64,000 bases of DNA, from the NCBI GenBank assembly GCA_937941455.1, contig CALDHM010000027.1:1-64000 (forward strand). Direction: 5' to 3'. Below, piece by piece: positions 1 to 64,000 of this stretch (position 1 is the stretch's first letter; each line of letters starts with the position of its first letter). The stretch is from an uncultured Pirellulaceae bacterium. Lineage in GTDB: Bacteria > Planctomycetota > Planctomycetia > Pirellulales > Pirellulaceae. The notes beneath the pieces were generated by a model. It had not been told where the DNA came from and searched no databases. It was given only the letters and a program-made list of their open reading frames with translations. The position numbers and the translations under genes were made by a program.

Positions 1-62
1 GCCGCCTGCTTGGCGATCGCCTCCCGCCAAAACTCCCTACCCAGAAAAACCCGACCCTTCAT
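1..62 (-). CDS. Partial CDS, possible IS66-type accessory/transposase-like protein
   Basis: Only the first 20 codons lie in the window; the gene runs off the left edge. The ATG at 62-60 is preceded by a good GGAGGG ribosome binding site at about 8 bases. The start reads MKGRVFLGREFWREAIAKQA. The F-W-R-E-(A/V)-x-x-x-Q-A pattern near the N-terminus resembles the helix-turn-helix-like accessory proteins of IS66-family elements, which bind DNA next to the main transposase. This is a resemblance from very little sequence. The neighbouring 1.2 kb looks decayed, which would fit a mobile-element scar. It could also be an unrelated small DNA-binding protein. Confidence 0.35.
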   Translation of the reverse strand, partial: MKGRVFLGREFWREAIAKQA

Positions 63-175
63 CGATTGACCCTCCAAAAAAAAGAGAAACAAAGGTCAAT
101 CTAACCCCCGCCGCAAGATGCACTTCAACGAACGCTCACGGGCTCTGTGAATCCATATCCAATCGACATCGCGAG

Positions 176-718
176 TTAAACCCTCAAGTCATGGCCAGGA
201 CCTGTTTCGATATGCAAGATTTCGTAGTCTTGAAATTTCGGTGGACTGTGCTTTCTCCACCGTATTCCAGAAATCAATGAATCATCGAAAAAACGTTGGA
301 TGCGAAGCGATAGGGATCGGTCGAGAAGCTCTTTCTCGTAACGCGCGTAATCCATGATCTGGTCTTAGTCGGCGGAATGCACGTCCTGCGAAGCGACCTT
401 CGTGCGTTCTATCAAATCAACGACTTGGGCTTACATCGGGTGCTGCTCGACCGTGGGCGGCTCGTTCAATACGTGCCTTAGTTTAGCCCGCTCGGCAACC
501 GACTCGAGGTTTTCCGTGGAGGAACCGGGGCGGGCGTTTCGTGCTGCTATTTGCTGGAGACCTGGTACCCACCCAAAAATACCCACCGCGAATAAGGACA
601 AGCAGCCGAGAAACAGCAGTATCCCGCCTACAACCGCGCACGTGACAATCCAACTGCGACCACGATCCTATCGCTCAACCATTTTGGGAATGGAAACGTC
701 GTCTTGGGGCGTAGGCAT
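176..718 (-). pseudogene. Decayed small membrane protein frame with three in-frame stops
   Basis: One minus-strand frame reads as plausible protein for about 180 codons but is cut by TAG at 670-668, TAA at 433-431 and TAA at 367-365 before ending at 178-176. It opens with MPTPQDDVSIPKMVER, then a hydrophobic segment (WIVTCAVVGGILLFLGCLSLF) just after the first stop, then a charged region, and ends with a coherent 59-residue stretch beginning MDYARYEKELLDR at 355. Each stop would be a glutamine codon after one C-to-T change. I do not recognise the family. It may be a pseudogene or, less likely, separate short genes; the piece at 176-355 could stand alone. Confidence 0.4.
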
Positions 719-1298
719 GGGTACGTCTTGCAGGCTGCACCAATCGACCGAAGGGACTCGCACAAATCACAAGAATAGTTTAACCCCTAGTTGCAGGCGA
801 TGAGTTTTCATTGACGCCGAGATCGAACAAGAAAATGTCTGCGTTCTCGGCTGCCGCATGAACGAAAGACGACGGGTTCGGAGGAGAGAACCCTTAAGTT
901 TACTTGTGCGTCCCACGGCGGCGAAGCATGATTCGGGAGCCGGTTGCTGCCAAGTCGGCCGCCGAATGCTGGGCGGACCGACGGTCACCTTTTTAGGGGG
1001 AGTTTTTGATCGGAGGAAAACAACTGGCGGTCTTGCCGATTCGGCCCCTTCACAGCGATCCCGGATTGATTTGACAGCGAATCGCCGGGGATAACGCAAA
1101 AACAGTTTCGCCAACGTTAAGTAAGGCGGGGGCCGGGAGCTTGCTGCAAAAGCTGCCGCCTGCGGATCGATTGTCCGGGCACAGCGAGCATCAAGTTGTT
1201 TCAAAATCGCGGCCAAAACCAGCGGAAATCGCGCACGCGCCTCGCTGGAGCACGTACAGCGTGGCCGTCGCGACAGCGATACCAATTCTACAGCGGAG
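719..1298. other. Intergenic stretch with no convincing gene
   Basis: This 580-base stretch lies between the broken frame and the 3' end of tRNA-Ser. Open frames exist on both strands, but their translations are rich in Arg, Pro and Ser, have no recognisable motif and no good ribosome binding site. With the frame to its left, it looks like decayed DNA on the 3' side of a tRNA gene. Confidence 0.5.
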
Positions 1299-1378
1299 CG
1301 GAGGACACGGGGCTCGAACCCGCAACCCTTTCGGGCAACTGATTTCGAATCAGCCTGCTAACCATTCGCTTATCCTCC
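1299..1378 (-). tRNA. tRNA-Ser (anticodon CGA)
   Basis: On the minus strand the acceptor 5' arm GGAGGAT (1378-1372) pairs with GTCCTCC (1306-1300), with discriminator G at 1299. The T arm has the GTTCGAGCC core. The anticodon stem is GCTGA/TCAGT around the loop TTCGAAA, so the anticodon is CGA, reading UCG serine codons. Between anticodon and T arms a small CCC-GAAA-GGG variable arm makes it a type II tRNA, as expected for serine. No encoded CCA: the 3' end continues CTCC. At 80 bases it is slightly short for a tRNA-Ser because the variable arm is small. Confidence 0.9.
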
Positions 1379-1549
1379 GAATGATTGAGATAACCATTAT
1401 AGCGAAATGGTTCGGTTCTGAACAAGGGAAAACGCCTGGCTGGAGGTCCGCCGGGGGGCTTGGCTTAGTGGCCCAAGCCCGCCCCCGGTGCCTCTGGTCG
1501 TAGTAGAATGTTCCCAACAGCAAACAGAACGTGACCGCGAGGTGCACCT

Positions 1550-2872
1550 ATGAGTCTTGAATCTCTGATTTCTCGGCGTCGTTTTTTGACATCTGTCGGT
1601 GGGCTCGCCGGCGCGAGCCTGTCGGTTCCCTACTTTGTGCGGGCCTCGGCCTTGGGGCTGTGCGGAGGCGTGCCGGCCAGCGACCGTCTGGTGATGGGTT
1701 CGATCGGATCAGGGGGTAAGGGGCGGCACAATACCGGAGAATTCCTGAAAATTCCAGACGTGCAATGGGTCGCTGTTTGCGATGTCGATAGACGGCATGC
1801 GGCGGAGGACAAGAAGCAAGTGGACGGGCATTACGGCAATTCCGATTGCCGTATCTACGAGGATTTTCGCGACATGCTGGCCCAGGAGAAATTGGACGCA
1901 GTCCATGTCTCGACGCCGGACCACTGGCACGCTCTGGCGAGTGTCTCGGCGATGCGGGCGGGCTGCGACGTTTACTGCGAAAAGCCGTTGGCGAATTCCG
2001 TCGGTGAGGCGGTGGCGATTCGCGATGCGGCCAAGACCCTTCAGCGGATCGTGCAGACGGGGAGTCAAGAGCGAGCGAATCCCAAAGTCCGCTTTGCGGC
2101 GGAACTCGCCCGTAGCGGCCGACTTGGCCAGATTTCACGCATCGAGGTCAACATGCCGTGCGGAGACGAGTGGCATCACAAGCAAGTGCTGGCTTTCGCG
2201 GGGATGCCCGAACCGACAGCGGTCCCCGAAGGCTTGAATTGGGATTTGTGGTTGGGGCCAGCACCTCAAGTCGGCTATCACGAGCGACGTTCGCATTTTT
2301 GGTGGCGGTTCATTCTGGCCTACGGAGGTGGTGAAATGTCGGATCGTGGCGCTCATATCTTGGATATCGCGCAGCTGGTGTTGAACCGAGACGATTCAGG
2401 GCCGGTAGAGTACAACGCTCGAGGAAAGCGAAATCCGGCAAACTTGTATGATGCCTTCATGGATTACCAATTCGAATGCACTTATGAGGACGGCGTCAAA
2501 ATCGTAGGAGCCAATCGCGAGCCGCGCGGATTGAAACTGGTCGGCTCTGAGGGGTCGCTCTTCATTCATATCCATGGAGGCGAGCTCGACGCGGAACCTG
2601 CTTCGTTGCTGGAGCAACAAAACCTGGAGGTAGACTTGGGGCGCAGCCCCGGACATCATGCGGACTTTATCAATGCCGTGAAGTCTCGTCAGCAACCGCT
2701 GGCTGGTGCCGAAGTCGGCTGCCGCACGGCAACGCTGTGCCATCTTTTGAATATTGCCATGTTGGTCGAGTCCCCTGTTCGTTGGGATCCGCAAGCGGAG
2801 CGGATCGTCGACCAACCAGAGGCCGAGAAATTGCTGATGCCCGCCATGCGGTCACCGTGGCAGTTGACCTAA
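1550..2872 (+). CDS. Exported Gfo/Idh/MocA family oxidoreductase
   Basis: A 440-residue NAD(P)-dependent oxidoreductase, probably acting on a sugar or polyol outside the cytoplasm. A Tat-like signal (SRRRFLTSVGG, about residues 8-18) precedes a Rossmann domain with a glycine-rich turn GSIGSGGKGR near 50-59, an STPDHWHA strand-loop at 121-128 and the hallmark EKPLANS at 144-150. The C-terminal alpha/beta domain carries DRGAHILDIAQ, where family members place the catalytic histidine. Tat export is common for this family in planctomycetes because the folded cofactor-bound enzyme is transported. It stands alone on the plus strand, facing a converging TIM-barrel isomerase gene, so a shared sugar pathway is possible but not shown. 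Substrate unknown. Confidence 0.88.
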   Translation: MSLESLISRRRFLTSVGGLAGASLSVPYFVRASALGLCGGVPASDRLVMGSIGSGGKGRHNTGEFLKIPDVQWVAVCDVDRRHAAEDKKQVDGHYGNSDCRIYEDFRDMLAQEKLDAVHVSTPDHWHALASVSAMRAGCDVYCEKPLANSVGEAVAIRDAAKTLQRIVQTGSQERANPKVRFAAELARSGRLGQISRIEVNMPCGDEWHHKQVLAFAGMPEPTAVPEGLNWDLWLGPAPQVGYHERRSHFWWRFILAYGGGEMSDRGAHILDIAQLVLNRDDSGPVEYNARGKRNPANLYDAFMDYQFECTYEDGVKIVGANREPRGLKLVGSEGSLFIHIHGGELDAEPASLLEQQNLEVDLGRSPGHHADFINAVKSRQQPLAGAEVGCRTATLCHLLNIAMLVESPVRWDPQAERIVDQPEAEKLLMPAMRSPWQLT

Positions 2873-2889
2873 GCGATATCTCAGGCCCC

Positions 2890-2988
2890 GTCAGCCGCAA
2901 AGAACCAGTCCGCGATTCTGTAGAAAAACCGGGCGTTAGCGCGTTCCGAATGATGGCTTGGGGAAATGTAGGTTTGGGGACAGAGCCC
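2890..2988. repeat. Degenerate copy of ~100 bp dispersed repeat (copy C)
   Basis: The stretch from GTCAGCCGCA (2890) through AAACCGGGCGTTAGCGCGTTCC to GTTTGGGGACAGAGCCC (ending 2988) aligns with the repeats at 39670-39768 and 48389-48484. The right terminal motif and the central CCGG...TTCC core are preserved; the left terminal motif is not obvious, and there appears to be an insertion before the right end. It lies between the converging oxidoreductase and isomerase genes. Confidence 0.5.
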
Positions 2989-3116
2989 AGACTGCTCCTC
3001 GATTACAGTACTGCCTGATTCCGTCGTCAACAGGATTCTCGAGCCGTATTTGCTCGCGTGGGCTTGGTTGTGCAGCGGTTGTGGCAGAGCGTGTGTGAAA
3101 CGAGTTGACCTTAGCC

Positions 3117-4139
3117 CTATGGAGAATCCCAGCCATGCGCCTCGCGAACTTGGAGCATCAATTTCAAGATAGTGCGCCAAGTCTCAGGCTTCATCAGCGT
3201 CGCGTTGGAGAACATGCAGCCGTCCCAGCAGATATGTTGAATTCCCCGCGCGGCGGCATCACGCAGCCAGTATCCTGCGGCGGCCACTACATCCAGTTTT
3301 CCGTTGGGATCGTCCGCCGGGCAGTGGCGACCTGTTTTGTCATGGGAACCGGAACCGTGGACGGTGCCGTCATTTTGGGCCACATGAAAATCAATGGTCC
3401 AGGGGCGTAAGGCGTCAGTCATTTGCCGGTAGGCGGCATCGAACTCGGCCGGGGAGTATCCGGGTTGGAGCAGCGCGTGCTCGGGGGAATTGTAGCCGAG
3501 CAAATACAAGTACGTGTGGGCCAAATCGGCTTGAAAACCCAAGGTCTCGGGCATGTTGACCATTTGGAGGAGCGTTAACATATCTTTCCAGCTGTGCATG
3601 CCGCCCCAGCAAATTTCCCCTTCCGCAGCTAGTCGTTCTCCATAGGACCTGGCGACACTCGCGGCTCGGCGAAACGTCTCCGCGATTTGTTGTTGATTGG
3701 CCACGGGATCCTGCGACCATGCCGCGGGGCTGCAAGCCGAGTCGATGCGGATCACGCCGTAGCGGCGCACGCCATGCTCGCGGAACTTGGCGCCGATTCG
3801 CGCGGCTTTCTCCACGGCCTCGACAAATTTTTCTCGTTTGATCGGCTCGCCCATCGCGGAGCCTTCGAACCAAATCGGGGCGACGAGGCTGCCGACTGCA
3901 AACCCATAGCTCGCGATTTTGTCGGCGAGACGCCGCAGGTCATCGTCGCCGATTTCGATATTGATGTGAGGGTCGTAGAGGAATAAATCGACACCATCGA
4001 ACTTTTGCCCATCGACTTCGGCCTCGGCGGTCAGTCTCAGCATGGTGTCGAGATCGATAGCGGGTTCCTCGGCTCCGGGGCCCTTGCCCACCAAGCCGGG
4101 CCACATCGCGTTATGCAATTTGGGGTATGCGCGGGTCAT
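3117..4139 (-). CDS. Sugar phosphate isomerase/epimerase-like TIM-barrel protein
   Basis: 340 residues, cytoplasmic by lack of a signal peptide. The sequence has the order typical of the xylose isomerase-like TIM barrel family (AP endonuclease 2 / IolE-like): an acidic metal ligand region near [21 protein letters not shown], a DFHVAQNDG strand with a probable metal-binding His, and a C-terminal ICWDGCMF strand. Such proteins interconvert sugars, inosose or keto-sugars using a divalent metal. The next gene in the same direction (upstream) is a phosphomannose-isomerase-like cupin about 115 bases away, so the two may be co-transcribed and work on the same sugar. Substrate cannot be told from sequence. 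Confidence 0.75.
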
Positions 4140-4253
4140 CGAAAATTCCTTGTTGGTAGTAAAGGTTTTGACATTGGTGACGCGGCGGGCTAAAGCCTAT
4201 CCCAAAAACGCGAGCGCTCGCGAGCTAACACTTCGGGTCGCGGCCGCCGACGG

Positions 4254-5519
4254 TCATGAGACAGGCTCGTCTTGCTCCCGGCGATGGTCACCCACGTTGG
4301 GCAGCTCCGCGAAGACGTCCGGCCCGAAGTAGCGCAGGCCGACAAGGGGCTCGGCGCCAGTATTCGTTATCGTTACGCCGCGGGTCGCCGCTTCGTAAGT
4401 GATGAACACTTCGTCATCGGTCGTTTCACCGAAGCGGATCAAGGTCGGCGTTTGCAGCGGCAGTTCGCCGATGCGGCCGGTGCCCGAAACGGTGATCCAG
4501 CCGCTGGCGCCAGGGTCTTGTAGTCGGCAACTCGCCCCGGGAGCCACGGTCAATTCCTTCGCACTGAACAATTGTCGGCCGTTGACGCGACCGTAGACTA
4601 CCCAGCGATCGACCCAACCAGGGCCTTGATCGGCGACGATCGGTTCGAGATAGTTGTTCGCCTTGAAGTGCGGATCGACGTTCTTATCCCAGTCCAATTG
4701 CCCGATGATAAAATCCAGATCTTGGTGCTTGTCGGCCGGCATGTCTTTGGTGAGGAGCGACCAGGGAACGTAGCGTCCCTCGACAATATTTTGAAACATG
4801 GCGAAGACATCGCTTCCCCACTGAGGCTCGTAGGTGCACAACGATCCCGGGGCATGCAGCACGCCAGGCGGGATCAACCAGCCGGTTCCACGTTGCAGTT
4901 TGTAAGCCTTGGAAAGTTCCAAAATCTGGTTGTCCCCCCGTCCCCAATTTTCCAGGCAGCGGCGGATGTCGCTCTTCTGGGTCCCAGGCTCGAGTCCCAT
5001 GAAGGTGAATGGAAAATGATTGTCGCAGTTGTTGTACTGCGGCGGGAAGTAGTAGGCCTCGGGTTTTCCTTCTTGACCGACTAGTCCAGCATCTGCGTCG
5101 CTCTGATGCATGTGGTGGGGAATCGGGCCGAGGTTATCAAAAAATTTCGAATAGACCGGCCACCGCCGGTACCGCTCCCACATCGCCGTGCCGATCAAGC
5201 GGGGCCCACTCTCGGCGACAGCGTCTCGAAGCAGGAACGCTTGGTCCTCGAAGCGGCAGAAGCTTAACCCTTCGTGCCATTGGCGATTTTCATTGGCGGC
5301 TTCTGTGGTGCTGGCGAACCATCGCTCATCGATTCCGCCCCGTTTCGTCCCAAGCGCGTAATAGTCCTCCGGGTGCAAGCGAATCCGTTTGCCGGGATGC
5401 AAAAAGCTGCGCGGCACCCAGGTGGGGGTCAGCCGCAGAATTCCCTCGCCTGCTTCCAGAGCCAAATCCAGAACCTTGGCCACGCGTTCCGTAATTTTCA
5501 ACGAAGAGGTCTGTTTCAT
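4254..5519 (-). CDS. Phosphomannose isomerase-like cupin protein
   Basis: 421 residues without signal peptide. The middle part contains His-rich, metal-site-like strands (PHHMHQSD, DNHFPFTFMG, GWLIPPGVLHAPGSLCTYEP) typical of class I mannose-6-phosphate isomerase-like cupins, where two His, one Glu and another His hold zinc. The C-terminal part (about 320-410: GWVDRWVVYGRVNGRQLFSAKELTV..., written in short) looks like a second beta-barrel. Family members isomerise keto- and aldo-sugars, though planctomycete homologues are poorly characterised. It sits upstream of a TIM-barrel isomerase on the same strand and is divergent to a DUF4432 mutarotase-like gene. Function beyond a cupin sugar isomerase-like protein is inference. 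Confidence 0.6.
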   Translation of the reverse strand: MKQTSSLKITERVAKVLDLALEAGEGILRLTPTWVPRSFLHPGKRIRLHPEDYYALGTKRGGIDERWFASTTEAANENRQWHEGLSFCRFEDQAFLLRDAVAESGPRLIGTAMWERYRRWPVYSKFFDNLGPIPHHMHQSDADAGLVGQEGKPEAYYFPPQYNNCDNHFPFTFMGLEPGTQKSDIRRCLENWGRGDNQILELSKAYKLQRGTGWLIPPGVLHAPGSLCTYEPQWGSDVFAMFQNIVEGRYVPWSLLTKDMPADKHQDLDFIIGQLDWDKNVDPHFKANNYLEPIVADQGPGWVDRWVVYGRVNGRQLFSAKELTVAPGASCRLQDPGASGWITVSGTGRIGELPLQTPTLIRFGETTDDEVFITYEAATRGVTITNTGAEPLVGLRYFGPDVFAELPNVGDHRREQDEPVS

Positions 5520-5937
5520 GGCGCTAGTTCAACTCGCACAAAAATCTCAACATGGAAAACGAATGCCAAAGTTTTAAGCCTAACCCGACATCATTTCAAT
5601 CAGGTGGACCTGCGTTGCTTCCTCCGCCGACGCGCTGACCTGGGGCTTGGGCAGGCCTCCATTTCAGGGCTTGATTCGCAGCCGAAATTCAGCCCAGATT
5701 CGCGGCAGTCTTGTTCTTGCAGCCAAACCGTGGCCTTGTCGGTGATAGTCAACTGAGGAGCGACTCGATTAAGATCGAAGGCGTGAGGCCGTCCAAATTC
5801 GACGGTTTTGCCGGCGCTGGCCGACCATCATCGTTCGCCAAAGGCTACGACGAAATTCCCCGCAGTGATCGTTGTACCCATGCGCATGGCAAGCCGATTG
5901 CTTTTTTTATCCATGAAACACGAGAACAGGTCAGAGC
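5520..5937. other. Divergent intergenic region
   Basis: 418 bases between the cupin gene (minus) and the DUF4432 gene (plus). Promoters for both should lie here. I see no strong -35/-10 pair, no RNA gene and no coding frame with support. A short poly-T run at 5902-5908 is not preceded by a hairpin. Confidence 0.4.
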
Positions 5938-7014
5938 ATGCGAAAACTCCAATTCCAATCACGCAACAGCCCGGCTCATGAATCGGCCCACGTCGAATTC
6001 TTGGGGGATTTTCAAATTCGCTCGTGGCAGTGGCAAGATGGACTTGCTGCCGGTGTCTGGGGATTAGAGGTCGTGGTTGGCGACTTCCGCGCTGTTTTTT
6101 TGCCCACCCGCGGCATGAGTATCGAAGAGGTGTTCGTGGGAGATTTTCGCTTCGGTTGGCACAGTCCGGTACCGGGGCCCGTTCATCCCAGCCTGGTTCC
6201 ACTCTTCGCGCCGGACGGCCTCGGTTGGCTGCATGGATTCACCGAACTATTGGTCCGCTGCGGATTAACCAGCAACGGTGCTCCCCAGTTCGCCGCCGAT
6301 GGACGCTTGGAGTACCCCTTGCACGGTCAAATCGGCAATCTGCCGGCGCAAACGGTGAGTATTTCCTTACTGGATTCCGGGGTGCTGGAGATCGAAGCGG
6401 AGATCGATGAAGTTCGGTTTCATTTTCAGAAGTGGCGGTTGACCACTCGTTATCGGATCCGCGCTGGCATATCGCAAATCGAGGTGATCGATCGCGTCAC
6501 CAATCTAGCCGGACGTCGCTACGATTTTCAGTTGCTGTATCACTTCAATTTAGGACCTCCGCTGCTGGAACCGGGCAGTCAATTGCTGGTCAATGCCGAT
6601 TCCGTCGTGCCCCGCGATGCCTTGCCCGCGGCCGATGTCGAGCAATGGGACGTGATGCCCCTACCGCGGCCAGATGAAGGGGAACAAGTTTTTTTCATAA
6701 CATCCCGAGCGGGAGACTCTGGACTCGCCTGGGGCGTGGCCGTGAATCCATCGCGCACCGCGGCGGCGGGCATCGAGTACGACGCTGAGCAGCTCCCCTG
6801 CTTTACACTCTGGAAAAATCCAGCCGATCCGCGAGATGGCTACGTGGTTGGGCTAGAGCCCGGGACGAATTTTCCGAACCCGAGGCGAGTCGAGGCCGAG
6901 CAGGGGCGTACGGTTTGGCTGGCTCCGGGAGAGTCTTGCGAGTTTCGCACGGTTTTACACTTCGCGGCTTACCCAGACGCCGTCACAGATTTGTGCCGTG
7001 GGCTCGGGGGTTGA
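5938..7014 (+). CDS. DUF4432 family protein (aldose 1-epimerase-like)
   Basis: 358 residues of a galactose-mutarotase-like beta-sandwich protein. Visible family features include a FLPTRGMSIEEV strand-turn near residue 56, GFTELLVRCGL, YPLHGQIGNLPA with the conserved His, YDFQLLYHFNLGPPLL, and VVGLEPGTNFPNP near the C-terminus, where family members have the catalytic Glu. Mutarotase-fold proteins bind sugars and interconvert anomers; DUF4432 proteins have no well-established substrate. No signal peptide, so cytoplasmic. It is divergent from the cupin and TIM-barrel isomerase genes, a grouping that suggests one sugar-use locus. The GTG or ATG alternatives downstream are weaker; the ATG at 5938 is chosen since homology-like sequence begins soon after it. 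Confidence 0.75.
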   Translation: MRKLQFQSRNSPAHESAHVEFLGDFQIRSWQWQDGLAAGVWGLEVVVGDFRAVFLPTRGMSIEEVFVGDFRFGWHSPVPGPVHPSLVPLFAPDGLGWLHGFTELLVRCGLTSNGAPQFAADGRLEYPLHGQIGNLPAQTVSISLLDSGVLEIEAEIDEVRFHFQKWRLTTRYRIRAGISQIEVIDRVTNLAGRRYDFQLLYHFNLGPPLLEPGSQLLVNADSVVPRDALPAADVEQWDVMPLPRPDEGEQVFFITSRAGDSGLAWGVAVNPSRTAAAGIEYDAEQLPCFTLWKNPADPRDGYVVGLEPGTNFPNPRRVEAEQGRTVWLAPGESCEFRTVLHFAAYPDAVTDLCRGLGG

Positions 7015-7110
7015 GTCAGGCAGAACATCGGCCCCGATGTTCGCAATAGTTGTCAACAGTTGTCAATGGCTGTCAGCCATCGAGCATGCCGCACCGCAAG
7101 ACGGAGACGA

Positions 7111-8520
7111 TCAAGCGATCAGGTCTTTGACAACCGTCCCATAAACATCCGTCAGCCGGAAATCTCTTCCCGCATAGTTGAAGGTCAATCGCTCGTGGTC
7201 CAGTCCCAGGAGCGCCAGCATCGTCGCGTGTAGATCGTGAATCGACACGGGGCGGTCGACAGCCTCGTGGCCGTAATCGCCACTGCTGCCGTAGGACAAG
7301 CCACCTTTGACGCCGCCGCCAGCCATCCACAGCGTGAAGGCCTTGTTGTTGTGGTCGCGACCGTCGTTTCCTTGGGCATACGGCGTACGCCCGAACTCTC
7401 CGGTCCAGACGATCAGGGTCTTCTCGAGCAAGCCGCGGCTCTTCAGATCGGTCAGCAAGCCGGCCAGCGGCAGATCGATTTCATTGCAGCTGTTCTCGAG
7501 ATTCTGCGTCATGTTGAAATGATGGTCCCAGTTGCCGTGGCCGACCTCGACGAATCGGACTCCGCTCTCCACCAGGCGCCGCGCGAGCAGGAGCTTGCCG
7601 CCGAAATTGGCGGTTCGCCCCCCCCCTTCGATGCCATACAGCTTTTTCGTCGCGGCCGATTCGCGGCTGAGGTCCGTCACCTCGGGCATGGCGGACTGCA
7701 TTTTGAAGGCTAATTCGGCAGCTTGAATCGCTCCCTCGACATCGGGGTTGTGTTGATCGCGGTGGAGCTTGTGCTGGTTCAGCGCATTGAGGAAATCCAA
7801 CTCGGCCCGTTGCGCCTGCCGAGTCAAGCGTGATTTCAGGTAAGGGATTTCCGCGCCGGATACGGTTCGATTCTCGGCGCCGATCTTTGTCCCCTGGTAA
7901 ATCGCTGGCAGGAACGAGCTGCCATAGTTCTGCGATCCTCCGAATCCGTTCGGAGGTGTAATGCTGACGAATCCCGGCAGGTTCTGGTTCTCGGTTCCCA
8001 AGCCGTATAAGGTCCAAGCTCCCAACGACGGACGAATGAACTGCGACGTGCCGGTGTGCATTCGCAAAAAGGCCTGAGGATGGGCGGGCAAATCTGTCTG
8101 CATGGAGTGGACGAGGCACAGTTGATCTGCTTGCTTACGCAAGTTCGGGAACAGGTCGGAAATCCAGAGACCACTTTGTCCCGCTTGCTGGAACTTCCAG
8201 GGGGAGGCCAACAGTTTTGAGCCAGGGCGTGGGCCCGGACGGCCGTTGTGCTTTTCCAGCAAGGGTTTGTAGTCGAACGTATCGACGTGGGACGGCCCTC
8301 CCCGCATGCACAGGAAGATGACATGTTTAGCCTTCGCCGGAAAATGGGGTGGCTTGGGGGCGAGCGGCCCATCGGCGCCGAGGGACTGTGACGCCGCGGC
8401 GGCAGCGACCTGGCCAAAGAGGCTCGAGAAGGCTAACCAGCCGAAGCCGCATGATGTGTACCGCAAAACCTCACGGCGGCTGACGAGCGGGACGATTTGA
8501 TGGCACTGACGATGGTTCAT
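7111..8520 (-). CDS. DUF1501 family exported protein
   Basis: 469 residues. The N-terminus has a Tat-like signal (SRREVLRYTSCGFGWLAF, about 14-31). The body has sulfatase/alkaline-phosphatase-superfamily-like features usual in DUF1501: MRGGPSHVDTFDYKP, GHGNWDHHFNM and GEFGRTPYAQGNDGRDHNN, with Asp and His residues able to hold metals. DUF1501 proteins are abundant in planctomycetes and usually sit beside DUF1549/DUF1553 proteins; their reaction is not established. Here the start is 17 bases after the stop of such a gene on the same strand, with a clear AAGGA ribosome binding site 6 bases from the ATG, so the pair is an operon. Confidence 0.88.
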   Translation of the reverse strand: MNHRQCHQIVPLVSRREVLRYTSCGFGWLAFSSLFGQVAAAAASQSLGADGPLAPKPPHFPAKAKHVIFLCMRGGPSHVDTFDYKPLLEKHNGRPGPRPGSKLLASPWKFQQAGQSGLWISDLFPNLRKQADQLCLVHSMQTDLPAHPQAFLRMHTGTSQFIRPSLGAWTLYGLGTENQNLPGFVSITPPNGFGGSQNYGSSFLPAIYQGTKIGAENRTVSGAEIPYLKSRLTRQAQRAELDFLNALNQHKLHRDQHNPDVEGAIQAAELAFKMQSAMPEVTDLSRESAATKKLYGIEGGGRTANFGGKLLLARRLVESGVRFVEVGHGNWDHHFNMTQNLENSCNEIDLPLAGLLTDLKSRGLLEKTLIVWTGEFGRTPYAQGNDGRDHNNKAFTLWMAGGGVKGGLSYGSSGDYGHEAVDRPVSIHDLHATMLALLGLDHERLTFNYAGRDFRLTDVYGTVVKDLIA

Positions 8521-8537
8521 ATCGTGTCCTTTAGAAA

Positions 8538-11192
8538 CTAATCCAAACTGCGGAATTCAGCACTAGCGATCAACCCCCGAATCATACTGACATAGCCGCT
8601 TAGCGGGTCTTGTTTGTAATGGTTCATCAGTTTGCGGGCAGCCGCCAATTCCTTGCTCGTCGCCGGGCGGCCGTACAGCATCCAACATAACTCCTCAAAC
8701 GCTGCCTCCAGGTTGGGAGCTTTTCGCGCCTGCGAGCGCGTTCGGCTTCGCGAGCCAGTGACCGATTCGTCATCGTTCCAAATTCGCTGGGCGATTCGTT
8801 CGCTTTGGTCGGCAACGAAACCGCTGTTCAGTAAATACAGAATCTGGGCGGGCACATTGGTCGATTGACGGGCCCCTTGCACGACCGCCGCATCAGGATA
8901 ATCGAAGACCGACAGGATTTCGGGCTGCACATCGCGCGGCAACGGGAGATAGATGGAGCGATGGCTCGAGCGGGCCCGCGAGACTGAATCCTCGGGAATC
9001 CCCAAGCGCGGCCGGCCCAGCACACCATCGCCAGCCCGCGCGATGTCGCTGCCGACAGGTCGCTCGAGAGAAAGCTGGCCCGAAGCGAACAGAATCGAAT
9101 CACGAATCGATTCGGCATCGAGTCGCTTGGGTTGATGCCGCCAGAGATAAGCGTTCGCAGGGTCGATGCGGAAAGCCGCCTCGTTGAATGTCGAAGCCAT
9201 CCGATAGGTGCGCGACAATACAAGTTCCCGAATGATTTGCTTAACAGACCAGCCGTTCGCGACAAATCTTGTCGCGAGATAATCCAGCAACTCGGGATGG
9301 GTAGGAACTGAACCGGTGGTGCCGAAATTGTCGACGCTGGCCACGATTCCTTGGCCGAAGAGCCAGTGCCAAATCCGGTTGACCATCACGCGGGACACAA
9401 GCGGGTTGGCCGGATCGGTCACCCACTCCGCCAATTCCTTGCGACCGCTCGAGGTGCGGGGAATTTCGGGTTGCCGGACCGATGGAAATAAGTTGGGAAC
9501 TCCGCGGGGAACTCGCTCGCTGGGGCGATCCAATTCACCGCGAATGAACAGCGGGCTATTATCGATCGACACAAATCCCATCGCGTTGCGCGGTGGGGGG
9601 CGGCGCTGAGCGCCGCGGCCTCCTGCCAAGCGCGTCGCTATGGCCGGTTTGTCGGTCACTCCCATCGCCTGAGCCAGTCGCTCGCCAGATTCATTGTAGG
9701 CCGAGATGCGTTGCTGCAAGGCTTGCATTTCGGTGCTGTTGCGGAGGATTCGATTGCGGTCGCGTTGTTGCATCTCCCGTCGATTTTGGAGCCGCTCAGC
9801 GACCATGTCGCGACGTTCTTGCTCGAGATCGGTCAATTGTTGCCGCATTTGCTCCAGTTCGGACTTGGAGATCGACCGCGATTCGCCGGCGACGTCGCGA
9901 TTGGGCAGAGTGATGAGTGTGCCGGCGTTGCGGCCGCCGACTCCACCTAACGTGCCATAGTGCGTTTGTGTGGACAGAAAAATTCCCGCGATCGCCGTGT
10001 AATCGACTTGGGAGATCGGATCGAATTTGTGATCGTGGCAGCGAGCACAAGCGATCGTGATGCCGAGAAAGGCTTGCGAAAAGGCGTCGATCTGTTCGTC
10101 GGCGATATCCAAAGCCAATTGACGCGGTCGCTGCTCGTTGATCGATTTAGGGCCGATGGCAAGAAAACCGGTTGCGACCAATTGCCTCGTTCGCTCCCGA
10201 TCGTCACGCGCGGGCAAAAGGTCTCCGGCCAATTGTTCTCGTACGAATTGGTTGTAGGGCATGTCCTGATTGAAGGCATCGATGACGTAGTCGCGATAGC
10301 GATAGGCATACGGATACAGAACATTGACATCCTTGCCGCTGGATTCCGCATAGCGAGCAACATCCAGCCAGTGCCGCCCCCATTGCTCCCCGAATCGAGG
10401 CGAGGCCAGGAGTTCGTCCACGACCGCAGCGTAGAGCAATTGTTGTTGCTGCGGATTCTCGGCGGCATGCCAATCGGCGACGAACTTGCGGGCCACGTCG
10501 GCCGCCGGGGGCAGGCCGATCAAGTCGAAATAAACCCGTCGCAGCAAAACCTCAGGGGCGGCATCTCCGACAGGTTCAAGATTCGTCGACTCCAGTTTGC
10601 TCAACACGAAGCGATCGACGGGCGCCTCGCTCCACTGCTCGTTGCGCGGCGTCGGCACCGTGACAGGTTGCAACGGTTGATAGGCCCACCAGTTCTTCGC
10701 GTCCTCGCCGGCACCAGGATCGGGCCCGACGGTTTCTTCGCTGCGTGGATCAGGCAAGCCACGGCGAATCCATTCCTCGAAATCGCGGACAACCTCCGCT
10801 GGTAAAGAGCCGCCGGCGTTCTTGGGGGGCATCGCGTAATTGGGGTCCTCATAACGCAACGCCTCGATCAACAGGCTGTCGTCCGGTTCGCCCAGCTCGA
10901 CAGCCGGGCCCGAGTCACCGCCGCGGAGCAATCCGTCTCGCGAGTCGACGCGGAGTCCTCCCCCTAAACTTTTCGCACTGTCCGAGTGGCAGCGGTAGCA
11001 TTTGTCGATCAACACCGGACGAATTTTCGACTCGAAAAATTTCAAATCGGCTGCGGACCATCGGGTCGCCGCCTCATCGCGTTCTTTATCTTGGCCAATG
11101 GCTGCCGGCGTTCCAGCAACGATGAACCCACCGATAATTCCTAACCACAACCAATAATGACGTAGTTTGTTGGACATCGAAGAATCGCCCAT
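8538..11192 (-). CDS. PSCyt1/DUF1549/DUF1553 exported cytochrome-like protein
   Basis: 884 residues. An N-terminal membrane/signal segment (about 11-33) precedes a PSCyt1-type haem domain with CYRCHS at 65-70, then DUF1549 (about 190-400) containing a second CxxCH, CARCHDHKFDP, and a C-terminal DUF1553 domain (about 590-840) with RVMVNRIWHWLFGQGIV. The two CxxCH motifs suggest covalent haem and an extracytoplasmic place, but biochemical function of this family is unknown. A Gln/Arg-rich helical stretch between the domains may be a coiled coil. It is followed at 17 bases by the DUF1501 gene. The ATG at 11192 is used; MSNKL at 11177 is an equally good start because neither has a strong ribosome binding site. 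Confidence 0.88.
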   Translation of the reverse strand: MGDSSMSNKLRHYWLWLGIIGGFIVAGTPAAIGQDKERDEAATRWSAADLKFFESKIRPVLIDKCYRCHSDSAKSLGGGLRVDSRDGLLRGGDSGPAVELGEPDDSLLIEALRYEDPNYAMPPKNAGGSLPAEVVRDFEEWIRRGLPDPRSEETVGPDPGAGEDAKNWWAYQPLQPVTVPTPRNEQWSEAPVDRFVLSKLESTNLEPVGDAAPEVLLRRVYFDLIGLPPAADVARKFVADWHAAENPQQQQLLYAAVVDELLASPRFGEQWGRHWLDVARYAESSGKDVNVLYPYAYRYRDYVIDAFNQDMPYNQFVREQLAGDLLPARDDRERTRQLVATGFLAIGPKSINEQRPRQLALDIADEQIDAFSQAFLGITIACARCHDHKFDPISQVDYTAIAGIFLSTQTHYGTLGGVGGRNAGTLITLPNRDVAGESRSISKSELEQMRQQLTDLEQERRDMVAERLQNRREMQQRDRNRILRNSTEMQALQQRISAYNESGERLAQAMGVTDKPAIATRLAGGRGAQRRPPPRNAMGFVSIDNSPLFIRGELDRPSERVPRGVPNLFPSVRQPEIPRTSSGRKELAEWVTDPANPLVSRVMVNRIWHWLFGQGIVASVDNFGTTGSVPTHPELLDYLATRFVANGWSVKQIIRELVLSRTYRMASTFNEAAFRIDPANAYLWRHQPKRLDAESIRDSILFASGQLSLERPVGSDIARAGDGVLGRPRLGIPEDSVSRARSSHRSIYLPLPRDVQPEILSVFDYPDAAVVQGARQSTNVPAQILYLLNSGFVADQSERIAQRIWNDDESVTGSRSRTRSQARKAPNLEAAFEELCWMLYGRPATSKELAAARKLMNHYKQDPLSGYVSMIRGLIASAEFRSLD

Positions 11193-11318
11193 TCATCTTG
11201 GATTGCCTCATTCGTGGCCGGTGGACTCTCCGTCGGCCCCCCCCCAGCATGGGGTCTGTTCTGCGGGCTAGAGACTAGATGATTTGACGGTCCCCTTTAT
11301 TTGAGCCTAACTTGTTTT

Positions 11319-12536
11319 TCACAATACACGTTTGGGAGGCACGAACAAGTTGGCCGCCAGCAAACCTGCCACAATCGAAATAGCCGCTAAAGCCATCTCG
11401 AAAGCCGTTTGGATCCCCTGCAAACCCTGCTGTTCCACGAAAGCCGCCAAACTGCGGTAGCCGACACTTCCCGGGACCAGCATCAGGATTCCCGGCATTT
11501 GCGCTACCATCGCCGGGCGGTCGAGGCAGCGCGCATAGAAATTACTCGCGGCGCCGACGGCGAGCGCTCCCAGAAACGCCCCAAACTCCGGTCCCTTCCA
11601 TTGACTTGCAAGGATCGATGTGTTGATGCCAATCCAAGCGACGCAGCAGATGATCGGCCACTCTTTGAGTCGTGCCTGAAAGAACACCGAAAAACAAAAA
11701 GGTGCGACCAACACGGCCAACGCGTACCAAACGCCGCTCAAGCGCTCGATCGCCTCGGGCGGGCTGCGCCAATCCGAGCCCAACCGCCAAGCGATCGCCA
11801 CGCCGCAGATCAATGCCAAAAAAACCACGCCAGCACCAGCGAGCCGCGCGACGCCTGAGCTGAGATGTCGGTTTGCCAGTTCGGTCAGGGCGACGGTGAA
11901 CGTGTAGCCCGGAACCAATATGATCAAAGAACCCAAGGTGGCGGTCCGATCGTCGAAGGGCGCGAACCAACGGCCCGCCAAGATGGCCGCCAGTGCTGCC
12001 AAAAACCCCGCCGTGATCTCCAGCGCATGCTCCTGAGGCGCCCAGCGGCGCAACGCTGCGCTCCACAGAAGCAACGCTGCGCATGCCGTCCCGGCAAATA
12101 TCACCTCGCGCACGCCCCCCCCGATAAACACCGTCGCGCAGGCGGTTGCTATCGCACCGGACAAAATCGGCAACCACCTGCCGTAACGCGACGAGCTCTG
12201 CTCGATCTGATCGAGCCGCGCGTTGGTCTCGGCGATCGTGCAGCGCCCGTCCTCGAGATCTTCGAGCGTCTCATCGAACTGTACGAGCTTGCCCAAGTCC
12301 ACTTGGCCCGCATCGATCCGCCGCAGTACCGTGCGATGATTTCCTTCGCTGAACGAGATCAACAGCGCGGTCGGCGTGTAAAGGTAGTCGGCATCGATAC
12401 CGATGGTGTTCGAAACTCGCTTCATCACCCGTTCCATCCGATGGGCGGGCGTCCCATATCGATGCAACATCGAGGCGGCCTTGATCAACAAAGCTTGCCG
12501 CTCGGCGGTGGCGATCGTGTTGAAGCGATTTTCCAT
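11319..12536 (-). CDS. Threonine/serine exporter family (ThrE-like) membrane protein
   Basis: 405 residues. The N-terminal cytoplasmic part (about 1-130) matches the ThrE/DUF1212 pattern: LLIKAASMLHRYGTPAHRMERVM, then YTPTALLISF. About ten hydrophobic segments follow, with the first half ending near VPGYTFTVALTELANRHLSSG and the second half (ThrE_2-like) containing MLVPGSVGYRS. The full-length fusion of both halves is like corynebacterial ThrE, which exports threonine and serine with the proton gradient. It lies between the DUF1549/1553 operon and a TIM-barrel gene and is separated from both by over 100 bases, so it is probably its own unit. Substrate is inferred from the family only. Confidence 0.82.
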   Translation of the reverse strand: MENRFNTIATAERQALLIKAASMLHRYGTPAHRMERVMKRVSNTIGIDADYLYTPTALLISFSEGNHRTVLRRIDAGQVDLGKLVQFDETLEDLEDGRCTIAETNARLDQIEQSSSRYGRWLPILSGAIATACATVFIGGGVREVIFAGTACAALLLWSAALRRWAPQEHALEITAGFLAALAAILAGRWFAPFDDRTATLGSLIILVPGYTFTVALTELANRHLSSGVARLAGAGVVFLALICGVAIAWRLGSDWRSPPEAIERLSGVWYALAVLVAPFCFSVFFQARLKEWPIICCVAWIGINTSILASQWKGPEFGAFLGALAVGAASNFYARCLDRPAMVAQMPGILMLVPGSVGYRSLAAFVEQQGLQGIQTAFEMALAAISIVAGLLAANLFVPPKRVL

Positions 12537-12653
12537 GGCGGCGAATTAAGGCGATCCAGCGATCAGTAAGATGGAAACGCTATGAGCGAATGCCTTAATC
12601 TAAGATGCCGGCTGCGCTCTCGACCAGGCCCGGTTGATTCGACGCAGGGGGAA

Positions 12654-13478
12654 TCAGCCAGCGGGGGTTTCGAGAATGCGCCGCAGGTAGCGAATACTCT
12701 CGCGGGCGATCACGTCATAGCCCGGCGAAAAATCGAAGACTTCGATGCTCAGCCAGCCGCGGTAACCGATGTCCCGCAACGCTTGCACGATCGGGCGATG
12801 GTCCACCAAGCCCATGCCGGGCCCCAAACGATTCGGATCATTGGCGTGAAAATGGGCCAAACTACCTGCCGATTGGCGAATGATTTCGGCCATCGCCAAA
12901 TTTTCCGAGGCCATCGCTTTGACGTCGAGATGCAGCCGCACCCAGGGACTGGCCAGTTGATCGACGACCGCCCTGACTTCTGCTGCGGTGTTCCAAAAAT
13001 TGGTCTCGGCCGGGCCAAGCGGTTCCAAGGCCAGCACGACTCGGCAACGCGCAAGTTCGTCCACAAGACCCTGCAACACTTCGAGCGCACACTGCCGAGC
13101 CGACTCGTGCCCTTGCTCGGCGGGGAAGGTCCGCTGCTGGGGCGAGCCCAGAACCATTACCGCGCCCCCCAAGTCGGCGGTCAATTCAATCAGCCGCCGC
13201 AGATAGTCGACCGTATCACGCCGCGTCCTTTCGTGAGGTGACGTCACATGATAGCCGGACGTTTTCGCCAGCAACCAATGCAGGCCAACAATTTCTAGGC
13301 CGTGATCCTCTGCGATGCGGCGCCACTGTTGACGTCGCCCTTGGGCGGTGGCGGCAGGATCGGGCCCCAGCGTGAAGGGAGCAACTTCGATTCCACGATA
13401 GCCGAAGCCGGCAACTCGCTGGCAAGTAGTTTCCCAGTCTAGCGGTTCAAATAACTCATTGCAGATCGCGAGCTTCAT
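12654..13478 (-). CDS. Sugar phosphate isomerase/epimerase (TIM barrel)
   Basis: 274 residues from the ATG at 13478, where the family-like sequence MKLAICNELFEPLDWETT begins; a longer frame upstream is Arg/Ser-rich and not family-like, so it was left out. Typical xylose-isomerase-like barrel features are GYRGIEVAPF (strand 2), EIVGLHWLL, VVLALEPLG with a metal-binding Glu, VRLHLDVKAM, LAHFHANDPNR with the His-x-x-Asp region, and GWLSIEVFDF with a last acidic ligand. Such enzymes are keto-sugar epimerases or inosose dehydratase-like. Neighbours do not fix the substrate. Confidence 0.8.
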   Translation of the reverse strand: MKLAICNELFEPLDWETTCQRVAGFGYRGIEVAPFTLGPDPAATAQGRRQQWRRIAEDHGLEIVGLHWLLAKTSGYHVTSPHERTRRDTVDYLRRLIELTADLGGAVMVLGSPQQRTFPAEQGHESARQCALEVLQGLVDELARCRVVLALEPLGPAETNFWNTAAEVRAVVDQLASPWVRLHLDVKAMASENLAMAEIIRQSAGSLAHFHANDPNRLGPGMGLVDHRPIVQALRDIGYRGWLSIEVFDFSPGYDVIARESIRYLRRILETPAG

Positions 13479-14035
13479 GGGTTGCCGTCGAAATTTTCTT
13501 CGATGTGATGCCTCGCGCCCCGTTCGCGAGGGTATCGCTAGGCAAACTTTCGTAACATGTGTGTCCAGGGCTCCGATTTCTAATTCTAACAAAAGGGGGC
13601 TCTGAAAAATTGCTGTGGTTTTCCGGGAATTCACGGGGCCACGCTTCGGCAACCTCGCCGAGCACTCAACGAATATGCCGCGTCCGAGGTTCAGCGAACC
13701 CTTGATGTTGACTCCCACACCCCGCGATGATGACCCAGCCGATGAGGAGCGCCTCGACGAATCGCCGGAAGAGCGGTTCACCGCAGAGAATCCAGCCGAT
13801 TTTTCGAATCACGTTCGTAGTAGTTTTCGCATTTCGGGTGAATTAGACTGAAATGACTTCCTCGTCCGAATCCAGTGAAATGCGCGGATATTCAGCGAGT
13901 GATGGTTCGCAGGAACTCTTACGCGATGCCGTCACGAACACCTTCGCATCGTCACCATGACTTGCGTGACACAAGTCGCCGGACCATGGGGTGCGAACGT
14001 TGTGCATTGGCAAGGGAAACATTCGTTGGTGTCTT
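13479..14035. other. Divergent intergenic region without a supported gene
   Basis: 557 bases between a minus-strand isomerase and a plus-strand esterase. Open frames extend into it from both sides but are low-complexity (Ser/Arg or Asp/Glu/Pro rich) and have no ribosome binding site. An acidic 78-codon plus-strand frame at 13615-13851 is the only one with even slight protein character, and I do not call it. Confidence 0.4.
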
Positions 14036-15526
14036 ATGTCGACGCGGCTGCAGTCATACCGGACGTATTTTTTGATCACCGTGGCCCTTGTGGTCCATTC
14101 GCTTGGCAGTGCAGAGGCCCAAGGCGACATTACGGTCGCGCGAATTTTTTCCGACCACATGGTGCTGCAGCAACAATCGCAGGTTCGCATCTGGGGGACC
14201 ACTACGCCTCATCGCAAGCTAGTCATCAGCTTCCTCGACCAGGAAATTCATGTCGAGGCTACGGCCACCGGCGATTGGTCGGGGACCTTGCAGACCCCCG
14301 CGGCAGGCGGTCCCTACACGATCGAGATCAGAGCCGAAGCGGGCGAGCCGCGGGTGCAGTTCAACAATGTCATGATTGGCGAGGTCTGGATTTGTTCTGG
14401 CCAGTCGAATATGGAGTGGCCCATCGAAAAGGCAGAAGCTCCCGAACGAGAGATTGCTCAGTCGAAAGATTTTCCAAACATCCGTTTCCTCGATATCGAT
14501 CACAGCGCGATGCTGGAGCCGAGCCGCGAATTCACCAAAGTAAAGGGATGGGATGTTTGCAATCCCGAATCCGCTCGAACATTTTCTGCGACCGCGTATT
14601 TCTTTGGGAGGCGATTGCATCAAGAGTTGAATGTACCGATTGGTCTTGTCAAAACGACGTGGGGGGGGACACCCTGCGAGGCTTGGATTTCCGCAGAATC
14701 GCTAGGAGCAGAACCAAAATTGCGACCTCTCCTCGACCACTGGAATCAATTGGAGCTGGCCGCTGCGCCACATCGCCCTGCGAATTTGTACAACGGCATG
14801 GTGGCACCGATGAAAGGGATCATGTTTCGCGGTGTGATTTGGTATCAAGGGGAATCGAATGTGAAACGAGCGAAGCAATACCGGACGCTCTTTCCGCTGC
14901 TGATCGCCGATTGGCGGAAACAACTGGCCGACGGTCGCGAGTTTCCATTTTATTTCGTTCAACTCGCCCCTTTCCGCTACAACAATCATTCGCCAGAGGC
15001 CCTCGCCGAGTTATGGGACGCCCAGCTCGAGACGTATCGCCATGTGCCTCGCACTGGGATGGTGGTCACCACGGATATCACGGAGTTGGATAATATTCAC
15101 CCGCGGAACAAACAAGCGGTCGGTGCTCGGCTGGCAGGTTGGGCACTGGCGGACACCTACCGCGATTGGCCGTCCGCATCAGGGCCAGTGAGCGTCCCCA
15201 GTGGCCCGATCTACCGCAGCAAGGAAATCGACGGGCGGCAGGTTCGAATCAATTTCGATTTTGTCGCTGATGGATTGTCGTCAAAGGATGACCAGCCGCT
15301 AACTTGGTTCTCGATTTGCGGTCCCGATCGAAAATTCGTCCCGGCTTCGGCGCGAATCGAAGGGAATCAGGTGGTCGTCTGGTCGGACGAAGTCAGCGAG
15401 CCTCAGGAGGTTCGGTTCGCCTGGGCCGACACCGCCCAACCCAATTTGGTCAATTCGGTGGGCTTGCCTGCCTCTCCGTTCCGCACGGATCGGTTGCCGT
15501 TGTCCAGCGAGGGGATTGATTTTTAG
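14036..15526 (+). CDS. Secreted sialate O-acetylesterase-like protein
   Basis: 496 residues from the ATG at 14036, chosen because a signal peptide (TYFLITVALVVHSLGSAEAQ, about 10-29) follows; an upstream ATG at 13991 adds 15 residues before it. This is an SGNH-type carbohydrate esterase of the sialate 9-O-acetylesterase family. The nucleophile Ser lies in SGQSNMEWP (121-129), the block with WYQGESN stands near residue 265, and TDITELDNIHP near 340 holds the Asp-x-x-His pair of the triad. The N-terminal beta domain contains the conserved FSDHMVLQQ. The enzyme removes O-acetyl groups from sialic acids or from plant and algal polysaccharides, the latter more likely in a planctomycete. Confidence 0.88.
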   Translation: MSTRLQSYRTYFLITVALVVHSLGSAEAQGDITVARIFSDHMVLQQQSQVRIWGTTTPHRKLVISFLDQEIHVEATATGDWSGTLQTPAAGGPYTIEIRAEAGEPRVQFNNVMIGEVWICSGQSNMEWPIEKAEAPEREIAQSKDFPNIRFLDIDHSAMLEPSREFTKVKGWDVCNPESARTFSATAYFFGRRLHQELNVPIGLVKTTWGGTPCEAWISAESLGAEPKLRPLLDHWNQLELAAAPHRPANLYNGMVAPMKGIMFRGVIWYQGESNVKRAKQYRTLFPLLIADWRKQLADGREFPFYFVQLAPFRYNNHSPEALAELWDAQLETYRHVPRTGMVVTTDITELDNIHPRNKQAVGARLAGWALADTYRDWPSASGPVSVPSGPIYRSKEIDGRQVRINFDFVADGLSSKDDQPLTWFSICGPDRKFVPASARIEGNQVVVWSDEVSEPQEVRFAWADTAQPNLVNSVGLPASPFRTDRLPLSSEGIDF

Positions 15527-15715
15527 TCATCGATTGTTGACGTTGATTTGCGTGCCGCTCTTTGACGTGAAGGTGGCGATCGTCTCCGTTAGCAACGGGT
15601 AAACATCGGCAACACGATTTTCTAGTTGCCGCCGGGCGCCAGTGTTTGCCGCAGGGCAGAACGATCGTTTCGATGGTAGCGAATGTAGCGAGCAGCGGAT
15701 TTGGCCGAGTTTTCG

Positions 15716-15743
15716 TTGAGAAAAAGGGGCATTCGACTATACT
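15716..15743 (+). promoter_or_regulatory. Sigma-70-like promoter for the polysaccharide gene pair
   Basis: TTGAGA at 15716-15721 and TATACT at 15738-15743 are separated by 16 bases. Transcription would begin near 15750, about 30 bases before the Wzz-like ATG at 15782. Confidence 0.55.
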
Positions 15744-15781
15744 ATAGGAATTGAATTGCTCTCTCAGCCGCCGGCCTTGCC

Positions 15782-17398
15782 ATGAATCACCTCGACAAAC
15801 CTTTTTCGATTTTCGATTTGTTCACCGCGATCACGCGCTTCAAGTTTCGCTTTGTGGCGGTGTTCCTGGTGTGCTTGGCCCTTGGTCTCGCCATTATCTT
15901 GATCTTGCCCAAACGCTACGAGTCGGAAGCCAAACTCTACGTGCGTCTGGGGCGCGGCACGACCACGATCGATCCGGCGACGGTTGGCCAAACGATTTCC
16001 ATTCAGGAATCTCGTGAGACGGAAATCAATTCGATCATCGATTTGCTCGGCAGTCGTCGGTTGTTGGAGGCGACGACAGAAGATATCGGCCAAGAAGTGC
16101 TCCTCAAAAAGTACGCTTGGTCCGAAATTCAATTGGAGAAACTGAGCGAGTTGCTCAGTTTCGGCGAGGATGCGCTCCCCTCGGGCAAGCCGCTCGATGG
16201 GCTGCCCGGTGCGATCTCCAAATCGATGGAGTCAGCGATCCAAGAGATCGGTAAGAATTTGAAAGTCATTTCGCCGAAAAAGTCCACGACGATTTCCCTG
16301 GTTTATCGAGCGCGAGATCCCGAGTTGGCACAACTGGTCGTCAACAAGTTGATCGAGAATTTCAAGAAACTGCATATTTCCGCGTTGAGTTCGCAGGGGT
16401 CGGTGGAGTTTTTCGAAGCGCAATTGGCGGAGCAGCGGAGAATTCTAGCCGACAGCGAACAACGACTGCGCGAGATCAAGACGGCTTCGCAAATGTTGAC
16501 GCTGGCGGGCAAGCAGGGCTCGCTGCAGTCGGAACAAGACAATGTCAAACTTTTGCAAGTGCAGGCCCGCGCCGACCTGGCCGCCGCCAAGAGTCGCGTT
16601 AGCGAACTGCAAACCGCACTCTCTCAAATCCCGGAGAATCTCAATTCCCAAGCGACGCGCGGAATCGAAGTATCTGCCAGCAGTTCCATGCGCGACCGGT
16701 TGTTCGCGTTGGAGATTCAAGAAAAGGAATTGGCGTCGCGCTACGAGGCCAATCACCCAGAACTGCGGAAGGTCCGCGAGCAACTCGCCGAAGCGCGGGA
16801 AATCATGGAAGCCCAAGACCGCCAGACCGAGCAAACCACCGAAGCGGTAAATCCGGTGTATCTCGACATGCAACGTGAGTTGCTGGGAACCAAGGCGACG
16901 ATCGCCTCGTTGAATAGCAAGTTGGACGACCTGCGCGAGCAGGAGGAGCAAATTTCGCGGCGGATCGCCCAGCTCAATGAGTTGTCGATCGAGGCGGAAC
17001 AATTGCAGCGGAAAATCAAAATCGCCGAGGACAATTTCTTCAACTATTCGCGCAAATTGGAAGAGGCCCGCATCCGGGCGGAAATGGATCGCGAGTCCCT
17101 CTCCAATATCTCGGTCGTCGGACCTCCGACGGCGCGATTGAAACATGTCAGCCCGAATCGGCCGTTGCTGGCGATCCTAGCCATGATGCTGTCGTTGATG
17201 GCAGCGACGGCTGTCGCGGTCGCCTCGCAGACGGCAGCGCAACGGGCGGCACGCAAGGCGGCCTCGCTGCGGTTGGACCCGTCGCGATCCGGATTGCGGC
17301 GCCCGAGGCGTCCGCGAATCAATCCGAATGTTGGCGCGGAGCAAACGCTGCCGGAAGCTGAGTTGGAGTTGCAAACCACTCACGGACATCCGGGTTAA
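15782..17398 (+). CDS. Wzz/GumC-type polysaccharide co-polymerase
   Basis: 538 residues. An N-terminal Wzz domain starts with a membrane segment (FVAVFLVCLALGLAIILIL, about 25-43) followed by PKRYESEAKLYV. The middle (about 200-430) is a long coiled coil rich in Glu, Gln, Leu and Arg. A second membrane segment (LLAILAMMLSLMAATAVAVA) lies near 460-480, followed by an Arg/Pro-rich tail. There is no Walker A site, so it lacks the tyrosine kinase domain that some family members have. The protein would sit in the inner membrane and set chain length or couple export of an exopolysaccharide or O-antigen. The next gene, 25 bases on, is an O-antigen ligase/polymerase, which supports this role. Confidence 0.85.
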   Translation: MNHLDKPFSIFDLFTAITRFKFRFVAVFLVCLALGLAIILILPKRYESEAKLYVRLGRGTTTIDPATVGQTISIQESRETEINSIIDLLGSRRLLEATTEDIGQEVLLKKYAWSEIQLEKLSELLSFGEDALPSGKPLDGLPGAISKSMESAIQEIGKNLKVISPKKSTTISLVYRARDPELAQLVVNKLIENFKKLHISALSSQGSVEFFEAQLAEQRRILADSEQRLREIKTASQMLTLAGKQGSLQSEQDNVKLLQVQARADLAAAKSRVSELQTALSQIPENLNSQATRGIEVSASSSMRDRLFALEIQEKELASRYEANHPELRKVREQLAEAREIMEAQDRQTEQTTEAVNPVYLDMQRELLGTKATIASLNSKLDDLREQEEQISRRIAQLNELSIEAEQLQRKIKIAEDNFFNYSRKLEEARIRAEMDRESLSNISVVGPPTARLKHVSPNRPLLAILAMMLSLMAATAVAVASQTAAQRAARKAASLRLDPSRSGLRRPRRPRINPNVGAEQTLPEAELELQTTHGHPG

Positions 17399-17423
17399 TT
17401 ATTGACGCGATCGAGCCGAACCC

Positions 17424-18761
17424 ATGGCGACTGATTCCTCTTTGGCCTTTCCTGCCCGACTACTGCGCGCGGCACGTCGCGCGAGCGCCACGACGTGGAT
17501 CGATTACAGCGGTTGGCTCGCCCTGTGTTTGATGGCGTGCGCGCCGTTGATCGATATCGAATCCAGCGAGGGGATTCGGCTAAGTCGGCAGTTGATTGTC
17601 AAGTTGTTGATCTTGTTTGGAAGTGGCGTCTACTGCTGGTGGGCTTTTTTGGAATCGCCGACCATCCGCCGCGTCCTCTCGTTATTCCCTCCCGTGGCGA
17701 TTTTGGCCCTGTGCGGGCTGTTGATCTTCGCCTCGATACAGTCACCAATCCCCAAGGAGTCTTTTGTCTCGGCGGCGTCGGCGCTGGTCGTCGTTGTTTT
17801 GACCCTGTCGGTCGCCGTGCGGATGGGGCCGTGGCGTGCCCTCTATGCGATCATGGCAGGCCAGCTTTTGTTCGTCGTCGGATCGTGGTTGGCGTATTGG
17901 TTCGTGCCGGAGATCGGAGTCTTCTTGGAGCCGATCGCGGGGGGCGAATTTTACGAACGGATGGGAGGGCTGGCACATCCCAACACGCTGGGACAGTTTA
18001 GCACCATGGCGATCTTGATCACTCTGTTGATGGTCGCGTCGCAGAAATTGACGCCGGCGCAAATTTGGCGAATTGCAGTCCCCATCTTGATAATTGCCGG
18101 GGGCGCGCTAGTGATGTCGGCCAGTCGCAGTTCGTTGGCCGCTTGCGTCCTGGCGGCATCACTCGGTTTGCGCGGCTGGTGGCTGACAGGGAGCCGGCTC
18201 GGCTTCATCCTCGCGGGAGCGTTTGGTGCAGCATTGATTCTGTTTTCGCTCTTGGCGACCACCGCTGGCGAGGATTTTTTGCAGCGGCAGATCTTTACAA
18301 AAATAACCAAATCGGGATCGACCGAAGAGCTGACGACAGGGACGGGACGGGATGAGATCTGGAGTGCGACCTTGCGGCGAATTCAAGATCGTCCGTTGCT
18401 GGGATACGGCTGCGGCGTGAGTAAGGTGCTCCTCCGCGATTCGCTGGGTTACGCTCACAATATGTTTTTGCACGTGGCCCTGTCGGGAGGTTTGCTGGCC
18501 CTCTTGCTGCTGTGCTCGCTGTTGGCGGTCGGACTGTTCAACTGGATATTTCGCCCCAACCCCGTCGCGGACACGTTGCTGTGGTTCCTCATCCTCAATG
18601 GGCTGACGGAGAATGTGATCCTCGAGAATATCGCCTCGGGGGCGACTGCGATTTTGGCCCTTAGTCTGTCGTGGCGCACGCTGATGCTGTTGCAAGACCG
18701 CATCGAGGCATGGCTGGCGCGACGCCGGATGGGATTCTCCGCAGCCGCGCCGAATCGGTAG
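17424..18761 (+). CDS. O-antigen ligase/polymerase family membrane protein
   Basis: 445 residues with about 10-12 hydrophobic segments. The Wzy_C-type region contains GGLAHPNTLGQ near residue 180, a typical family loop, and a large extracytoplasmic loop with LGYGCGVSKVLLRDSLGYAHNMFLHVAL, where the conserved His of WaaL/Wzy proteins is found. These proteins either polymerise repeat units or join glycan to a lipid carrier in the periplasm. It follows the Wzz-like gene at 25 bases and is probably co-transcribed. No glycosyltransferases or flippase are in the window, so the rest of the pathway must be elsewhere. Confidence 0.82.
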   Translation: MATDSSLAFPARLLRAARRASATTWIDYSGWLALCLMACAPLIDIESSEGIRLSRQLIVKLLILFGSGVYCWWAFLESPTIRRVLSLFPPVAILALCGLLIFASIQSPIPKESFVSAASALVVVVLTLSVAVRMGPWRALYAIMAGQLLFVVGSWLAYWFVPEIGVFLEPIAGGEFYERMGGLAHPNTLGQFSTMAILITLLMVASQKLTPAQIWRIAVPILIIAGGALVMSASRSSLAACVLAASLGLRGWWLTGSRLGFILAGAFGAALILFSLLATTAGEDFLQRQIFTKITKSGSTEELTTGTGRDEIWSATLRRIQDRPLLGYGCGVSKVLLRDSLGYAHNMFLHVALSGGLLALLLLCSLLAVGLFNWIFRPNPVADTLLWFLILNGLTENVILENIASGATAILALSLSWRTLMLLQDRIEAWLARRRMGFSAAAPNR

Positions 18762-18828
18762 TTACCTCGCGTTCCTACATCGAGTATTCTTGGGGCAAGA
18801 GTGACTGGGTCTGCTGGAGATCGCCACG

Positions 18829-19230
18829 ATGACGAATCACAAGCCGAAAAATGTGTTGGGAAGCGACTTGCAACCGTGCTGTTTCGACCCGCTGACCGGC
18901 TACTATCGGGACGGTTACTGTCGGACCGGCCCGAGTGACTTCGGCGTCCACGTAGTATGCGCGGAAATGACGGACGAGTTTTTGGCCTTTACCAAGAGCC
19001 GCGGCAACGATTTGAGCACGCCGCAACCCGAGTACGACTTTCCCGGACTCGTCGCAGGGGATCGTTGGTGCTTGTGCGCCCAGCGCTGGCAAGAAGCTTA
19101 CGAGGCGGGACTCGCCCCGCCGGTGCTCCTCCAATCGACGCACATTTCCGCGATCGAATTCGTTGCCTTGGCTGCGCTCAAGGAGCATGCCATCGACGAC
19201 GGAGAGGACGACGAGGAAGCGGCTCCGTAG
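18829..19230 (+). CDS. DUF2237 family protein
   Basis: 133 residues, cytoplasmic. The sequence shows the DUF2237 signature: NVLGSDLQPCCFDPLTGYYRDGYC near the start, DFGVHVVCAEMTDEFL, FPGLVAGDRWCLCAQRW, and a C-terminal HISAIEFVALAALKEHA. Conserved cysteines (the CC pair, and CLC) suggest metal or thiol chemistry, but the family has no known function. The start has a GGAG ribosome binding site about 8 bases upstream. It is 67 bases after the O-antigen ligase gene and may be its own unit. Confidence 0.85.
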   Translation: MTNHKPKNVLGSDLQPCCFDPLTGYYRDGYCRTGPSDFGVHVVCAEMTDEFLAFTKSRGNDLSTPQPEYDFPGLVAGDRWCLCAQRWQEAYEAGLAPPVLLQSTHISAIEFVALAALKEHAIDDGEDDEEAAP

Positions 19231-19403
19231 TCCAGATGTCATTTCGACGCGATGGAGAGTCCGTCGTCGGTATGTCGCGGCGGTTTGACGGCTAGAGTGT
19301 GATCGTCAGCAGGTTTACGGCAAAGACCCGGCCGGTGCCCCACCGAGGCCTGTGTGGCATTCAGTGTGGTCTGCGGGCCGGGTGACCTCAACCGCTCATT
19401 CAT

Positions 19404-20102
19404 CTACCGTAGGCGAATCGTTTTCGATGCTGGTTCAGGAGGGATCCCGTGGGTGGGGGCAGTGGCAGATCGCGCTGACCGCAGTGGATCGACCAAGACA
19501 CTCGGGCCATGAAGGAAATGTTGATTGGTCTTCACGCCGGGATGCCCCCACGCGTCAACGGGATATCCGGGGACCACATAGCCGGGAGCCGGTCCATCGA
19601 ACGTCGGCAAATCGAAATGTCCGAAGCTGTTCCAGCCGTGCCCTCTGAATCGCAGCAATTCTCGCAGCGAACAAACCAGGCCACGCATCCCCAGGAGTTT
19701 TTGATCCAGATACAGGGTGCAGCGGCAGAGTGGAGGATCAATTCCCCTTACCGACCGCTCGCGGGCGGTCCGCAGCAGGTGGCTGAGATCGGTGAGCAAG
19801 AAATCGATCGCTTCCAGTTCTTGCCCAATCGTGATACGGCAACCTCCCGATCGCGTCAAACTGGCGACTCGGTCGGTTCGGCGGCGCAGGTCGTCGCCGG
19901 TCCGCGTCAAGAGCCGGAAAATCGACGAGTGCCGAAACTCGTCGCGGATATCCTCGCGAACTTGGCGGGCCGCACAGCGCAGGTCTTCTGCCAGGCCAAC
20001 GGCGGGATCATGCCGGCGCTGATCTCCATGGGCTAAATTCTTCGCATCCAACGTTGCCGCAACACACATGGCGGCGCAAAACCAAACTGTTAATCGTTTC
20101 AT
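19404..20102 (-). CDS. Secreted hypothetical protein
   Basis: 232 residues from ATG 20102, where a signal peptide (MKRLTVWFCAAMCVAATLDA) begins and an AAGGG ribosome binding site lies about 8 bases upstream; the frame stays open for 28 codons further but without signal or site. The mature part is helical and Arg-rich with repeated Leu/Arg pattern (ARQVREDIRDEF, LARTARERS-like heptads), then a Gly/Pro/His-rich C-terminal half (WGHPG, GPAPGYVVPGYP). This style, a helical region plus a Gly/Pro/Tyr tail, is common among small planctomycete exported proteins. I do not recognise a family. Confidence 0.6.
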   Translation of the reverse strand: MKRLTVWFCAAMCVAATLDAKNLAHGDQRRHDPAVGLAEDLRCAARQVREDIRDEFRHSSIFRLLTRTGDDLRRRTDRVASLTRSGGCRITIGQELEAIDFLLTDLSHLLRTARERSVRGIDPPLCRCTLYLDQKLLGMRGLVCSLRELLRFRGHGWNSFGHFDLPTFDGPAPGYVVPGYPVDAWGHPGVKTNQHFLHGPSVLVDPLRSARSATAPTHGIPPEPASKTIRLR

Positions 20103-20929
20103 CGCTACGCCCTTTGGAGAGACGGGGTCCTTGCGACCCCCACCCGGGGCCGCGTTGTTGGAGTCAATGTGCAAGGCTTGTGCCAATTGCGCTGGATAGT
20201 GAAATGGCGGATGATGAGTCGAAATAAGGGGGGGAGTGAGGAAAAATTAGCGAGTGCGGTTCCTGGTGTTGTGCAAGGCTTCGCCATATCTCAGTTCAAT
20301 GACTTGCCGAACGGCAACAGCCAGGGTTTAACTTGCGAAAATCCGGGCTATTTCACTCGTCGGCGAACAAAGGGCCGCGCCGAGCGTTAGGCTTGAAGCA
20401 CCACGAGCGAGGCGATCGAGTTGCGGCTGCGGATTGGCCATCAAGAAAAATGCCTCGCTCGCCCTACCGAGATGCGATGCGCGCCATCGATTTGTGAACA
20501 GCCGTCATCAAAGTCGCGACGGACTCGGATATTTCACCCAATCGATCTGGAATTTCCATTGTCAAAGCCGCGATGCCGAAGCTGGTTCTTGTGCCGAGTT
20601 AAGTCCAGGATTTGGGCGGTTGCGGGCCGACTGCAGTAATTCGAGTGGGCGGAAAGCCTTCGTCGAACTAGAGTCCATCACAAAATTGTCAATCGCCGTA
20701 ATCCGAAGCGCAAGGGAGGTCACGTTCGATGACCGATCGCGCGCATCGTACTGAGGTGGAAAAGTGGCAGGCAGCCGGAAGCGTAAGCGAGGGCACCTGT
20801 TGGGATAGGCTCTTCGTCGCGGCGTTTGCGGCGCTGTCGGCTCCGCGGTCCTACTGCACTAGCAGCACCTGGTGCAAAAGGTCACAATGAAGCGGGACAT
20901 AGGTCGGTTCTATCACCAGGAGTCATTGC
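20103..20929. other. Long intergenic region, possibly with gene remnants
   Basis: 827 bases with no gene I can support. On the minus strand two short coherent pieces occur: a 31-codon frame at about 20488-20583 reading MEIPDRLGEISESVATLM... and a 36-codon frame starting MANPQPQLDRLARG. Their order and lack of ribosome binding sites suggest remnants or chance. No tRNA, CRISPR or terminator seen. Confidence 0.3.
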
Positions 20930-21343
20930 ATGTTGAAAAGAATCAGTTTCGTTGCTGTTTGTCTGATTGCTGCTGTTGGCTTGAATTTTTGGATCATGGC
21001 GCAAACGCCGCAGGACCAAGACAAGCCCCTCACGATCGACAAAAAGAGATTCATGCAGCGAAAGGTCGCCTCGGCCAGCAAACTGCTCGAATCCCTGGCG
21101 GTCGAAAACTACGATGCCATCAAGCAACACAGCCAGGACTTGTTGCTGCTCAGTCAGGAATCGAATTGGAACACGATTCAAACACCAGAATATATCGAGT
21201 ACAGTCGCGAATTTCGCGTTGTGGCCTCTCGCTTGCGCGACTCAGCGGACGAGCGGAATTTGGATACGGCAACGCTCGGTTACATCGAGTTGACGATGAG
21301 TTGCGTCCGCTGCCACAAGCACCTTCGCTCTGCCAGCAAATAG
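20930..21343 (+). CDS. Small exported c-type cytochrome
   Basis: 137 residues. An N-terminal signal (ISFVAVCLIAAVGLNFWIMA, about 5-24) is followed by a mostly helical domain (RKVASASKLLESLAVENYDAIKQHS) and a single C-terminal haem motif CVRCHKH near 124-130. A CxxCH at the very C-terminus of a four-helix domain is the layout of cytochrome c' / c-prime-like proteins, which bind gases or carry electrons in the periplasm. The ATG has an AGGAG site 6 bases upstream. It stands just before epmA but with 31 bases between; there is no clear functional link. Confidence 0.78.
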   Translation: MLKRISFVAVCLIAAVGLNFWIMAQTPQDQDKPLTIDKKRFMQRKVASASKLLESLAVENYDAIKQHSQDLLLLSQESNWNTIQTPEYIEYSREFRVVASRLRDSADERNLDTATLGYIELTMSCVRCHKHLRSASK

Positions 21344-21374
21344 GGACCCGCGGCGGTGCCCGCAGGCGAGTTCG

Positions 21375-22379
21375 ATGACTCGGCTGGAGAAAATGACGAA
21401 CTTTGACGCGACCGATAATTGGCGTCCCACCGCAGCGCTCGATGTCTTGCGTCAGCGCGGGGGGATTCTGCGGCGGATTCGCCAATTTTTCGATGAGCGG
21501 GGATTTTTGGAGGTGGAAACTCCTCTGCTCTCGAGCGATTCGGTCATCGATCGCTATCTCGATCCGTTTGAGATCTCGCCGGACCAAACGGGCGGTCGGC
21601 CGAAGTATCTACAGACGTCACCCGAGTTTGGCATGAAGCGACTGCTCGCGGCGGGCATCGGCAACATTTACCAGATCACGCGGGCCTTTCGTCGAGAGGA
21701 AGCGGGAAGCCATCACAACCCCGAGTTCACCATGCTGGAATGGTATGAAGTGGGGGCCGATTACGCGATGGGAATACAGCGGCTGGCGGACTTGGCTGCT
21801 TATTTGTTCCCGGGCCGAGAGGTTCGCCAAACCGCGTTCGCCGAGGCGTTGGCCCGCCATGTCGGACTCGACCCTTGGCGGGCAGCGGACGACGATCTGC
21901 GGGAGAGGATCGCGGACGCGTTACCTGGCGACGTTGCCGACTTGGCGACCATGGACCGCGACAATCTGTTGAATGTCGCCATGGCCCGCTTGGTGCAGCC
22001 CCACCTCGGTGAGGGGGGGCCGGAGATCATCTACGACTGGCCGGCAAGCCAAGCGGCCCTGGCGCGACTACGATTCACTGCCGGGGGGATAACGGTCGCG
22101 GAACGATTCGAGCTGTACGTCGGTGGGATCGAACTGGCCAACGGTTATCACGAATTGCTGGATGCGGATGAATTGGTCAGTCGCGGGCAGAGAAACAATG
22201 CCCAGCGAGTTCGCGATGACAAACGGCCATTGCCCGAGGAGAATCGGCTGATCGCGGCGATGCGATCGGGGCTGCCGGCGTGCAGCGGAACGGCGGTAGG
22301 CGTCGATCGCCTGGTGATGGCTATCCTCGGGTTGACCGAACTCCGACAGGTGATCCCGTTTCCCTTCGAGCGAGCATGA
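21375..22379 (+). CDS. epmA: EF-P lysine--tRNA ligase homologue (EpmA/GenX/PoxA)
   Basis: 334 residues, the catalytic domain of a class II lysyl-tRNA synthetase without the anticodon-binding domain. Motif 1 lies in FDERGFLEVETPLLSS, motif 2 in YQITRAFRREEAGSHHNPEFTMLEWYE, and motif 3 in CSGTAVGVDRLVMAILG. GIELANGYHEL is the expected substrate-binding loop. EpmA attaches beta-lysine to a lysine of elongation factor P, helping ribosomes through polyproline. The lysine aminomutase EpmB and efp are not in this window. The ATG at 21375 is used; another at 21393 is possible and nearer the conserved part. Confidence 0.9.
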   Translation: MTRLEKMTNFDATDNWRPTAALDVLRQRGGILRRIRQFFDERGFLEVETPLLSSDSVIDRYLDPFEISPDQTGGRPKYLQTSPEFGMKRLLAAGIGNIYQITRAFRREEAGSHHNPEFTMLEWYEVGADYAMGIQRLADLAAYLFPGREVRQTAFAEALARHVGLDPWRAADDDLRERIADALPGDVADLATMDRDNLLNVAMARLVQPHLGEGGPEIIYDWPASQAALARLRFTAGGITVAERFELYVGGIELANGYHELLDADELVSRGQRNNAQRVRDDKRPLPEENRLIAAMRSGLPACSGTAVGVDRLVMAILGLTELRQVIPFPFERA

Positions 22380-22396
22380 GCCCTGGATGGACTTGG

Positions 22397-22425
22397 TTGT
22401 CGAAGCGATTTTCATGTGATAGAAC
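22397..22425 (+). promoter_or_regulatory. Possible sigma-70-like promoter for tpiA
   Basis: TTGTCG at 22397-22402 and TAGAAC at 22420-22425 are spaced by 17 bases, about 50 bases before the tpiA start codon. The -10 is only a partial match. Confidence 0.3.
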
Positions 22426-22474
22426 ATGTGTTCTTGCAAGATGCTAGCACACCCTTCCTGGAGTCCCCCCCCTC

Positions 22475-23245
22475 ATGCGCCGACATCTGATTGCTGGTAA
22501 TTGGAAAATGAATCTGAACGGCGAGCAGGCCGTTGATTTGGCGACCGCGGTCGCATCGTTAGCCAAAACGGAGCACGCCGACGTGGTGATTTGCCCCCCA
22601 GCGGTATATTTGGACCAGGTTTTGGAGGCGGTGCGAGCCGTTCGGCTGATCGGCAAGGATTTTTCCATCGGTGCCCAAAATGTCAGCGACCAACCGAACG
22701 GCGCCCTGACGGGGGAGATCAGCGTTGCGATGCTGGAGGATTTGGGGGTCAGCTATGTGATTTTGGGCCATAGCGAACGCCGCCAATACTTGCATGAAAC
22801 TGACGCGGTGGTGAATGCGAAATTGAGAGCTGTCTTGGGATCGAGCTTGATCCCGATTGTTTGCGTTGGGGAAACCTTGACGGAGCGGGAGCAAGGCGAG
22901 ACGCTGGCGGTCGTCCGTCGGCAGGTGGCCGGGGCTTTTTCGGGAATTCCCGCGGAGTTGGCCCAGAAAGCCGAGTTGGCCTACGAGCCGGTTTGGGCGA
23001 TTGGAACGGGGAAAACGGCGACTCCCGAGCAGGCCCAAGAGGTTCATGGTGACCTTCGCAAATTGATGGGAGAACAGTACAATGACCAGCTTGCTGCCAC
23101 AGTCCGGATTCTGTACGGGGGGAGCGTCAAGGCGGACAATGCTGCCGATTTGATGTCGAAGCCCGACATCGACGGCGCCTTGGTCGGCGGAGCGTCGCTC
23201 CAAGCGGAGACGTTTTTGAAAATCATCGCCGCAGCTCGACCGTGA
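22475..23245 (+). CDS. tpiA: Triosephosphate isomerase
   Basis: 256 residues, full length. It interconverts dihydroxyacetone phosphate and glyceraldehyde 3-phosphate in glycolysis. Diagnostic features are GNWKMN at the start (active-site Lys), VILGHSERRQ (catalytic His near residue 95), YEPVWAIGTGK (catalytic Glu and loop 6) and LYGGSVKADNA (phosphate binding). It begins a run of same-strand housekeeping genes, and is followed by an intrinsic terminator before secG. The tpiA-secG order is common in bacteria. Confidence 0.97.
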   Translation: MRRHLIAGNWKMNLNGEQAVDLATAVASLAKTEHADVVICPPAVYLDQVLEAVRAVRLIGKDFSIGAQNVSDQPNGALTGEISVAMLEDLGVSYVILGHSERRQYLHETDAVVNAKLRAVLGSSLIPIVCVGETLTEREQGETLAVVRRQVAGAFSGIPAELAQKAELAYEPVWAIGTGKTATPEQAQEVHGDLRKLMGEQYNDQLAATVRILYGGSVKADNAADLMSKPDIDGALVGGASLQAETFLKIIAAARP

Positions 23246-23370
23246 CCCACATCACGGCTGGTTCCTCGGAGGATTGTCCTGAGGTCCAGTCGAATGGTCG
23301 ACTTCCATGGGATTGTTCGCGAGCGTTGCCTAGGTACGCAAGCTATTTAAACGGCGCGGCGGCGCGGGTG

Positions 23371-23396
23371 GTTCGGTCAGTTCACCGAACTTTTTT
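23371..23396 (+). terminator. Intrinsic terminator between tpiA and secG
   Basis: A perfect 7-bp stem, GTTCGGT (23371-23377) with ACCGAAC (23384-23390) and a six-base loop, is followed at once by six T. It lies only 17 bases before the secG start codon, leaving no room for a separate downstream promoter. Confidence 0.75.
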
Positions 23397-23413
23397 GATT
23401 TTAGGGCTCGACG

Positions 23414-23920
23414 ATGACAACACTTTTTTGGTTCCTGCTGTTTTTCTCATCGATCTTCATGATGCTGCTGATCCTCATCCAGCGCGGGCGAGGTGGGGGC
23501 ATCACCGGTGCGTTGGGTGGACCCGGCGGGCAAAGTGCATTCGGCTCCAAGACCGGGGACGTCTTTACAAAGATCACCGTCTATACGGCCATCATTTGGA
23601 TCACCTTGTCGATCCTGACGATCAGCTGCATCAATCGTCCGGAGATGCCCTCGGCAGAACCGATCGACCGCGCCGGAGCGATGTCCGGGGACGCTGCAGA
23701 GGATGCAGCTGCGAACGGCGAAGAAGAAGCTCCTGCCCTCCCCGGTGAAAATCCTGTCCTCCCTGGCGAAAACAAGGCCGACACGTCAGCTGGCAAGAGT
23801 TCCGACAACTCCGCGGGATCAACCGACGACCCACCCCTCAGCGGCGGCGCTGCCGAGACGCCACCTGCGCAGGGGCAAGGCGATAACGCCGCCGGCGACT
23901 CGGGAAAATCTGGCGGTTAA
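23414..23920 (+). CDS. secG: Protein-export membrane protein SecG
   Basis: 168 residues. Two hydrophobic segments (about 2-22 and 57-77) flank the conserved cytoplasmic loop with [16 protein letters not shown] and [15 protein letters not shown], the SecG signature. SecG joins SecY and SecE in the inner membrane translocon. The C-terminal half (about 80-168) is an unusual long hydrophilic tail rich in Ala, Glu, Pro, Gly and Asp, roughly doubling the usual length of 75-110 residues. The start codon lies 17 bases after an intrinsic terminator, which may let transcription be tuned between tpiA and secG. Confidence 0.9.
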
Positions 23921-23971
23921 TTCGCGGATTTGACGGTATTTTCCGCTTCGCACGGGTAACGGGGTTCAGGC

Positions 23972-24835
23972 ATGTTGGTGAGCATGACAGGGCACGGTCA
24001 CGCTCGCCATGTCGGCGATGTGGTCGATGTTGACGTTGAGATCCGGACCATCAACAACCGCTTTTTCAAATGCACGCTCAACGGCGACTTGCCAGCCGAG
24101 ATTCAGACGCGAGCCGAGGACTGCATTCGGACGCGGGTCAACCGCGGCACGGTCAACGCGCGAATTCATTTGCAGCAACACGCGGACTTTTCGAGTTACC
24201 GGTTGAATGGTGCCGCAGTCACGGCCTATCAGGAAGAACTGCAGCGGCTGGGCTTACCGCAGCCGTCGGTCGATGCGCTGCTCGCGCTCCCCGGTGTGGT
24301 GGTCGAGCAACCTTTATTGAGTGACATTGACGAGGTGTGGTCCACCATTGAAGTAGCGTTGAACCAAGCTCTCGATCATTTGGATACGATGCGGAGGCAA
24401 GAAGGGGCGGCGATGGCGGACAGTCTGCTCGCCAATTTGGAGTCTCTCGAGCGATCCGTGACAAACATCGAGCAGAAGAATCCGGCTATCGTCGAGTATT
24501 TTTCTGCGCGACTGCATGAACGTATCCAGACGTTGTTGCAGAAATATGACTTGCCCGCCCAGTCGGTCGATATCGTCCGCGAGGTCGGTGTCTATGCCGA
24601 GCGGATCGACGTCGCGGAAGAGTTGGTCCGCTTGCGTAGCCATTGCGAGATGTTTCGCCAAACTATGCGATCGCAACAAAGCAACGGACGGAAGCTTGAT
24701 TTCGTTGTTCAGGAAATGCTGCGGGAGACGAACACTATCGGCTCCAAATGTGGCGCGGCCGAGGTCGCGATCATCGTGGTCGAGATGAAGACCGTGATCG
24801 AGCGGATGCGGGAAATGGTTCAAAATATCGAGTAA
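23972..24835 (+). CDS. yicC: YicC family endoribonuclease-like protein
   Basis: 287 residues, full length. The N-terminal YicC domain opens with MLVSMTGHGHA and has VDVEIRTINNRF; the C-terminal DUF1732 domain contains DVAEELVRLRSHCEMF and GRKLDFVVQEMLRETNTIGSKC, both typical. YicC proteins have been linked to RNA decay as endoribonucleases. The order yicC-gmk-rpoZ-coaBC is a well known conserved cluster, reproduced here with 18 bases to gmk, so a shared operon is likely. Confidence 0.93.
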   Translation: MLVSMTGHGHARHVGDVVDVDVEIRTINNRFFKCTLNGDLPAEIQTRAEDCIRTRVNRGTVNARIHLQQHADFSSYRLNGAAVTAYQEELQRLGLPQPSVDALLALPGVVVEQPLLSDIDEVWSTIEVALNQALDHLDTMRRQEGAAMADSLLANLESLERSVTNIEQKNPAIVEYFSARLHERIQTLLQKYDLPAQSVDIVREVGVYAERIDVAEELVRLRSHCEMFRQTMRSQQSNGRKLDFVVQEMLRETNTIGSKCGAAEVAIIVVEMKTVIERMREMVQNIE

Positions 24836-24853
24836 CAAGTAAGGTGCGGCGAG

Positions 24854-25426
24854 ATGACATCCGGGAGGTTGATCGTCCTTTCCGGGCCTTCGGGGGCCGG
24901 CAAATCGACCATCGTGGCCGAGCTCCTCAATCGTTGCCCGTTACCCCTGGTTTTGAGTGTCTCACTGACAACGCGGCCGCCGCGGCCGGGGGAAACCGAC
25001 GGAGTCCACTATCATTTCGTGACGCTCGATATGTTTCAAAAACACCGCGAAAATGGCGATTTTTTGGAGCATTGTGAGGTTTTCGGCCGCGGCGTTTGGT
25101 ACGGAACCCTGCGAGAGCCGGTGACCTCTGGCCTAAATCAAGGAAAATGGATAATCTTAGAGATTGATGTCGAAGGCGCACGGCAGGTCGTTCGGGAGTT
25201 TCCCGAAGCGATCACGCTGTTTGTCCACCCCGAAAATCTGGTAGAACTCGAGCGGCGACTCCGCGCACGCAACACCGAAGCCGAGGCGGCCATTGCCCGT
25301 CGTCTGGATGTCGCTCGGGCCGAATTGTCCGCCGCGGGCTGGTACAAGCATCACGTCGTCAATCGAGATCTCAACGCCTGCGTGAATTCGATTTGCGACA
25401 TCCTGTTATCCTATCGAGAACCGTAA
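24854..25426 (+). CDS. gmk: Guanylate kinase
   Basis: 190 residues. It phosphorylates GMP to GDP. The P-loop GPSGAGKST lies at about 11-19; [19 protein letters not shown] binds [13 protein letters not shown] and [13 protein letters not shown] lid features follow. The N-terminus starts [14 protein letters not shown]. It lies 18 bases after yicC and 7 bases before rpoZ, fitting one transcript. Confidence 0.96.
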
Positions 25427-25433
25427 GAGAGAC

Positions 25434-25694
25434 ATGTACGAAGAACTGAAAGAAGAAGCGATTGTTCGCAAGGTCGGTGGCCGTTTCAAGCTGTCGACGT
25501 TGATCCAAAAACGTTTGGTTCAATTGAATCGCGGCGGACGTCCGTTCATCGACACCAACTCGACCGACAAAATGGCGATCGTCCTGCAAGAAATCGAGCA
25601 GGGGAAAATCTATCTCGATACGTCGAATCAAGTTCGTCCGACTACATCTCCCGACTTCATCGACTCGCCGGAACTCGATTTGGACGATCTCTAG
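25434..25694 (+). CDS. rpoZ: DNA-directed RNA polymerase omega subunit
   Basis: 86 residues. The conserved omega pattern is visible: [19 protein letters not shown] near 16-34, then the [15 protein letters not shown] helix near 55-69. Omega helps fold and assemble the beta' subunit. Its place between gmk and the coaC/coaB pair is the classical one. The start is 7 bases after gmk. Confidence 0.9.
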
Positions 25695-25757
25695 ACTCAG
25701 CGGTTGATCGGCGGTAGGCCTCGCCGGATCCGGTGGAAGATTTGATAAGGAGCGGTT

Positions 25758-26306
25758 GTGGCGCAGGCTCAGATCGTCATCGGCGTAACGGGCGGCATAG
25801 CGGCTTACAAGTCGGCGATGTTAGTCAGCCAACTGGTGCAGCGCGGCGTTGATGTTCACGTGGTGCTGACCTCGTGCGCGATGAAATTCATCGCGCCCGC
25901 CACCTTCGCTGCGTTGACTGGTCGCCAGCCCGTGACCGATCTCTTCGATCCTCGTTTTCCGCTTGGGGCTCACATCGAATTAGCGCGGGACTCGCAGCTC
26001 CTCTGCGTCGCGCCGGCCACGGCCAAATTTCTGGCCAAGGCTGCCCATGGTTTGGCCGACGATGTTTTGAGCACGCTGTATCTGTGTCAAACCTCTCCCG
26101 TGCTGGTTTGCCCGGCCATGAATTGCGAAATGTGGGACAAGGCGGCCGTGCAACGCAACGTTCGGCAGCTTGAACAGGACGGTGTGATCGTGGTCGGCCC
26201 GGAGTCGGGCTGGTTGAGTTGCCGCACCGTCGGCGCTGGGCGGATGGCCGAACCCGCCACCATCTTGGATGCGATTTTCCGGCAGCTTGGGCAGTCGTCG
26301 CGATGA
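25758..26306 (+). CDS. coaC: Phosphopantothenoylcysteine decarboxylase (CoaC, separate polypeptide)
   Basis: 182 residues with a GTG start preceded by AAGGAG. It is an FMN-dependent HFCD flavoprotein: GVTGGIAAYKSA (flavin-binding turn), HVVLTSCAMKFI, LCVAPATAKFLAKAAHGLADD, VLVCPAMN (PAMN motif) and LSCRTVGAGRMAEP with the catalytic Cys. It decarboxylates phosphopantothenoylcysteine to phosphopantetheine in coenzyme A synthesis. In most bacteria it is fused to CoaB; here it stops and coaB starts in an ATGA overlap, so translation is probably coupled. Confidence 0.92.
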   Translation: MAQAQIVIGVTGGIAAYKSAMLVSQLVQRGVDVHVVLTSCAMKFIAPATFAALTGRQPVTDLFDPRFPLGAHIELARDSQLLCVAPATAKFLAKAAHGLADDVLSTLYLCQTSPVLVCPAMNCEMWDKAAVQRNVRQLEQDGVIVVGPESGWLSCRTVGAGRMAEPATILDAIFRQLGQSSR

Positions 26307-26935
26307 AAGTTCTGATCACTTCGGGCCCGACGCGGCAGTACCTCGACCCCGTCCGATTCATTAGCAATGCCTCCAGCGGTGTGATGGGTCGGGAACTCGC
26401 TCAAGCTGCACTCGACGCTGGACACGAAGTGATTGTCGTGTCGGGGCCCGTGCGGGTCAGCTATCCGACGGCGGCCAAAGTGATCACTGTCGAAACGACC
26501 GAGCAGATGTTGGCGGCCTGTTTACAAGAATTCGTTCATTGCGACGGGTTGATCGGCGCGGCGGCTCCGTGCGATTATCGCCCGATCGAAATCGCCAACC
26601 ACAAGATTCGAAAAACGGGAGAACCGTTGTCCTTAGTACTCGTCGAAACGGCGGACATCGTGGCCACGCTCGGGCAGCAAAAGCGGAAGGACCAGTGGAC
26701 GGTCGGGTTTGCGCTGGAAACCGAAGACGCTCATTTTCGAGCGATCACCAAATTGCAGAAAAAAATGTGTGACCTCGTCGTTGTCAATTCTCCTGCGGCA
26801 ATCGACGCAGAAGACAACGCGGTGGATGTTGTCAACCCAACGAGCAAAATCGTTTTGCAGGTGGCGGGGACCAAGGCCATGGTAGCCCGGGCCTTGATCC
26901 ATTACATCGATCATCATTTGGTTAAGCCGCGATGA
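26303..26935 (+). CDS. coaB: Phosphopantothenate--cysteine ligase (CoaB, separate polypeptide)
   Basis: 210 residues from the ATG at 26303, which overlaps the coaC stop; family sequence MKVLITSGPTRQYLDPVRF starts exactly there. Conserved features are FISNASSGVMG, AAAPCDYRPIEIANHKIRK with the Lys that contacts cytidylate, and LVVVNSPAAIDAEDNAV. It joins 4'-phosphopantothenate and cysteine in coenzyme A synthesis. Its stop overlaps the following MFS transporter start in another ATGA. Confidence 0.92.
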   Translation: MKVLITSGPTRQYLDPVRFISNASSGVMGRELAQAALDAGHEVIVVSGPVRVSYPTAAKVITVETTEQMLAACLQEFVHCDGLIGAAAPCDYRPIEIANHKIRKTGEPLSLVLVETADIVATLGQQKRKDQWTVGFALETEDAHFRAITKLQKKMCDLVVVNSPAAIDAEDNAVDVVNPTSKIVLQVAGTKAMVARALIHYIDHHLVKPR

Positions 26936-28209
26936 GCAAATCCCCAGCTGACCTTGATGCAGTTGCCGAGGCGGAACCAGCGGCCAATCGCGGGGCTTTG
27001 CTGGTCATTTTTCTGACGGTATTCATTGATCTGGTGGGCTTCGGGATCGTCCTTCCGCTGTTGCCGCTGTACGCCGAAGAATTCACGGCGGACGAATCGG
27101 GAATCAAGATCGGTTTGCTGATGGCCAGCTATTCGATCATGCAGTTCGTCTTCGCACCGATTTGGGGACGAATTTCGGACCAAGTCGGACGGCGACCGAT
27201 TTTGATGCTCGGCTTGGCCGGCTCGGTCGTGTTCTATTCGATGTTTGGCCTGGCGGCACTCTACAAAAGCTATTTCGGATTGCTGGCTGCCCGCATCGGG
27301 GCTGGAATTGCCGGGGCGACGATTCCGACCGCTCAGGCCTACATTGCGGATACGACGACCCGCGCCGAACGAACGCGCGGGATGGCGTTAATTGGCATCG
27401 CGTTCGGCTTGGGATTCGCGCTTGGACCCGCTTTCGCGCTGGTCGCCTTGTGGGTGAGTGGTGGGGGGGAATTGGGGGCAGGCCCCGCTTTTTTGGCCGC
27501 CTTGTTTTCAGCCGTTGCCTTGCTGCTGGCGATTTTCAAGTTGCCCGAGCCGCGCGGGCGATCGGCACGGGACCATGCGCCGTGGTGGGACGCGCGGGCG
27601 TGGCGGCAAGCGTTGTCGTCGGTCAGCGCGGGAATTTTGATTGTCGGGTTTTTCTTCCACACGTTGGCGTTCGCCCTGTACGAAACCAGCCTCAGCATTT
27701 TCCTGCGCGGATCTGAGGATTTTGCCTATTCGCCGTTTCAATTTTCGTTCCCGCAGATCGTGGGGACCTTTGCAGGCTTGGGATTGCTGGCAGCTGCCTA
27801 TCAGGGGATCGTCGTTCGTCGGCTGGCGAAGAGCGTCGCCAGTCGGCAACTCGCCTTGTGGGGCACCTCGCTCGAAGGGCTTGGATTTTTATTGGTTGCG
27901 GTGGCTGCCGGTTTGGGCTCGTTCGGGATGCTGATGTTTTCCTTCGCCTTCGTGATCGCAGGCTTCGGTTTTCTGCAGCCTTCACTGTTCGGTTTGATCT
28001 CGCAAAACGTGGCGGCCGATCATCAGGGAGCATCCCTCGGGGTAGCGCAGAGCGCCAGCGCGCTGGCGCGAATCCTCGGCGCTCTGGTTTCGGTTTCCTT
28101 GATGAAACAAGCAGGTGTCGCGGTGCCGTACGTGGTTTCGGGCACGCTTGCAATTGGCAGTCTGCTGACGATTTATCTCGCGACTCGACGTGCCGGCGGC
28201 ATAAATTGA
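26932..28209 (+). CDS. MFS transporter (TetA-like drug:H+ antiporter family)
   Basis: 425 residues with about 12 hydrophobic segments. MFS motif A (WGRISDQVGRRPILM, between segments 2 and 3) and motif C-like GAGIAGATIPTAQAYIAD are clear; an extended central loop (about 205-225) is Arg/Pro rich. Similar proteins export tetracyclines and other drugs by proton antiport, but substrate is not predictable. It overlaps coaB by 4 bases at the end of the operon, an odd partner that suggests coupled translation rather than function. A short hydrophilic N-terminal tail precedes the first membrane segment. Confidence 0.85.
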   Translation: MSKSPADLDAVAEAEPAANRGALLVIFLTVFIDLVGFGIVLPLLPLYAEEFTADESGIKIGLLMASYSIMQFVFAPIWGRISDQVGRRPILMLGLAGSVVFYSMFGLAALYKSYFGLLAARIGAGIAGATIPTAQAYIADTTTRAERTRGMALIGIAFGLGFALGPAFALVALWVSGGGELGAGPAFLAALFSAVALLLAIFKLPEPRGRSARDHAPWWDARAWRQALSSVSAGILIVGFFFHTLAFALYETSLSIFLRGSEDFAYSPFQFSFPQIVGTFAGLGLLAAAYQGIVVRRLAKSVASRQLALWGTSLEGLGFLLVAVAAGLGSFGMLMFSFAFVIAGFGFLQPSLFGLISQNVAADHQGASLGVAQSASALARILGALVSVSLMKQAGVAVPYVVSGTLAIGSLLTIYLATRRAGGIN

Positions 28210-28281
28210 CCGATGGGGTTGCAGAACGAAAGCGGCGGAAAAAAACGGTCGCGCGATGGCTGCGAGAAAATTTGAGGTGCC

Positions 28282-29619
28282 CTAGCGGTTGCGAACTTCG
28301 TCCAAGGTGATGACGCCATCGTTATTTTTGTCCCACTTCCGGAATTCTTCGAGAATTTCCTTGGTCCACTCGTCGGCGAATTCCCACATTTGGACTTGCC
28401 CGTCTCGATTCTTGTCATAACGGTCAATCGAAAACGGTCCGCCACTATCGCTGCGACCGCCACTGGAGGAGCCGCGGCCGCTCGACGAAGTTCGACTGCC
28501 GCGGTCATTGCGGCTGGAATTCGAGTCGCCGCCAGATGAGGCGCTTGAACCTGAGGAACTGCCGCTTGTCCCCGTGCCGCCAACGCGTTCCATTTGGGTG
28601 TAGGCATCGATCAATTCTCCTAAAGTGACGAGGCCGTCTTTGTCGGCGTCGGCATTTGGCGGTTTTCGGCGAAGTTTGGCGAATTCATCTTTATCGAGCA
28701 CGCCATCGTTGTTCTCGTCATATTTTTGCAAGATCTCACTCGCATAAGTTCGGTAGTCGGTCCCGCCGCTACTCGCTGAGGAACTTGACGTGCTTGTGGT
28801 GCTCGTCGCATTGCCACCTGCAGCATTGGGATCGCCACCGCGTCGTTCCTCACCGCGGTTGTCACCACCCCGCGAGTCGTTGGATCGACCATCGTCGCGG
28901 CCGAAACGATCGCCGCGGCCAGGGCCACCGCGGTTGCCGCTGCCTTCGCTGGTTCCCTCGTTGGTTGCCGATTCGCGCTGGAGGTAGCGGTGGGCGATTT
29001 CCTCGCGAGTGAGTGTGCCATCGCGATTGAGATCGGATTCGGCAGCGGAAGGAGCTCGCCACCGCATGGCTTTCATTTCCTCGGTATCGATCACGCCGTC
29101 CTTGTTAGAATCGTAGCGCCGCAAGGTGTTTTCGACCTCGGCCTTGACCGATTCCGGGTAGGAGTCGTAAGGCTTCAGGCCGGGAGCGGCCGTCGCGAGG
29201 ACATTGAATTTGGGGAGAGAAGACGCTTGGGCGACCGGAGCATCGAAACCGGGCAATTTGCGAACGGCGGCCAAATCAGAGGAGGCTTGCTCGCGCGTCG
29301 TTTGCGCCGGTTTGGCTGCCGCACTGTTGCCTTGCCCGTTCCGTTCTTCGTAGGCCTTGATCACGTCGGCGACGGCCACGGAGTCACCGAGATTCTCCAT
29401 GCCCATTCGCCGCAAGAAATCGCGGGAACGGTCGTTGAGTTCTTCGTTGTCCAGGATACCGTTTTTGTTGACATCGATGCGGGCCATCAGGGCTCCGATG
29501 TCGAAGGATCGCCGATCACCTTCGCCGCGGCGCCCGCGCGGAGGGCCCTCCTGACCCACCGCGTGAAGCGATTGGAACATCCCCAGCAGCAGGGTTAGGA
29601 AAACGTACTTTGCGTTCAT
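28282..29619 (-). CDS. Secreted protein with about seven EF-hand loops
   Basis: 445 residues from the ATG at 29619, with signal peptide KYVFLTLLLGMFQSLHAVG; a start nine codons upstream is less likely. EF-hand-type calcium loops appear as DVNKNGILDNEE, DSNKDGVIDTEE, DLNRDGTLTREE, DENNDGVLDKDE, DADKDGLVTLGE, DKNRDGQVQMWE and DKNNDGVITLDE. Between them are low-complexity stretches rich in Ser, Gly, Arg and Asp (about 245-300 and 355-400). Such multi-EF-hand exported proteins are frequent in planctomycetes and are thought to bind calcium outside the cell membrane; their role is unknown. It converges on the MFS gene. Confidence 0.85.
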   Translation of the reverse strand: MNAKYVFLTLLLGMFQSLHAVGQEGPPRGRRGEGDRRSFDIGALMARIDVNKNGILDNEELNDRSRDFLRRMGMENLGDSVAVADVIKAYEERNGQGNSAAAKPAQTTREQASSDLAAVRKLPGFDAPVAQASSLPKFNVLATAAPGLKPYDSYPESVKAEVENTLRRYDSNKDGVIDTEEMKAMRWRAPSAAESDLNRDGTLTREEIAHRYLQRESATNEGTSEGSGNRGGPGRGDRFGRDDGRSNDSRGGDNRGEERRGGDPNAAGGNATSTTSTSSSSASSGGTDYRTYASEILQKYDENNDGVLDKDEFAKLRRKPPNADADKDGLVTLGELIDAYTQMERVGGTGTSGSSSGSSASSGGDSNSSRNDRGSRTSSSGRGSSSGGRSDSGGPFSIDRYDKNRDGQVQMWEFADEWTKEILEEFRKWDKNNDGVITLDEVRNR

Positions 29620-29800
29620 GGAGGCGACCTGAATCGAGAGCGACACGACGACGTGCGACTATTTTATTTTAAACCCCAGAGGGTTCGTAAGGTTTTCCCG
29701 GAAAACCCGATCAAATGGCCCCTGCAGTAGCTTTTTCGACCCTCGCGAGACCAAAACCTCACGATCGAACGGGCGGCGACTGCGGAAACGGCCGAAATTG

Positions 29801-29829
29801 TTGACGATCGTTCTTGCCTGATCGATAAT
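29801..29829 (+). promoter_or_regulatory. Sigma-70-like promoter for the TPR gene
   Basis: TTGACG at 29801-29806 and GATAAT at 29824-29829 are 17 bases apart. Expected transcription start is near 29836, giving a leader of about 38 bases to the ATG at 29874. Confidence 0.6.
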
Positions 29830-29873
29830 TAGGTTTGTAAGACCTTAAGGCGCTTCCACATTGCGGTTCCCCG

Positions 29874-32807
29874 ATGGCACACGTATGCCCCGATTGCAAG
29901 CATGAGCTCGCTGAATTCGCCGTCTCGTGCGATTACTGTGGATGGAGCCTGACCGATTCGATTCGCCAGAACGCCGCGTTGGCCGACAAGGACCAACTCA
30001 AAACGGAATACGACCTGCACTACGAGGCCGCTAACGCAGCCATCAATCGTGGCGATCATGTTTCGGCGTTGCGGAGTATCGCGCGAGCCCTGGCCGATGC
30101 CACTCCGCAGCAGTATTGCGAGGCGCTGGCACTGCGCGGCTATGTCGCCCTGAAGCGGGGAGACTTCGCTGCGGCGGAAGCCGATTGCACCGAGGCGATC
30201 CAGTCGGGCTGGAACGACGCGCGGACGTACGCCTGGCGCGCTGCCGCGCGGAGCGGCCTGAAGTATTTTTACCTGGCGTTCGATGATTTGGCTCAAGCGA
30301 TTTTGCATTCCTCCGGTGAATCGGCCGAGTTCGAACCGCTGCTGCCGAGTTTCTTGGAGCAGGCTCGGCTGTTTTACCAAAATCGCTTGACCGACAATCC
30401 GCGCGATCCGCAATGGTATTGGCAACGCGGCTGGGTCTATTGGCGCTCGCTGATCTTGGACAAGGCGGAACGCGATTTCAAAGCGGCCCTCAACCTCGAT
30501 CCCGAATGCGGTTGGGCTTGGGTCGGTCTGGCCAACGTCAAATTGGAGTCAGGGGACGGGAATACGGCGGTCAAGGTAGCTTCGAAGGTGACGAACCATT
30601 CGGACCGAGAGATTGCCTGGGCTGCCTTGGCGTGCCGCGCGAGGGCGTGGGCCCTGATCGATGGCCCAGAGGCTTGTCAGGACGACCTGGAGCGACTTGC
30701 CGATTTGGCGGCAGATAACGCAGAATCGCGATTGCGACTGGCACACCTGAAATATGAACTCGGTCTCTGGGCTGCAACGGTCAGCGAGTGCGACAACCTG
30801 GTGCGGATCCACGGTGAAAATATCCAGTCGCGGTTGCTGCGTGGTTCGGCGCTGGCTCGGCTGGGAAATTCGGCAGCGGCCATCAGGGATCTGTCCCGGT
30901 ACATTAACGCCTTTCCCGAACATTGTTTGGCACTCACGGAGCGTGGCAATGCCTTCGTCGGCTTGAACGAGCCGGATCGAGCGCTGAAAGATTTTTCGGC
31001 GGCTTTGAAGGGACAATCCAACTATGTCCCGGCCTACCTTGGGCGAGCTCGTGCCTATCTGCTGAGGAAGCAGACCGATTTGGCAACCGTGGCGGTCGAG
31101 AAGGCCCTGGCGATCGATGATCACAACCAAGAGGCTTTCGAGATTCGCGGGCAAATCCGCTATCAACAGAACGATTATCAGTCTGCGATCGATGACTTCA
31201 GCCGTGCCATTGAGCATGCCAAACTGCCGGAGCAGAAGGCGAGCGGATTTTACCTAAGGGGCACGACGTATTACGAAATCGGCCAATTCGATCTGGCACG
31301 CAGCGACTTCGAGACGGCCGCTCAGATTCGCCCGCAACATGCGGGGAGTTGGATCTGGCTGGCGGCGGTGGATTCGCGTCGTGAGCAGTGGTCCTCGGCG
31401 ATTCACGCGTTGCAGCGAGCCATCAACTGTCGGCCGAGTTCCGCGAAACAGTATTTAGCGTTGGGACGCCCGGTCGCCAAAAGCGCGGTGGAGAATCTGA
31501 CGCGCCAAATCCAGCGGGGAGTGGATGACATCAACGTAGTTCGGGATCGCGGGCTGGCTTATCAATTCCTCGGCCAAACCGAGGAAGCGATCGCCGATTT
31601 CAGTGCCGTCCTGGAAAAAGTCGAGGATGATCTGGAAACTCGCGTCCGCCGCGGCCAGCTTTGGCAAAAGGTTGGCCGTCACGCCGAGGCGGTCAAAGAT
31701 TTCACCTACGTTGTTCGCCGCGATAAGGTCCATCATACCGTCCGGTACTACCGCGCTCTGTCACTGTTCGCACTGGGCGAGCGGAAACGAGCGATGTCGG
31801 ATGTGTTGAAAGCCCTTCAGCTGGCACCGCGCGAAGCCCGCTATCATCTGCTGCGTGGCGAAATGGTGCAGCGCGAGGGACGGATCAAACGGGCGATCCG
31901 CTGCTACGATCGGGCGATCGCTTTTGATCCGAACGATCCGGCTCCGCGGCGACTCAAGGGGCTGGCTCTGATGGAACTTCAGGCGGCCGAACCGGCGTTG
32001 GCTGAACTCAATCGGGCGGTCGAAATGGCGCCTGATTCGGCCGAGGGCTATGCGGCTCGCGGGCAATTCTTTTTGAGAGCCCAGCAATTCGACTTGGCCC
32101 GCCGCGATTTTGATCGTGGCATCGCTTGCAACCCGCAGCACTTGCGCTCGTATCTCGGCAAAAGCGCGGTGTTGCTGCGACAGGGACTGTGTCACGAGAC
32201 GGTCTTGTGGCTGACCAAATCGTTGCACCGATTTTCGGATCCCCGCGCGATGGCGGAAGTGTTGATGAAACGGGGCCGCGCTTTTTATCACATGGGGTTG
32301 TCCGCATTTGCCGTCAACGATTTCGCGGCGGCGCTGGCGCTGTTCAAAAAACTCGACGCGAATCTGGCCGACCGCGCGCGGTATGAACGGGCTTTGGCCT
32401 ACGCGCAGGCGGGGCAAGCCGAATCGGCTCGCCACGACCTGGTCAAACTCCATCGCCGCAATCCGCGAGCCTTCCCGGCTATTCCCGAGATCGTGCAATG
32501 GCTCGAGCGCCCCAGCGGCCCCCCCCCTGAAGAAGTGTATCGGCCGGAGAAGATAGCCAAAATTTCCAAGCCGAAGGTGATGCGATCGCCCGTCAAGCGG
32601 CACGAGGACAACGGAACGTGGGAGGCCAAACCTCCGTTCGATACTTGGATCGTTCGTATCGATGATGCCGAGTACGGGCCGGTTTCTAAGCGAACCTTGG
32701 ATCGGTGGCTGGAGCAGGGACGACTGACTGCGGGAATGAAAGTCATGCGTGGGGATTGGCCGCGCTGGAAACATATCGAGAAGGTGTACCGCGAGTTGAT
32801 GGAATGA
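29874..32807 (+). CDS. Large TPR protein with N-terminal zinc ribbon and C-terminal GYF_2-like domain
   Basis: 977 residues, cytoplasmic. The N-terminus has a double CxxC zinc ribbon (C5, C8, C19, C22: CPDCKHELAE...SCDYCGWSL). Most of the length (about 45-870) consists of tetratricopeptide repeats, recognisable by repeated A-x-x-D-x-x-x-A and G-x-x-A-L-x-x-Y-like spacing (for example DFTYVVRRD, RAIRCYDRAIAFDPNDPAPRRLKG). The last 60 residues (IVRIDDAEYGPVSKRTLDRWLEQG...MRGDWPRWKHI) match the GYF_2/DUF4339 pattern, a small domain thought to bind proline-rich or membrane partners. It probably scaffolds a protein complex; partners are unknown. A good promoter lies just upstream. Confidence 0.82.
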   Translation: MAHVCPDCKHELAEFAVSCDYCGWSLTDSIRQNAALADKDQLKTEYDLHYEAANAAINRGDHVSALRSIARALADATPQQYCEALALRGYVALKRGDFAAAEADCTEAIQSGWNDARTYAWRAAARSGLKYFYLAFDDLAQAILHSSGESAEFEPLLPSFLEQARLFYQNRLTDNPRDPQWYWQRGWVYWRSLILDKAERDFKAALNLDPECGWAWVGLANVKLESGDGNTAVKVASKVTNHSDREIAWAALACRARAWALIDGPEACQDDLERLADLAADNAESRLRLAHLKYELGLWAATVSECDNLVRIHGENIQSRLLRGSALARLGNSAAAIRDLSRYINAFPEHCLALTERGNAFVGLNEPDRALKDFSAALKGQSNYVPAYLGRARAYLLRKQTDLATVAVEKALAIDDHNQEAFEIRGQIRYQQNDYQSAIDDFSRAIEHAKLPEQKASGFYLRGTTYYEIGQFDLARSDFETAAQIRPQHAGSWIWLAAVDSRREQWSSAIHALQRAINCRPSSAKQYLALGRPVAKSAVENLTRQIQRGVDDINVVRDRGLAYQFLGQTEEAIADFSAVLEKVEDDLETRVRRGQLWQKVGRHAEAVKDFTYVVRRDKVHHTVRYYRALSLFALGERKRAMSDVLKALQLAPREARYHLLRGEMVQREGRIKRAIRCYDRAIAFDPNDPAPRRLKGLALMELQAAEPALAELNRAVEMAPDSAEGYAARGQFFLRAQQFDLARRDFDRGIACNPQHLRSYLGKSAVLLRQGLCHETVLWLTKSLHRFSDPRAMAEVLMKRGRAFYHMGLSAFAVNDFAAALALFKKLDANLADRARYERALAYAQAGQAESARHDLVKLHRRNPRAFPAIPEIVQWLERPSGPPPEEVYRPEKIAKISKPKVMRSPVKRHEDNGTWEAKPPFDTWIVRIDDAEYGPVSKRTLDRWLEQGRLTAGMKVMRGDWPRWKHIEKVYRELME

Positions 32808-32987
32808 CGAACGTTGCGGCTCGTCGCATGGCGAATTGCCGACACCTAGCTGTGGAATTTGGGATCTTGTCGGCCGAGCCGTGAGGTTTCGCGGCCTGCC
32901 TGATCCCCGGCCGCGACCACTGGACTTTCGCATCCAAATGGATTCGAATGCTGCTTTTGTACGAGCTTCTTCCGGGAAACACGGATC

Positions 32988-33878
32988 GTGTGGGAAATAC
33001 TGGTCGTCTATTCCATTCTGATCGTGGTGGCCTCGGTCATCGGCGGCGCGTTGCCCATCATGATCACGTTTACGCATCGCCGCATCCAATTGACGCTGAG
33101 TTTTGTTTCCGGCGTCATGCTCGGGGTGGCATTTCTGCACCTACTGCCCCACTCACTACAACTGGCAGCGAATAACCTGGACGTCTCGATGTTCGCTTGC
33201 TTGTGCGGCCTGCTCTTCATGTTTCTGATGATCCGCAGCTTTGATTTTCACCATCACGAAGTCTACCCGCACCATGGACATCACCACGGCGACGCTTGCC
33301 AACATGCGCATGAGCCGACGGTCTCCAGCCAGACGTTGCCGATGCTCAATGGAGCAGTCGCAGCCAAGGAACTGTCGGCTCCTGAAATGGCCCGCAGTTT
33401 CAGTTGGTTGGGCTTGGCCTTCGGCCTAGTAGTCCACACGTTGATCGACGGCCTCGCGCTGGCCGCTGCCTTCAGCGCCGAACGGATGCATTCGGTCCTG
33501 CCGGCCCTCGGCACGTTTCTGGCGATCGTCTTGCATAAACCGCTGGACGCTATGACCATCACCTCGCTTATGCGAGCTCGCAAGGCGTCGAATCGTCAGC
33601 AAGTCTTGATCAACCTGATTTTTGCCTTGGCTTGTCCGCTCGGGGCGATCTTATTCGCCTGGTCCCTAGCCAATCCAGTTTGGGTAAGCCCGGAATTCCT
33701 GGCGGTGATTTTGGCGTTTTCGGCGGGTGTTTTTCTGTGCATTTCATTGGGCGACCTGCTCCCCGAGGTCCACTTCCATTCGCACGATCGATTTTGGTTG
33801 TCTCTGATGTTGTTGCTGGGGATCGTGATCGCCTGGGGCATTGATCGTCTGTTGGGCCACTCGCATACCTTGGGATAA
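32988..33878 (+). CDS. ZIP family divalent metal transporter
   Basis: 296 residues with about eight membrane segments; GTG start at 32988. A histidine-rich cytoplasmic loop (HHHEVYPHHGHHHGDACQHAHE, shortened here) lies near 85-105. Segment 4 contains HTLIDGLALAAAF and segment 5 LHKPLDAMT, the paired His/Asp metal-binding motifs of ZIP proteins. They move zinc, iron or manganese into the cytoplasm. It follows the TPR gene by 180 bases and is probably transcribed alone. The final region, HFHSHDRFWLS and LGHSHTLG, has further His residues. Confidence 0.88.
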   Translation: MWEILVVYSILIVVASVIGGALPIMITFTHRRIQLTLSFVSGVMLGVAFLHLLPHSLQLAANNLDVSMFACLCGLLFMFLMIRSFDFHHHEVYPHHGHHHGDACQHAHEPTVSSQTLPMLNGAVAAKELSAPEMARSFSWLGLAFGLVVHTLIDGLALAAAFSAERMHSVLPALGTFLAIVLHKPLDAMTITSLMRARKASNRQQVLINLIFALACPLGAILFAWSLANPVWVSPEFLAVILAFSAGVFLCISLGDLLPEVHFHSHDRFWLSLMLLLGIVIAWGIDRLLGHSHTLG

Positions 33879-33883
33879 GGCCC

Positions 33884-34441
33884 TCAGTTTCTCGGTTCGC
33901 TCCCCCCCGCAGGTTGCTCGACGAGTTTTTTGAGCCGCTGGAGACTGGATTGATAATCGGCCCGTAAGATTTCGGGGAAATACCGCCCGAACCAACCATA
34001 AAATGGTCCGTTCGGAAGACGCCCGGCGCTGGACCACGTCACGAGCGTCCCGGCGGGAGTTGGCTTCAGCTCGATGGTGCTGGTCATCCTCGGGAATTTA
34101 GCAAAATCGACTTGATACGTCACCCGCTGCTTGGGTACGGATTCTGTGATCCAGAGCTTCCCGCTGCCGCGCGTCTCCGCCCAAGTTTGACTGGCGTCGA
34201 CCCCTTCCTCGATCGGTCCCAAGGTGAGTTCGAGTTGCGGGTTGATCTCAGGGCTGTACGAACTCCAGGCTTGCCAAGCTCGCAAGTTATTCACGTGCGG
34301 AAAAATGACTTCCGGCGGCACCGCGAATTCAACCTCGGTGGTCAACTGATAATCGCGCGGCAACAGAGTCCCAATCAACAGGATCACTGCACAAACCGAT
34401 GCGATCACTGCTAACAATCGCAGAAAAAATCGCATATGCAT
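33884..34441 (-). CDS. SRPBCC family (polyketide cyclase-like) membrane-anchored protein
   Basis: 185 residues. One N-terminal membrane segment (FFLRLLAVIASVCAVILLIG, about 5-24) is followed by a helix-grip SRPBCC domain: VEFAVPPEVIFPHVNNLRAWQAWS, then TSTIELKPTPAGTLVTWSSAGRLP and a C-terminal helix LQRLKKLVEQPA. Such domains bind hydrophobic ligands in a cavity; this one is close to the group with SRPBCC behind a single TM helix. It ends 5 bases from the convergent ZIP gene. Substrate unknown. MRFFLRLL at 34435 is an alternative start. Confidence 0.75.
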   Translation of the reverse strand: MHMRFFLRLLAVIASVCAVILLIGTLLPRDYQLTTEVEFAVPPEVIFPHVNNLRAWQAWSSYSPEINPQLELTLGPIEEGVDASQTWAETRGSGKLWITESVPKQRVTYQVDFAKFPRMTSTIELKPTPAGTLVTWSSAGRLPNGPFYGWFGRYFPEILRADYQSSLQRLKKLVEQPAGGSEPRN

Positions 34442-34496
34442 CAGTGTTGAATTCCTTCGTGGCTGGGCGGCGACCGATCAAGGCCCAAGGTGCTCG

Positions 34497-35864
34497 TTAA
34501 TCGTCTTTGCTCAAACGCCGAATTTCAATGTTTCGGAACTTGACAGGGTCCGAGTGGCCGGCGAATCCAAAATGACCTCGCGTGCGATCCTTACCCGGAT
34601 GCGGACGACCGTCGAGGTACTCGGCAACCTTGGCCAGGTCGCCATCCAAGATGATTGTGCCATTGAGTTCGACCTTGACCCGCGAGCCGACGACCGTGAC
34701 CTCTTGATAATTCCACTCGCCAGCCGGCCGCAAATAACCGCGGTGCGCCGCGAGCATTCCGTAAGCCGAACCGTGATATTGCCGCGGGTCGAGGCGGGCA
34801 TACTTTGGATGCTCGTTGTCAAGGACTTGCAGTTCGCACATGCCGACATAAGCCGTGTCCCCTTCACCGGGATAGCGAATCGCCAAGCCGTTGTTGCCGC
34901 CGGGAGGCAGGTTGAATTCGAGCCGCAACTGAAAGTCATCGAATTCTTCCGCAGTGTAGATGGTCCCTCCCATTTGCGGTCGGCAACTAATCGCACCGTC
35001 CACAATCTCATAATTGTCCAGCGGCCCGCGCCACCCCGTGAAATCGGTCCCGTTGAACAGCGATTGAAATCCATTGCCACTGCGGTCGCGGAGCCAGTTA
35101 TTAGCTTCCTCCGGTCCTATCTCTCGCAAGAAAATATTCCGCCAACAAATTTGTCCGCCATGGGTTTGCAGTTGGATCGGTCCCGCAGGAACCAGTGGCA
35201 AGGCCCGATTCCAATAATTTTCCATGACCGCATGATCGACGACCAATTCTCCATTCAGCCAGATGCTTGTCCGCTGGCCGATTTGGACGATATGGAGTCG
35301 ATTCCATTCGCCGAAAGGGCGATCCATGCGCTTCAGGGGCTCTTTGCCAGCGGTCCCCGGACTGTTATTCCACAGCCCCCCTGAGCCTTTGTCAGCTCCC
35401 AAATTCCATTTTCCTCCCGCTTCGGTCCAATCCCAGATTTGAATCTGCGGCGTAGCCTTGAGGTAAATTCCGCTGTCAGCCAGCGGTACCGTGCGATAGT
35501 CGATCCACAGTTCGAAGTCAGTGTAATCCTTGAGCGTCGTCAGGTAGGGGCCCTCCCCATCGTTGACGATCATGGCGATCTTTATTGCTTCGTCGGCAGG
35601 GTCCGGCTCGAACTCGACTCGCCAATACTTTTTCATCGCTACAGCGCCAGCGTCCAGCAAATTTTGACGTGCTGCCGGATCAAGCCGAGCGAGTTCTCGC
35701 GGGTCCTTGGTCTCAAGTGCCGTCCAACCGGTCAAATCTTCGCCATTAAACAGCGCGACAAATCCCGGAGGGGGTACGTTGTTTTCTTGCGACATGATCC
35801 TGCCGACATCACCGTAAATCAACAGAACTGCAACGAACAAAACGTAATACAACGATCTCTGCAT
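34497..35864 (-). CDS. Tandem DUF1080 (3-keto-disaccharide hydrolase-like) secreted protein
   Basis: 455 residues from ATG 35864, chosen because a signal peptide (SLYYVLFVAVLLIYGDVG) follows; the longer frame begins 22 codons earlier without one. Two copies of the DUF1080 concanavalin-like jelly roll are present: first with GFVALFNGEDLTGWTALE (about 33-50) and second with GFQSLFNGTDFTGWRGPLDN (about 262-280). Conserved LQTHGGQICWRNIFLRE ends the first copy and VKFRNIEIRRL the second. DUF1080 proteins were recently linked to hydrolysis of 3-keto-glycosides made by Gfo/Idh enzymes. A role in sugar breakdown outside the cell membrane is therefore a reasonable inference. Confidence 0.87.
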   Translation of the reverse strand: MQRSLYYVLFVAVLLIYGDVGRIMSQENNVPPPGFVALFNGEDLTGWTALETKDPRELARLDPAARQNLLDAGAVAMKKYWRVEFEPDPADEAIKIAMIVNDGEGPYLTTLKDYTDFELWIDYRTVPLADSGIYLKATPQIQIWDWTEAGGKWNLGADKGSGGLWNNSPGTAGKEPLKRMDRPFGEWNRLHIVQIGQRTSIWLNGELVVDHAVMENYWNRALPLVPAGPIQLQTHGGQICWRNIFLREIGPEEANNWLRDRSGNGFQSLFNGTDFTGWRGPLDNYEIVDGAISCRPQMGGTIYTAEEFDDFQLRLEFNLPPGGNNGLAIRYPGEGDTAYVGMCELQVLDNEHPKYARLDPRQYHGSAYGMLAAHRGYLRPAGEWNYQEVTVVGSRVKVELNGTIILDGDLAKVAEYLDGRPHPGKDRTRGHFGFAGHSDPVKFRNIEIRRLSKDD

Positions 35865-36254
35865 ACGGTATTTTTTCCCAGCGAAGTCAAACATTCGAAA
35901 CGGACGCAGCGCGGTGGCTCGTCTCCCCAAGGCCCGAAAAGTTCAAACCAACCACTCGATCATTGTAACCCCAAATTCATCGGCTTAGGGCGGTCGACCA
36001 ACGGTGCGAAATTTTGAGCTTATCCCAAAATCATCCGCAGGGGCAACGCCAAGCGTAAAGGAGGGGTCGTTTGACGATGGGCTGGCAAAACCGACTTGCG
36101 ATCGGCATGGTCAGGCCTCGTCCGCCTTGGTACATTCCGGCCGTCCGCAGGTGAGACGCACTTACTTGCTGGTTCCACGTTGATGTCTTGAACGGCAACA
36201 GCGTGATATCGATCGCCGTTTGCGGTATTCCGATTTGCCGGCTCTGGTTTGAGC
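35865..36254. other. Intergenic region without a supported gene
   Basis: 390 bases between the MnmE-like stop and the DUF1080 gene. A minus-strand frame at 36020-36331 overlaps the GTPase in another frame and has no ribosome binding site or family motif. The stretch CTTGAACGGCAACAGC near 36190 resembles CTTGCCGAACGGCAACAGC near 20305, a possible minor shared repeat. Confidence 0.35.
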
Positions 36255-37397
36255 CTAGAGATTTTTATCGGCGCAGCGCGGGTGGGATAGCGCGATGTCA
36301 ACGCTTTTAACGCCAGTGGCGATCTGGTCACGGATACATCGCAAGTGCTCGATCATCGCCGAAGTGGCTGGCAAAGGAACCTTCGGCTCGAAATCTTTGG
36401 GGACGAGATGAGCCAGCAAGACAGCAATCAGCTCGTCGAGCCCTTGTCGCTGCGTCGCCGATACGAAAATGCCTGCCGGACGGCGCGTGTCGGCTCGTGC
36501 AAGGTCCCGCTTGTTGAACACAATTAAATCGGGTTGCATTTGATCGAGAAACAATTGTTGTGTTTCCGTCCAAGGCTCTGACGCATCGAAGACGCCGATC
36601 AGGGCGTCAGCTTGGCGTATCTCGCGCTGCGTGAATTCCACGCCGATCCGTTCAATTTCCCCTGCGGCCTCGCGGATTCCGGCGGTATCGGACAGAGTGA
36701 CAGGCCAACCGGAGAACACGGTTTGTTGACGCACAATATCGCGGGTTGTTCCTGGCAGAGCGGATACGATCGTTCGCTCGTATCCCAAGAGTGCATTGAT
36801 CAAACTGCTTTTTCCCACATTCGGTCGACCACCCAACACGACGTTCCATGGCAATGTCAAATGCAAGCCGACTGTTGAGCGTCGCAAGACGGCATCGATT
36901 TGACGAATCGCTTCGTCGCGGCGTCCCCTGGTCAGCAGTTGATCGATTTGCGCTGGCCAGGTGGACCAGCAAGCTAGCTGGTCGAGTAAACATAACGCGG
37001 CCAAGCTGCTGGCGGCTTGTTGAAGGGCCTGCCGAATTTCCACCAACCAGAAATTTGGGCAAGTGCGAGTTTCATACTCTGAAGCGGGGACCTCTGAAGC
37101 GCCGGACGCGATCAGGCTGTCGGCAATTAGCCGTCGGCTGACAATGCCACCATGAGAATGGATCGAGCATTTTTCTTGGTCGTCGAAACTAAGGACGACG
37201 TCCTCGCCAGCGCCGCTGTTGTGGGTTTGCCAAAAACCATAGACCACAGAATTGGGGGCGCCGAGTTCGCGGCCTTGCCGCTTGGGCCTGAACCGTTGGC
37301 GAATAGCCTCAATCGCCTGACCGCCCCAGACGACAGTCGTCGCGATCGCACCGCGTCCGGAGGGTGTCACATGGCAGAAGAAGATCTCAGCAGTCAT
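36255..37397 (-). CDS. MnmE/TrmE-like GTPase, shortened at the C-terminus
   Basis: 380 residues. The N-terminal part (HVTPSGRGAIATTV, CSIHSHGGIVSRRLI) matches the folate-binding domain of MnmE, which with MnmG modifies wobble uridines of tRNA. The G domain has G1 GRPNVGKSS (190-198), TTRDIV (G2), DTAGIRE (G3), NKRDLA (G4) and VSATQRQG (G5). A normal MnmE has about 450 residues and ends in CIGK, whose Cys is essential; here the protein ends soon after the G domain with PRCADKNL. It may thus be a paralogue with another job, or rely on a different Cys. It overlaps coaX by 11 bases, so the two are co-transcribed with obg. Confidence 0.72.
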   Translation of the reverse strand: MTAEIFFCHVTPSGRGAIATTVVWGGQAIEAIRQRFRPKRQGRELGAPNSVVYGFWQTHNSGAGEDVVLSFDDQEKCSIHSHGGIVSRRLIADSLIASGASEVPASEYETRTCPNFWLVEIRQALQQAASSLAALCLLDQLACWSTWPAQIDQLLTRGRRDEAIRQIDAVLRRSTVGLHLTLPWNVVLGGRPNVGKSSLINALLGYERTIVSALPGTTRDIVRQQTVFSGWPVTLSDTAGIREAAGEIERIGVEFTQREIRQADALIGVFDASEPWTETQQLFLDQMQPDLIVFNKRDLARADTRRPAGIFVSATQRQGLDELIAVLLAHLVPKDFEPKVPLPATSAMIEHLRCIRDQIATGVKSVDIALSHPRCADKNL

Positions 37398-38142
37398 GCG
37401 TTCGTTTCGTTTGGGCTAAGTCAGCCAATCCTCGCAAAACCAAATCGTCAACGAAAATCCAAGATGGAGGGAACTCGGAAAGCAATTCGCGCATGCCACC
37501 TCCGGCGAGAATCACTTGGTGTGGGCCCGACGACATTTGGATGCGGTCGACGATGTGCCGGATAGCGCCGACTTGGGAATGGAAGACTCCGGCATGGATC
37601 GCGGTCGCTGTCGAATTGCCGATGACGAAATTCGGAAACTCGTCGAATTCGAGTTCAGGCAGGGCATCGGTGTTTTGCGCGAGGGCTTTCAGCGCGGTGC
37701 GAATCCCTGGGAAAATCAGGCCACCGAGGAACTTGTCGGTGGCCGACAGCACATCGATGGTGACGGCCGTTCCCGAATCGATCACGATCAGTGGGCCGCC
37801 GACTGGGCTGATATGTCGCGCTCCATAGCACGCCAGCAAGCGATCGGTGCCGACACGCTCCGGTTTCTGGACAAGCAGTTGCAGGGGAATGTCCCGAAAT
37901 GTCACTTCGCGCCAGCGATCTGTGGGTCGATTTGTGGCAACCCATTGTTGCCATGCGTGGCAGCGAGCGCGGTTGACGCTGCAGACTAACCACGTGAGCG
38001 GTGCCTGGCCCAACTCGGGGATTTCCTGTGGCGTAACGACGACTTGCTGCGGAGCGAGCGATTCAGAGGGGTGCCGCGGCGGAGTAAACCGGGTCCATTT
38101 GGTGCGTTGATTGCCGATGTCTAGCAGCACGTACGATGCCAT
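37387..38142 (-). CDS. coaX: Type III pantothenate kinase
   Basis: 251 residues. It phosphorylates pantothenate, the first step to coenzyme A. Family motifs are visible: LLDIGNQRTKW near 6-16, GTDRLLACYGA (ATP/pantothenate region), VIDSGTAVTIDVL with the catalytic Asp and FLGGLIFPGIRTALKAL, then VILAGGGMRELL. It lacks the sequences of type I or II kinases. With coaC and coaB at 25.8-26.9 kb, the window holds three CoA enzymes. It sits 22 bases after obg on the same strand and overlaps the GTPase gene. Confidence 0.92.
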   Translation of the reverse strand: MASYVLLDIGNQRTKWTRFTPPRHPSESLAPQQVVVTPQEIPELGQAPLTWLVCSVNRARCHAWQQWVATNRPTDRWREVTFRDIPLQLLVQKPERVGTDRLLACYGARHISPVGGPLIVIDSGTAVTIDVLSATDKFLGGLIFPGIRTALKALAQNTDALPELEFDEFPNFVIGNSTATAIHAGVFHSQVGAIRHIVDRIQMSSGPHQVILAGGGMRELLSEFPPSWIFVDDLVLRGLADLAQTKRTHDC

Positions 38143-38164
38143 AGAAAAGATCTCAGAAGCTCCC

Positions 38165-39172
38165 TTAGTGTGACGTGGCAGCCTCGGCCTTGTGCAATTC
38201 GTTCCAGATACGTTCGATCAATTCGCGCAAGCCTTGTCCGGTTGCCGCGGAAATCATCAGGACATGCTTGCCCGTTTCTTGTTGGAGTTGGTCGCGAGTT
38301 TCGGCAGCATGGTTCAGTTCGCATTTGGTGACGACCAGAATTTCGGTGCGCTGGCCGAGTTCTTGGCGGTACTGCTCGAGTTCGTGGCGAATGCTCCGAT
38401 AATTCGTCAGTGGTTCGCTGCCATCCATGGGGCATGGTTCGACAAGATGAACAAGGATTCCTGAGCGTTCGATATGTTTGAGGAAGTCATGCCCGAGGCC
38501 GACGCCGCGATGGGCGCCTTCGATCAAACCGGGGATATCCGCCAGGACGAAACTGCGATCTGGATCGACATAGACGATGCCGAGATTGGGGAATTTCGTG
38601 GTGAAGGGGTAATCGGCAATCTCTGGCTTGGCGCGGGTCAGGCGGCTGAGGAGTGTGCTCTTTCCGGCGTTGGGTTTGCCAATCAAGCCGACATCAGCGA
38701 TCACTTTCAATTCGAGGATGAGTCTTTTTTTTTCGCCGGGTTGACCTGGGGTTGTTTGGCGAGGCGCTTGGTTGGTGGACGACTTGAAGTTCTGGTTCCC
38801 CTTGCCTCCTTGTCCACCCTGTGCGGCGACGACGCGATCCCCCGGCGTTTTGAGATCTTTGATGACCAGCATGTTGGCCGAGTCGATCACCAAGGTGCCG
38901 ACCGGAACAGGAATGACGATGTCTTTGGCTGATCGCCCATGCTTGTTCGCTCCGGATCCATGGGCACCGTTTTCGGCTCGCCATTGCTTTTTGTGGGCCA
39001 GCATGACCAAACTGTTGACACCCGCCTGGGCTTCGAAAATGATACTGCCGCCGTTGCCGCCATCGCCGCCATCGGGGCCCCCTTTGGGCACGTATTTTTC
39101 GCGCCGAAAACTGAGACAGCCGTCCCCGCCGTTTCCGGCTTGAACATCCACTTCAACGCGATCGACAAACAT
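38165..39172 (-). CDS. obg: GTPase Obg
   Basis: 335 residues. The Gly-rich Obg domain (about 1-158) starts [17 protein letters not shown] and includes [21 protein letters not shown]. The G domain has [11 protein letters not shown] (G1), [11 protein letters not shown] (G2), [10 protein letters not shown] (G3) and VTKCEL (G4). There is no C-terminal OCT domain, which is acceptable for many Obg proteins. Obg binds the 50S ribosome subunit and takes part in ribosome assembly and stress response. It follows rpmA on the same strand, the usual rpmA-obg order, with an intrinsic terminator 36 bases before its start codon. Confidence 0.94.
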
Positions 39173-39207
39173 GATCTGCCCAGCGACAGGGGATTAAAAA
39201 AAGACAT

Positions 39208-39240
39208 AAAAAAAGGATGCCTCGCTGCCAGGCATCCTTC
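39208..39240 (-). terminator. Intrinsic terminator between rpmA and obg
   Basis: On the minus strand an 8-bp perfect stem, GGATGCCT (39237-39230) pairing with AGGCATCC (39222-39215), closes a seven-base loop and is followed by seven T (39214-39208). It stands about 36 bases before the obg start codon. Confidence 0.8.
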
Positions 39241-39342
39241 AACTTTATCAGCTTCCCGGATCGAACCGGAGCAATTGCATCAATCCAAGGCTCTCACCTA
39301 TCAAGTGCGGACTGTTGCCTGCTCCGCTGCACATTCCTCCGG

Positions 39343-39594
39343 TTAGTTCGCTTCGGCAACGACGTTGATGCGGCGGCCGTCTTGGTCGAACATCACGATA
39401 CCGTCAGTCAGTGCAAAAAGTGTGTAATCTCGGCCCTGACCGACATTGCGACCGGCTCGCCATTTAGTGCCGCGTTGCCGAGCGAGAATGTTGCCAGCGA
39501 TGACGCGCTCACCGCCGAATTTTTTGATGCCCCGCCGTTGGCCGTTCGAATCGCGACCGTTGCGGCTGGAACCTTGACCTTTTTTATGTGCCAT
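39343..39594 (-). CDS. rpmA: 50S ribosomal protein L27
   Basis: 83 residues from ATG 39594. The start [22 protein letters not shown] shows that no Firmicute-type N-terminal pre-sequence is cut off. The rest, [21 protein letters not shown] and [16 protein letters not shown], is the standard L27 body. L27 lies near the peptidyl transferase centre. In most bacteria rplU (L21) is directly upstream; here a MITE-like repeat and a different gene lie there, so rplU is elsewhere or missing from this locus. obg follows after a terminator. Confidence 0.95.
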
Positions 39595-39669
39595 GAGCGC
39601 ACGCTTTCCAATCAACTAGGGGTTTACGGAGTGGGCGAGCGGAAGCCCGAATCGACTAATTTGCCTGGG

Positions 39670-39768
39670 CTTTGTACCAAAACTCGTCAGCCGCAGGGCA
39701 CACTAGACCTCGGTTCTCGCGAAAACCGTACGCTAACGCATACAGGCTAATCGTTTGGGGACAAAGCC
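39670..39768. repeat. MITE-like dispersed repeat (copy A)
   Basis: About 99 bases whose ends form an inverted repeat: GGCTTTGTACCAAAAC on the left and GTTTGGGGACAAAGCC on the right match at 14 of 16 positions when inverted. A central imperfect palindrome (CCGTACGCTAACGCATACAGG) lies inside. It aligns end to end with copy B at 48389-48484 and partly with copy C at 2890-2988. No target site duplication is obvious. No coding sequence fits inside. It sits between rpmA and the divergent/unknown secreted gene. Confidence 0.72.
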
Positions 39769-39785
39769 GTAAAAACACCTCGATT

Positions 39786-41093
39786 TTAGCGGTACACCCA
39801 GAAGTAATCAAGGCTTCTCAGGAAACGGACTCCCTTCCCCTCTTTTTCCCAGTATTGGGGCACAAAGTGGACGTTGAGGGTGCGTTGGCCGCCATTGAAG
39901 GCGATGTCGAAAGTCCACTTTTTCCCAGGTACTCGCGTCGTCACTGCGGCTGATTCGTCCACCTCGAAATTCAGATTGGTCAGAGCCTCGACGATCGATT
40001 CTGGCAGCTTGCCGTCGGCCAGCGTTACCAAACCGGGGCAATCGAGTGTTTCCAGATCGACTGCCGCGTTGACATCCACTAAGGTGAACTCGCCGTCAAT
40101 GGTCGGATTGGTCATCGTCACGTGAAATTGGGGGCCGGGCAGTTGATACCGCCGACAAATCTCGATTTGCTCGGTCGGCACATCAGTGAACGGAATCCCA
40201 TAGATCACATTGTCCTTGGAGGGGAGATACGAGTCACCACTACGCCAGAAATTAAGCTTCAGGACCTTCCGTCGCAAGATTTGATTCGCCTCCGAATCGA
40301 TATCGATGCGGTAGGCGTTGGTCAGTCCGGAGACATAAGTTGAAATGAAGTTCAGTCGCGGATGGACGTTTTCCCAGACGGCGATCCCCCAAATGCCTGG
40401 GTCGTCATCATTTACGGAAAGGGGGATTTCGACCGACTGGATTTCGAGTTGATCGTGCAATTTGAGGTTGGGGTCCTCACGGCGTTGGATCGCCTTGGCG
40501 ACCTCCGGGAGATAGGAATCGAGGTAAGCGACTTGCTGCATTTCTCCGCCGGGTACATGCACCCAGCCCTCGAGAGAAAATAAAGGCCGGAATTTTTCGG
40601 GTCCAACTGCCGGGCGACCGTCTTCAATTTTGTCTCGCTGCAGTTCGTATTTGATGAATTCCTTTTCCAGTTGCTCCTTCACGACGTCGTAGCTCAGGGA
40701 TTTGCCGAAATTGCGAATTCGGTAAACCATGTAATAGAAATGTTTGTTGACTTCGCTGCCGTCGGGGCGCCTGAACATAAGTTCGATCTGCCGCAGGCCG
40801 GTTGTGGCAAATTCGAGCCCCCATACGTTTCGGTAAAAGACGACTTGGCTGGCTTGGCCAAACAGCGTTTCAGAGCTGGGGGTGTAGTGTGGCGTATAGC
40901 GATTGATCTTCAAGCCGGGAATCGGCAACAGCGGCGTGAACGTGTCGGTCGGAACTAGTTTCGGAGGAATGACCGTCAAGATGCGATCGGCCAAGGGCTT
41001 GGGTTGCCCGTCAGATTGTCCCCGGATGGCGCTGGGGAATAACCCCACCAGCAGGACAGCAACCAGCCAAAGACAGTTGAGAGACTTTTTCAT
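39786..41093 (-). CDS. Secreted protein of unknown function
   Basis: 435 residues. Signal peptide LNCLWLVAVLLVGLFPSAIRGQ (about 5-26). The mature part begins with repeated proline-rich loops (IPPKLVPTDTFTPLLPIPGLKINRYTPHYTP) and then mixed beta strands (YYMVYRIRNFGKSLSYDV, GSEVNKHFYY); no repeat or catalytic motif is clear. It is full length with a strong promoter about 110 bases upstream. I do not recognise a family, though the layout (signal, then Thr/Pro/Tyr-rich beta domain) is typical of planctomycete cell-surface proteins. Function unknown. Confidence 0.7.
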   Translation of the reverse strand: MKKSLNCLWLVAVLLVGLFPSAIRGQSDGQPKPLADRILTVIPPKLVPTDTFTPLLPIPGLKINRYTPHYTPSSETLFGQASQVVFYRNVWGLEFATTGLRQIELMFRRPDGSEVNKHFYYMVYRIRNFGKSLSYDVVKEQLEKEFIKYELQRDKIEDGRPAVGPEKFRPLFSLEGWVHVPGGEMQQVAYLDSYLPEVAKAIQRREDPNLKLHDQLEIQSVEIPLSVNDDDPGIWGIAVWENVHPRLNFISTYVSGLTNAYRIDIDSEANQILRRKVLKLNFWRSGDSYLPSKDNVIYGIPFTDVPTEQIEICRRYQLPGPQFHVTMTNPTIDGEFTLVDVNAAVDLETLDCPGLVTLADGKLPESIVEALTNLNFEVDESAAVTTRVPGKKWTFDIAFNGGQRTLNVHFVPQYWEKEGKGVRFLRSLDYFWVYR

Positions 41094-41679
41094 GTTATTT
41101 CACTTTCACCTAGTGCCGCCCCGACAGCGCGGGGAATCACCGCCGGCCGTACGTCCACCAATTCTTCGGTATTTGGGTGCGGCCGACTAACGGATTATTT
41201 CAAGTATAGTTAAAACGCGAAAAAAACGTCAACTTTTTACCAGTTCCCCGCTGTTCCTCAGTTCGAACCGAGCATTTTCGCCAGTAAGATCGCGCTCCTG
41301 AGACCTCTGTCACTCTTTAGATGGCCGCAAACATCGACATTTTTCGAACAGGATTTCGCCTTATTTGCCGAATTTGACGATTCTCCTTGGGGTTGCCCGC
41401 AAGGCAGAGATGACAATGCACTTGGTGTGGGAATATTGCCGGCGAACCGATCGCGGGGAGCAACCAACGCCGCGTCAAGAGACGCTGACCATCCTCGCTG
41501 CGTTCTCAAGACGCCGCGCGGTTGCGGAATCAGACAATCGGTGTACTGATGCATCGGCGATCTTTCAACGTGCTGGCCGCGCGAGCCGCAAAGACGCTTT
41601 GTCAATGGCCTGCGTGGCAGCTGAAAAGGCTACAATGAGCGCTTGATCGGTAACTGCCGACCATAAGGCGTTCGCCACC
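41094..41679. other. Divergent intergenic region with a promoter and no supported gene
   Basis: 586 bases between two divergent genes. A good minus-strand promoter lies at 41203-41232. Frames of 93 and 115 codons overlap each other on opposite strands around 41258-41646; both are rich in Arg and Ser and lack motifs, and neither is called. Confidence 0.4.
41203..41232 (-). promoter_or_regulatory. Sigma-70-like promoter for the secreted gene ending at 39786
   Basis: On the minus strand TTGACG (41232-41227) and TATACT (41208-41203) are separated by 18 bases of A/T-rich DNA. A leader of about 100 bases would precede the ATG at 41093. Confidence 0.6.
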
Positions 41680-42978
41680 ATGGCGACGCGTACCAAGCCA
41701 TCGTCACGCCCGCGGAACAGCACGATGAATCTAAGGTCTTTAAACCCGATATCGTTTGTTCTGCGGCGAAGGATGATCTGGATTTTCCTCTGCGTGCTGA
41801 CCACCATCATCACTCCAGTCGCTGCCCAGAATTTCGAGTTTGATCGCCAAGCGGTCTTCGAGGAAGTTTGCCGACTCGTGCAAGAACATTTTTTTAGCGA
41901 GGAATTGCTCGGGCCATCTTGGACTCTAGCTCAGGAATCGATGCGAGCGCGGGCGTTGCAAGCCGCAACGCATGAGGAATTCGCCGCAGCGATGCAAGAA
42001 CTGCTGCGAATGCTGCGGACATCCCACACCCATTATTTCGCTGCGACCGATCCGCGCCGTGCGCAGATACTGGGGATTTTTCAAATGCTGTTGCCGCCGG
42101 ATGAGCAGATCCTCTGTACCTACGATCAGATCGGGATTGATGTCGAGCAGGTCGATGAGAAGTTTTTCATCCGCAGCGTTTACGATGGGACACCAGCAGT
42201 CGCTGCTGGGCTGCTGTATGGTGACGAAATCGTGGCGGTCGACGGTCGGCCGTACCAAGCCATCGAGTCGTTCCGCGGCAAGCAAACGGTGAGGGTGGCA
42301 GTCCGACGCAAGCGAGGCGGTCCCCTCGTGGAACAGGTGATTTCCGTGCGGCAGTTCGATGGGAGAACGATGTTCGAAGACGCGCTGCGGGCGTCGGCTA
42401 AAATCCTTGACAGGCCGGACGGTCAACGAATCGGCTATGTACATGTATGGAGCTATGCTGGGGCCAAGTATCAAGAGTTGCTCCGCGAATCGCTGTTGTA
42501 TGGCGATCTCCGATCGGCCGACGCTTTGGTGTTGGATTTGCGAGATGGTTGGGGGGGGGCGAGTTTGGAGTACCTGAATTTATTTCGGGAGCCGATCGCC
42601 ATGCTGACTTCGCGTCCCCGCGAAGGTGACCAACTGAATTTCAGCGGCGTTTGGGGCAAACCGGTGGTGTTGTTGGTCAATCGACGTAGTACCAGCGGCA
42701 AGGAACTGTTTACTTACGGATTTAAAAAGTTGGGTCTTGGCCAGGTGGTGGGGGAAACGACGGCTGGGGCCGTGGTAGCAGGCCGCGGTTTTTTGCTTTC
42801 AAATCGCGACGTTCTCTATCTCGCGACGTCCGATGTGGAGGTCGATGGGCAGCGGTTGGAGGGAGTCGGCGTGGCCCCTGATATTGCGGTGGACCGTCCC
42901 CTCCCCTACGCGGCGGGTGCGGATCCGCAACTCGAGCGGGCTCTCGAAATATTGGCGAATCGTCACCGCGAGAATTAA
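41680..42978 (+). CDS. S41 family (C-terminal processing) peptidase
   Basis: 432 residues. The signal region (MIWIFLCVLTTIITPVAAQ) begins near residue 32, so ATGs at 41725 or 41773 would remove an Arg-rich leader; the 41680 start has a partial AAGG site. A PDZ-like stretch (SVYDGTPAVAAGLLYGDEIVAVDGR) at about 167-191 comes before the catalytic domain. YVHVWSY, LDLRDGWGGASLEYL and VVLLVNRRSTSGKELFTYGFKKLG contain the S41 pattern, with the nucleophile Ser in STSGKE and the Lys five places later, and GETTAGAVVAG closing the fold. It cuts proteins at C-terminal ends outside the cytoplasm. Confidence 0.87.
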   Translation: MATRTKPSSRPRNSTMNLRSLNPISFVLRRRMIWIFLCVLTTIITPVAAQNFEFDRQAVFEEVCRLVQEHFFSEELLGPSWTLAQESMRARALQAATHEEFAAAMQELLRMLRTSHTHYFAATDPRRAQILGIFQMLLPPDEQILCTYDQIGIDVEQVDEKFFIRSVYDGTPAVAAGLLYGDEIVAVDGRPYQAIESFRGKQTVRVAVRRKRGGPLVEQVISVRQFDGRTMFEDALRASAKILDRPDGQRIGYVHVWSYAGAKYQELLRESLLYGDLRSADALVLDLRDGWGGASLEYLNLFREPIAMLTSRPREGDQLNFSGVWGKPVVLLVNRRSTSGKELFTYGFKKLGLGQVVGETTAGAVVAGRGFLLSNRDVLYLATSDVEVDGQRLEGVGVAPDIAVDRPLPYAAGADPQLERALEILANRHREN

Positions 42979-43415
42979 CGCGCGCAGCTTCCGTACCGTT
43001 CCGATAGCGGGACGAGAGGCTTTCGATGGCTGCAGGTTTCCAACTTGCCACCCCGTCGCAGGCGATCGACGTTCGCCATGCGCCCGATCGGATCGTACTG
43101 CTCTTGCCCTACCGTTAGCTAAAAGAATTCCACAAGATTGGTTGGCCGTTCATCATTGCAGGAATAAATCGGCGGAAGCAGTTTTTGGCGGCCGGTTATC
43201 CCGCGGTGCAGTTGCAGGAATTCCTGCCAGGGATCATCGATCAACTCACCGCGGCGCGTAAAAAATTCGGAATCTCGCGGCCTCTGTTGGAGCCAACGGT
43301 CGCGTAACGCGTAGCAACCCTTTCACCGGGTTCTGGTCGGCGAAAAGCAAAATCCAGCGTGGTCCAGCCTTCCGCCTTTGTCCAGCCTTGCGGTAAGGCC
43401 CACTGGTCGTTGGGG
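42979..43415. other. Interval holding a broken small gene
   Basis: 437 bases between the convergent S41 peptidase and WD40 cytochrome genes. The only coding-like frame, 43026-43307 plus, carries an in-frame TAG and is listed separately. The remaining ~100 bases to 43415 show nothing. Confidence 0.4.
43026..43307 (+). pseudogene. Small gene interrupted by an in-frame TAG
   Basis: 94 codons in one frame. It starts MAAGFQLATPSQAIDVRHAP at 43026, meets TAG at 43116-43118, and continues LKEFHKIGWPFIIAGINRRK, then QFLAAGYPAVQLQEFLPGII and a charged C-terminus, ending in TAA at 43305-43307. Both halves are coherent in composition and the second half has no start codon of its own. I do not recognise the family. 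One base change (CAG or AAG to TAG) would explain it. Read-through or recoding cannot be excluded from sequence alone. Confidence 0.4.
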
Positions 43416-45707
43416 CTACTGCTGGATGCCTTGCAATTTTTTCAGCTCCGCAGCGATGGCTTCTAGTTCGGCTTGGGCAGCCGATTCAGCGGCCACGGCT
43501 TCGTCAAGCCGCCGTTTGAGGGTTGCCAATTCCGCCTCGATCGCCTCGCGCGCGGCCCCTTTCTCGTCCACGGTCGCTTGAGCTGCGGCCAACTGCTGCT
43601 CGAGAGTTTGCATCGTGTTGATGAATTGCAATTCCCCTTGCCAGCGTTCCACCAATTGCCGAGCAGCCGCAACGCCTGCCTGGAGTTCGTTAACCGACGC
43701 CGATTTGGACTCGGCGGCTGCCTTGATCGGCGCTAACTGCCCTTCCATGGTGGCTAGTTGCTGGTCGACTTCGGTGACTGCCGTCCTGTGCGTTGCCAAG
43801 CGTTCCGCGACTGTTTGCATTTCTTGTTCCGTGAGTGACGCTTGTTTGCCGAACTCGGCAAGTAACCCGTTCAGTTGCTCAACTCGCTGTCGGGCTTGTT
43901 GGAATTTTCCAGCCATGGTTTGCGCGGCAGCGGCTAATTCCGCGTCGTCTGGCGCGAGTGCCGCCACCGATTTGGTCTTGGCCGCGAGCTCTTGCAACTC
44001 ATTCAACAAGCCAGACTTGGCTTCCAACTCCGTCCGCAATTGAGATTGCTCGGATAGTTTGATCTCCAGATTCTTTTTGGTGTCGGTCAGTAGTTTTTCG
44101 AGGTTAGCGATTTCACCCGTCAACGTCTGTTTTTTGACAAGCGCCTGATTGATGTTCTCTTGCAGGGAGTTCATTTGTGCCGTCAACTGCTCGAGTTCGG
44201 CGGCTGCGGGTTGATGTGCTGCGACCGCCGCATCGAGTTCAGCCTGGGCCTGTGCGAGCCGTTGTGTCAGGGAAGGCGGATTCAAGTTCAATTCTCCGAC
44301 AATTGCTCCATCCTGGGCGCCGGCCACAAGCAGTTTGCCGGACCAATCTCCCGCCAGAATGCGAGCGGTTTCATGGCAATAGGCGACTTCAGTGCCGATG
44401 TCGGGCAGCGCGGTGAGTTGTTTCTGCAACTCGCCGTTTTGGTTCCACAGCTTGGCGACATGGTCGCGGCCGTTGGTCAATAAATTTCCGTCGCGCGTGA
44501 AGACTACTGCAGTAGCCCCCCCCGCATGAGCGCCCCAGTTCTTGATTTGCCCGCCGTTGACTATTTCCCACAAACGAATCGTGGCGTCCTCGCTGGCCGA
44601 TGCCATCACATTGCTGTCGATTCTCCAGGAGATGGCATGGATTCGTCCCGTGTGGCCGCGCAATTCGAGGTAGTCATTGCCGGTGCCAGCTTCCCAGACA
44701 TACATGTTTCCGGCGCGATCGCCCGAGGCCAGCAAAACACCGTCCGGGCTGAAGGCGACTGCAGTCACCCAGTCCGTATGCTTGTTGATTTCATAGGCCA
44801 GCGTCCCACTGCGGGTCGAGTAAACTCGGACCGTACGCGTGGGTCCCCCCAAGGCGATCCATTTGTAGTCGCTGCTGATATCAGCATCGAGGACCGTATC
44901 CAGTTCGTCGCCGACCTCGATCTCCCGTTTACCGGTTGCAATGTTCCAGACCACCACGCGTCCGCTGACGCCGTCCTGTCCTCCACCTGCCAACAGTAAA
45001 CGCCCGTCGCGACTGAAGCGAACGACGTTGGCGATTCCCTCTGGGAACGGGAGCACGCCGATCAATTCCAGCGTTCCTGTGTGATACAACAAAACTTGCT
45101 TAGGTGCTGCCACCGCGGCCAGGGGCGCCCACGGACTGACATCCATCGCCGTTACGCATCCGGCCCGCGGTGCGAGATAGGCCGGTTCGAGCGGCAAGCG
45201 TGGTGGCAAGGCAATTGTTTCCGGACGAGTCGCGGCGTCGGCGGCGATGGCCAAGTCGAATTTCTTTTTCTTGATCTTGGCTTTGCTGGACTGATTCTCG
45301 AGGGCCCCCCCCACGATCCACTTCTCGATCAACTGAATTTCCGCATCGGGAATTTTTGTGTCTCCCGGCGGCATCGAGGGCTCTTCCTCGTGGGTGATCA
45401 AGGAAAACAGGTAACTGTCCTCGGGCGCGCCGGGATCGATCGATTCGCCTGAACTGCCGCCGAGCATGAGGGCCGTGAAGTTCGTGACATCGAGCCCGCC
45501 GCTTTTTTTGTCGGGGCTATGACAGGCCGCGCAGCGTTGCCGAAAAATCGGCTTGATGTGATCATCGAATGTGATTTTTTCAGAGGATTCGTCTTGAGCG
45601 ACCAGCGGAGCGGCCGCCACATGGGCCGACAAAATCGCCAATCCCGCGATCGCGAAAAACCTCAAAGCACGAACCTTAACACGTGGAATCATTGCAGTAA
45701 CCGACAT
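43416..45707 (-). CDS. c-type cytochrome with WD40 repeats and C-terminal coiled coil
   Basis: 763 residues. After a signal/anchor (RFFAIAGLAILSAHVAAAP, about 16-34) comes a PSCyt1-type haem motif CAACHSPDKKSGGLD (59-73). WD40 repeats (about 165-480) are marked by DWVTAVAFSPDGVLLASGDR and RIHAISWRIDSNVMASASEDATIRLWE. From about 490 to the end is a long Ala/Glu/Gln/Leu coiled coil (LAQAQAELDAAVAAHQPAAA). It is the last gene of a minus-strand operon with a DUF1549/1553 protein, 45 bases after that gene. An extracytoplasmic scaffold with bound haem is likely; its partner proteins are unknown. Confidence 0.87.
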   Translation of the reverse strand: MSVTAMIPRVKVRALRFFAIAGLAILSAHVAAAPLVAQDESSEKITFDDHIKPIFRQRCAACHSPDKKSGGLDVTNFTALMLGGSSGESIDPGAPEDSYLFSLITHEEEPSMPPGDTKIPDAEIQLIEKWIVGGALENQSSKAKIKKKKFDLAIAADAATRPETIALPPRLPLEPAYLAPRAGCVTAMDVSPWAPLAAVAAPKQVLLYHTGTLELIGVLPFPEGIANVVRFSRDGRLLLAGGGQDGVSGRVVVWNIATGKREIEVGDELDTVLDADISSDYKWIALGGPTRTVRVYSTRSGTLAYEINKHTDWVTAVAFSPDGVLLASGDRAGNMYVWEAGTGNDYLELRGHTGRIHAISWRIDSNVMASASEDATIRLWEIVNGGQIKNWGAHAGGATAVVFTRDGNLLTNGRDHVAKLWNQNGELQKQLTALPDIGTEVAYCHETARILAGDWSGKLLVAGAQDGAIVGELNLNPPSLTQRLAQAQAELDAAVAAHQPAAAELEQLTAQMNSLQENINQALVKKQTLTGEIANLEKLLTDTKKNLEIKLSEQSQLRTELEAKSGLLNELQELAAKTKSVAALAPDDAELAAAAQTMAGKFQQARQRVEQLNGLLAEFGKQASLTEQEMQTVAERLATHRTAVTEVDQQLATMEGQLAPIKAAAESKSASVNELQAGVAAARQLVERWQGELQFINTMQTLEQQLAAAQATVDEKGAAREAIEAELATLKRRLDEAVAAESAAQAELEAIAAELKKLQGIQQ

Positions 45708-45752
45708 TAGGAATGAAACTCTCGCGAGAACACAGCGAGCAGCGACGATGGG

Positions 45753-48326
45753 TTAGTGGTTGAACAAAAACTCTTGGCTATTCAAAACGGCCCAGAACAT
45801 ATCCTCCAAGGTGGTTTTGGGGTCAGCCCCTTCCCGGGCCAGTTCATCAGCTAATACTTGCCGTTCCTGTTCGGTTGGAAATCGCGACAGGGAACGAAGA
45901 TAAATTTCTGTCAACACCTCGTCCGGTGTTTTTCCTGCACTGAGGAACTTGCCCACCAGATTGCCCTGCAGGATTTTGGCATGCACCGCATCGCCGTTGA
46001 TCAGATGCAGAGCTTGGGACAGATTCGGCTCCATTTTCACTTCGCAGGAACAAACGGTTTCCCGCGAAGCCCGGCCGAACGTTGTCAAGAAATAAGTTGA
46101 AGTATTACCATCGGCGATTTGCGTCGCACGGGCACCGACAGGTAGTCCTCGGAATTTGTTTTCTGTTTCGGTGATCCCGCTGATCACATCCAGCAACACT
46201 TCGGCCCGCATGCGGCGGAGGGTAGCGTGCGAAAAGTTCGTTTGATCGGTTTCATTCGTGTCGTTGACTGCGGTGCTCAACTGGTAAATCCGCGAATTGC
46301 AAATGTCACGGACGAGCTTTTTGAAATCAAAATCGTATTCGGCGAATTTTTCGCCGAGCGTTCGCAGGAGTTCGGCGTTGGATGGTGGATTGCTGACGCG
46401 CACGTCATCGACCTCGTGCACCAGTCCGCGGCCGAAAAAGTGAGCCCACACGATATTCGCCAAATTTTCGCGGAACATCGTGTTATCCTTCGAGGTCAGC
46501 CATTCGGCAACCACGACGCGTCGATCGCGGCCCTTCAGATCCGGCTGCTCGCCGCCGAGGAACTTGGGGGGCATTGCCTGTTTGGTCACAGGATGCACGA
46601 CCTCACCGCCGCCGCTATTGAAAACGATCTGCTCCCGCGGATCGGAGCTCGGCTTGCGGCCGATTTGGGAAAAGAATGCCGCGAATTGATAATAGTCGTT
46701 CATCGTCCAGCGATCGAAGGGATGATTGTGGCATTGAGCGCACTGGATGCGAGTACCCAAAAACACCTGTGCGACATTTTCCGCAACCTTGAGGGTGTCC
46801 CGCTCAGTTTGGAAAAAGTTAGTGGCCGCATTCGAAAACGTCCCCCCTTCGGAGCCGAGCAAGCGGCGGATCATTTCATCGACCGGCACGTCGTTGGCGA
46901 TTTGTTGCTGAAGCCAAGTGTAGTACAGCAACGTCGCCTTGTAACTCACTTCATTGCTCGAACGAATCTGCAAGAGTTCAGACCATTTCATCACCCACAT
47001 TTCGACGAACTCTTTACGTTCAAGCAGTTCGTCGATGACACGGGCTCGTTTGTCCGGAGAATCGTCCGCCAGGAACGCTGTGAGCTCCGCCGATGTCGGC
47101 GTCGAACCACAAATGTCGATGGTCACGCGGCGGAGAAAGGTTTCGTCGCTGCAGACGTCCGATGGAATTATCCGCAGCTTATTGAGCTTGTCGTAGACCA
47201 GCGTATCGATGTAATTATTGGCGGGCGGGTTGGGCCAGGTAAAATCGATATCCTTGGGGAGCACGATGAACGGAACCCCTTCGGTAAAGGTTCCATAACG
47301 AGCCATCACGAAGGCCTCGCCCCGATTCTTTGCGGTGACCAAGCCGCTTTGATCAACCACGGCCGAGTTGTCGTTGCTGGTCATGAAGTACGATAGGCTC
47401 GTCACGTCCCGATCGGTGCCGTCGGAGAATTTGGCCCGGACACTTAATTGTTGTGTCGAGTCGGCTCCGTTTAGCACCCCCCCCTTGGGGAAAATCTCCA
47501 CGGCCACCACCTCCGGAACAGGACCCGGATCGGCCGGCGCGCCGGAGTGCAGCCACCGCAGAATCGTTTGATAGGCTTCGCTATCGCGCGACATCAGCAC
47601 GCCACCTGTGTGCGATACTCCGCCGGTTGATTTGGTAACCAACAAACATTCCTCGGGAGTCGCCAGATTGATCCGCCGTCCCAACATTTCACGAGTAAGC
47701 CGGTGATAATCCCCGTTGGGATCGAATCCGTACAGGCTGAGGTGAAATCCATCCTTGCCGCGGGCCGCGCCGTGGCAACTGCCGGAGTTGCAGCCATTTT
47801 TCGAGAAGATCGGCATCACGTCGTTTTTGAAGCTGATCGGCAGGTCGCGGCTCGCGCCGCCGACCACAATCTCAATGTCTTGGCTGAACTCGCCGTGACT
47901 CACGCGGAGCGTAGTGGTTCCATCAGCTACCGGATAGATCGTATTTCCCGAAACGCGAGCGATGGCCGGATCGGCCAGTTGATAAGTGGCGTCGTTTGTG
48001 ACGTCCTGCGTGACGCCGTGGGACCATTCGATCTGGACCACGATCGATTGCCGATCGCGCATGTCGGTCAACGAAATTTGTGCAGGCTGGACCTCCAAGG
48101 CAGCGATGCGCGGACTGGATGCTGCGGAAGGTACCTCCGTGGGGGAGGGACTGACCTGGGCCACGTTATCCTGATCCTGTTGCGCCGGGGTCGTCGCGGC
48201 GGCATCCTGGCAGTCGAGACCAAAGGCCGAGCCAACGCATGCCAACAAAAGTAACAGTCCGCTCAATAACAACGCGTGCGAGCAGGCACTAAATCGCTTG
48301 AGCAGGTGGATCGCAGTCGACTTCAT
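45753..48326 (-). CDS. Exported BIG2-like/DUF1549/DUF1553 protein with atypical CX4CH and CxxCH motifs
   Basis: 857 residues from ATG 48326, where the signal MKSTAIHLLKRFSACSHALL begins; the longer open frame continues into the dispersed repeat and was rejected. After the signal a BIG2-like beta domain (about 80-165, ARVSGNTIYPVADGTTTLRVS) comes first. Next is CNSGSCHGAARGKDGFHLSLYGF, an unusual haem-like CX4CH, then DUF1549 with CAQCHNHPFDRWTM (normal CxxCH) and a C-terminal DUF1553 domain. The protein is probably exported and may bind haem. It stands third in the minus-strand operon after a PPC-domain gene, from which it is separated by the repeat. Confidence 0.85.
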   Translation of the reverse strand: MKSTAIHLLKRFSACSHALLLSGLLLLLACVGSAFGLDCQDAAATTPAQQDQDNVAQVSPSPTEVPSAASSPRIAALEVQPAQISLTDMRDRQSIVVQIEWSHGVTQDVTNDATYQLADPAIARVSGNTIYPVADGTTTLRVSHGEFSQDIEIVVGGASRDLPISFKNDVMPIFSKNGCNSGSCHGAARGKDGFHLSLYGFDPNGDYHRLTREMLGRRINLATPEECLLVTKSTGGVSHTGGVLMSRDSEAYQTILRWLHSGAPADPGPVPEVVAVEIFPKGGVLNGADSTQQLSVRAKFSDGTDRDVTSLSYFMTSNDNSAVVDQSGLVTAKNRGEAFVMARYGTFTEGVPFIVLPKDIDFTWPNPPANNYIDTLVYDKLNKLRIIPSDVCSDETFLRRVTIDICGSTPTSAELTAFLADDSPDKRARVIDELLERKEFVEMWVMKWSELLQIRSSNEVSYKATLLYYTWLQQQIANDVPVDEMIRRLLGSEGGTFSNAATNFFQTERDTLKVAENVAQVFLGTRIQCAQCHNHPFDRWTMNDYYQFAAFFSQIGRKPSSDPREQIVFNSGGGEVVHPVTKQAMPPKFLGGEQPDLKGRDRRVVVAEWLTSKDNTMFRENLANIVWAHFFGRGLVHEVDDVRVSNPPSNAELLRTLGEKFAEYDFDFKKLVRDICNSRIYQLSTAVNDTNETDQTNFSHATLRRMRAEVLLDVISGITETENKFRGLPVGARATQIADGNTSTYFLTTFGRASRETVCSCEVKMEPNLSQALHLINGDAVHAKILQGNLVGKFLSAGKTPDEVLTEIYLRSLSRFPTEQERQVLADELAREGADPKTTLEDMFWAVLNSQEFLFNH

Positions 48327-48388
48327 CGCTAAATCTCGCATTGTGGTAATAGTGTCAAAACTCCAAGTCATCAGAGTTCGCGCCCTCG

Positions 48389-48484
48389 ACTTTGTGCCAA
48401 AACTGGTCAACCGCATGGCGCTACTCCGCAGTTCGCGAGAACCGGTCGCCAACGCGTTCCGGTCAATCGTTTGGGGACAACGCC
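48389..48484. repeat. MITE-like dispersed repeat (copy B) inside an operon
   Basis: About 96 bases aligning end to end with copy A at 39670-39768, including both ends (ACTTTGTGCCAAAAC and GTTTGGGGACAACGCC), which are inverted relative to each other at about 12 of 16 positions, and a central palindrome ACCGG...CCGGT. It fills the gap between the PPC-domain gene and the DUF1549/1553 gene; its right edge touches the last base of the PPC gene's stop codon. Confidence 0.7.
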
Positions 48485-50976
48485 TAGTCATGAGTGCCAT
48501 TTCCTCCGGAATTTTTGGCTCGTTGCCTTAATTGTTCGAGCCGAGATAGCGGCGCGGGTGGAGGCGGCGCCGCAGGAGTCTCAGCAGCTGCAGGAGCCGG
48601 CGCGGGTGTTGCCTCAACGGGGGCCGGTGGGGGCTTGCTGACCTGCAACTCCGTCCGCCCGGTATTGATGATGATTTCTTCGTCAGCAATCGGGAGGTAG
48701 ACCTGACAGAACAGCGATTTGTGCGCGCCGATCGGAGTTTCAGCCGTTGTTGGCAACGAGATCACGAGCTCCGTTGTGTCTTTCGTCAGTTTGATGGGCT
48801 CGGCGCTCACGTGCGGCGGTAGTCCGATGATCTGCAACCGCGCTTCGCCCTCGAAGGGCGTTACCTGCTCGATAGCGGCGACGAGTTGTGCCGTTTGGCC
48901 TTGGTCGCAACCCGCTCTGGGTATTTCGATTTTCACATACGGTTCGGCAATCACCAGTTCGGCCAATTGGCTGGACACCCACAACGGGCCGCCATCGACA
49001 TCCGCATAGCCGATAACGTAGATCGGCCAGGTCCCAAGCTGAGCACTGCCGTTGGCATTCAACGGGTAGACGATTTCGGATTGCTCGGGAGGACAGGTGA
49101 TTTGATTCGTGCGACCAACCCCAGGTGGCACAAAGGGAAATTGAATATGCACTGGCGCGGTGAAACCCTCGTCGCGCCTTACGGCGATTTTGACGTTGTA
49201 GATTCCGTCGCGGACCAGCGGTGCCTTGGGGGCGATGATTTCGAGGCGGAAGGGGGCTGCTTCAGTGACGGCGATGGCCAGACGATCGACCGTGCAGCCG
49301 TAGTACAGTGCATTGTTCGGCTCACCAAGGGCAAAGTCTGCCAGGTTCGTAAAGCGGCCGATCAAGGATTGATTTTCGCCAAGGAGTTGAGCGCGGAAGT
49401 CCACGAGTGAGCCTTGCAGTTCCGCCTCGGGGCTGGCCTCGAAGACCACGGGCATGGAACTCAAATTCGCCAGCATCGGGTAGGCGGTCATAGCGACGCC
49501 CGGCGGTAGATTTTCTTCGATCAGTTTGAGTTCGCCCCCGATATTTTCCCGGGTGGCGTTGATCAAGGTGCCAAACCGATTTCCGCGCGGGACGCAGATC
49601 GTCTGTCGCAACTGGCTATAACGGTCGACACGGGGAATCGAGATGCTGAGTGCGGGGGTCACGGCATTGATCTCCAAGCGATAGACGAAATCGTCTCGCC
49701 CACGTCGCAAGTGATCGTAAATTCGCACATAGTAGTCGCCGTCCTCCGGGACTTGGAATCGCAGGTAAGCGTCGGGACCGCGCGAATCGTCGTTTCCTAC
49801 CAGGTGGCTTTTGTCGGAAGCCTTGAAAATGTTCATCACGGGATCCAGTCCTGAACCGATCCGCCGCGCGAAACACTCGAATTCCCAAACTTGTCCCTGT
49901 TTGGCCGTGAACAAGTAATAATCGAATTCGTTTGGTTGGCTGACAACGCCGTTGATTGCGACCGGGAGTTCGAGTTTCGGCTCGCTAACCCAAGTATTGT
50001 TTCCCGAAGTTTCCAAGTGATTGGGGAGGTCGTTCAATCGGAACGGGATTGCCGAAGGGACCGTTCCAGCAACCGTTTCGAGTGACAAACCAGGGCGAAA
50101 CCCAAGCGCGGCGGGGGTCTGCAACCGCAACGGCAAGGCCCCCCCCGCATCGCCGAGCAGCGTCACGTCCAACTCTTGGCCCAGCGGACCTCCTGCCGGA
50201 AAAATCGCGGTCGGCCGTGGAAAATTTCCGACATGCAACAGATAACGACAATTGCCGTTCCCGCCGTAGGAGGCTTCGCGAATCATGATCGTGTACACGC
50301 CATCGGCGGGAGCGACAATCGAGACGAAGGGGTCTTGGTTGAACATGGTCGTGTCGTCGCAAACGGCTAGTTCGAAACGGTCTTCGTTCAGGATCGCGAT
50401 TGAAGCGTCGAACAAGAATCCGAGGCGAATCGCGTGGACCTCGACCGAGATCCGTTCACCTTGTTTTGCCTGCACGGCGAAGTAATCAACATCTTCGTTG
50501 TCGATCGTACCACGTACGGTTACATTCGGCTCGATTGCTTGCGGTTGGGAGATCGTGGAATTCGGTTCGACTTCATCGACGTGGGGAAGATGTCCGATGA
50601 AGACGGTTCGAAAATCCGAAATGCCCCGCGGCGTGCGGACCTGCAGAACATGTTCTCCCAGTCGGCAATCGTTGGCGATATCGACGACGACGTCGACTTG
50701 ATTGGCGTCGACAGGCTTGATCTCGATGACTGAGATGCCCGCGTCGTAGCACAAGATCTGTTGCGCGTTACCGATTCGTTCGCCGATAAACCGCAGGGTA
50801 TGTTGCTGACCACGCTGAACACCGCGTGGCAAAATCAAGTTCAACCGCGGCGTGTTCGCCCAGACCAGACTCACATCACCCAGCAAGACCAACCAGCCTG
50901 CGACGATTGACAATAGCAGGGCCAGTCGCGACCGTTCGGTCGCCAGCCGCTTGGCAGTTCCAAGATGAGCGTTCAT
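48484..50976 (-). CDS. Exported protein with PPC (pre-peptidase C-terminal) domains
   Basis: 830 residues from ATG 50976; an ATG 18 codons upstream is possible but less like a signal start. A signal/membrane stretch (LALLLSIVAGWLVLLGDVSLVWA) is at about 18-40. Two PPC-type beta domains are visible: VDYFAVQAKQGERISVEVHAIRLG (about 145-168) and FDYYLFTAKQGQVWEFECFARRIGSG (about 345-370), each followed by a DYYVRIYDH or MIREASYGG-like loop. The rest is beta-rich and ends in a Pro/Ala linker and a short helix. PPC domains help fold or anchor extracellular proteins. It is second of four genes in a minus-strand operon, between a DUF1501 and a DUF1549/1553 gene. Confidence 0.82.
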   Translation of the reverse strand: MNAHLGTAKRLATERSRLALLLSIVAGWLVLLGDVSLVWANTPRLNLILPRGVQRGQQHTLRFIGERIGNAQQILCYDAGISVIEIKPVDANQVDVVVDIANDCRLGEHVLQVRTPRGISDFRTVFIGHLPHVDEVEPNSTISQPQAIEPNVTVRGTIDNEDVDYFAVQAKQGERISVEVHAIRLGFLFDASIAILNEDRFELAVCDDTTMFNQDPFVSIVAPADGVYTIMIREASYGGNGNCRYLLHVGNFPRPTAIFPAGGPLGQELDVTLLGDAGGALPLRLQTPAALGFRPGLSLETVAGTVPSAIPFRLNDLPNHLETSGNNTWVSEPKLELPVAINGVVSQPNEFDYYLFTAKQGQVWEFECFARRIGSGLDPVMNIFKASDKSHLVGNDDSRGPDAYLRFQVPEDGDYYVRIYDHLRRGRDDFVYRLEINAVTPALSISIPRVDRYSQLRQTICVPRGNRFGTLINATRENIGGELKLIEENLPPGVAMTAYPMLANLSSMPVVFEASPEAELQGSLVDFRAQLLGENQSLIGRFTNLADFALGEPNNALYYGCTVDRLAIAVTEAAPFRLEIIAPKAPLVRDGIYNVKIAVRRDEGFTAPVHIQFPFVPPGVGRTNQITCPPEQSEIVYPLNANGSAQLGTWPIYVIGYADVDGGPLWVSSQLAELVIAEPYVKIEIPRAGCDQGQTAQLVAAIEQVTPFEGEARLQIIGLPPHVSAEPIKLTKDTTELVISLPTTAETPIGAHKSLFCQVYLPIADEEIIINTGRTELQVSKPPPAPVEATPAPAPAAAETPAAPPPPAPLSRLEQLRQRAKNSGGNGTHD

Positions 50977-51090
50977 AGGGAATCCACGGGAAAACAGAAA
51001 AGCTCGCAGCACGACGAGCAGCCCCCGCATCGCCCGCGAACTGAGATCGCCTCGGGACGAGGCGCAGGAGCTGCGCAGAATTGATCCCGA

Positions 51091-52392
51091 TTAAGCAATG
51101 AGTGGTGTGACGACTTTACCACCGTCGACGATTTCGATCGGTCGGTTTCCGGGAGCCATCAGTTCCTTGTCGGCGACGATCCCGAGTTGATGATAGATGG
51201 TGGTCGCCCAATCCTCGACCTTCAGCGGGTTTTGATCGGGTTCGCTGGCGGTCGCATCGGATGATCCCCACACGAGACCGCGCTTCAGTCCACCCCCGGC
51301 CATCGCGATGCTGAAAACCTTGGGCCAATGGTCGCGTCCCGCCGTGCCGTTGATCTTCGGGGTCCGGCCGAATTCGGTGGCGACGCAGACCAGGGTCGAA
51401 TCGAGCAAGCCGCGCGAGTCCAGGTCGTTGATGAGCGTCGCAAACCCTTGGTCGAAGGCCGGCAATTGGTTTTTCGTGTTGCCGTCGATGTTGTCGTGGA
51501 AATCCCAGCCGCCGTAGGTCAGGGTTACAAAGCGGACCCCTGCCTCGATCAATCGCCGAGCCAGCAACATGCGGGCCCCCGCCGTGTTGCGACCGTAGGC
51601 ATCGCGAAGGGCATCGGGCTCCTTCGAAATATCGAATGCCTCGCGAGCCTTCTCAGAGCTGATCAAACCGTAAGCTCTCTGATAGAAGGTGTCGACCGCA
51701 TCGAGAGCATCCGATTTTTCTTTGTTGCGAAAATGCTCATTGACCACGTCGAGCAGTCGCCGCCGCCGCGTGAAACGAGTTTCATCCACGCCAGCCGGCA
51801 GACTCAAGTCCTGCACACGATAATTTCCATTAGCCGGATCGGCATTCAGGCTGAAGCCCGCATAAGAACTCGAGAGATAGCCGGTCCCGGCGTAGGGATT
51901 TGGCAGGTTGGGGATGAGCACGTAGGGAGGCAAGTTATTGCGCGGTCCGAATTCATGGGCGACGACGCTCCCCATCGACGGATATTGCAAAGCGGGACTC
52001 GGGCGATAACCTGTGAACATGTTGTGGGTGCCGCGTTCGTGAGCCGCCTCGCCGTGCGTCATTGATCGGCATATCACCAATTTGTCGGCGACCTGCGCCG
52101 TCTGCCGCAGCATTTCGTTGAATCGCACCCCAGGGAGTTTGGTCTCGATGCTCCCGGATGCTCCACGATACTCCAGCGGCGAATAGGGTTTCGGGTCGAA
52201 GGACTCTTGGTGAGCCATCCCGCCGGGCAAGAAAATATAGATTACGCTTTTCGCGGGTCCTTCCTTCGAAACGTAGTTCTTCTGGTCGGCACGCAAACTT
52301 TGCAAGCGAAAGAAGTTGCAGAGCGTCAGCCCGCCGATGGCACCCACCGTCAGCACGTTTCGCCGGCTCAGTACATGATCCGTACAATTCAT
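51091..52392 (-). CDS. DUF1501 family exported protein
   Basis: 433 residues from ATG 52392, chosen because a strong GGAG site lies at about 10 bases and the Tat-like signal SRRNVLTVGAIGG begins at residue 9; a frame 44 codons longer has neither. DUF1501 features are LPGGMAHQESFDPKP, TYGGWDFHDNI, and EFGRTPKINGTAGRDHWPK, with Asp/His metal ligands as in the alkaline phosphatase superfamily. It is the first gene of the minus-strand operon that continues with PPC, DUF1549/1553 and WD40 genes. It is related to the protein at 7111-8520 but the pair is clearly diverged. Confidence 0.88.
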   Translation of the reverse strand: MNCTDHVLSRRNVLTVGAIGGLTLCNFFRLQSLRADQKNYVSKEGPAKSVIYIFLPGGMAHQESFDPKPYSPLEYRGASGSIETKLPGVRFNEMLRQTAQVADKLVICRSMTHGEAAHERGTHNMFTGYRPSPALQYPSMGSVVAHEFGPRNNLPPYVLIPNLPNPYAGTGYLSSSYAGFSLNADPANGNYRVQDLSLPAGVDETRFTRRRRLLDVVNEHFRNKEKSDALDAVDTFYQRAYGLISSEKAREAFDISKEPDALRDAYGRNTAGARMLLARRLIEAGVRFVTLTYGGWDFHDNIDGNTKNQLPAFDQGFATLINDLDSRGLLDSTLVCVATEFGRTPKINGTAGRDHWPKVFSIAMAGGGLKRGLVWGSSDATASEPDQNPLKVEDWATTIYHQLGIVADKELMAPGNRPIEIVDGGKVVTPLIA

Positions 52393-53070
52393 TTCCAGTT
52401 CTCCGTGATCAAATAAGTAAACCACTAACGCTCGCAACGCGAACTCGCCACCGCGACTTTGGTCCCGAGTTGGCGGCCCCTCCTCTTCGATCCGTCCCTG
52501 GTCACCCCAAGTTGCCTGACCCACTTGGCCAAGGCGGAGAGCCTACCGCAGCCTCATTCCCATGCGAAACCCGCTTAGGGCTAACGCCGGAAGACAGGGC
52601 GATCGCTTCCAACTTGCTCAACCGCTGCTTCGGAAAAATTCGAAGCCGGCGTTGGGCAGGCAAACAAGTGTTTCGCTACCGCCGAAAAATCCCTGATCGT
52701 TGTCGTTTTATTTTTCCCGCTGATCGATTGTGCTCTTAGCACCTGAGGTACTGTTTGGCCAACAATTTCGGAACGGGGATCCCAGCCACGATTGCCAAGG
52801 ACGGTTGTTACCGTCGAAGCGTGGACGAGAAAGGCGCCTCGAAGGCGTTTAGGAATGGCAGGAGTTGGTTTGGCAACGTCGCTGCCACCTTTTCCCAACG
52901 CCCATTCTTCAGGGACTTTCGATACCATTAATTATTGTAACACAGGAAACCAAGGGCCCTGTCCATCAGTGGGGCAATCCAACCAGGTTGGCCGGATTTC
53001 TGCCGATTTTCGATTCCAGTCTTTAAGCGGCGAATTCCGAAGTTTCTCGAAAAAACGGCCAAAAAATCCT
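52393..53070. other. Upstream intergenic region of the exported-protein operon
   Basis: 678 bases between the DUF1501 start and a 35-codon gene. It should hold the promoter of the four-gene minus-strand operon, but I see no clear -35/-10 pair; an A/T-rich stretch lies at 52930-52943. Long frames here (for example 52792-53160 plus) lack motifs and are not called. Confidence 0.35.
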
Positions 53071-53178
53071 TTAGCGTCCTTGAAAATAGGCAATCAGGGC
53101 AAGGCAAATAAGCCAAGCGGCGAGAAGCGCCGCAAACAGGTAAAAGCCGATCCGGGATAGGCGTTGGTCCTTTGTCAT
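53071..53178 (-). CDS. Small single-span membrane protein (35 residues)
   Basis: A 35-residue frame reading MTKDQRLSRIGFYLFAALL at its start, followed by AAWLICLALIAYFQGR. Residues 10-31 form one strong hydrophobic helix with a positively charged N-terminal tail, which by the positive-inside rule would place the N-terminus in the cytoplasm. A weak AAGG site lies about 11 bases upstream. The gene is too short for most gene finders. It has no family that I recognise. It sits 101 bases after the stop of the esterase gene's convergent-free upstream side, on the same strand as that gene and the operon beyond, so its context gives no clear role. Confidence 0.5.
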   Translation of the reverse strand: MTKDQRLSRIGFYLFAALLAAWLICLALIAYFQGR

Positions 53179-53279
53179 GAAAATGTAAACCTTGTGGAAG
53201 CTACTGACCAAGGTTGGGCAGCCCGATAAACCAAGAAGACCGATCAGCCTCGCCCTGCACTTTCAGCATGCCTCACCAA

Positions 53280-55415
53280 TCAGGGTACTTCGATCGCCAG
53301 GGCCTTCAACACAGCTTCGACTTTTTCCTCGGTTCGCGAGCCAAGATAAACCGGCGCGGCGACCCCCGCCACTTTGAGAAACCCCGGCGTGTCCCCCAAC
53401 TTTAAGGCTCCGGGTAAAAAGTCGGCATCGCGAAGGGATTCGACTCCCTCGAAGCTGTACTCCTGTTCGATCAACAACTGATCAACTTTGCGCTCGGCTG
53501 CCGCTGCCGCCACGATCGCTGCCGCCGGCGATCCGTCCCAGACCACAAGCTGAATTCGACCATCAGGCGGCAATTCTTCCTGGTCAAGTAACCAGGCCAG
53601 CGCTCGAGCACCCTGCGCCACCCGAGGACGATTGTAGCCAAAGGTGTATCCGGCGGCCTCACGGCCGTTTTCAACCAGTTGATTGGCCACGCGCCAACCC
53701 TGGCCGTTGATCACCACCGTAGTTGACGAGGCCTTCATGATAGGCGTAAGGCTTCGGTCCGCAAGCCATCCCGACGGGTCGTCGGTAATGACACAAGTGA
53801 AACGGCGTGTTTGTTCCGAATCCTTAGTCGTAATTCGCACGATCTCGATGCCCGTGGTGTCCGTTCGATTGCCGATCACTTGCCGGCGTGCCGTGAGGTC
53901 GGCATCACCCCAGACGGGCGAAGAAAAAGGCTCGTCGATAACGATCCGCAGTGCATCGTCCGCCGCACCGTGAGGCAGGTCGCTCAACAGACTTCGCACC
54001 GCGCGTTGAACCTCCTCTGGCTGTTGGTCGATTAACGCTTGAACCTTGGCCGCTTGATCCTGCCGCCAATGGGTTGTTACTTGATGTTCAATCTCGATTC
54101 CTGCTGGCGGGTGTGGATGTTGATCATTCCAGACACTCAATTCGCTCGGCTCCAAAAAACGAATCGGCCGTTCCCGCAGCGGCGAGTCATCGGGAATTTC
54201 GCCGCGATGAACCTGATCGAGCGACAATCCCTGTGGATTGGCTCCCAACCGCAAGTGCCGATCGAACCACGCATACATCACGCGGCGAGCTACCTGGTTG
54301 TAACCGTGGGGAAAGGTCAAGGACGGAGAAAGAAACGTATGGTCGGACGCATCCACCAGGCGATACAAGGCCTGCAGCTCAGGCATCCCATCCGCCGGCA
54401 TGGTTTTGGTCCAGTCATTCGCGGCCGACAAAGCCACGGGGCGCGGAGCAGCCAGTGCGGTGATTTCCACGTTCCCCGTAACGGTACGGAGATGGCAGCA
54501 ATTTTCGCAAACGCAGCCTCCTTGCATGCCCGTCGAAACCATGGCTGCCGGAAATGCGGCCGTGACGCGCGGGTCGATCGCGGTCAAAATAAACGTTTGT
54601 GTGCCCCCCCCACTACAGCCCGTGACCCCGATCCGTGTCGGATCGACTTCCGGGAGTGAGCTCAAAAAATCGAGGGCGCGTATCGAATTCCAGGTTTGCA
54701 AACCCATAATCGACTGTAAGTGCAGTTCGGCCCGCGGGCTAAAAAAGGCATAGGCAGAGGGAGCGTTCTGCCCTTCACGTTGCTTGGCGAAGCCGTGGGC
54801 GACTTTAAAAGGAATCTGTTGGCTGTCCGCGTAGCCGATCATGTCGTAATGGAAGACGGTGCATCCCATCCGAGCTAAATGGGCGCAATGGGCTTGCAGG
54901 GGACTCCGCGCGTTCGGCTCGAGCCTTTCTTCTCCCGCCGCGATCATCCGCGCGACCTCTGGCGGTGCGTTGTCCGTGAACCGACCGTTTCGAAAATGTC
55001 CATAAGGTGTCAGAACACCCGGACCCGGCGCCGCGCGGTTGCTTGGCCGATACAAGTTTCCCGTCACGAAAAAGCCGGGAAAACTTTCGAAGTAAACTCG
55101 GCTAACGCGGTAATCGCCCAGGTCGATCGCACCATGCTCGACCGCGTGCAGGGGCGTTTTGTCCGGCAGGGGCCACAGTCCGAGACTTACCTGTAAATGA
55201 AATCGAAGCGCTTCCGCGCGGTCACGCCAAATCTCGACCGAGCCAGGAACGGCGAACGGAAAATGAGAATCTAAGCTTCGCAACGCTCCTACCTCTTGTG
55301 CCGGGCAGATGAACCCGACGCCGAGCGTCCAACACGCGATCACTCCAGCCCACGCGAGCCCGGCGAATGCTTTCACAACTTGTCGATTGGTTGACATTCG
55401 GATAACCCTTTGCAA
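53280..55415 (-). CDS. Secreted alpha/beta hydrolase (acetylxylan esterase-like)
   Basis: 711 residues with a signal (AFAGLAWAGVIACWTLGVGFICPAQ, about 16-40). The nucleophile elbow GVTGCSGGGT puts the catalytic Ser at 268. The lid and core strands LTPYGHFRNGRF, CTVFHYDMIGYADSQQI and ALDFLSSLPEVDPTRIG precede it, and DASDHTFLSPSLTFPHGYN near 375 carries the likely His. The layout is like acetylxylan esterase/cephalosporin-C deacetylase relatives with an extra C-terminal domain (about 480-711) holding a second beta-rich fold. It probably removes acyl groups from polysaccharides outside the cell. MSTNRQ at 55397 is an alternative start. Confidence 0.8.
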   Translation of the reverse strand: MQRVIRMSTNRQVVKAFAGLAWAGVIACWTLGVGFICPAQEVGALRSLDSHFPFAVPGSVEIWRDRAEALRFHLQVSLGLWPLPDKTPLHAVEHGAIDLGDYRVSRVYFESFPGFFVTGNLYRPSNRAAPGPGVLTPYGHFRNGRFTDNAPPEVARMIAAGEERLEPNARSPLQAHCAHLARMGCTVFHYDMIGYADSQQIPFKVAHGFAKQREGQNAPSAYAFFSPRAELHLQSIMGLQTWNSIRALDFLSSLPEVDPTRIGVTGCSGGGTQTFILTAIDPRVTAAFPAAMVSTGMQGGCVCENCCHLRTVTGNVEITALAAPRPVALSAANDWTKTMPADGMPELQALYRLVDASDHTFLSPSLTFPHGYNQVARRVMYAWFDRHLRLGANPQGLSLDQVHRGEIPDDSPLRERPIRFLEPSELSVWNDQHPHPPAGIEIEHQVTTHWRQDQAAKVQALIDQQPEEVQRAVRSLLSDLPHGAADDALRIVIDEPFSSPVWGDADLTARRQVIGNRTDTTGIEIVRITTKDSEQTRRFTCVITDDPSGWLADRSLTPIMKASSTTVVINGQGWRVANQLVENGREAAGYTFGYNRPRVAQGARALAWLLDQEELPPDGRIQLVVWDGSPAAAIVAAAAAERKVDQLLIEQEYSFEGVESLRDADFLPGALKLGDTPGFLKVAGVAAPVYLGSRTEEKVEAVLKALAIEVP

Positions 55416-55602
55416 TAGCCCGCTGAAAACGGCCAGTCGACAGCCGCTCCGCAGAGCAAGTGTTATCCTAGCATACCTGAGCAGGGGGCATTTAAGTCAG
55501 AGATAACGTTGACGAGGTCCGCCCGACTACTCTCGGACGATGGCCGCGTTTTGGCTACAATGTGCGGCACCACACCGAGTCAATTATCGCACGGAGGCCC
55601 GC

Positions 55603-56370
55603 ATGGAGGTCATCAGTCTGCAATCGGGGAGCAGCGGCAACTGCTTCTTCATCCGCTCGCAATCGGTTCAATTACTGATCGATGCCGGCATCAGCGGCGC
55701 CACCGCGGAAAACCGGTTGCGCGATTGCGGCTTCGAGATCCGCAAGTCCACGGCGCTGCTCATCACGCATGACCATCGCGATCACGCTCAAAACATGGGG
55801 GTCTTCCATCGAAAGTATCGGTTGCCGATCTACATTACCGGCAAAACGTACCAAGCGGCTCGACGCAGTTGCAATCTCGGCAAGGTCGAAAAACTGAATT
55901 GGTTCACGGCAGGAGACACACTGACGTTCCAACATGTATCGGTTCATACGATTCCCACACCGCACGACGGTGTCGACGGCGTCGCCTTCGTCATCGATGA
56001 CGGACGACGTCGGGTCGGGATTCTGTCCGATTTGGGACACGCCTTCGACGGTCTGCGCGACGTGCTGCGTTCGCTCGATGCCGTGGTGATCGAAAGCAAC
56101 TACGACGATGAGCTGTTGGAAAACGGCCCATATCCTGAAGGGCTCAAGGCTCGCATTCGCGGCCCGCAAGGTCATTTGTCCAATCGCGAGGCTGCTCAAC
56201 TGGTATGCGAGGGGATCGAGCGTTTGCAATGGGCCTGCCTATGTCATTTGTCCGGGGAGAACAACTTTCCCGAGTTAGCGGAGACGACCCATCGCGCCTT
56301 CGTTGGCCCCCACTTTCCGGTCCATGTTGCCCCGCGCTATGACGCCACCCAGGTACTCAAGGTCCACTAA
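55603..56370 (+). CDS. MBL-fold metallohydrolase (YycJ/WalJ-like)
   Basis: 255 residues from ATG 55603, where the family sequence MEVISLQSGSSGNCFFI and a GGAGG site begin; the open frame extends 21 codons upstream. The metal site HxHxDH appears as THDHRDH near 50-56, followed by HTIPTPHDGVDGVAF and a SDLGHAFDGL with ligand Asp, and SNYDDELL. YycJ-like proteins are DNA or RNA hydrolases; some act in DNA repair or with the WalKR system. It is one base before the aldo/keto reductase gene, so the two are co-transcribed. Confidence 0.86.
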   Translation: MEVISLQSGSSGNCFFIRSQSVQLLIDAGISGATAENRLRDCGFEIRKSTALLITHDHRDHAQNMGVFHRKYRLPIYITGKTYQAARRSCNLGKVEKLNWFTAGDTLTFQHVSVHTIPTPHDGVDGVAFVIDDGRRRVGILSDLGHAFDGLRDVLRSLDAVVIESNYDDELLENGPYPEGLKARIRGPQGHLSNREAAQLVCEGIERLQWACLCHLSGENNFPELAETTHRAFVGPHFPVHVAPRYDATQVLKVH

Positions 56371-56371
56371 C

Positions 56372-57361
56372 ATGAAAACGCGATCGTTCGCTGGAATTCG
56401 AGATGTTTCCGAAGTCGGTTTGGGGACCTGGCAACTCGGTGGAACCGAGTGGGGCGATGTCCCCGATGAGGCAGCCCTAGATATCCTTCATCGCGCGGCG
56501 GACTGCGGAGTAACGTTCATCGATACCGCAGATATTTACGGCCAAGGACGTAGCGAATCCTTAATCGGCCGGTTCCTCAAGTCACGTACCGATGCCGACC
56601 GTTTTTTCATCGCCACCAAATTAGGTCGCGGGAAAACACCGGGATGGCCTGCCAATTTCGAGCCTCCTGCCATTCGCCGGCATGTCGAGGACTCCTTGCG
56701 ACGATTGGGGGTCGAGACCATCGACTTGATCCAAACGCATTGCATTCCGCCGGCGGTCACCAGGGAGAACTCGTTTTGGGAGCCGCTTCGTCAACTGCAG
56801 CGAGCAGGGAAAATCAGGGCCTTCGGCGCATCGGTCGAATCTGCTGCCGAAGCGATCGATTGCCTGAAGATCGAGGGGCTAGTTTCGCTGCAAATCATTT
56901 TCAATATCTTCCGGCAGCGTCCCATCGAGGCATTCTTTGATGTGACGAAACGCCAACAAGTCGCGCTGATCGTCCGCCTTCCCTTGGCCAGCGGCCTGCT
57001 CAGCGGCCGGATGCAGTCGGACACTCGCTTTGCCGCGACAGACCACCGCTCGTTCAATCGCGACGGTCAAGCGTTCAACGTGGGCGAGACCTTCGCGGGG
57101 CTGCCGTTTGAAAAAGGGATCGAGCTGGTCGACCAGCTGCGGCCCTTGGTGCCTCCGGGCGTCGCGATGGCGACATGGGCCTTGCGCTGGTGTCTGGATT
57201 TCGATGCCGTTACCACGGTGATTCCCGGCGCAACTCGCGCCGACCAGGTCGTCAGCAATGCCCAAGCCAGCGAGCTACCTCCGCTGACGCAAGAAACCCA
57301 TCAACTGCTAAAGCAGTTTTATCTCGACAAGGTCCATCCGCTGATCCGCGGCGTGTATTAG
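56372..57361 (+). CDS. Aldo/keto reductase
   Basis: 329 residues from ATG 56372, where GLGTWQLGGTEWGDV follows within 25 residues. The TIM-barrel features are FIDTADIYGQGRSE with the catalytic Tyr-containing loop, FIATKLGRGKTPG (active-site Lys), DLIQTHCIP (active-site His) and a C-terminal VTTVIPGATRADQVVSNAQAS that binds NADPH phosphate. AKR enzymes reduce aldehydes and ketones. The start is one base after the MBL hydrolase stop. The substrate is unknown. Confidence 0.87.
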   Translation: MKTRSFAGIRDVSEVGLGTWQLGGTEWGDVPDEAALDILHRAADCGVTFIDTADIYGQGRSESLIGRFLKSRTDADRFFIATKLGRGKTPGWPANFEPPAIRRHVEDSLRRLGVETIDLIQTHCIPPAVTRENSFWEPLRQLQRAGKIRAFGASVESAAEAIDCLKIEGLVSLQIIFNIFRQRPIEAFFDVTKRQQVALIVRLPLASGLLSGRMQSDTRFAATDHRSFNRDGQAFNVGETFAGLPFEKGIELVDQLRPLVPPGVAMATWALRWCLDFDAVTTVIPGATRADQVVSNAQASELPPLTQETHQLLKQFYLDKVHPLIRGVY

Positions 57362-57549
57362 CCTTTGTTCCAATCCCCCACGGCCTCCGCAATCCAGCGG
57401 GCGCAGCGAATGAGCCCGCGGTTCCCGTAAAAACGGTGTAGTAATAGTTCCGGCTGTTCAATGGGGAGCAAGCTCTTTTCGGGCAGCGACGGTTTCGGTC
57501 GATGCTGCCAGATTTCGTTGGTTGAAAGTAGCGAGCGTAGCCATCGTCA
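57358..57549 (-). pseudogene. Fragment of a coding frame after an in-frame TGA
   Basis: On the minus strand, 62 codons after a TGA (57549-57547) read RWLRSLLSTNEIWQHRPK, then SLPEKSLLPIEQPELLLHRF and GNRGLIRCARWIAEAVGDWN, ending in TAA at 57360-57358, which overlaps the aldo/keto reductase stop. Before the TGA the same frame gives TFSKLRSPERGRFREPTDW. The composition is protein-like but there is no start codon or ribosome binding site. It looks like the tail of a broken gene. No family recognised. Confidence 0.35.
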
Positions 57550-57747
57550 CCAGTCGGTGGGTTCCCGGAATCGTCCACGCTCCGGCGAGCGAAGCTTCGA
57601 AAAAGTAGCGATGTCCGACTTGGCTTGAGGTCCATCAGTTGGTAACGGTTTTGTTCGGACTTGCCGTGGACGAGCACATGGACTGCCGAGGGCCTGGATT
57701 CGCAAGCCTCGAAGTTGCCCTTGCGTGATGATGCGGGCCGAATTCGG
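57362..57747. other. Intergenic region between aldo/keto reductase and secY
   Basis: 386 bases between convergent genes. Its left part holds the broken frame listed separately. I find no transcription terminator hairpin with a T run for either the reductase or the spc operon. Confidence 0.4.
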
Positions 57748-59118
57748 CTATTCGAGCAGACCGGTGTAATTCCGCATAACGAGATGGCTATCGATTTTTT
57801 GCACCAAGTCGAACGCCACACTCACGGCGATGAGCAAACCGGTTCCGCCATAAAAGTTGGCAAGGTTGAAATCGACGTTGAACCAAGTGGTAATCAAAGT
57901 TGGCACGATCGCCACAACGGCCAAAAAGGCCGCGCCGACGAACGTGATTCGCTCCATCACCGCCTCCAGGTAATCAGCGGTCCGTTTGCCAGGTCGATAA
58001 CCTTGGATGAACGTATTGTTGTCCTTGAAATTCTGAGAAATTTCTTGGGGGTTGAAGGAAATGGCCGTCCAGAAGTAGCAGAAGAAGAAGATGAGCAAAA
58101 TGTAGGCGACGTTGTAGAACATCGAAGCCGGGTCGGTAAAGACTTGGTTCACATTTTGCAGAAACCGTCCGAGGGCATTGTCACCCAACACGCGAGACAA
58201 GGGTTCCAACAAGAATGTCGGCAACATCAACAAACTGCTGGCGAAAATGATGGGCATCACGCCGGCTTGGTTGATTTTTAGGGGCAGATATTGGCGCGTG
58301 CCGCCGTAGACCTTGCGCCCCCGCACGTGCTTCGCGCTCTGCGTGGGGATTCGCCGCTGGGCCATCGTGATGAACACGACTGCGACAACCACCGCGATGA
58401 AAATCGTGACGAGCATGACGAGTTTTTCAATGCCGTCGCCGTTGATGCCAGTGAGGGTTGGTTGGAATTTGACCAAGAACGAACGGAGTGCCTCGGGCAT
58501 AGCCGCCACGATCCCGGCCATGATCAGCAAGCTAATGCCGTTGCCGATACCATACTCGTCAATTTGTTCGCCGAGCCACATCAAAAACAGGCTGCCGCAG
58601 GTCATGATGAGGACCGAGACGAGTTGCCATGCGAATGTTAGGTTTCCGGCATCATTTTCGAAGATTCGCGCGGTCAAATTCGCTTCGGGGTTTCCACCTG
58701 CCATGATGACGACGCGCAAAAACACCCAACTTTGGAACAAGCAGAGAACCACCGTCAGATAACGCGTGTATTCATTAATTTTTTTCCGCCCGGCTTCACC
58801 TTCCTTACGGAGTTCCATCAGCGGTTTATAAATCGTGCCTAACAGTTGCAGAATGATGGATGCGGTGATGTAAGGCATGATCCCCAAGCCGAAGATCGTG
58901 ACTTGGTTCAAACGACTGGCGCTGAAGACCGACACGCGGGCGAGCAAATTTCCAAACCCTGTACTCATATCACGGGCGTATTGGGAGACCTGCTCATGAT
59001 CGACGATTGGGAGCGGGATTTGCCATCCGACTCGATAGACGGCCAGCAGGAAAAGAGTCAGGAAAATTTTTTTTCGCAATTCGCGAATCGTAAAGATTAC
59101 TCGGAGTTTTTCAAGCAT
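57748..59118 (-). CDS. secY: Protein translocase subunit SecY
   Basis: 456 residues from ATG 59118 with AGGA about 9 bases upstream; the longer frame upstream lacks family sequence. About ten membrane segments are present. Recognisable SecY parts are LFLLAVYRVGWQIPLP (segment 1), GIMPYITASIILQLLGT (segment 2), YTRYLTVVLC, the LIMAGIVAAMPEAL region, QAGVMPIIFASSLLMLP (segment 7) and GVMERITF-like AVMERITFVGAAFLAVVAIVP. SecY forms the membrane export channel with SecE and SecG. It closes the spc operon as usual; adk, map and infA do not follow. Confidence 0.97.
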   Translation of the reverse strand: MLEKLRVIFTIRELRKKIFLTLFLLAVYRVGWQIPLPIVDHEQVSQYARDMSTGFGNLLARVSVFSASRLNQVTIFGLGIMPYITASIILQLLGTIYKPLMELRKEGEAGRKKINEYTRYLTVVLCLFQSWVFLRVVIMAGGNPEANLTARIFENDAGNLTFAWQLVSVLIMTCGSLFLMWLGEQIDEYGIGNGISLLIMAGIVAAMPEALRSFLVKFQPTLTGINGDGIEKLVMLVTIFIAVVVAVVFITMAQRRIPTQSAKHVRGRKVYGGTRQYLPLKINQAGVMPIIFASSLLMLPTFLLEPLSRVLGDNALGRFLQNVNQVFTDPASMFYNVAYILLIFFFCYFWTAISFNPQEISQNFKDNNTFIQGYRPGKRTADYLEAVMERITFVGAAFLAVVAIVPTLITTWFNVDFNLANFYGGTGLLIAVSVAFDLVQKIDSHLVMRNYTGLLE

Positions 59119-59325
59119 AGTCCTGGTCCTGTTCGTTCCTGCGAGTGGGCTGGTCGACCAAGTTGTCGAATGCAACGCTGATTCGAATCGGAATAGTGTC
59201 ACCGAATCGATAGCTCATCGCAATCCCAATTTGGGAGCATGCCACCTGCACGCATCTAGCCGATCGTCCCCCGCATGAGCCTGGATGGAAGGGTTTCGAA
59301 ATTCGGGGATCGCGATCCACCGCGG

Positions 59326-59826
59326 CTACTTGTTTTTGTCGCTCTTGCCAGCCATCTTGTTCTTGACGACTGGTTGGGGCATCGGCAGTTCAATGATCGT
59401 GGCTCCTGCAGCTTCCAATTTCTTGCGAGCGCTTGCCGAAAATCGGTGGGCCTGGACCGTGACCTTTTTGGTCAACTCGCCAGAGCCGAGAATTTTGAGG
59501 ACATCGTAGCGATATTTGGCTAAACCCCGCTCGCGTAAGGTTTGGCAGTTGACTTCCTCGCCATTTTCGAAATTTTCTTGGATATCTCGCAGGTTTACCT
59601 CGCCGATACGATAGGCAAACTTCGCGTTGTTGAATCCTCGTTTGGGCAGGCGGCGATAAAGGGGCATCGTACCACCTTGGAACACCAGGCTGATCTTGCC
59701 GTTATGTTGATATTCGCCTTTGTGGCCGCGTCCGGCGGTTTTGCCTTGACCGCTACCGATGCCTCGTCCGAGCCGTTTGGTCGGCTTGTATCCGACGATT
59801 CCCTGGTTGACATCGTTGATTTTCAT
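59326..59826 (-). CDS. rplO: 50S ribosomal protein L15
   Basis: 166 residues from ATG 59826, which overlaps the rpsE stop in ATGA. Family sequence is clear: RLGRGIGSGQGKTAGRGHKG near 19-38, FQGGTMPLYRRLPKRGF, GEVNLRDIQENF, GSGELTKKVTVQAHRFSASA. L15 is a late-assembling 50S protein. rpmD (L30), which usually stands before rplO, is absent. A 207-base gap separates it from secY. Confidence 0.96.
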   Translation of the reverse strand: MKINDVNQGIVGYKPTKRLGRGIGSGQGKTAGRGHKGEYQHNGKISLVFQGGTMPLYRRLPKRGFNNAKFAYRIGEVNLRDIQENFENGEEVNCQTLRERGLAKYRYDVLKILGSGELTKKVTVQAHRFSASARKKLEAAGATIIELPMPQPVVKNKMAGKSDKNK

Positions 59827-60302
59827 AGTTCGACACCTCGCAGTCGTTTTACGTCGTCTTGAGTTCTCAAATCCTGTAAGGCTGCAATGGTCGCCTTGAC
59901 CAAAGTTACCGGGTTGGTGCTCCCGAAGCTTTTGGTGAGGATGTTTTTGATCCCTGCCGCCTCGCAAACTGCGCGGACTGCGGAGCCGGCGATGACCCCT
60001 GTACCAGGACCTGCTGGAATCAACTTGACCATGGCCGCCCCGCAGCGTCCGGTGACCATGTGGGGGATGGTGTCGTTGACAATCGAGACAGCGACCAGGG
60101 TTCGCAGGGCCTGTTTGGTGGCCTTGTCGACGCAAGGTGGGACTTCGTTAGCCTTGCCATAACCCCAGCCGACCTTGCCTTTGCCGTCGCCGGCGACGAC
60201 CAAGGCAGCGAAGCTGAAGCGGCGACCACCCTTAACCACGGTAGCGCAGCGTTTGACCTTCACGGTCCGTTCAATCGTTTGACTTTGACTTTCGCTCGAC
60301 AC
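59823..60302 (-). CDS. rpsE: 30S ribosomal protein S5
   Basis: 159 residues. The S5 signature is visible: ERTVKVKRCATVVKGGRRFSF near 11-31, GKGKVGWGYGKANEVP, IPAGPGTGVIAGSAVRAVCEAAG and KNILTKSFGSTNPVTLVKATI. It helps decoding accuracy. It ends in a 4-base overlap with rplO. Confidence 0.97.
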   Translation of the reverse strand: MSSESQSQTIERTVKVKRCATVVKGGRRFSFAALVVAGDGKGKVGWGYGKANEVPPCVDKATKQALRTLVAVSIVNDTIPHMVTGRCGAAMVKLIPAGPGTGVIAGSAVRAVCEAAGIKNILTKSFGSTNPVTLVKATIAALQDLRTQDDVKRLRGVEL

Positions 60303-60323
60303 GTTGATAGTTCCTGAAAAGAC

Positions 60324-60710
60324 CTAGAATTCCAAACCTGCTTCCCGCGCCGCGGCCGCCAGTTGAGCGACTCGTCCATGGTATTTGAAGCGTCCCCGAT
60401 CGAACTTGACTTGCGTGATGCCAGCCGCTTTGGCCTTCTCCGCGATCAATTGCCCGATCAATTTGGCCGCTTCGCAATTTCCGCCGTGCTTGATTTTGCC
60501 GCGAACGTCTTTGTCGCGGGTGCTGGCCGAAACCAGTGTTTTTCCCTGCACATCATCGATCAGTTGGCAGTACACGTGGCTGCTGCTGCGGAAGATCGAC
60601 AAGCGGGGCCGATCGCTAACGGCTCGCAAATGGTTGCGCACGCGGTTGTTACGGCGCCAGCGTTGTTGATTGACTAATTTCTGTTTTCTCACGTTTTCGA
60701 CCTTTGCCAA
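60324..60710 (-). CDS. rplR: 50S ribosomal protein L18
   Basis: 128 residues, slightly longer than the usual 117-120 because of the N-terminus. [31 protein letters not shown] and [26 protein letters not shown] are the standard L18 features that bind 5S rRNA. Spacing of 21 bases to rpsE and 38 bases from rplF fits one transcript. Confidence 0.97.
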
Positions 60711-60748
60711 TGAATTGACAATTTGATGGTTCTTTGTGGTGGCGAATT

Positions 60749-61294
60749 CTAAGCTTTGGCTGCCTTGCCCGGTTTGAGCTTGACATGCTCACCCACGTAG
60801 CGGATCCCTTTTCCTTTGTAAGGTTCGGGCTTGCGGAGTGCCCGGATCTGGGCCGCGAATTGGCCGACCAATTGTTTGTCGCAACCGCTGATGTTGATGT
60901 GGGTCTGATCGGGGCAAGTCACCGTCAAGCCCTCGGGAATGTCTCGCTTCAACTCGTTCGCCAGACCGACGCGCATCGATAGTTTTTTGCCGGCCAGGCT
61001 GCAAACGTATCCAACCCCTTGGAGTTCCAATTTCTTTTCGTAGCCGTTTTTGACACCCTCGATCATGTTTTTGACCAGTGCCCGGTACAGCCCATGCAGC
61101 GACTTCGATTGCCGCTCATCGTCCCGGCGGCTAACCTGCACGGATTTGGTGGCCTCATCGACCGTGATCTGCACGCGCGGATCGAAGGTCTGGCTCAGTT
61201 TTCCTTTCGGGCCTTCGACTTGGATAGTGTTTCCCGAGATCGTTACCTTGACGCCATCCAAGATGGGTACAGGAATTTTTCCGATTCGCGACAT
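60749..61294 (-). CDS. rplF: 50S ribosomal protein L6
   Basis: 181 residues, full length. [21 protein letters not shown] at the start, [22 protein letters not shown], and the C-terminal [26 protein letters not shown] are typical L6. It binds 23S rRNA near the GTPase centre. Located in the standard order between rpsH and rplR. Confidence 0.97.
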
Positions 61295-61378
61295 GATACC
61301 GTTCTCTTCTGAAATCTTGCCTAAATTTTGCTTGGAACTATTGCTGGGACTTGCCGTTGGTTTTAGTGATTCGAGCCA

Positions 61379-61774
61379 CTACCAGATTTCGCAGATGACT
61401 TCACCGCCGACTCTTTTCTGCCGCGCTTCGCGGTCACTGATGACGCCTTGGCTGGTGCTGAGGATCGTGATGCCCAAGCCATTAAGCACGGGCCGCAAGT
61501 CGGATGCACGGCGGTAGACGCGGCAACCGGGTTTGCTGATCCGTTTGACATGGCGGATCAAGTGCTCGCCGCTGGGACCGTATTTCAATTCAAGCCGCAG
61601 TTGAGGTACGGGGGATTCGGGGACTTCTGCCCAGTCCCAGATGAAGCCCTCGCGTTTCAGGACATCGGCAACCCCGCGTTTGACCTTCGAGACAGGCACA
61701 TCCACATGCGGTCGTTCGACATTCACCGCGTTTCGAATGCGAGTAAGCATGTCAGCAATAGGGTCCGTCATCAT
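61379..61774 (-). CDS. rpsH: 30S ribosomal protein S8
   Basis: 131 residues from ATG 61774 (MMTDPIADMLTRIRNAV), the standard S8 start; the frame is open about 60 codons further but without family sequence. KPGCRVYRRASDLRPVLNGLGI and STSQGVISDREARQKRVGGEV-type C-terminus are the S8 signature. It binds 16S rRNA and in enterobacteria represses the spc operon. Confidence 0.97.
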   Translation of the reverse strand: MMTDPIADMLTRIRNAVNVERPHVDVPVSKVKRGVADVLKREGFIWDWAEVPESPVPQLRLELKYGPSGEHLIRHVKRISKPGCRVYRRASDLRPVLNGLGITILSTSQGVISDREARQKRVGGEVICEIW

Positions 61775-61836
61775 AATCAAAAGTACCTCGTACCAGAATT
61801 CACTTGTTTCGGCTAATGCGTCTCGTCTACAACCAA

Positions 61837-62022
61837 TCACCAACTCGATTTGCGGACACCCGGAATCAAGCCTTGATCCCCGAGTTTCCGGAAGCAGATC
61901 CGGCAGATTCCGAATTTGCGGTAGACCGCCCGTGGGCGACCGCACATTTTGCAACGACGCTCGCGTCGAGTGGAAAACTTGGGCTCTCGATTAGCCTTAG
62001 CGATTTTCGATGTTTTTGCCAC
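61837..62022 (-). CDS. rpsN: 30S ribosomal protein S14 (zinc-binding type)
   Basis: 61 residues with two CxxC pairs: C24-x2-C27 and C40-x2-C43 ([20 protein letters not shown]), the C+ form, which holds a zinc ion. The C-terminal half [18 protein letters not shown] is the standard S14 tail. It lies between rplE and rpsH as usual. Confidence 0.96.
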
Positions 62023-62064
62023 AAACAGTCCTGTTAAAAACGGTGAAGGAAAACCTGGATCAAC

Positions 62065-62637
62065 CTAATTTTTGTCCGCCCGTCCACTGGCCTTGGGATC
62101 GCGGAACGGCATGCCGAACATCTTCAGCAACTCGCGGCCGTGATCGTTGTTGGTCGCCGTCGTCACAAACACGATGTTCATGCCTTGCGACCGGGTGAAC
62201 TTGTCCGGGTTCAGTTCGGGGAATACCAAGTATTCGGTAAGTCCCAAGCTGTAGTTCCCCTTGCCATCAAACGCCTTGGGGCTGACACCGCGGAAGTCGC
62301 GAACCCGGGGGAGAGCCAACGTCAACAACCGATCCATAAATTCGTACATGCGAGCGCCGCGCAACGTGACCTTGCAGCCGATGGCGACACCTTCCCGCAG
62401 TTTGAAGCCGGCGATGGAGCGCCGCGCCTTGGTGATCACCGATTTTTGACCGGCGATCAGGGTCAGTGCTTCGGCAGCATCGTCCAGGAGCTTCTTGTCA
62501 TTGAGCGCCTGGCCGACGCCCATGTTGATGACGATCTTTTCGAGCCGCGGGATCGCCATCGGGTTTTTTATGCCGAGTCGTTTTCCCAATTCGTCTCGAA
62601 TACGATCGACGTACAGTTGATGCAAACGCGCTTTCAT
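62065..62637 (-). CDS. rplE: 50S ribosomal protein L5
   Basis: 190 residues. Family sequence: [31 protein letters not shown]-like [50 protein letters not shown], and [19 protein letters not shown]5 binds 5S rRNA. rplN lies only 23 bases upstream; rplX (L24), which usually separates them, is absent. Confidence 0.97.
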
Positions 62638-62660
62638 GGTCGATGTTCACTCCACTGGCC

Positions 62661-63029
62661 TTAGATGACTTCGTTGGCCAAGCTAACAATTTTCATAAAG
62701 TTACGATCTCGCAACTCGCGGGCGACTGCTCCGAAAATACGGGTGCCGCGCGGATTGTTGTCTTTGTCGATGATCACTGCCGCGTTCGAATCGAAGCGGA
62801 TATAGCTGCCATCCTCGCGTCGTGTCGATTTCTTCGTTCGCACGATCACGGCCCGCACGACGGCCTTTTTCTTGATTTCGCTTCCGGGAATCACGCTTTT
62901 GACACTGCAAATGATGATGTCCCCCAGCCGAGCGAAGCGGCGGCGAGATCCGCCCAGGACCTTGATGCACATCAATTCCTTCGCGCCCGTGTTGTCTGCA
63001 ACGTGCAATCGACTTTCTTGTTGGATCAT
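62661..63029 (-). CDS. rplN: 50S ribosomal protein L14
   Basis: 122 residues. Begins [21 protein letters not shown], and includes [41 protein letters not shown], and [27 protein letters not shown]. It is a standard L14, bridging subunits in the ribosome. Gene order next to rplE is unusual because rplX is missing between them. Confidence 0.97.
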
Positions 63030-63114
63030 GTTGTTGACCTAAATTCTGATTCAAAATTCACTCGTGCTGTCCGACCTTGGGCTGGGCGACTTGTCCCGCT
63101 GGGACGAGTCCCGA

Positions 63115-63417
63115 TCAGACACCGCCCGCGCCGGCGGCATCTTCCGCTGGCAACGCATCCTTCAAAGAGACGTCCCCGCTTTTGGCGATCACCTCAACCA
63201 ATTGCCACCGCTTGGTGCGCGACAAGGGACGGGACTCGACGATCCGGACGGTATCGCCGATCGCCGATTGATTGTTTTCATCGTGGACATGGCAAACCGT
63301 GCGGTGCCGCACGAACTTGCCGTATTTCGGGTGGCGGACCTTGCGGCTGATTTCGACCACTCGGGTCTTTTGCATCTTGTCGCTGGTAACCTGGCCGATT
63401 AATTCACGTTTTGGCAT
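63115..63417 (-). CDS. rpsQ: 30S ribosomal protein S17
   Basis: 100 residues. RELIGQVTSDKMQKTRVVEISRKV at the start and HDENNQSAIGDTVRIVESRPLSRTKRWQLVEVI at the centre are the S17 signature. A C-terminal Ala/Gly/Asp tail of about 15 residues is longer than usual. Confidence 0.96.
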   Translation of the reverse strand: MPKRELIGQVTSDKMQKTRVVEISRKVRHPKYGKFVRHRTVCHVHDENNQSAIGDTVRIVESRPLSRTKRWQLVEVIAKSGDVSLKDALPAEDAAGAGGV

Positions 63418-63457
63418 GGCACTACTCGAACTGATAACTCACTGACTGGGGGCGCGA

Positions 63458-63673
63458 TTAATGGGCGACTTTTCTGGCCCGCTCGGTTTGAATCGTTTTA
63501 ATTCGTGCGATGAGGCGGCGGTTGCGGCGAACCTCAGAGGGAGAATCCAGCCGATCGGTTTGCGATTGGACCCGCAGCTTGAACAGCCTGGTGTTGGCTT
63601 CGCGCAAGCTGGCGGCCAATTGCTCGTCGCTCATTTGCCGCAAGGCGGCAGCACTGTTTTCTTTATCTTTCAT
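63458..63673 (-). CDS. rpmC: 50S ribosomal protein L29
   Basis: 71 residues of a helical L29: LRQMSDEQLAASLREANTRLFKLRVQ and RRNRRLIARIKTIQTERA. It lies at the tunnel exit of the ribosome. Standard order rplP-rpmC-rpsQ is kept. Confidence 0.94.
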   Translation of the reverse strand: MKDKENSAAALRQMSDEQLAASLREANTRLFKLRVQSQTDRLDSPSEVRRNRRLIARIKTIQTERARKVAH

Positions 63674-63757
63674 GGCTTTCGTCTCGTTAAATTTTGTTCG
63701 GTAAGGACTGCCTGCGGTGGTCCTGGCGGCTGTCTCTCCCGGGGAGAACCTCGGCTT

Positions 63758-64000
63758 TTAGTGCGTGCGGCGCTTGACCATCCGCACGCGCAGCGGCAGT
63801 TTGTGGGCCAAACGAGCGAAACAGATCTTCGCTTGGGCCTCGGTGACCCCACCCAACTCGTACAGGATCGTACCGCGGCGAATGGTGGCAACCCAGTGCG
63901 CGGGTTCCCCTTTCCCCTTACCCATCCGCGTCTCCAGGGGACGGGAGGTGATGGAGCGGTGGGGGAACACGCGAATGTACAGACGACCTTCTCCGCGGAT
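63758..64000 (-). CDS. rplP: 50S ribosomal protein L16, partial (5' end outside window)
   Basis: The C-terminal 80 codons are present and the frame stays open to the right edge, where GEGRLYIRVFPHRSIT precedes the part that could be taken as a start; the true start is outside the window. RMGKGKGEPAHWVA and RRGTILYELGGVTEAQAKICFARLAHKLPLRVRMV are the L16 signature. It binds 23S rRNA at the tRNA A site. Confidence 0.95.
   Translation of the reverse strand: MRGEGRLYIRVFPHRSITSRPLETRMGKGKGEPAHWVATIRRGTILYELGGVTEAQAKICFARLAHKLPLRVRMVKRRTH

Follow-up and report, generated by a model that had tools for sequence, protein, structure and literature searches.

The 64,000-bp stretch of contig CALDHM010000027.1 analysed here (the window), from an uncultured Pirellulaceae bacterium, carries a repeat of about 100 bp with inverted ends, and the locus raises the question of what kind of element this is and how it came to be multiplied. 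A reading of the sequence alone had offered two answers, a numerous non-autonomous element of the MITE kind or a REP-like repeat. The genome of origin (G000, Pirellulales) is a 4.04 Mb assembly, 96% complete. The copies in the window, with the parts of the best-preserved one, are:

39665-39771, + strand: copy A, full-length element of the 105-bp type
39666-39683, + strand: left arm of copy A, IS5-type terminal inverted repeat, its TA changed to TG
39687-39750 (bounds approximate), + strand: REPIN core of copy A, a pair of unequal REP hairpins (TCAGCCG.. and ..GGCTAA) in inverted orientation
39753-39771, + strand: right arm of copy A, IS5-type terminal inverted repeat, its terminal CTAG changed to CGTA
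48385-48487, + strand: copy B, its terminal CTAG overlapping a gene stop
2878-2988, + strand: copy C, degenerate, left arm unrecognisable, right arm at 2972-2987
57360-57472, + strand: copy D, weak remnant (E 1e-3), absent from the list of the sequence-only reading

The three stretches originally recognised (A, B and C) are real repeats, copy C keeping the core and the right end with about 16 additional bases ahead of the right arm. For copy A the start, given as 39670, was two bases late: the left end GGCTTTGTACCAAAAC begins at 39668 and pairs with the right end GTTTGGGGACAAAGCC (39753-39768) at 14 of 16 positions, the figure first reported. The 12 of 16 end positions kept in copy B were likewise confirmed. 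With up to 3 mismatches the 16-base end has 6 matches in the window; the expectation is 0.74, and no shuffle out of 100 gave as many. Copies A, B and C account for five of the matches, and the sixth (58174) lies outside them. Copy A is situated between the gene for ribosomal protein L27 (PF01016, 1e-34), beyond which lies an Obg GTPase gene, and a gene for a 435-aa product, both neighbours being on the minus strand. The corresponding L27 spacer carried the element in none of four genomes of the same genus, and divergence between these spacers is too great for the insertion point to be located. At the right end of copy B, CTAG (48484-48487) overlaps the TAG stop of a minus-strand gene for 848 aa (48484-51030); such ends can provide a stop codon where the element lands in a gene.

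Searching the whole of G000 gave at least 40 well-matching places (the best 40 of 105, and again the best 40 of 202, first-look candidates). A 17-base end pattern with up to 2 mismatches occurs at 192 sites, the reversed pattern at 4, and the matches extend beyond the ends, so that the genome-wide excess anticipated in the sequence-only reading was found. A profile of 30 copies was scanned over twenty 20-kb stretches, taken at round coordinates from ten larger contigs, and over the window; at E < 2e-3 it detected 26 copies in the 400 kb sampled and 4 in the window, while the best E was 0.8 in the controls, for which sample and window were shuffled in 2-base blocks or reversed. If the sample is fair, the density of about 65 per Mb corresponds to an estimated 260 or so diverged copies in 4.04 Mb. 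Relative to genes predicted with a home-made caller, which called 79% of 464 kb coding, 25 of the 30 copies are intergenic and the other five intrude by 2-4 bases at the edge of a gene; no copy is internal to one. The occupied spacers include co-directional, divergent and convergent ones.

The 105-bp consensus reads CTAGGCTTTGTGCCAAAAC-TCG-[TCAGCCGCAGGGCGCTAGCCCGCGGTT]-CTCGCGAA-[AACCGGACGCTAACGCGTTCCGGCTAA]-TC-GTTTGGGGACAAAGCCTAG. Its outer parts, CTAGGCTTTGTGCCAAAAC and GTTTGGGGACAAAGCCTAG, are inverted repeats. The inner TCAGCCGCAGGGCGCTAGCCCGCGGTT and AACCGGACGCTAACGCGTTCCGGCTAA are hairpins in inverted orientation, the arrangement that defines a REPIN, and their stems are unlike, which makes the core a REP-like heterodimer; the description as REP-like therefore holds for the core, a REP doublet. 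The arms of the window genome are GGCTTTGTGCCAAAAC and GGCTTTGTCCCCAAAC, and the arm seen in the phylum is GGCTTTGTNYCAAAAC. Matches to the consensus occur in 18 of 60 genomes searched (G000 included). Outside G000, among the matches listed, they cover mostly positions 20-88, with a few reaching 7, 9, 14, 91, 93 or 98, and thus lie in the core, which indicates that core and arms are separate modules; the same core was found without these arms in other genomes.

The origin of the arms is indicated by a 951-bp unit in a Phycisphaerales genome (L357, positions 4052-5002), which has perfect 17-base arms and TA at each end (C-TA..TA-A). Its first product belongs to DUF4096 (PF13340, 2e-26) and its second frame, located after an A7 run, to DDE_Tnp_1 (5e-14), with 134 bits against the NCBIfam IS5 family model (cut-off 110). 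The consensus arms of G000 agree with its terminal repeats at 16 of 18 bases, a link to the window genome that consists of the 18-base arms only and involves a single autonomous copy in another class (Phycisphaerae). When the L357 IS was compared with three MITE consensus sequences, the arms were common to all and the remaining matches were weak, of 9-13 bases. A transposase with matching ends, which had been proposed as a check on the MITE idea, therefore exists in another class, but G000 has no relative of it at E 1e-5. Nor were close relatives present in the 12 arm-bearing genomes searched (two of them, G057 and G065, apparently being a single assembly); the only matches there were 37% in G001, 38% in G064 and 28% in G063, in IS copies whose arms differ. 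Related IS5-type units occur in G001, in four copies whose ends were read in L381 and L384, and in G064 (L382); they share the layout of the L357 unit, with TAGG.. ends in YTAR, and have other arm sequences.

In the public genome collection the exact 18-base arm was found in 95 stretches, 93 of them from Planctomycetota. The other two are single exact arms, in L286 (SAR202) and L294 (an Alcaligenaceae MAG), that may be due to chance or binning error. The arm pattern exceeded its control in G047 (30 vs 0), G057 (5 vs 0), G001 (6 vs 1) and G020 (3 vs 1), was at control level in most other genomes searched, and had no match in viral contigs. Pairs of arms within 1 kb number 67, in 65 of the 95 stretches, and 30 stretches have no pair. 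Outside L353-L367, the solo arms of 20 out of 31 stretches, and L311 with its pair spanning 3259 bp, were followed inwards over as much as 3 kb. Of these 21, 9 show a mutated partner at a distance of 78-160 bp, 12 lack one even with 3 mismatches allowed, and a gene-sized partner is absent from all. Single perfect 18-base arms with the partner absent within 3 kb occur in L301, L304, L335 and L350, some of them, by eye, a short way ahead of what may be a start codon.

TA is present at both ends in 59 of the 67 arm pairs, the search pattern itself having required TA at one of the two ends. A pyrimidine precedes the left TA in 64 pairs, and a purine follows the right TA in 62. TA is the target-site duplication typical of the IS5 group in question. 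The target-site duplications looked for in addition were not there: nothing longer than the bounding TA was detected in 52 full copies (200 shuffles per setting), and the left and right terminal bases of these copies do not co-vary. As no exact empty site was recovered either, a duplicated TA is indistinguishable from a TA belonging to the element. An IS630/Tc1-mariner partner was considered because the CTAG/TA sites recall IS630, whose CTAG preference is the subject of a title in the reference list of PMC2170065. It was rejected, DDE_3 (PF13358) being unmatched in 7 of 12 genomes, including G000, and no matching arm pair being present at 13 loci elsewhere.

Six or more types of interior are found between these arms across Planctomycetota. 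Among 50 short arm pairs (first 80 of the 95 stretches), 63-157 bp in length, the interiors differ by species. In the genomes where the arm pattern was enriched, the palindromes between the arms include AAGCCTGAAGCGCAAGCGAAGG or ACAAGCACGAAGCG in G047, GTAGCGGAAGTCGTCAAGACTTTCG in G001 and others elsewhere. The interiors of G000, M_MetaBat.57 (TGAGCCGC..GCTAGC), G051 and G047 (like the L150 unit) are tied to RAYT-type REPs; inverted repeats are also present in those of Dive96_bin4.48, SJ86 and a Rhodopirellula MAG. The spacer between arm and REPIN in M_MetaBat.57 differs from that in G000, and at least two captures of this REPIN type are therefore likely. One M_MetaBat.57 unit (L292, 28-180) is 153 bp long, its arms, spacers and REPIN forming one long palindrome, and its sister copies measure 134-139 bp. 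Conversely, a second arm family, near GGACTYGTYCGCAAATAA, encloses the same core, worn in some cases, in G001, G032, G033 and G027, which represent four genera. With up to 5 mismatches allowed per arm, the GGACTYGTYCGCAAATAA search gave 8 distinct units (L064, L066, L071, L078, L083, L231, L238 and L239) at 20 loci, of which 5 have no pair and 7 repeat one of these units; a transposase belonging to this arm family was not found. As arms elsewhere hold other palindromes and the core occurs in a second arm type, the element is to be read as a MITE whose ends are of IS5 type and whose filler is a REPIN.

The relatives of the core lead to a different kind of transposase. A RAYT profile was made from eight transposases of other genomes, most of them beside REP hairpins; NHxH is found in all eight and Y----Q in seven as aligned (absent in L153). 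Two proteins of the group that were tested matched Pfam Y1_Tnp and, in NCBIfam, reached sub-cut-off scores only, with IS200 and REP transposase models. At E 1e-10 the profile detected members in 27 of 60 genomes and none in G000. In L208 (G055) a RAYT gene is flanked left and right by doublets of TCAGCCGGAACGCGCTAGCGTCCGGTT and TCAGCCGACGGGCGCTAGCCCACGGTT, without arms and with one base different in one copy, and these correspond to the two halves of the window-type core at 25/27 and 24/27 positions. In L207 (G023) there is one half-unit on each side of the RAYT gene, and among 30 RAYT loci examined related units are also present at L180, L181, L182, L186, L190 and L209. The unit pattern was unmatched at eight of these 30 (L184, L187, L188, L192, L198, L202, L204 and L205), and L184 (identical with the L150 locus) has a different palindrome, AGCCCGAAGCGCAAGCGAGTGAAT, on its flanks. 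Direct tandem repetition was observed in L189 (G017:C20:85327-88797), where a RAYT gene lies within an array of 21 REP units in 2.4 kb at about 94-bp spacing, most with a CTGA foot, and L209 (G015) has a denser array in which two REP types alternate.

Within G000, profiles of the two REP half-units gave 13 and 18 matches inside elements and none outside (reversed control, 2 and 12 matches, best E 0.7); as these are all the half-units recovered across 30 copies, worn free units could escape. In four other genomes the numbers of REP units inside and outside arm pairs, biased because the stretches were picked for containing an arm, were 49 and 21 in Dive96_bin4.48 (14 of the 21 beside a single arm), 23 and 7 in SJ86, 11 and 0 in M_MetaBat.57, and 4 and 5 in IP29b_bin.16 (all 5 beside a single arm). 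The sole Y1 (IS200-like) transposase match of G000 (G000:C22:3841-4188; L089, L107) is interrupted by a stop codon, and the 1.5 kb read around it contained no element copies.

Thirty aligned G000 copies have a mean identity of 87.8% to the consensus and 78.8% to each other; 29 of them were drawn from the 30 places with the best scores, so that divergence in the complete set must be greater. The 25 copies of Dive96_bin4.48 have 95.6% and 91.9%, respectively. Base pairing in the G000 copies is at the shuffled level (arms, 0.831 observed vs 0.836; inner stems, 0.850 vs 0.852), which fits the expectation for neutral decay. The element thus looks dead in G000, having there neither an L357-type transposase nor a RAYT of the group, with even the better copies 12% off the consensus and pairing no better than in shuffled sequences.

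Taken together, the repeat is most likely a non-autonomous MITE with IS5-type ends enclosing a REPIN, moved in trans by an IS5-type transposase and now decaying. Such an enzyme would recognise the arms and transfer the unit, presumably by cut-and-paste, into TA dinucleotides in YTAR context. What lies between the arms is a REPIN of the type found beside RAYT (HUH tyrosine transposase) genes in Pirellulales and not an IS remnant. At some time an arm pair would have come to enclose this REPIN, perhaps through RAYT-made insertion between two nearby arms or through template switching between palindromes, and the chimera would then have been amplified to the roughly 260 mostly intergenic copies. 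Neither transposase is now detectable in G000, and the copies are decaying.

It is improbable that the whole 105-bp unit is instead a large REPIN of the TIRtron type, moved by a RAYT, its arms being the outer part of a double palindrome recognised in single-stranded form. Such an origin would suit a core that is a REPIN of RAYT type, the want of target duplication beyond TA and the strong fold of the consensus (z -6.4 and -6.7 for the two strands), and PMC3733652 reports RAYT genes flanked by long inverted repeats as well as REPs joined to unrelated hairpins. However, the arms enclose unrelated interiors in other species, bound an IS5 gene and finish at TA in YTAR, and the core occurs without them. 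Moreover, 38 loci of group RAYTs (some of them duplicated places) showed no arm pair, the arm matches there being two single ones with 3 mismatches and two single ones with 4.

The same strong fold, the absence of copies from the interior of predicted genes (0/30) and the folding of copy A (z -2.4 and -3.2) would also be expected of a structured RNA or a regulatory hairpin under selection, such as a terminator or mRNA stabiliser, yet this is very unlikely here: copy B folds little above chance (z -0.6 and -0.9), the consensus fold of the 30 copies amounts to -0.22 kcal/mol, doubly changed paired cells number 1 and 3 and pairing equals that of shuffled copies, every spacer orientation is used, and the window has no Rfam family at gathering score. 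Chance likeness or an assembly artefact, which the few and diverged copies of the window by itself might suggest, is refuted by the counts (192 end sites vs 4; 26 profile matches per 400 kb vs a best control E of 0.8), and its probability is negligible.

With the MITE-REPIN chimera as the preferred reading, the frequency of palindromic interiors is more likely explained by such repeats simply being common intergenic DNA, though a hairpin may help. It is conceivable, if doubtful, that the pairing is no accident and that MITEs of planctomycete IS5-type elements are built time and again around REPINs or other palindromes that serve a need of a minimal element. The palindrome would then supply a hairpin that aligns the ends, an HUH-made single-stranded intermediate, or new arm pairs through RAYT cutting and joining, and two unrelated transposases would serve one and the same element.

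Like IS5-family MITEs, the element is short, has IS5-type terminal inverted repeats (those of L357) and many intergenic copies, and lies at TA/YTAR sites; it differs in that its interior is a REPIN and not the result of internal deletion of the L357 IS, and it has no autonomous partner in the same genome. With class 3 REPIN/RAYT systems, as described in PMC6006769, it shares inverted REP hairpins, adjacent transposases in other genomes with Y----Q (7/8) and a bias towards planctomycetes. The foot is CnGA in that source, in contrast to GTCA and ATTA in the G000 consensus, and in G000, unlike there, the REPIN was found only within IS5-type arms, no RAYT of the group being found. According to PMC3733652, REPs are combined with unrelated hairpins in repeats of P. 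putida and P. fluorescens that run to hundreds of copies; these repeats, and TIRtrons, resemble the present element in joining REP units to unrelated inverted repeats. In those the composite flanks a RAYT gene, whereas here the outer repeats match the ends of a DDE-type IS and the palindromes vary by species. The CGTC-tagged REPs of the same source are similar in that the left-half consensus is preceded by CGTC(A), but the tag is variable here (CATC, CGTA and others), and the 8-9 bp stem starting with A-T given there is not that of G000.

What is new is a recurrent MITE-REPIN chimera in several planctomycete species, in which both initial guesses, MITE and REP-like, are right: the arms are IS5-type terminal repeats of a numerous non-autonomous element and the core is a REP doublet. 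Among the open-licence papers listed, titles and abstract openings mention neither a REPIN inside an IS5-type MITE nor this planctomycete family. One small element joins DDE-type MITEs and RAYT/REPIN systems, fields usually kept separate, and joins of this sort recur in a number of species within a single phylum, involving different palindromes and two arm families or more. The interiors of bacterial MITEs are usually taken as decayed IS sequence, and their origin becomes testable with such elements. A defined family is also now available for an abundant kind of intergenic repeat in planctomycete genomes.

Last, the window contains a further repeat-like sequence, ACGCGGCGGGCTAAAGCCTATCCCAA (4180-4205), with an inverted partner at 20800-20825 that is 77% complementary. 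Adjoining this partner is AGCCGGAAGCGTAAGCGAGGG (20771-20825 region), which resembles a further REP type.
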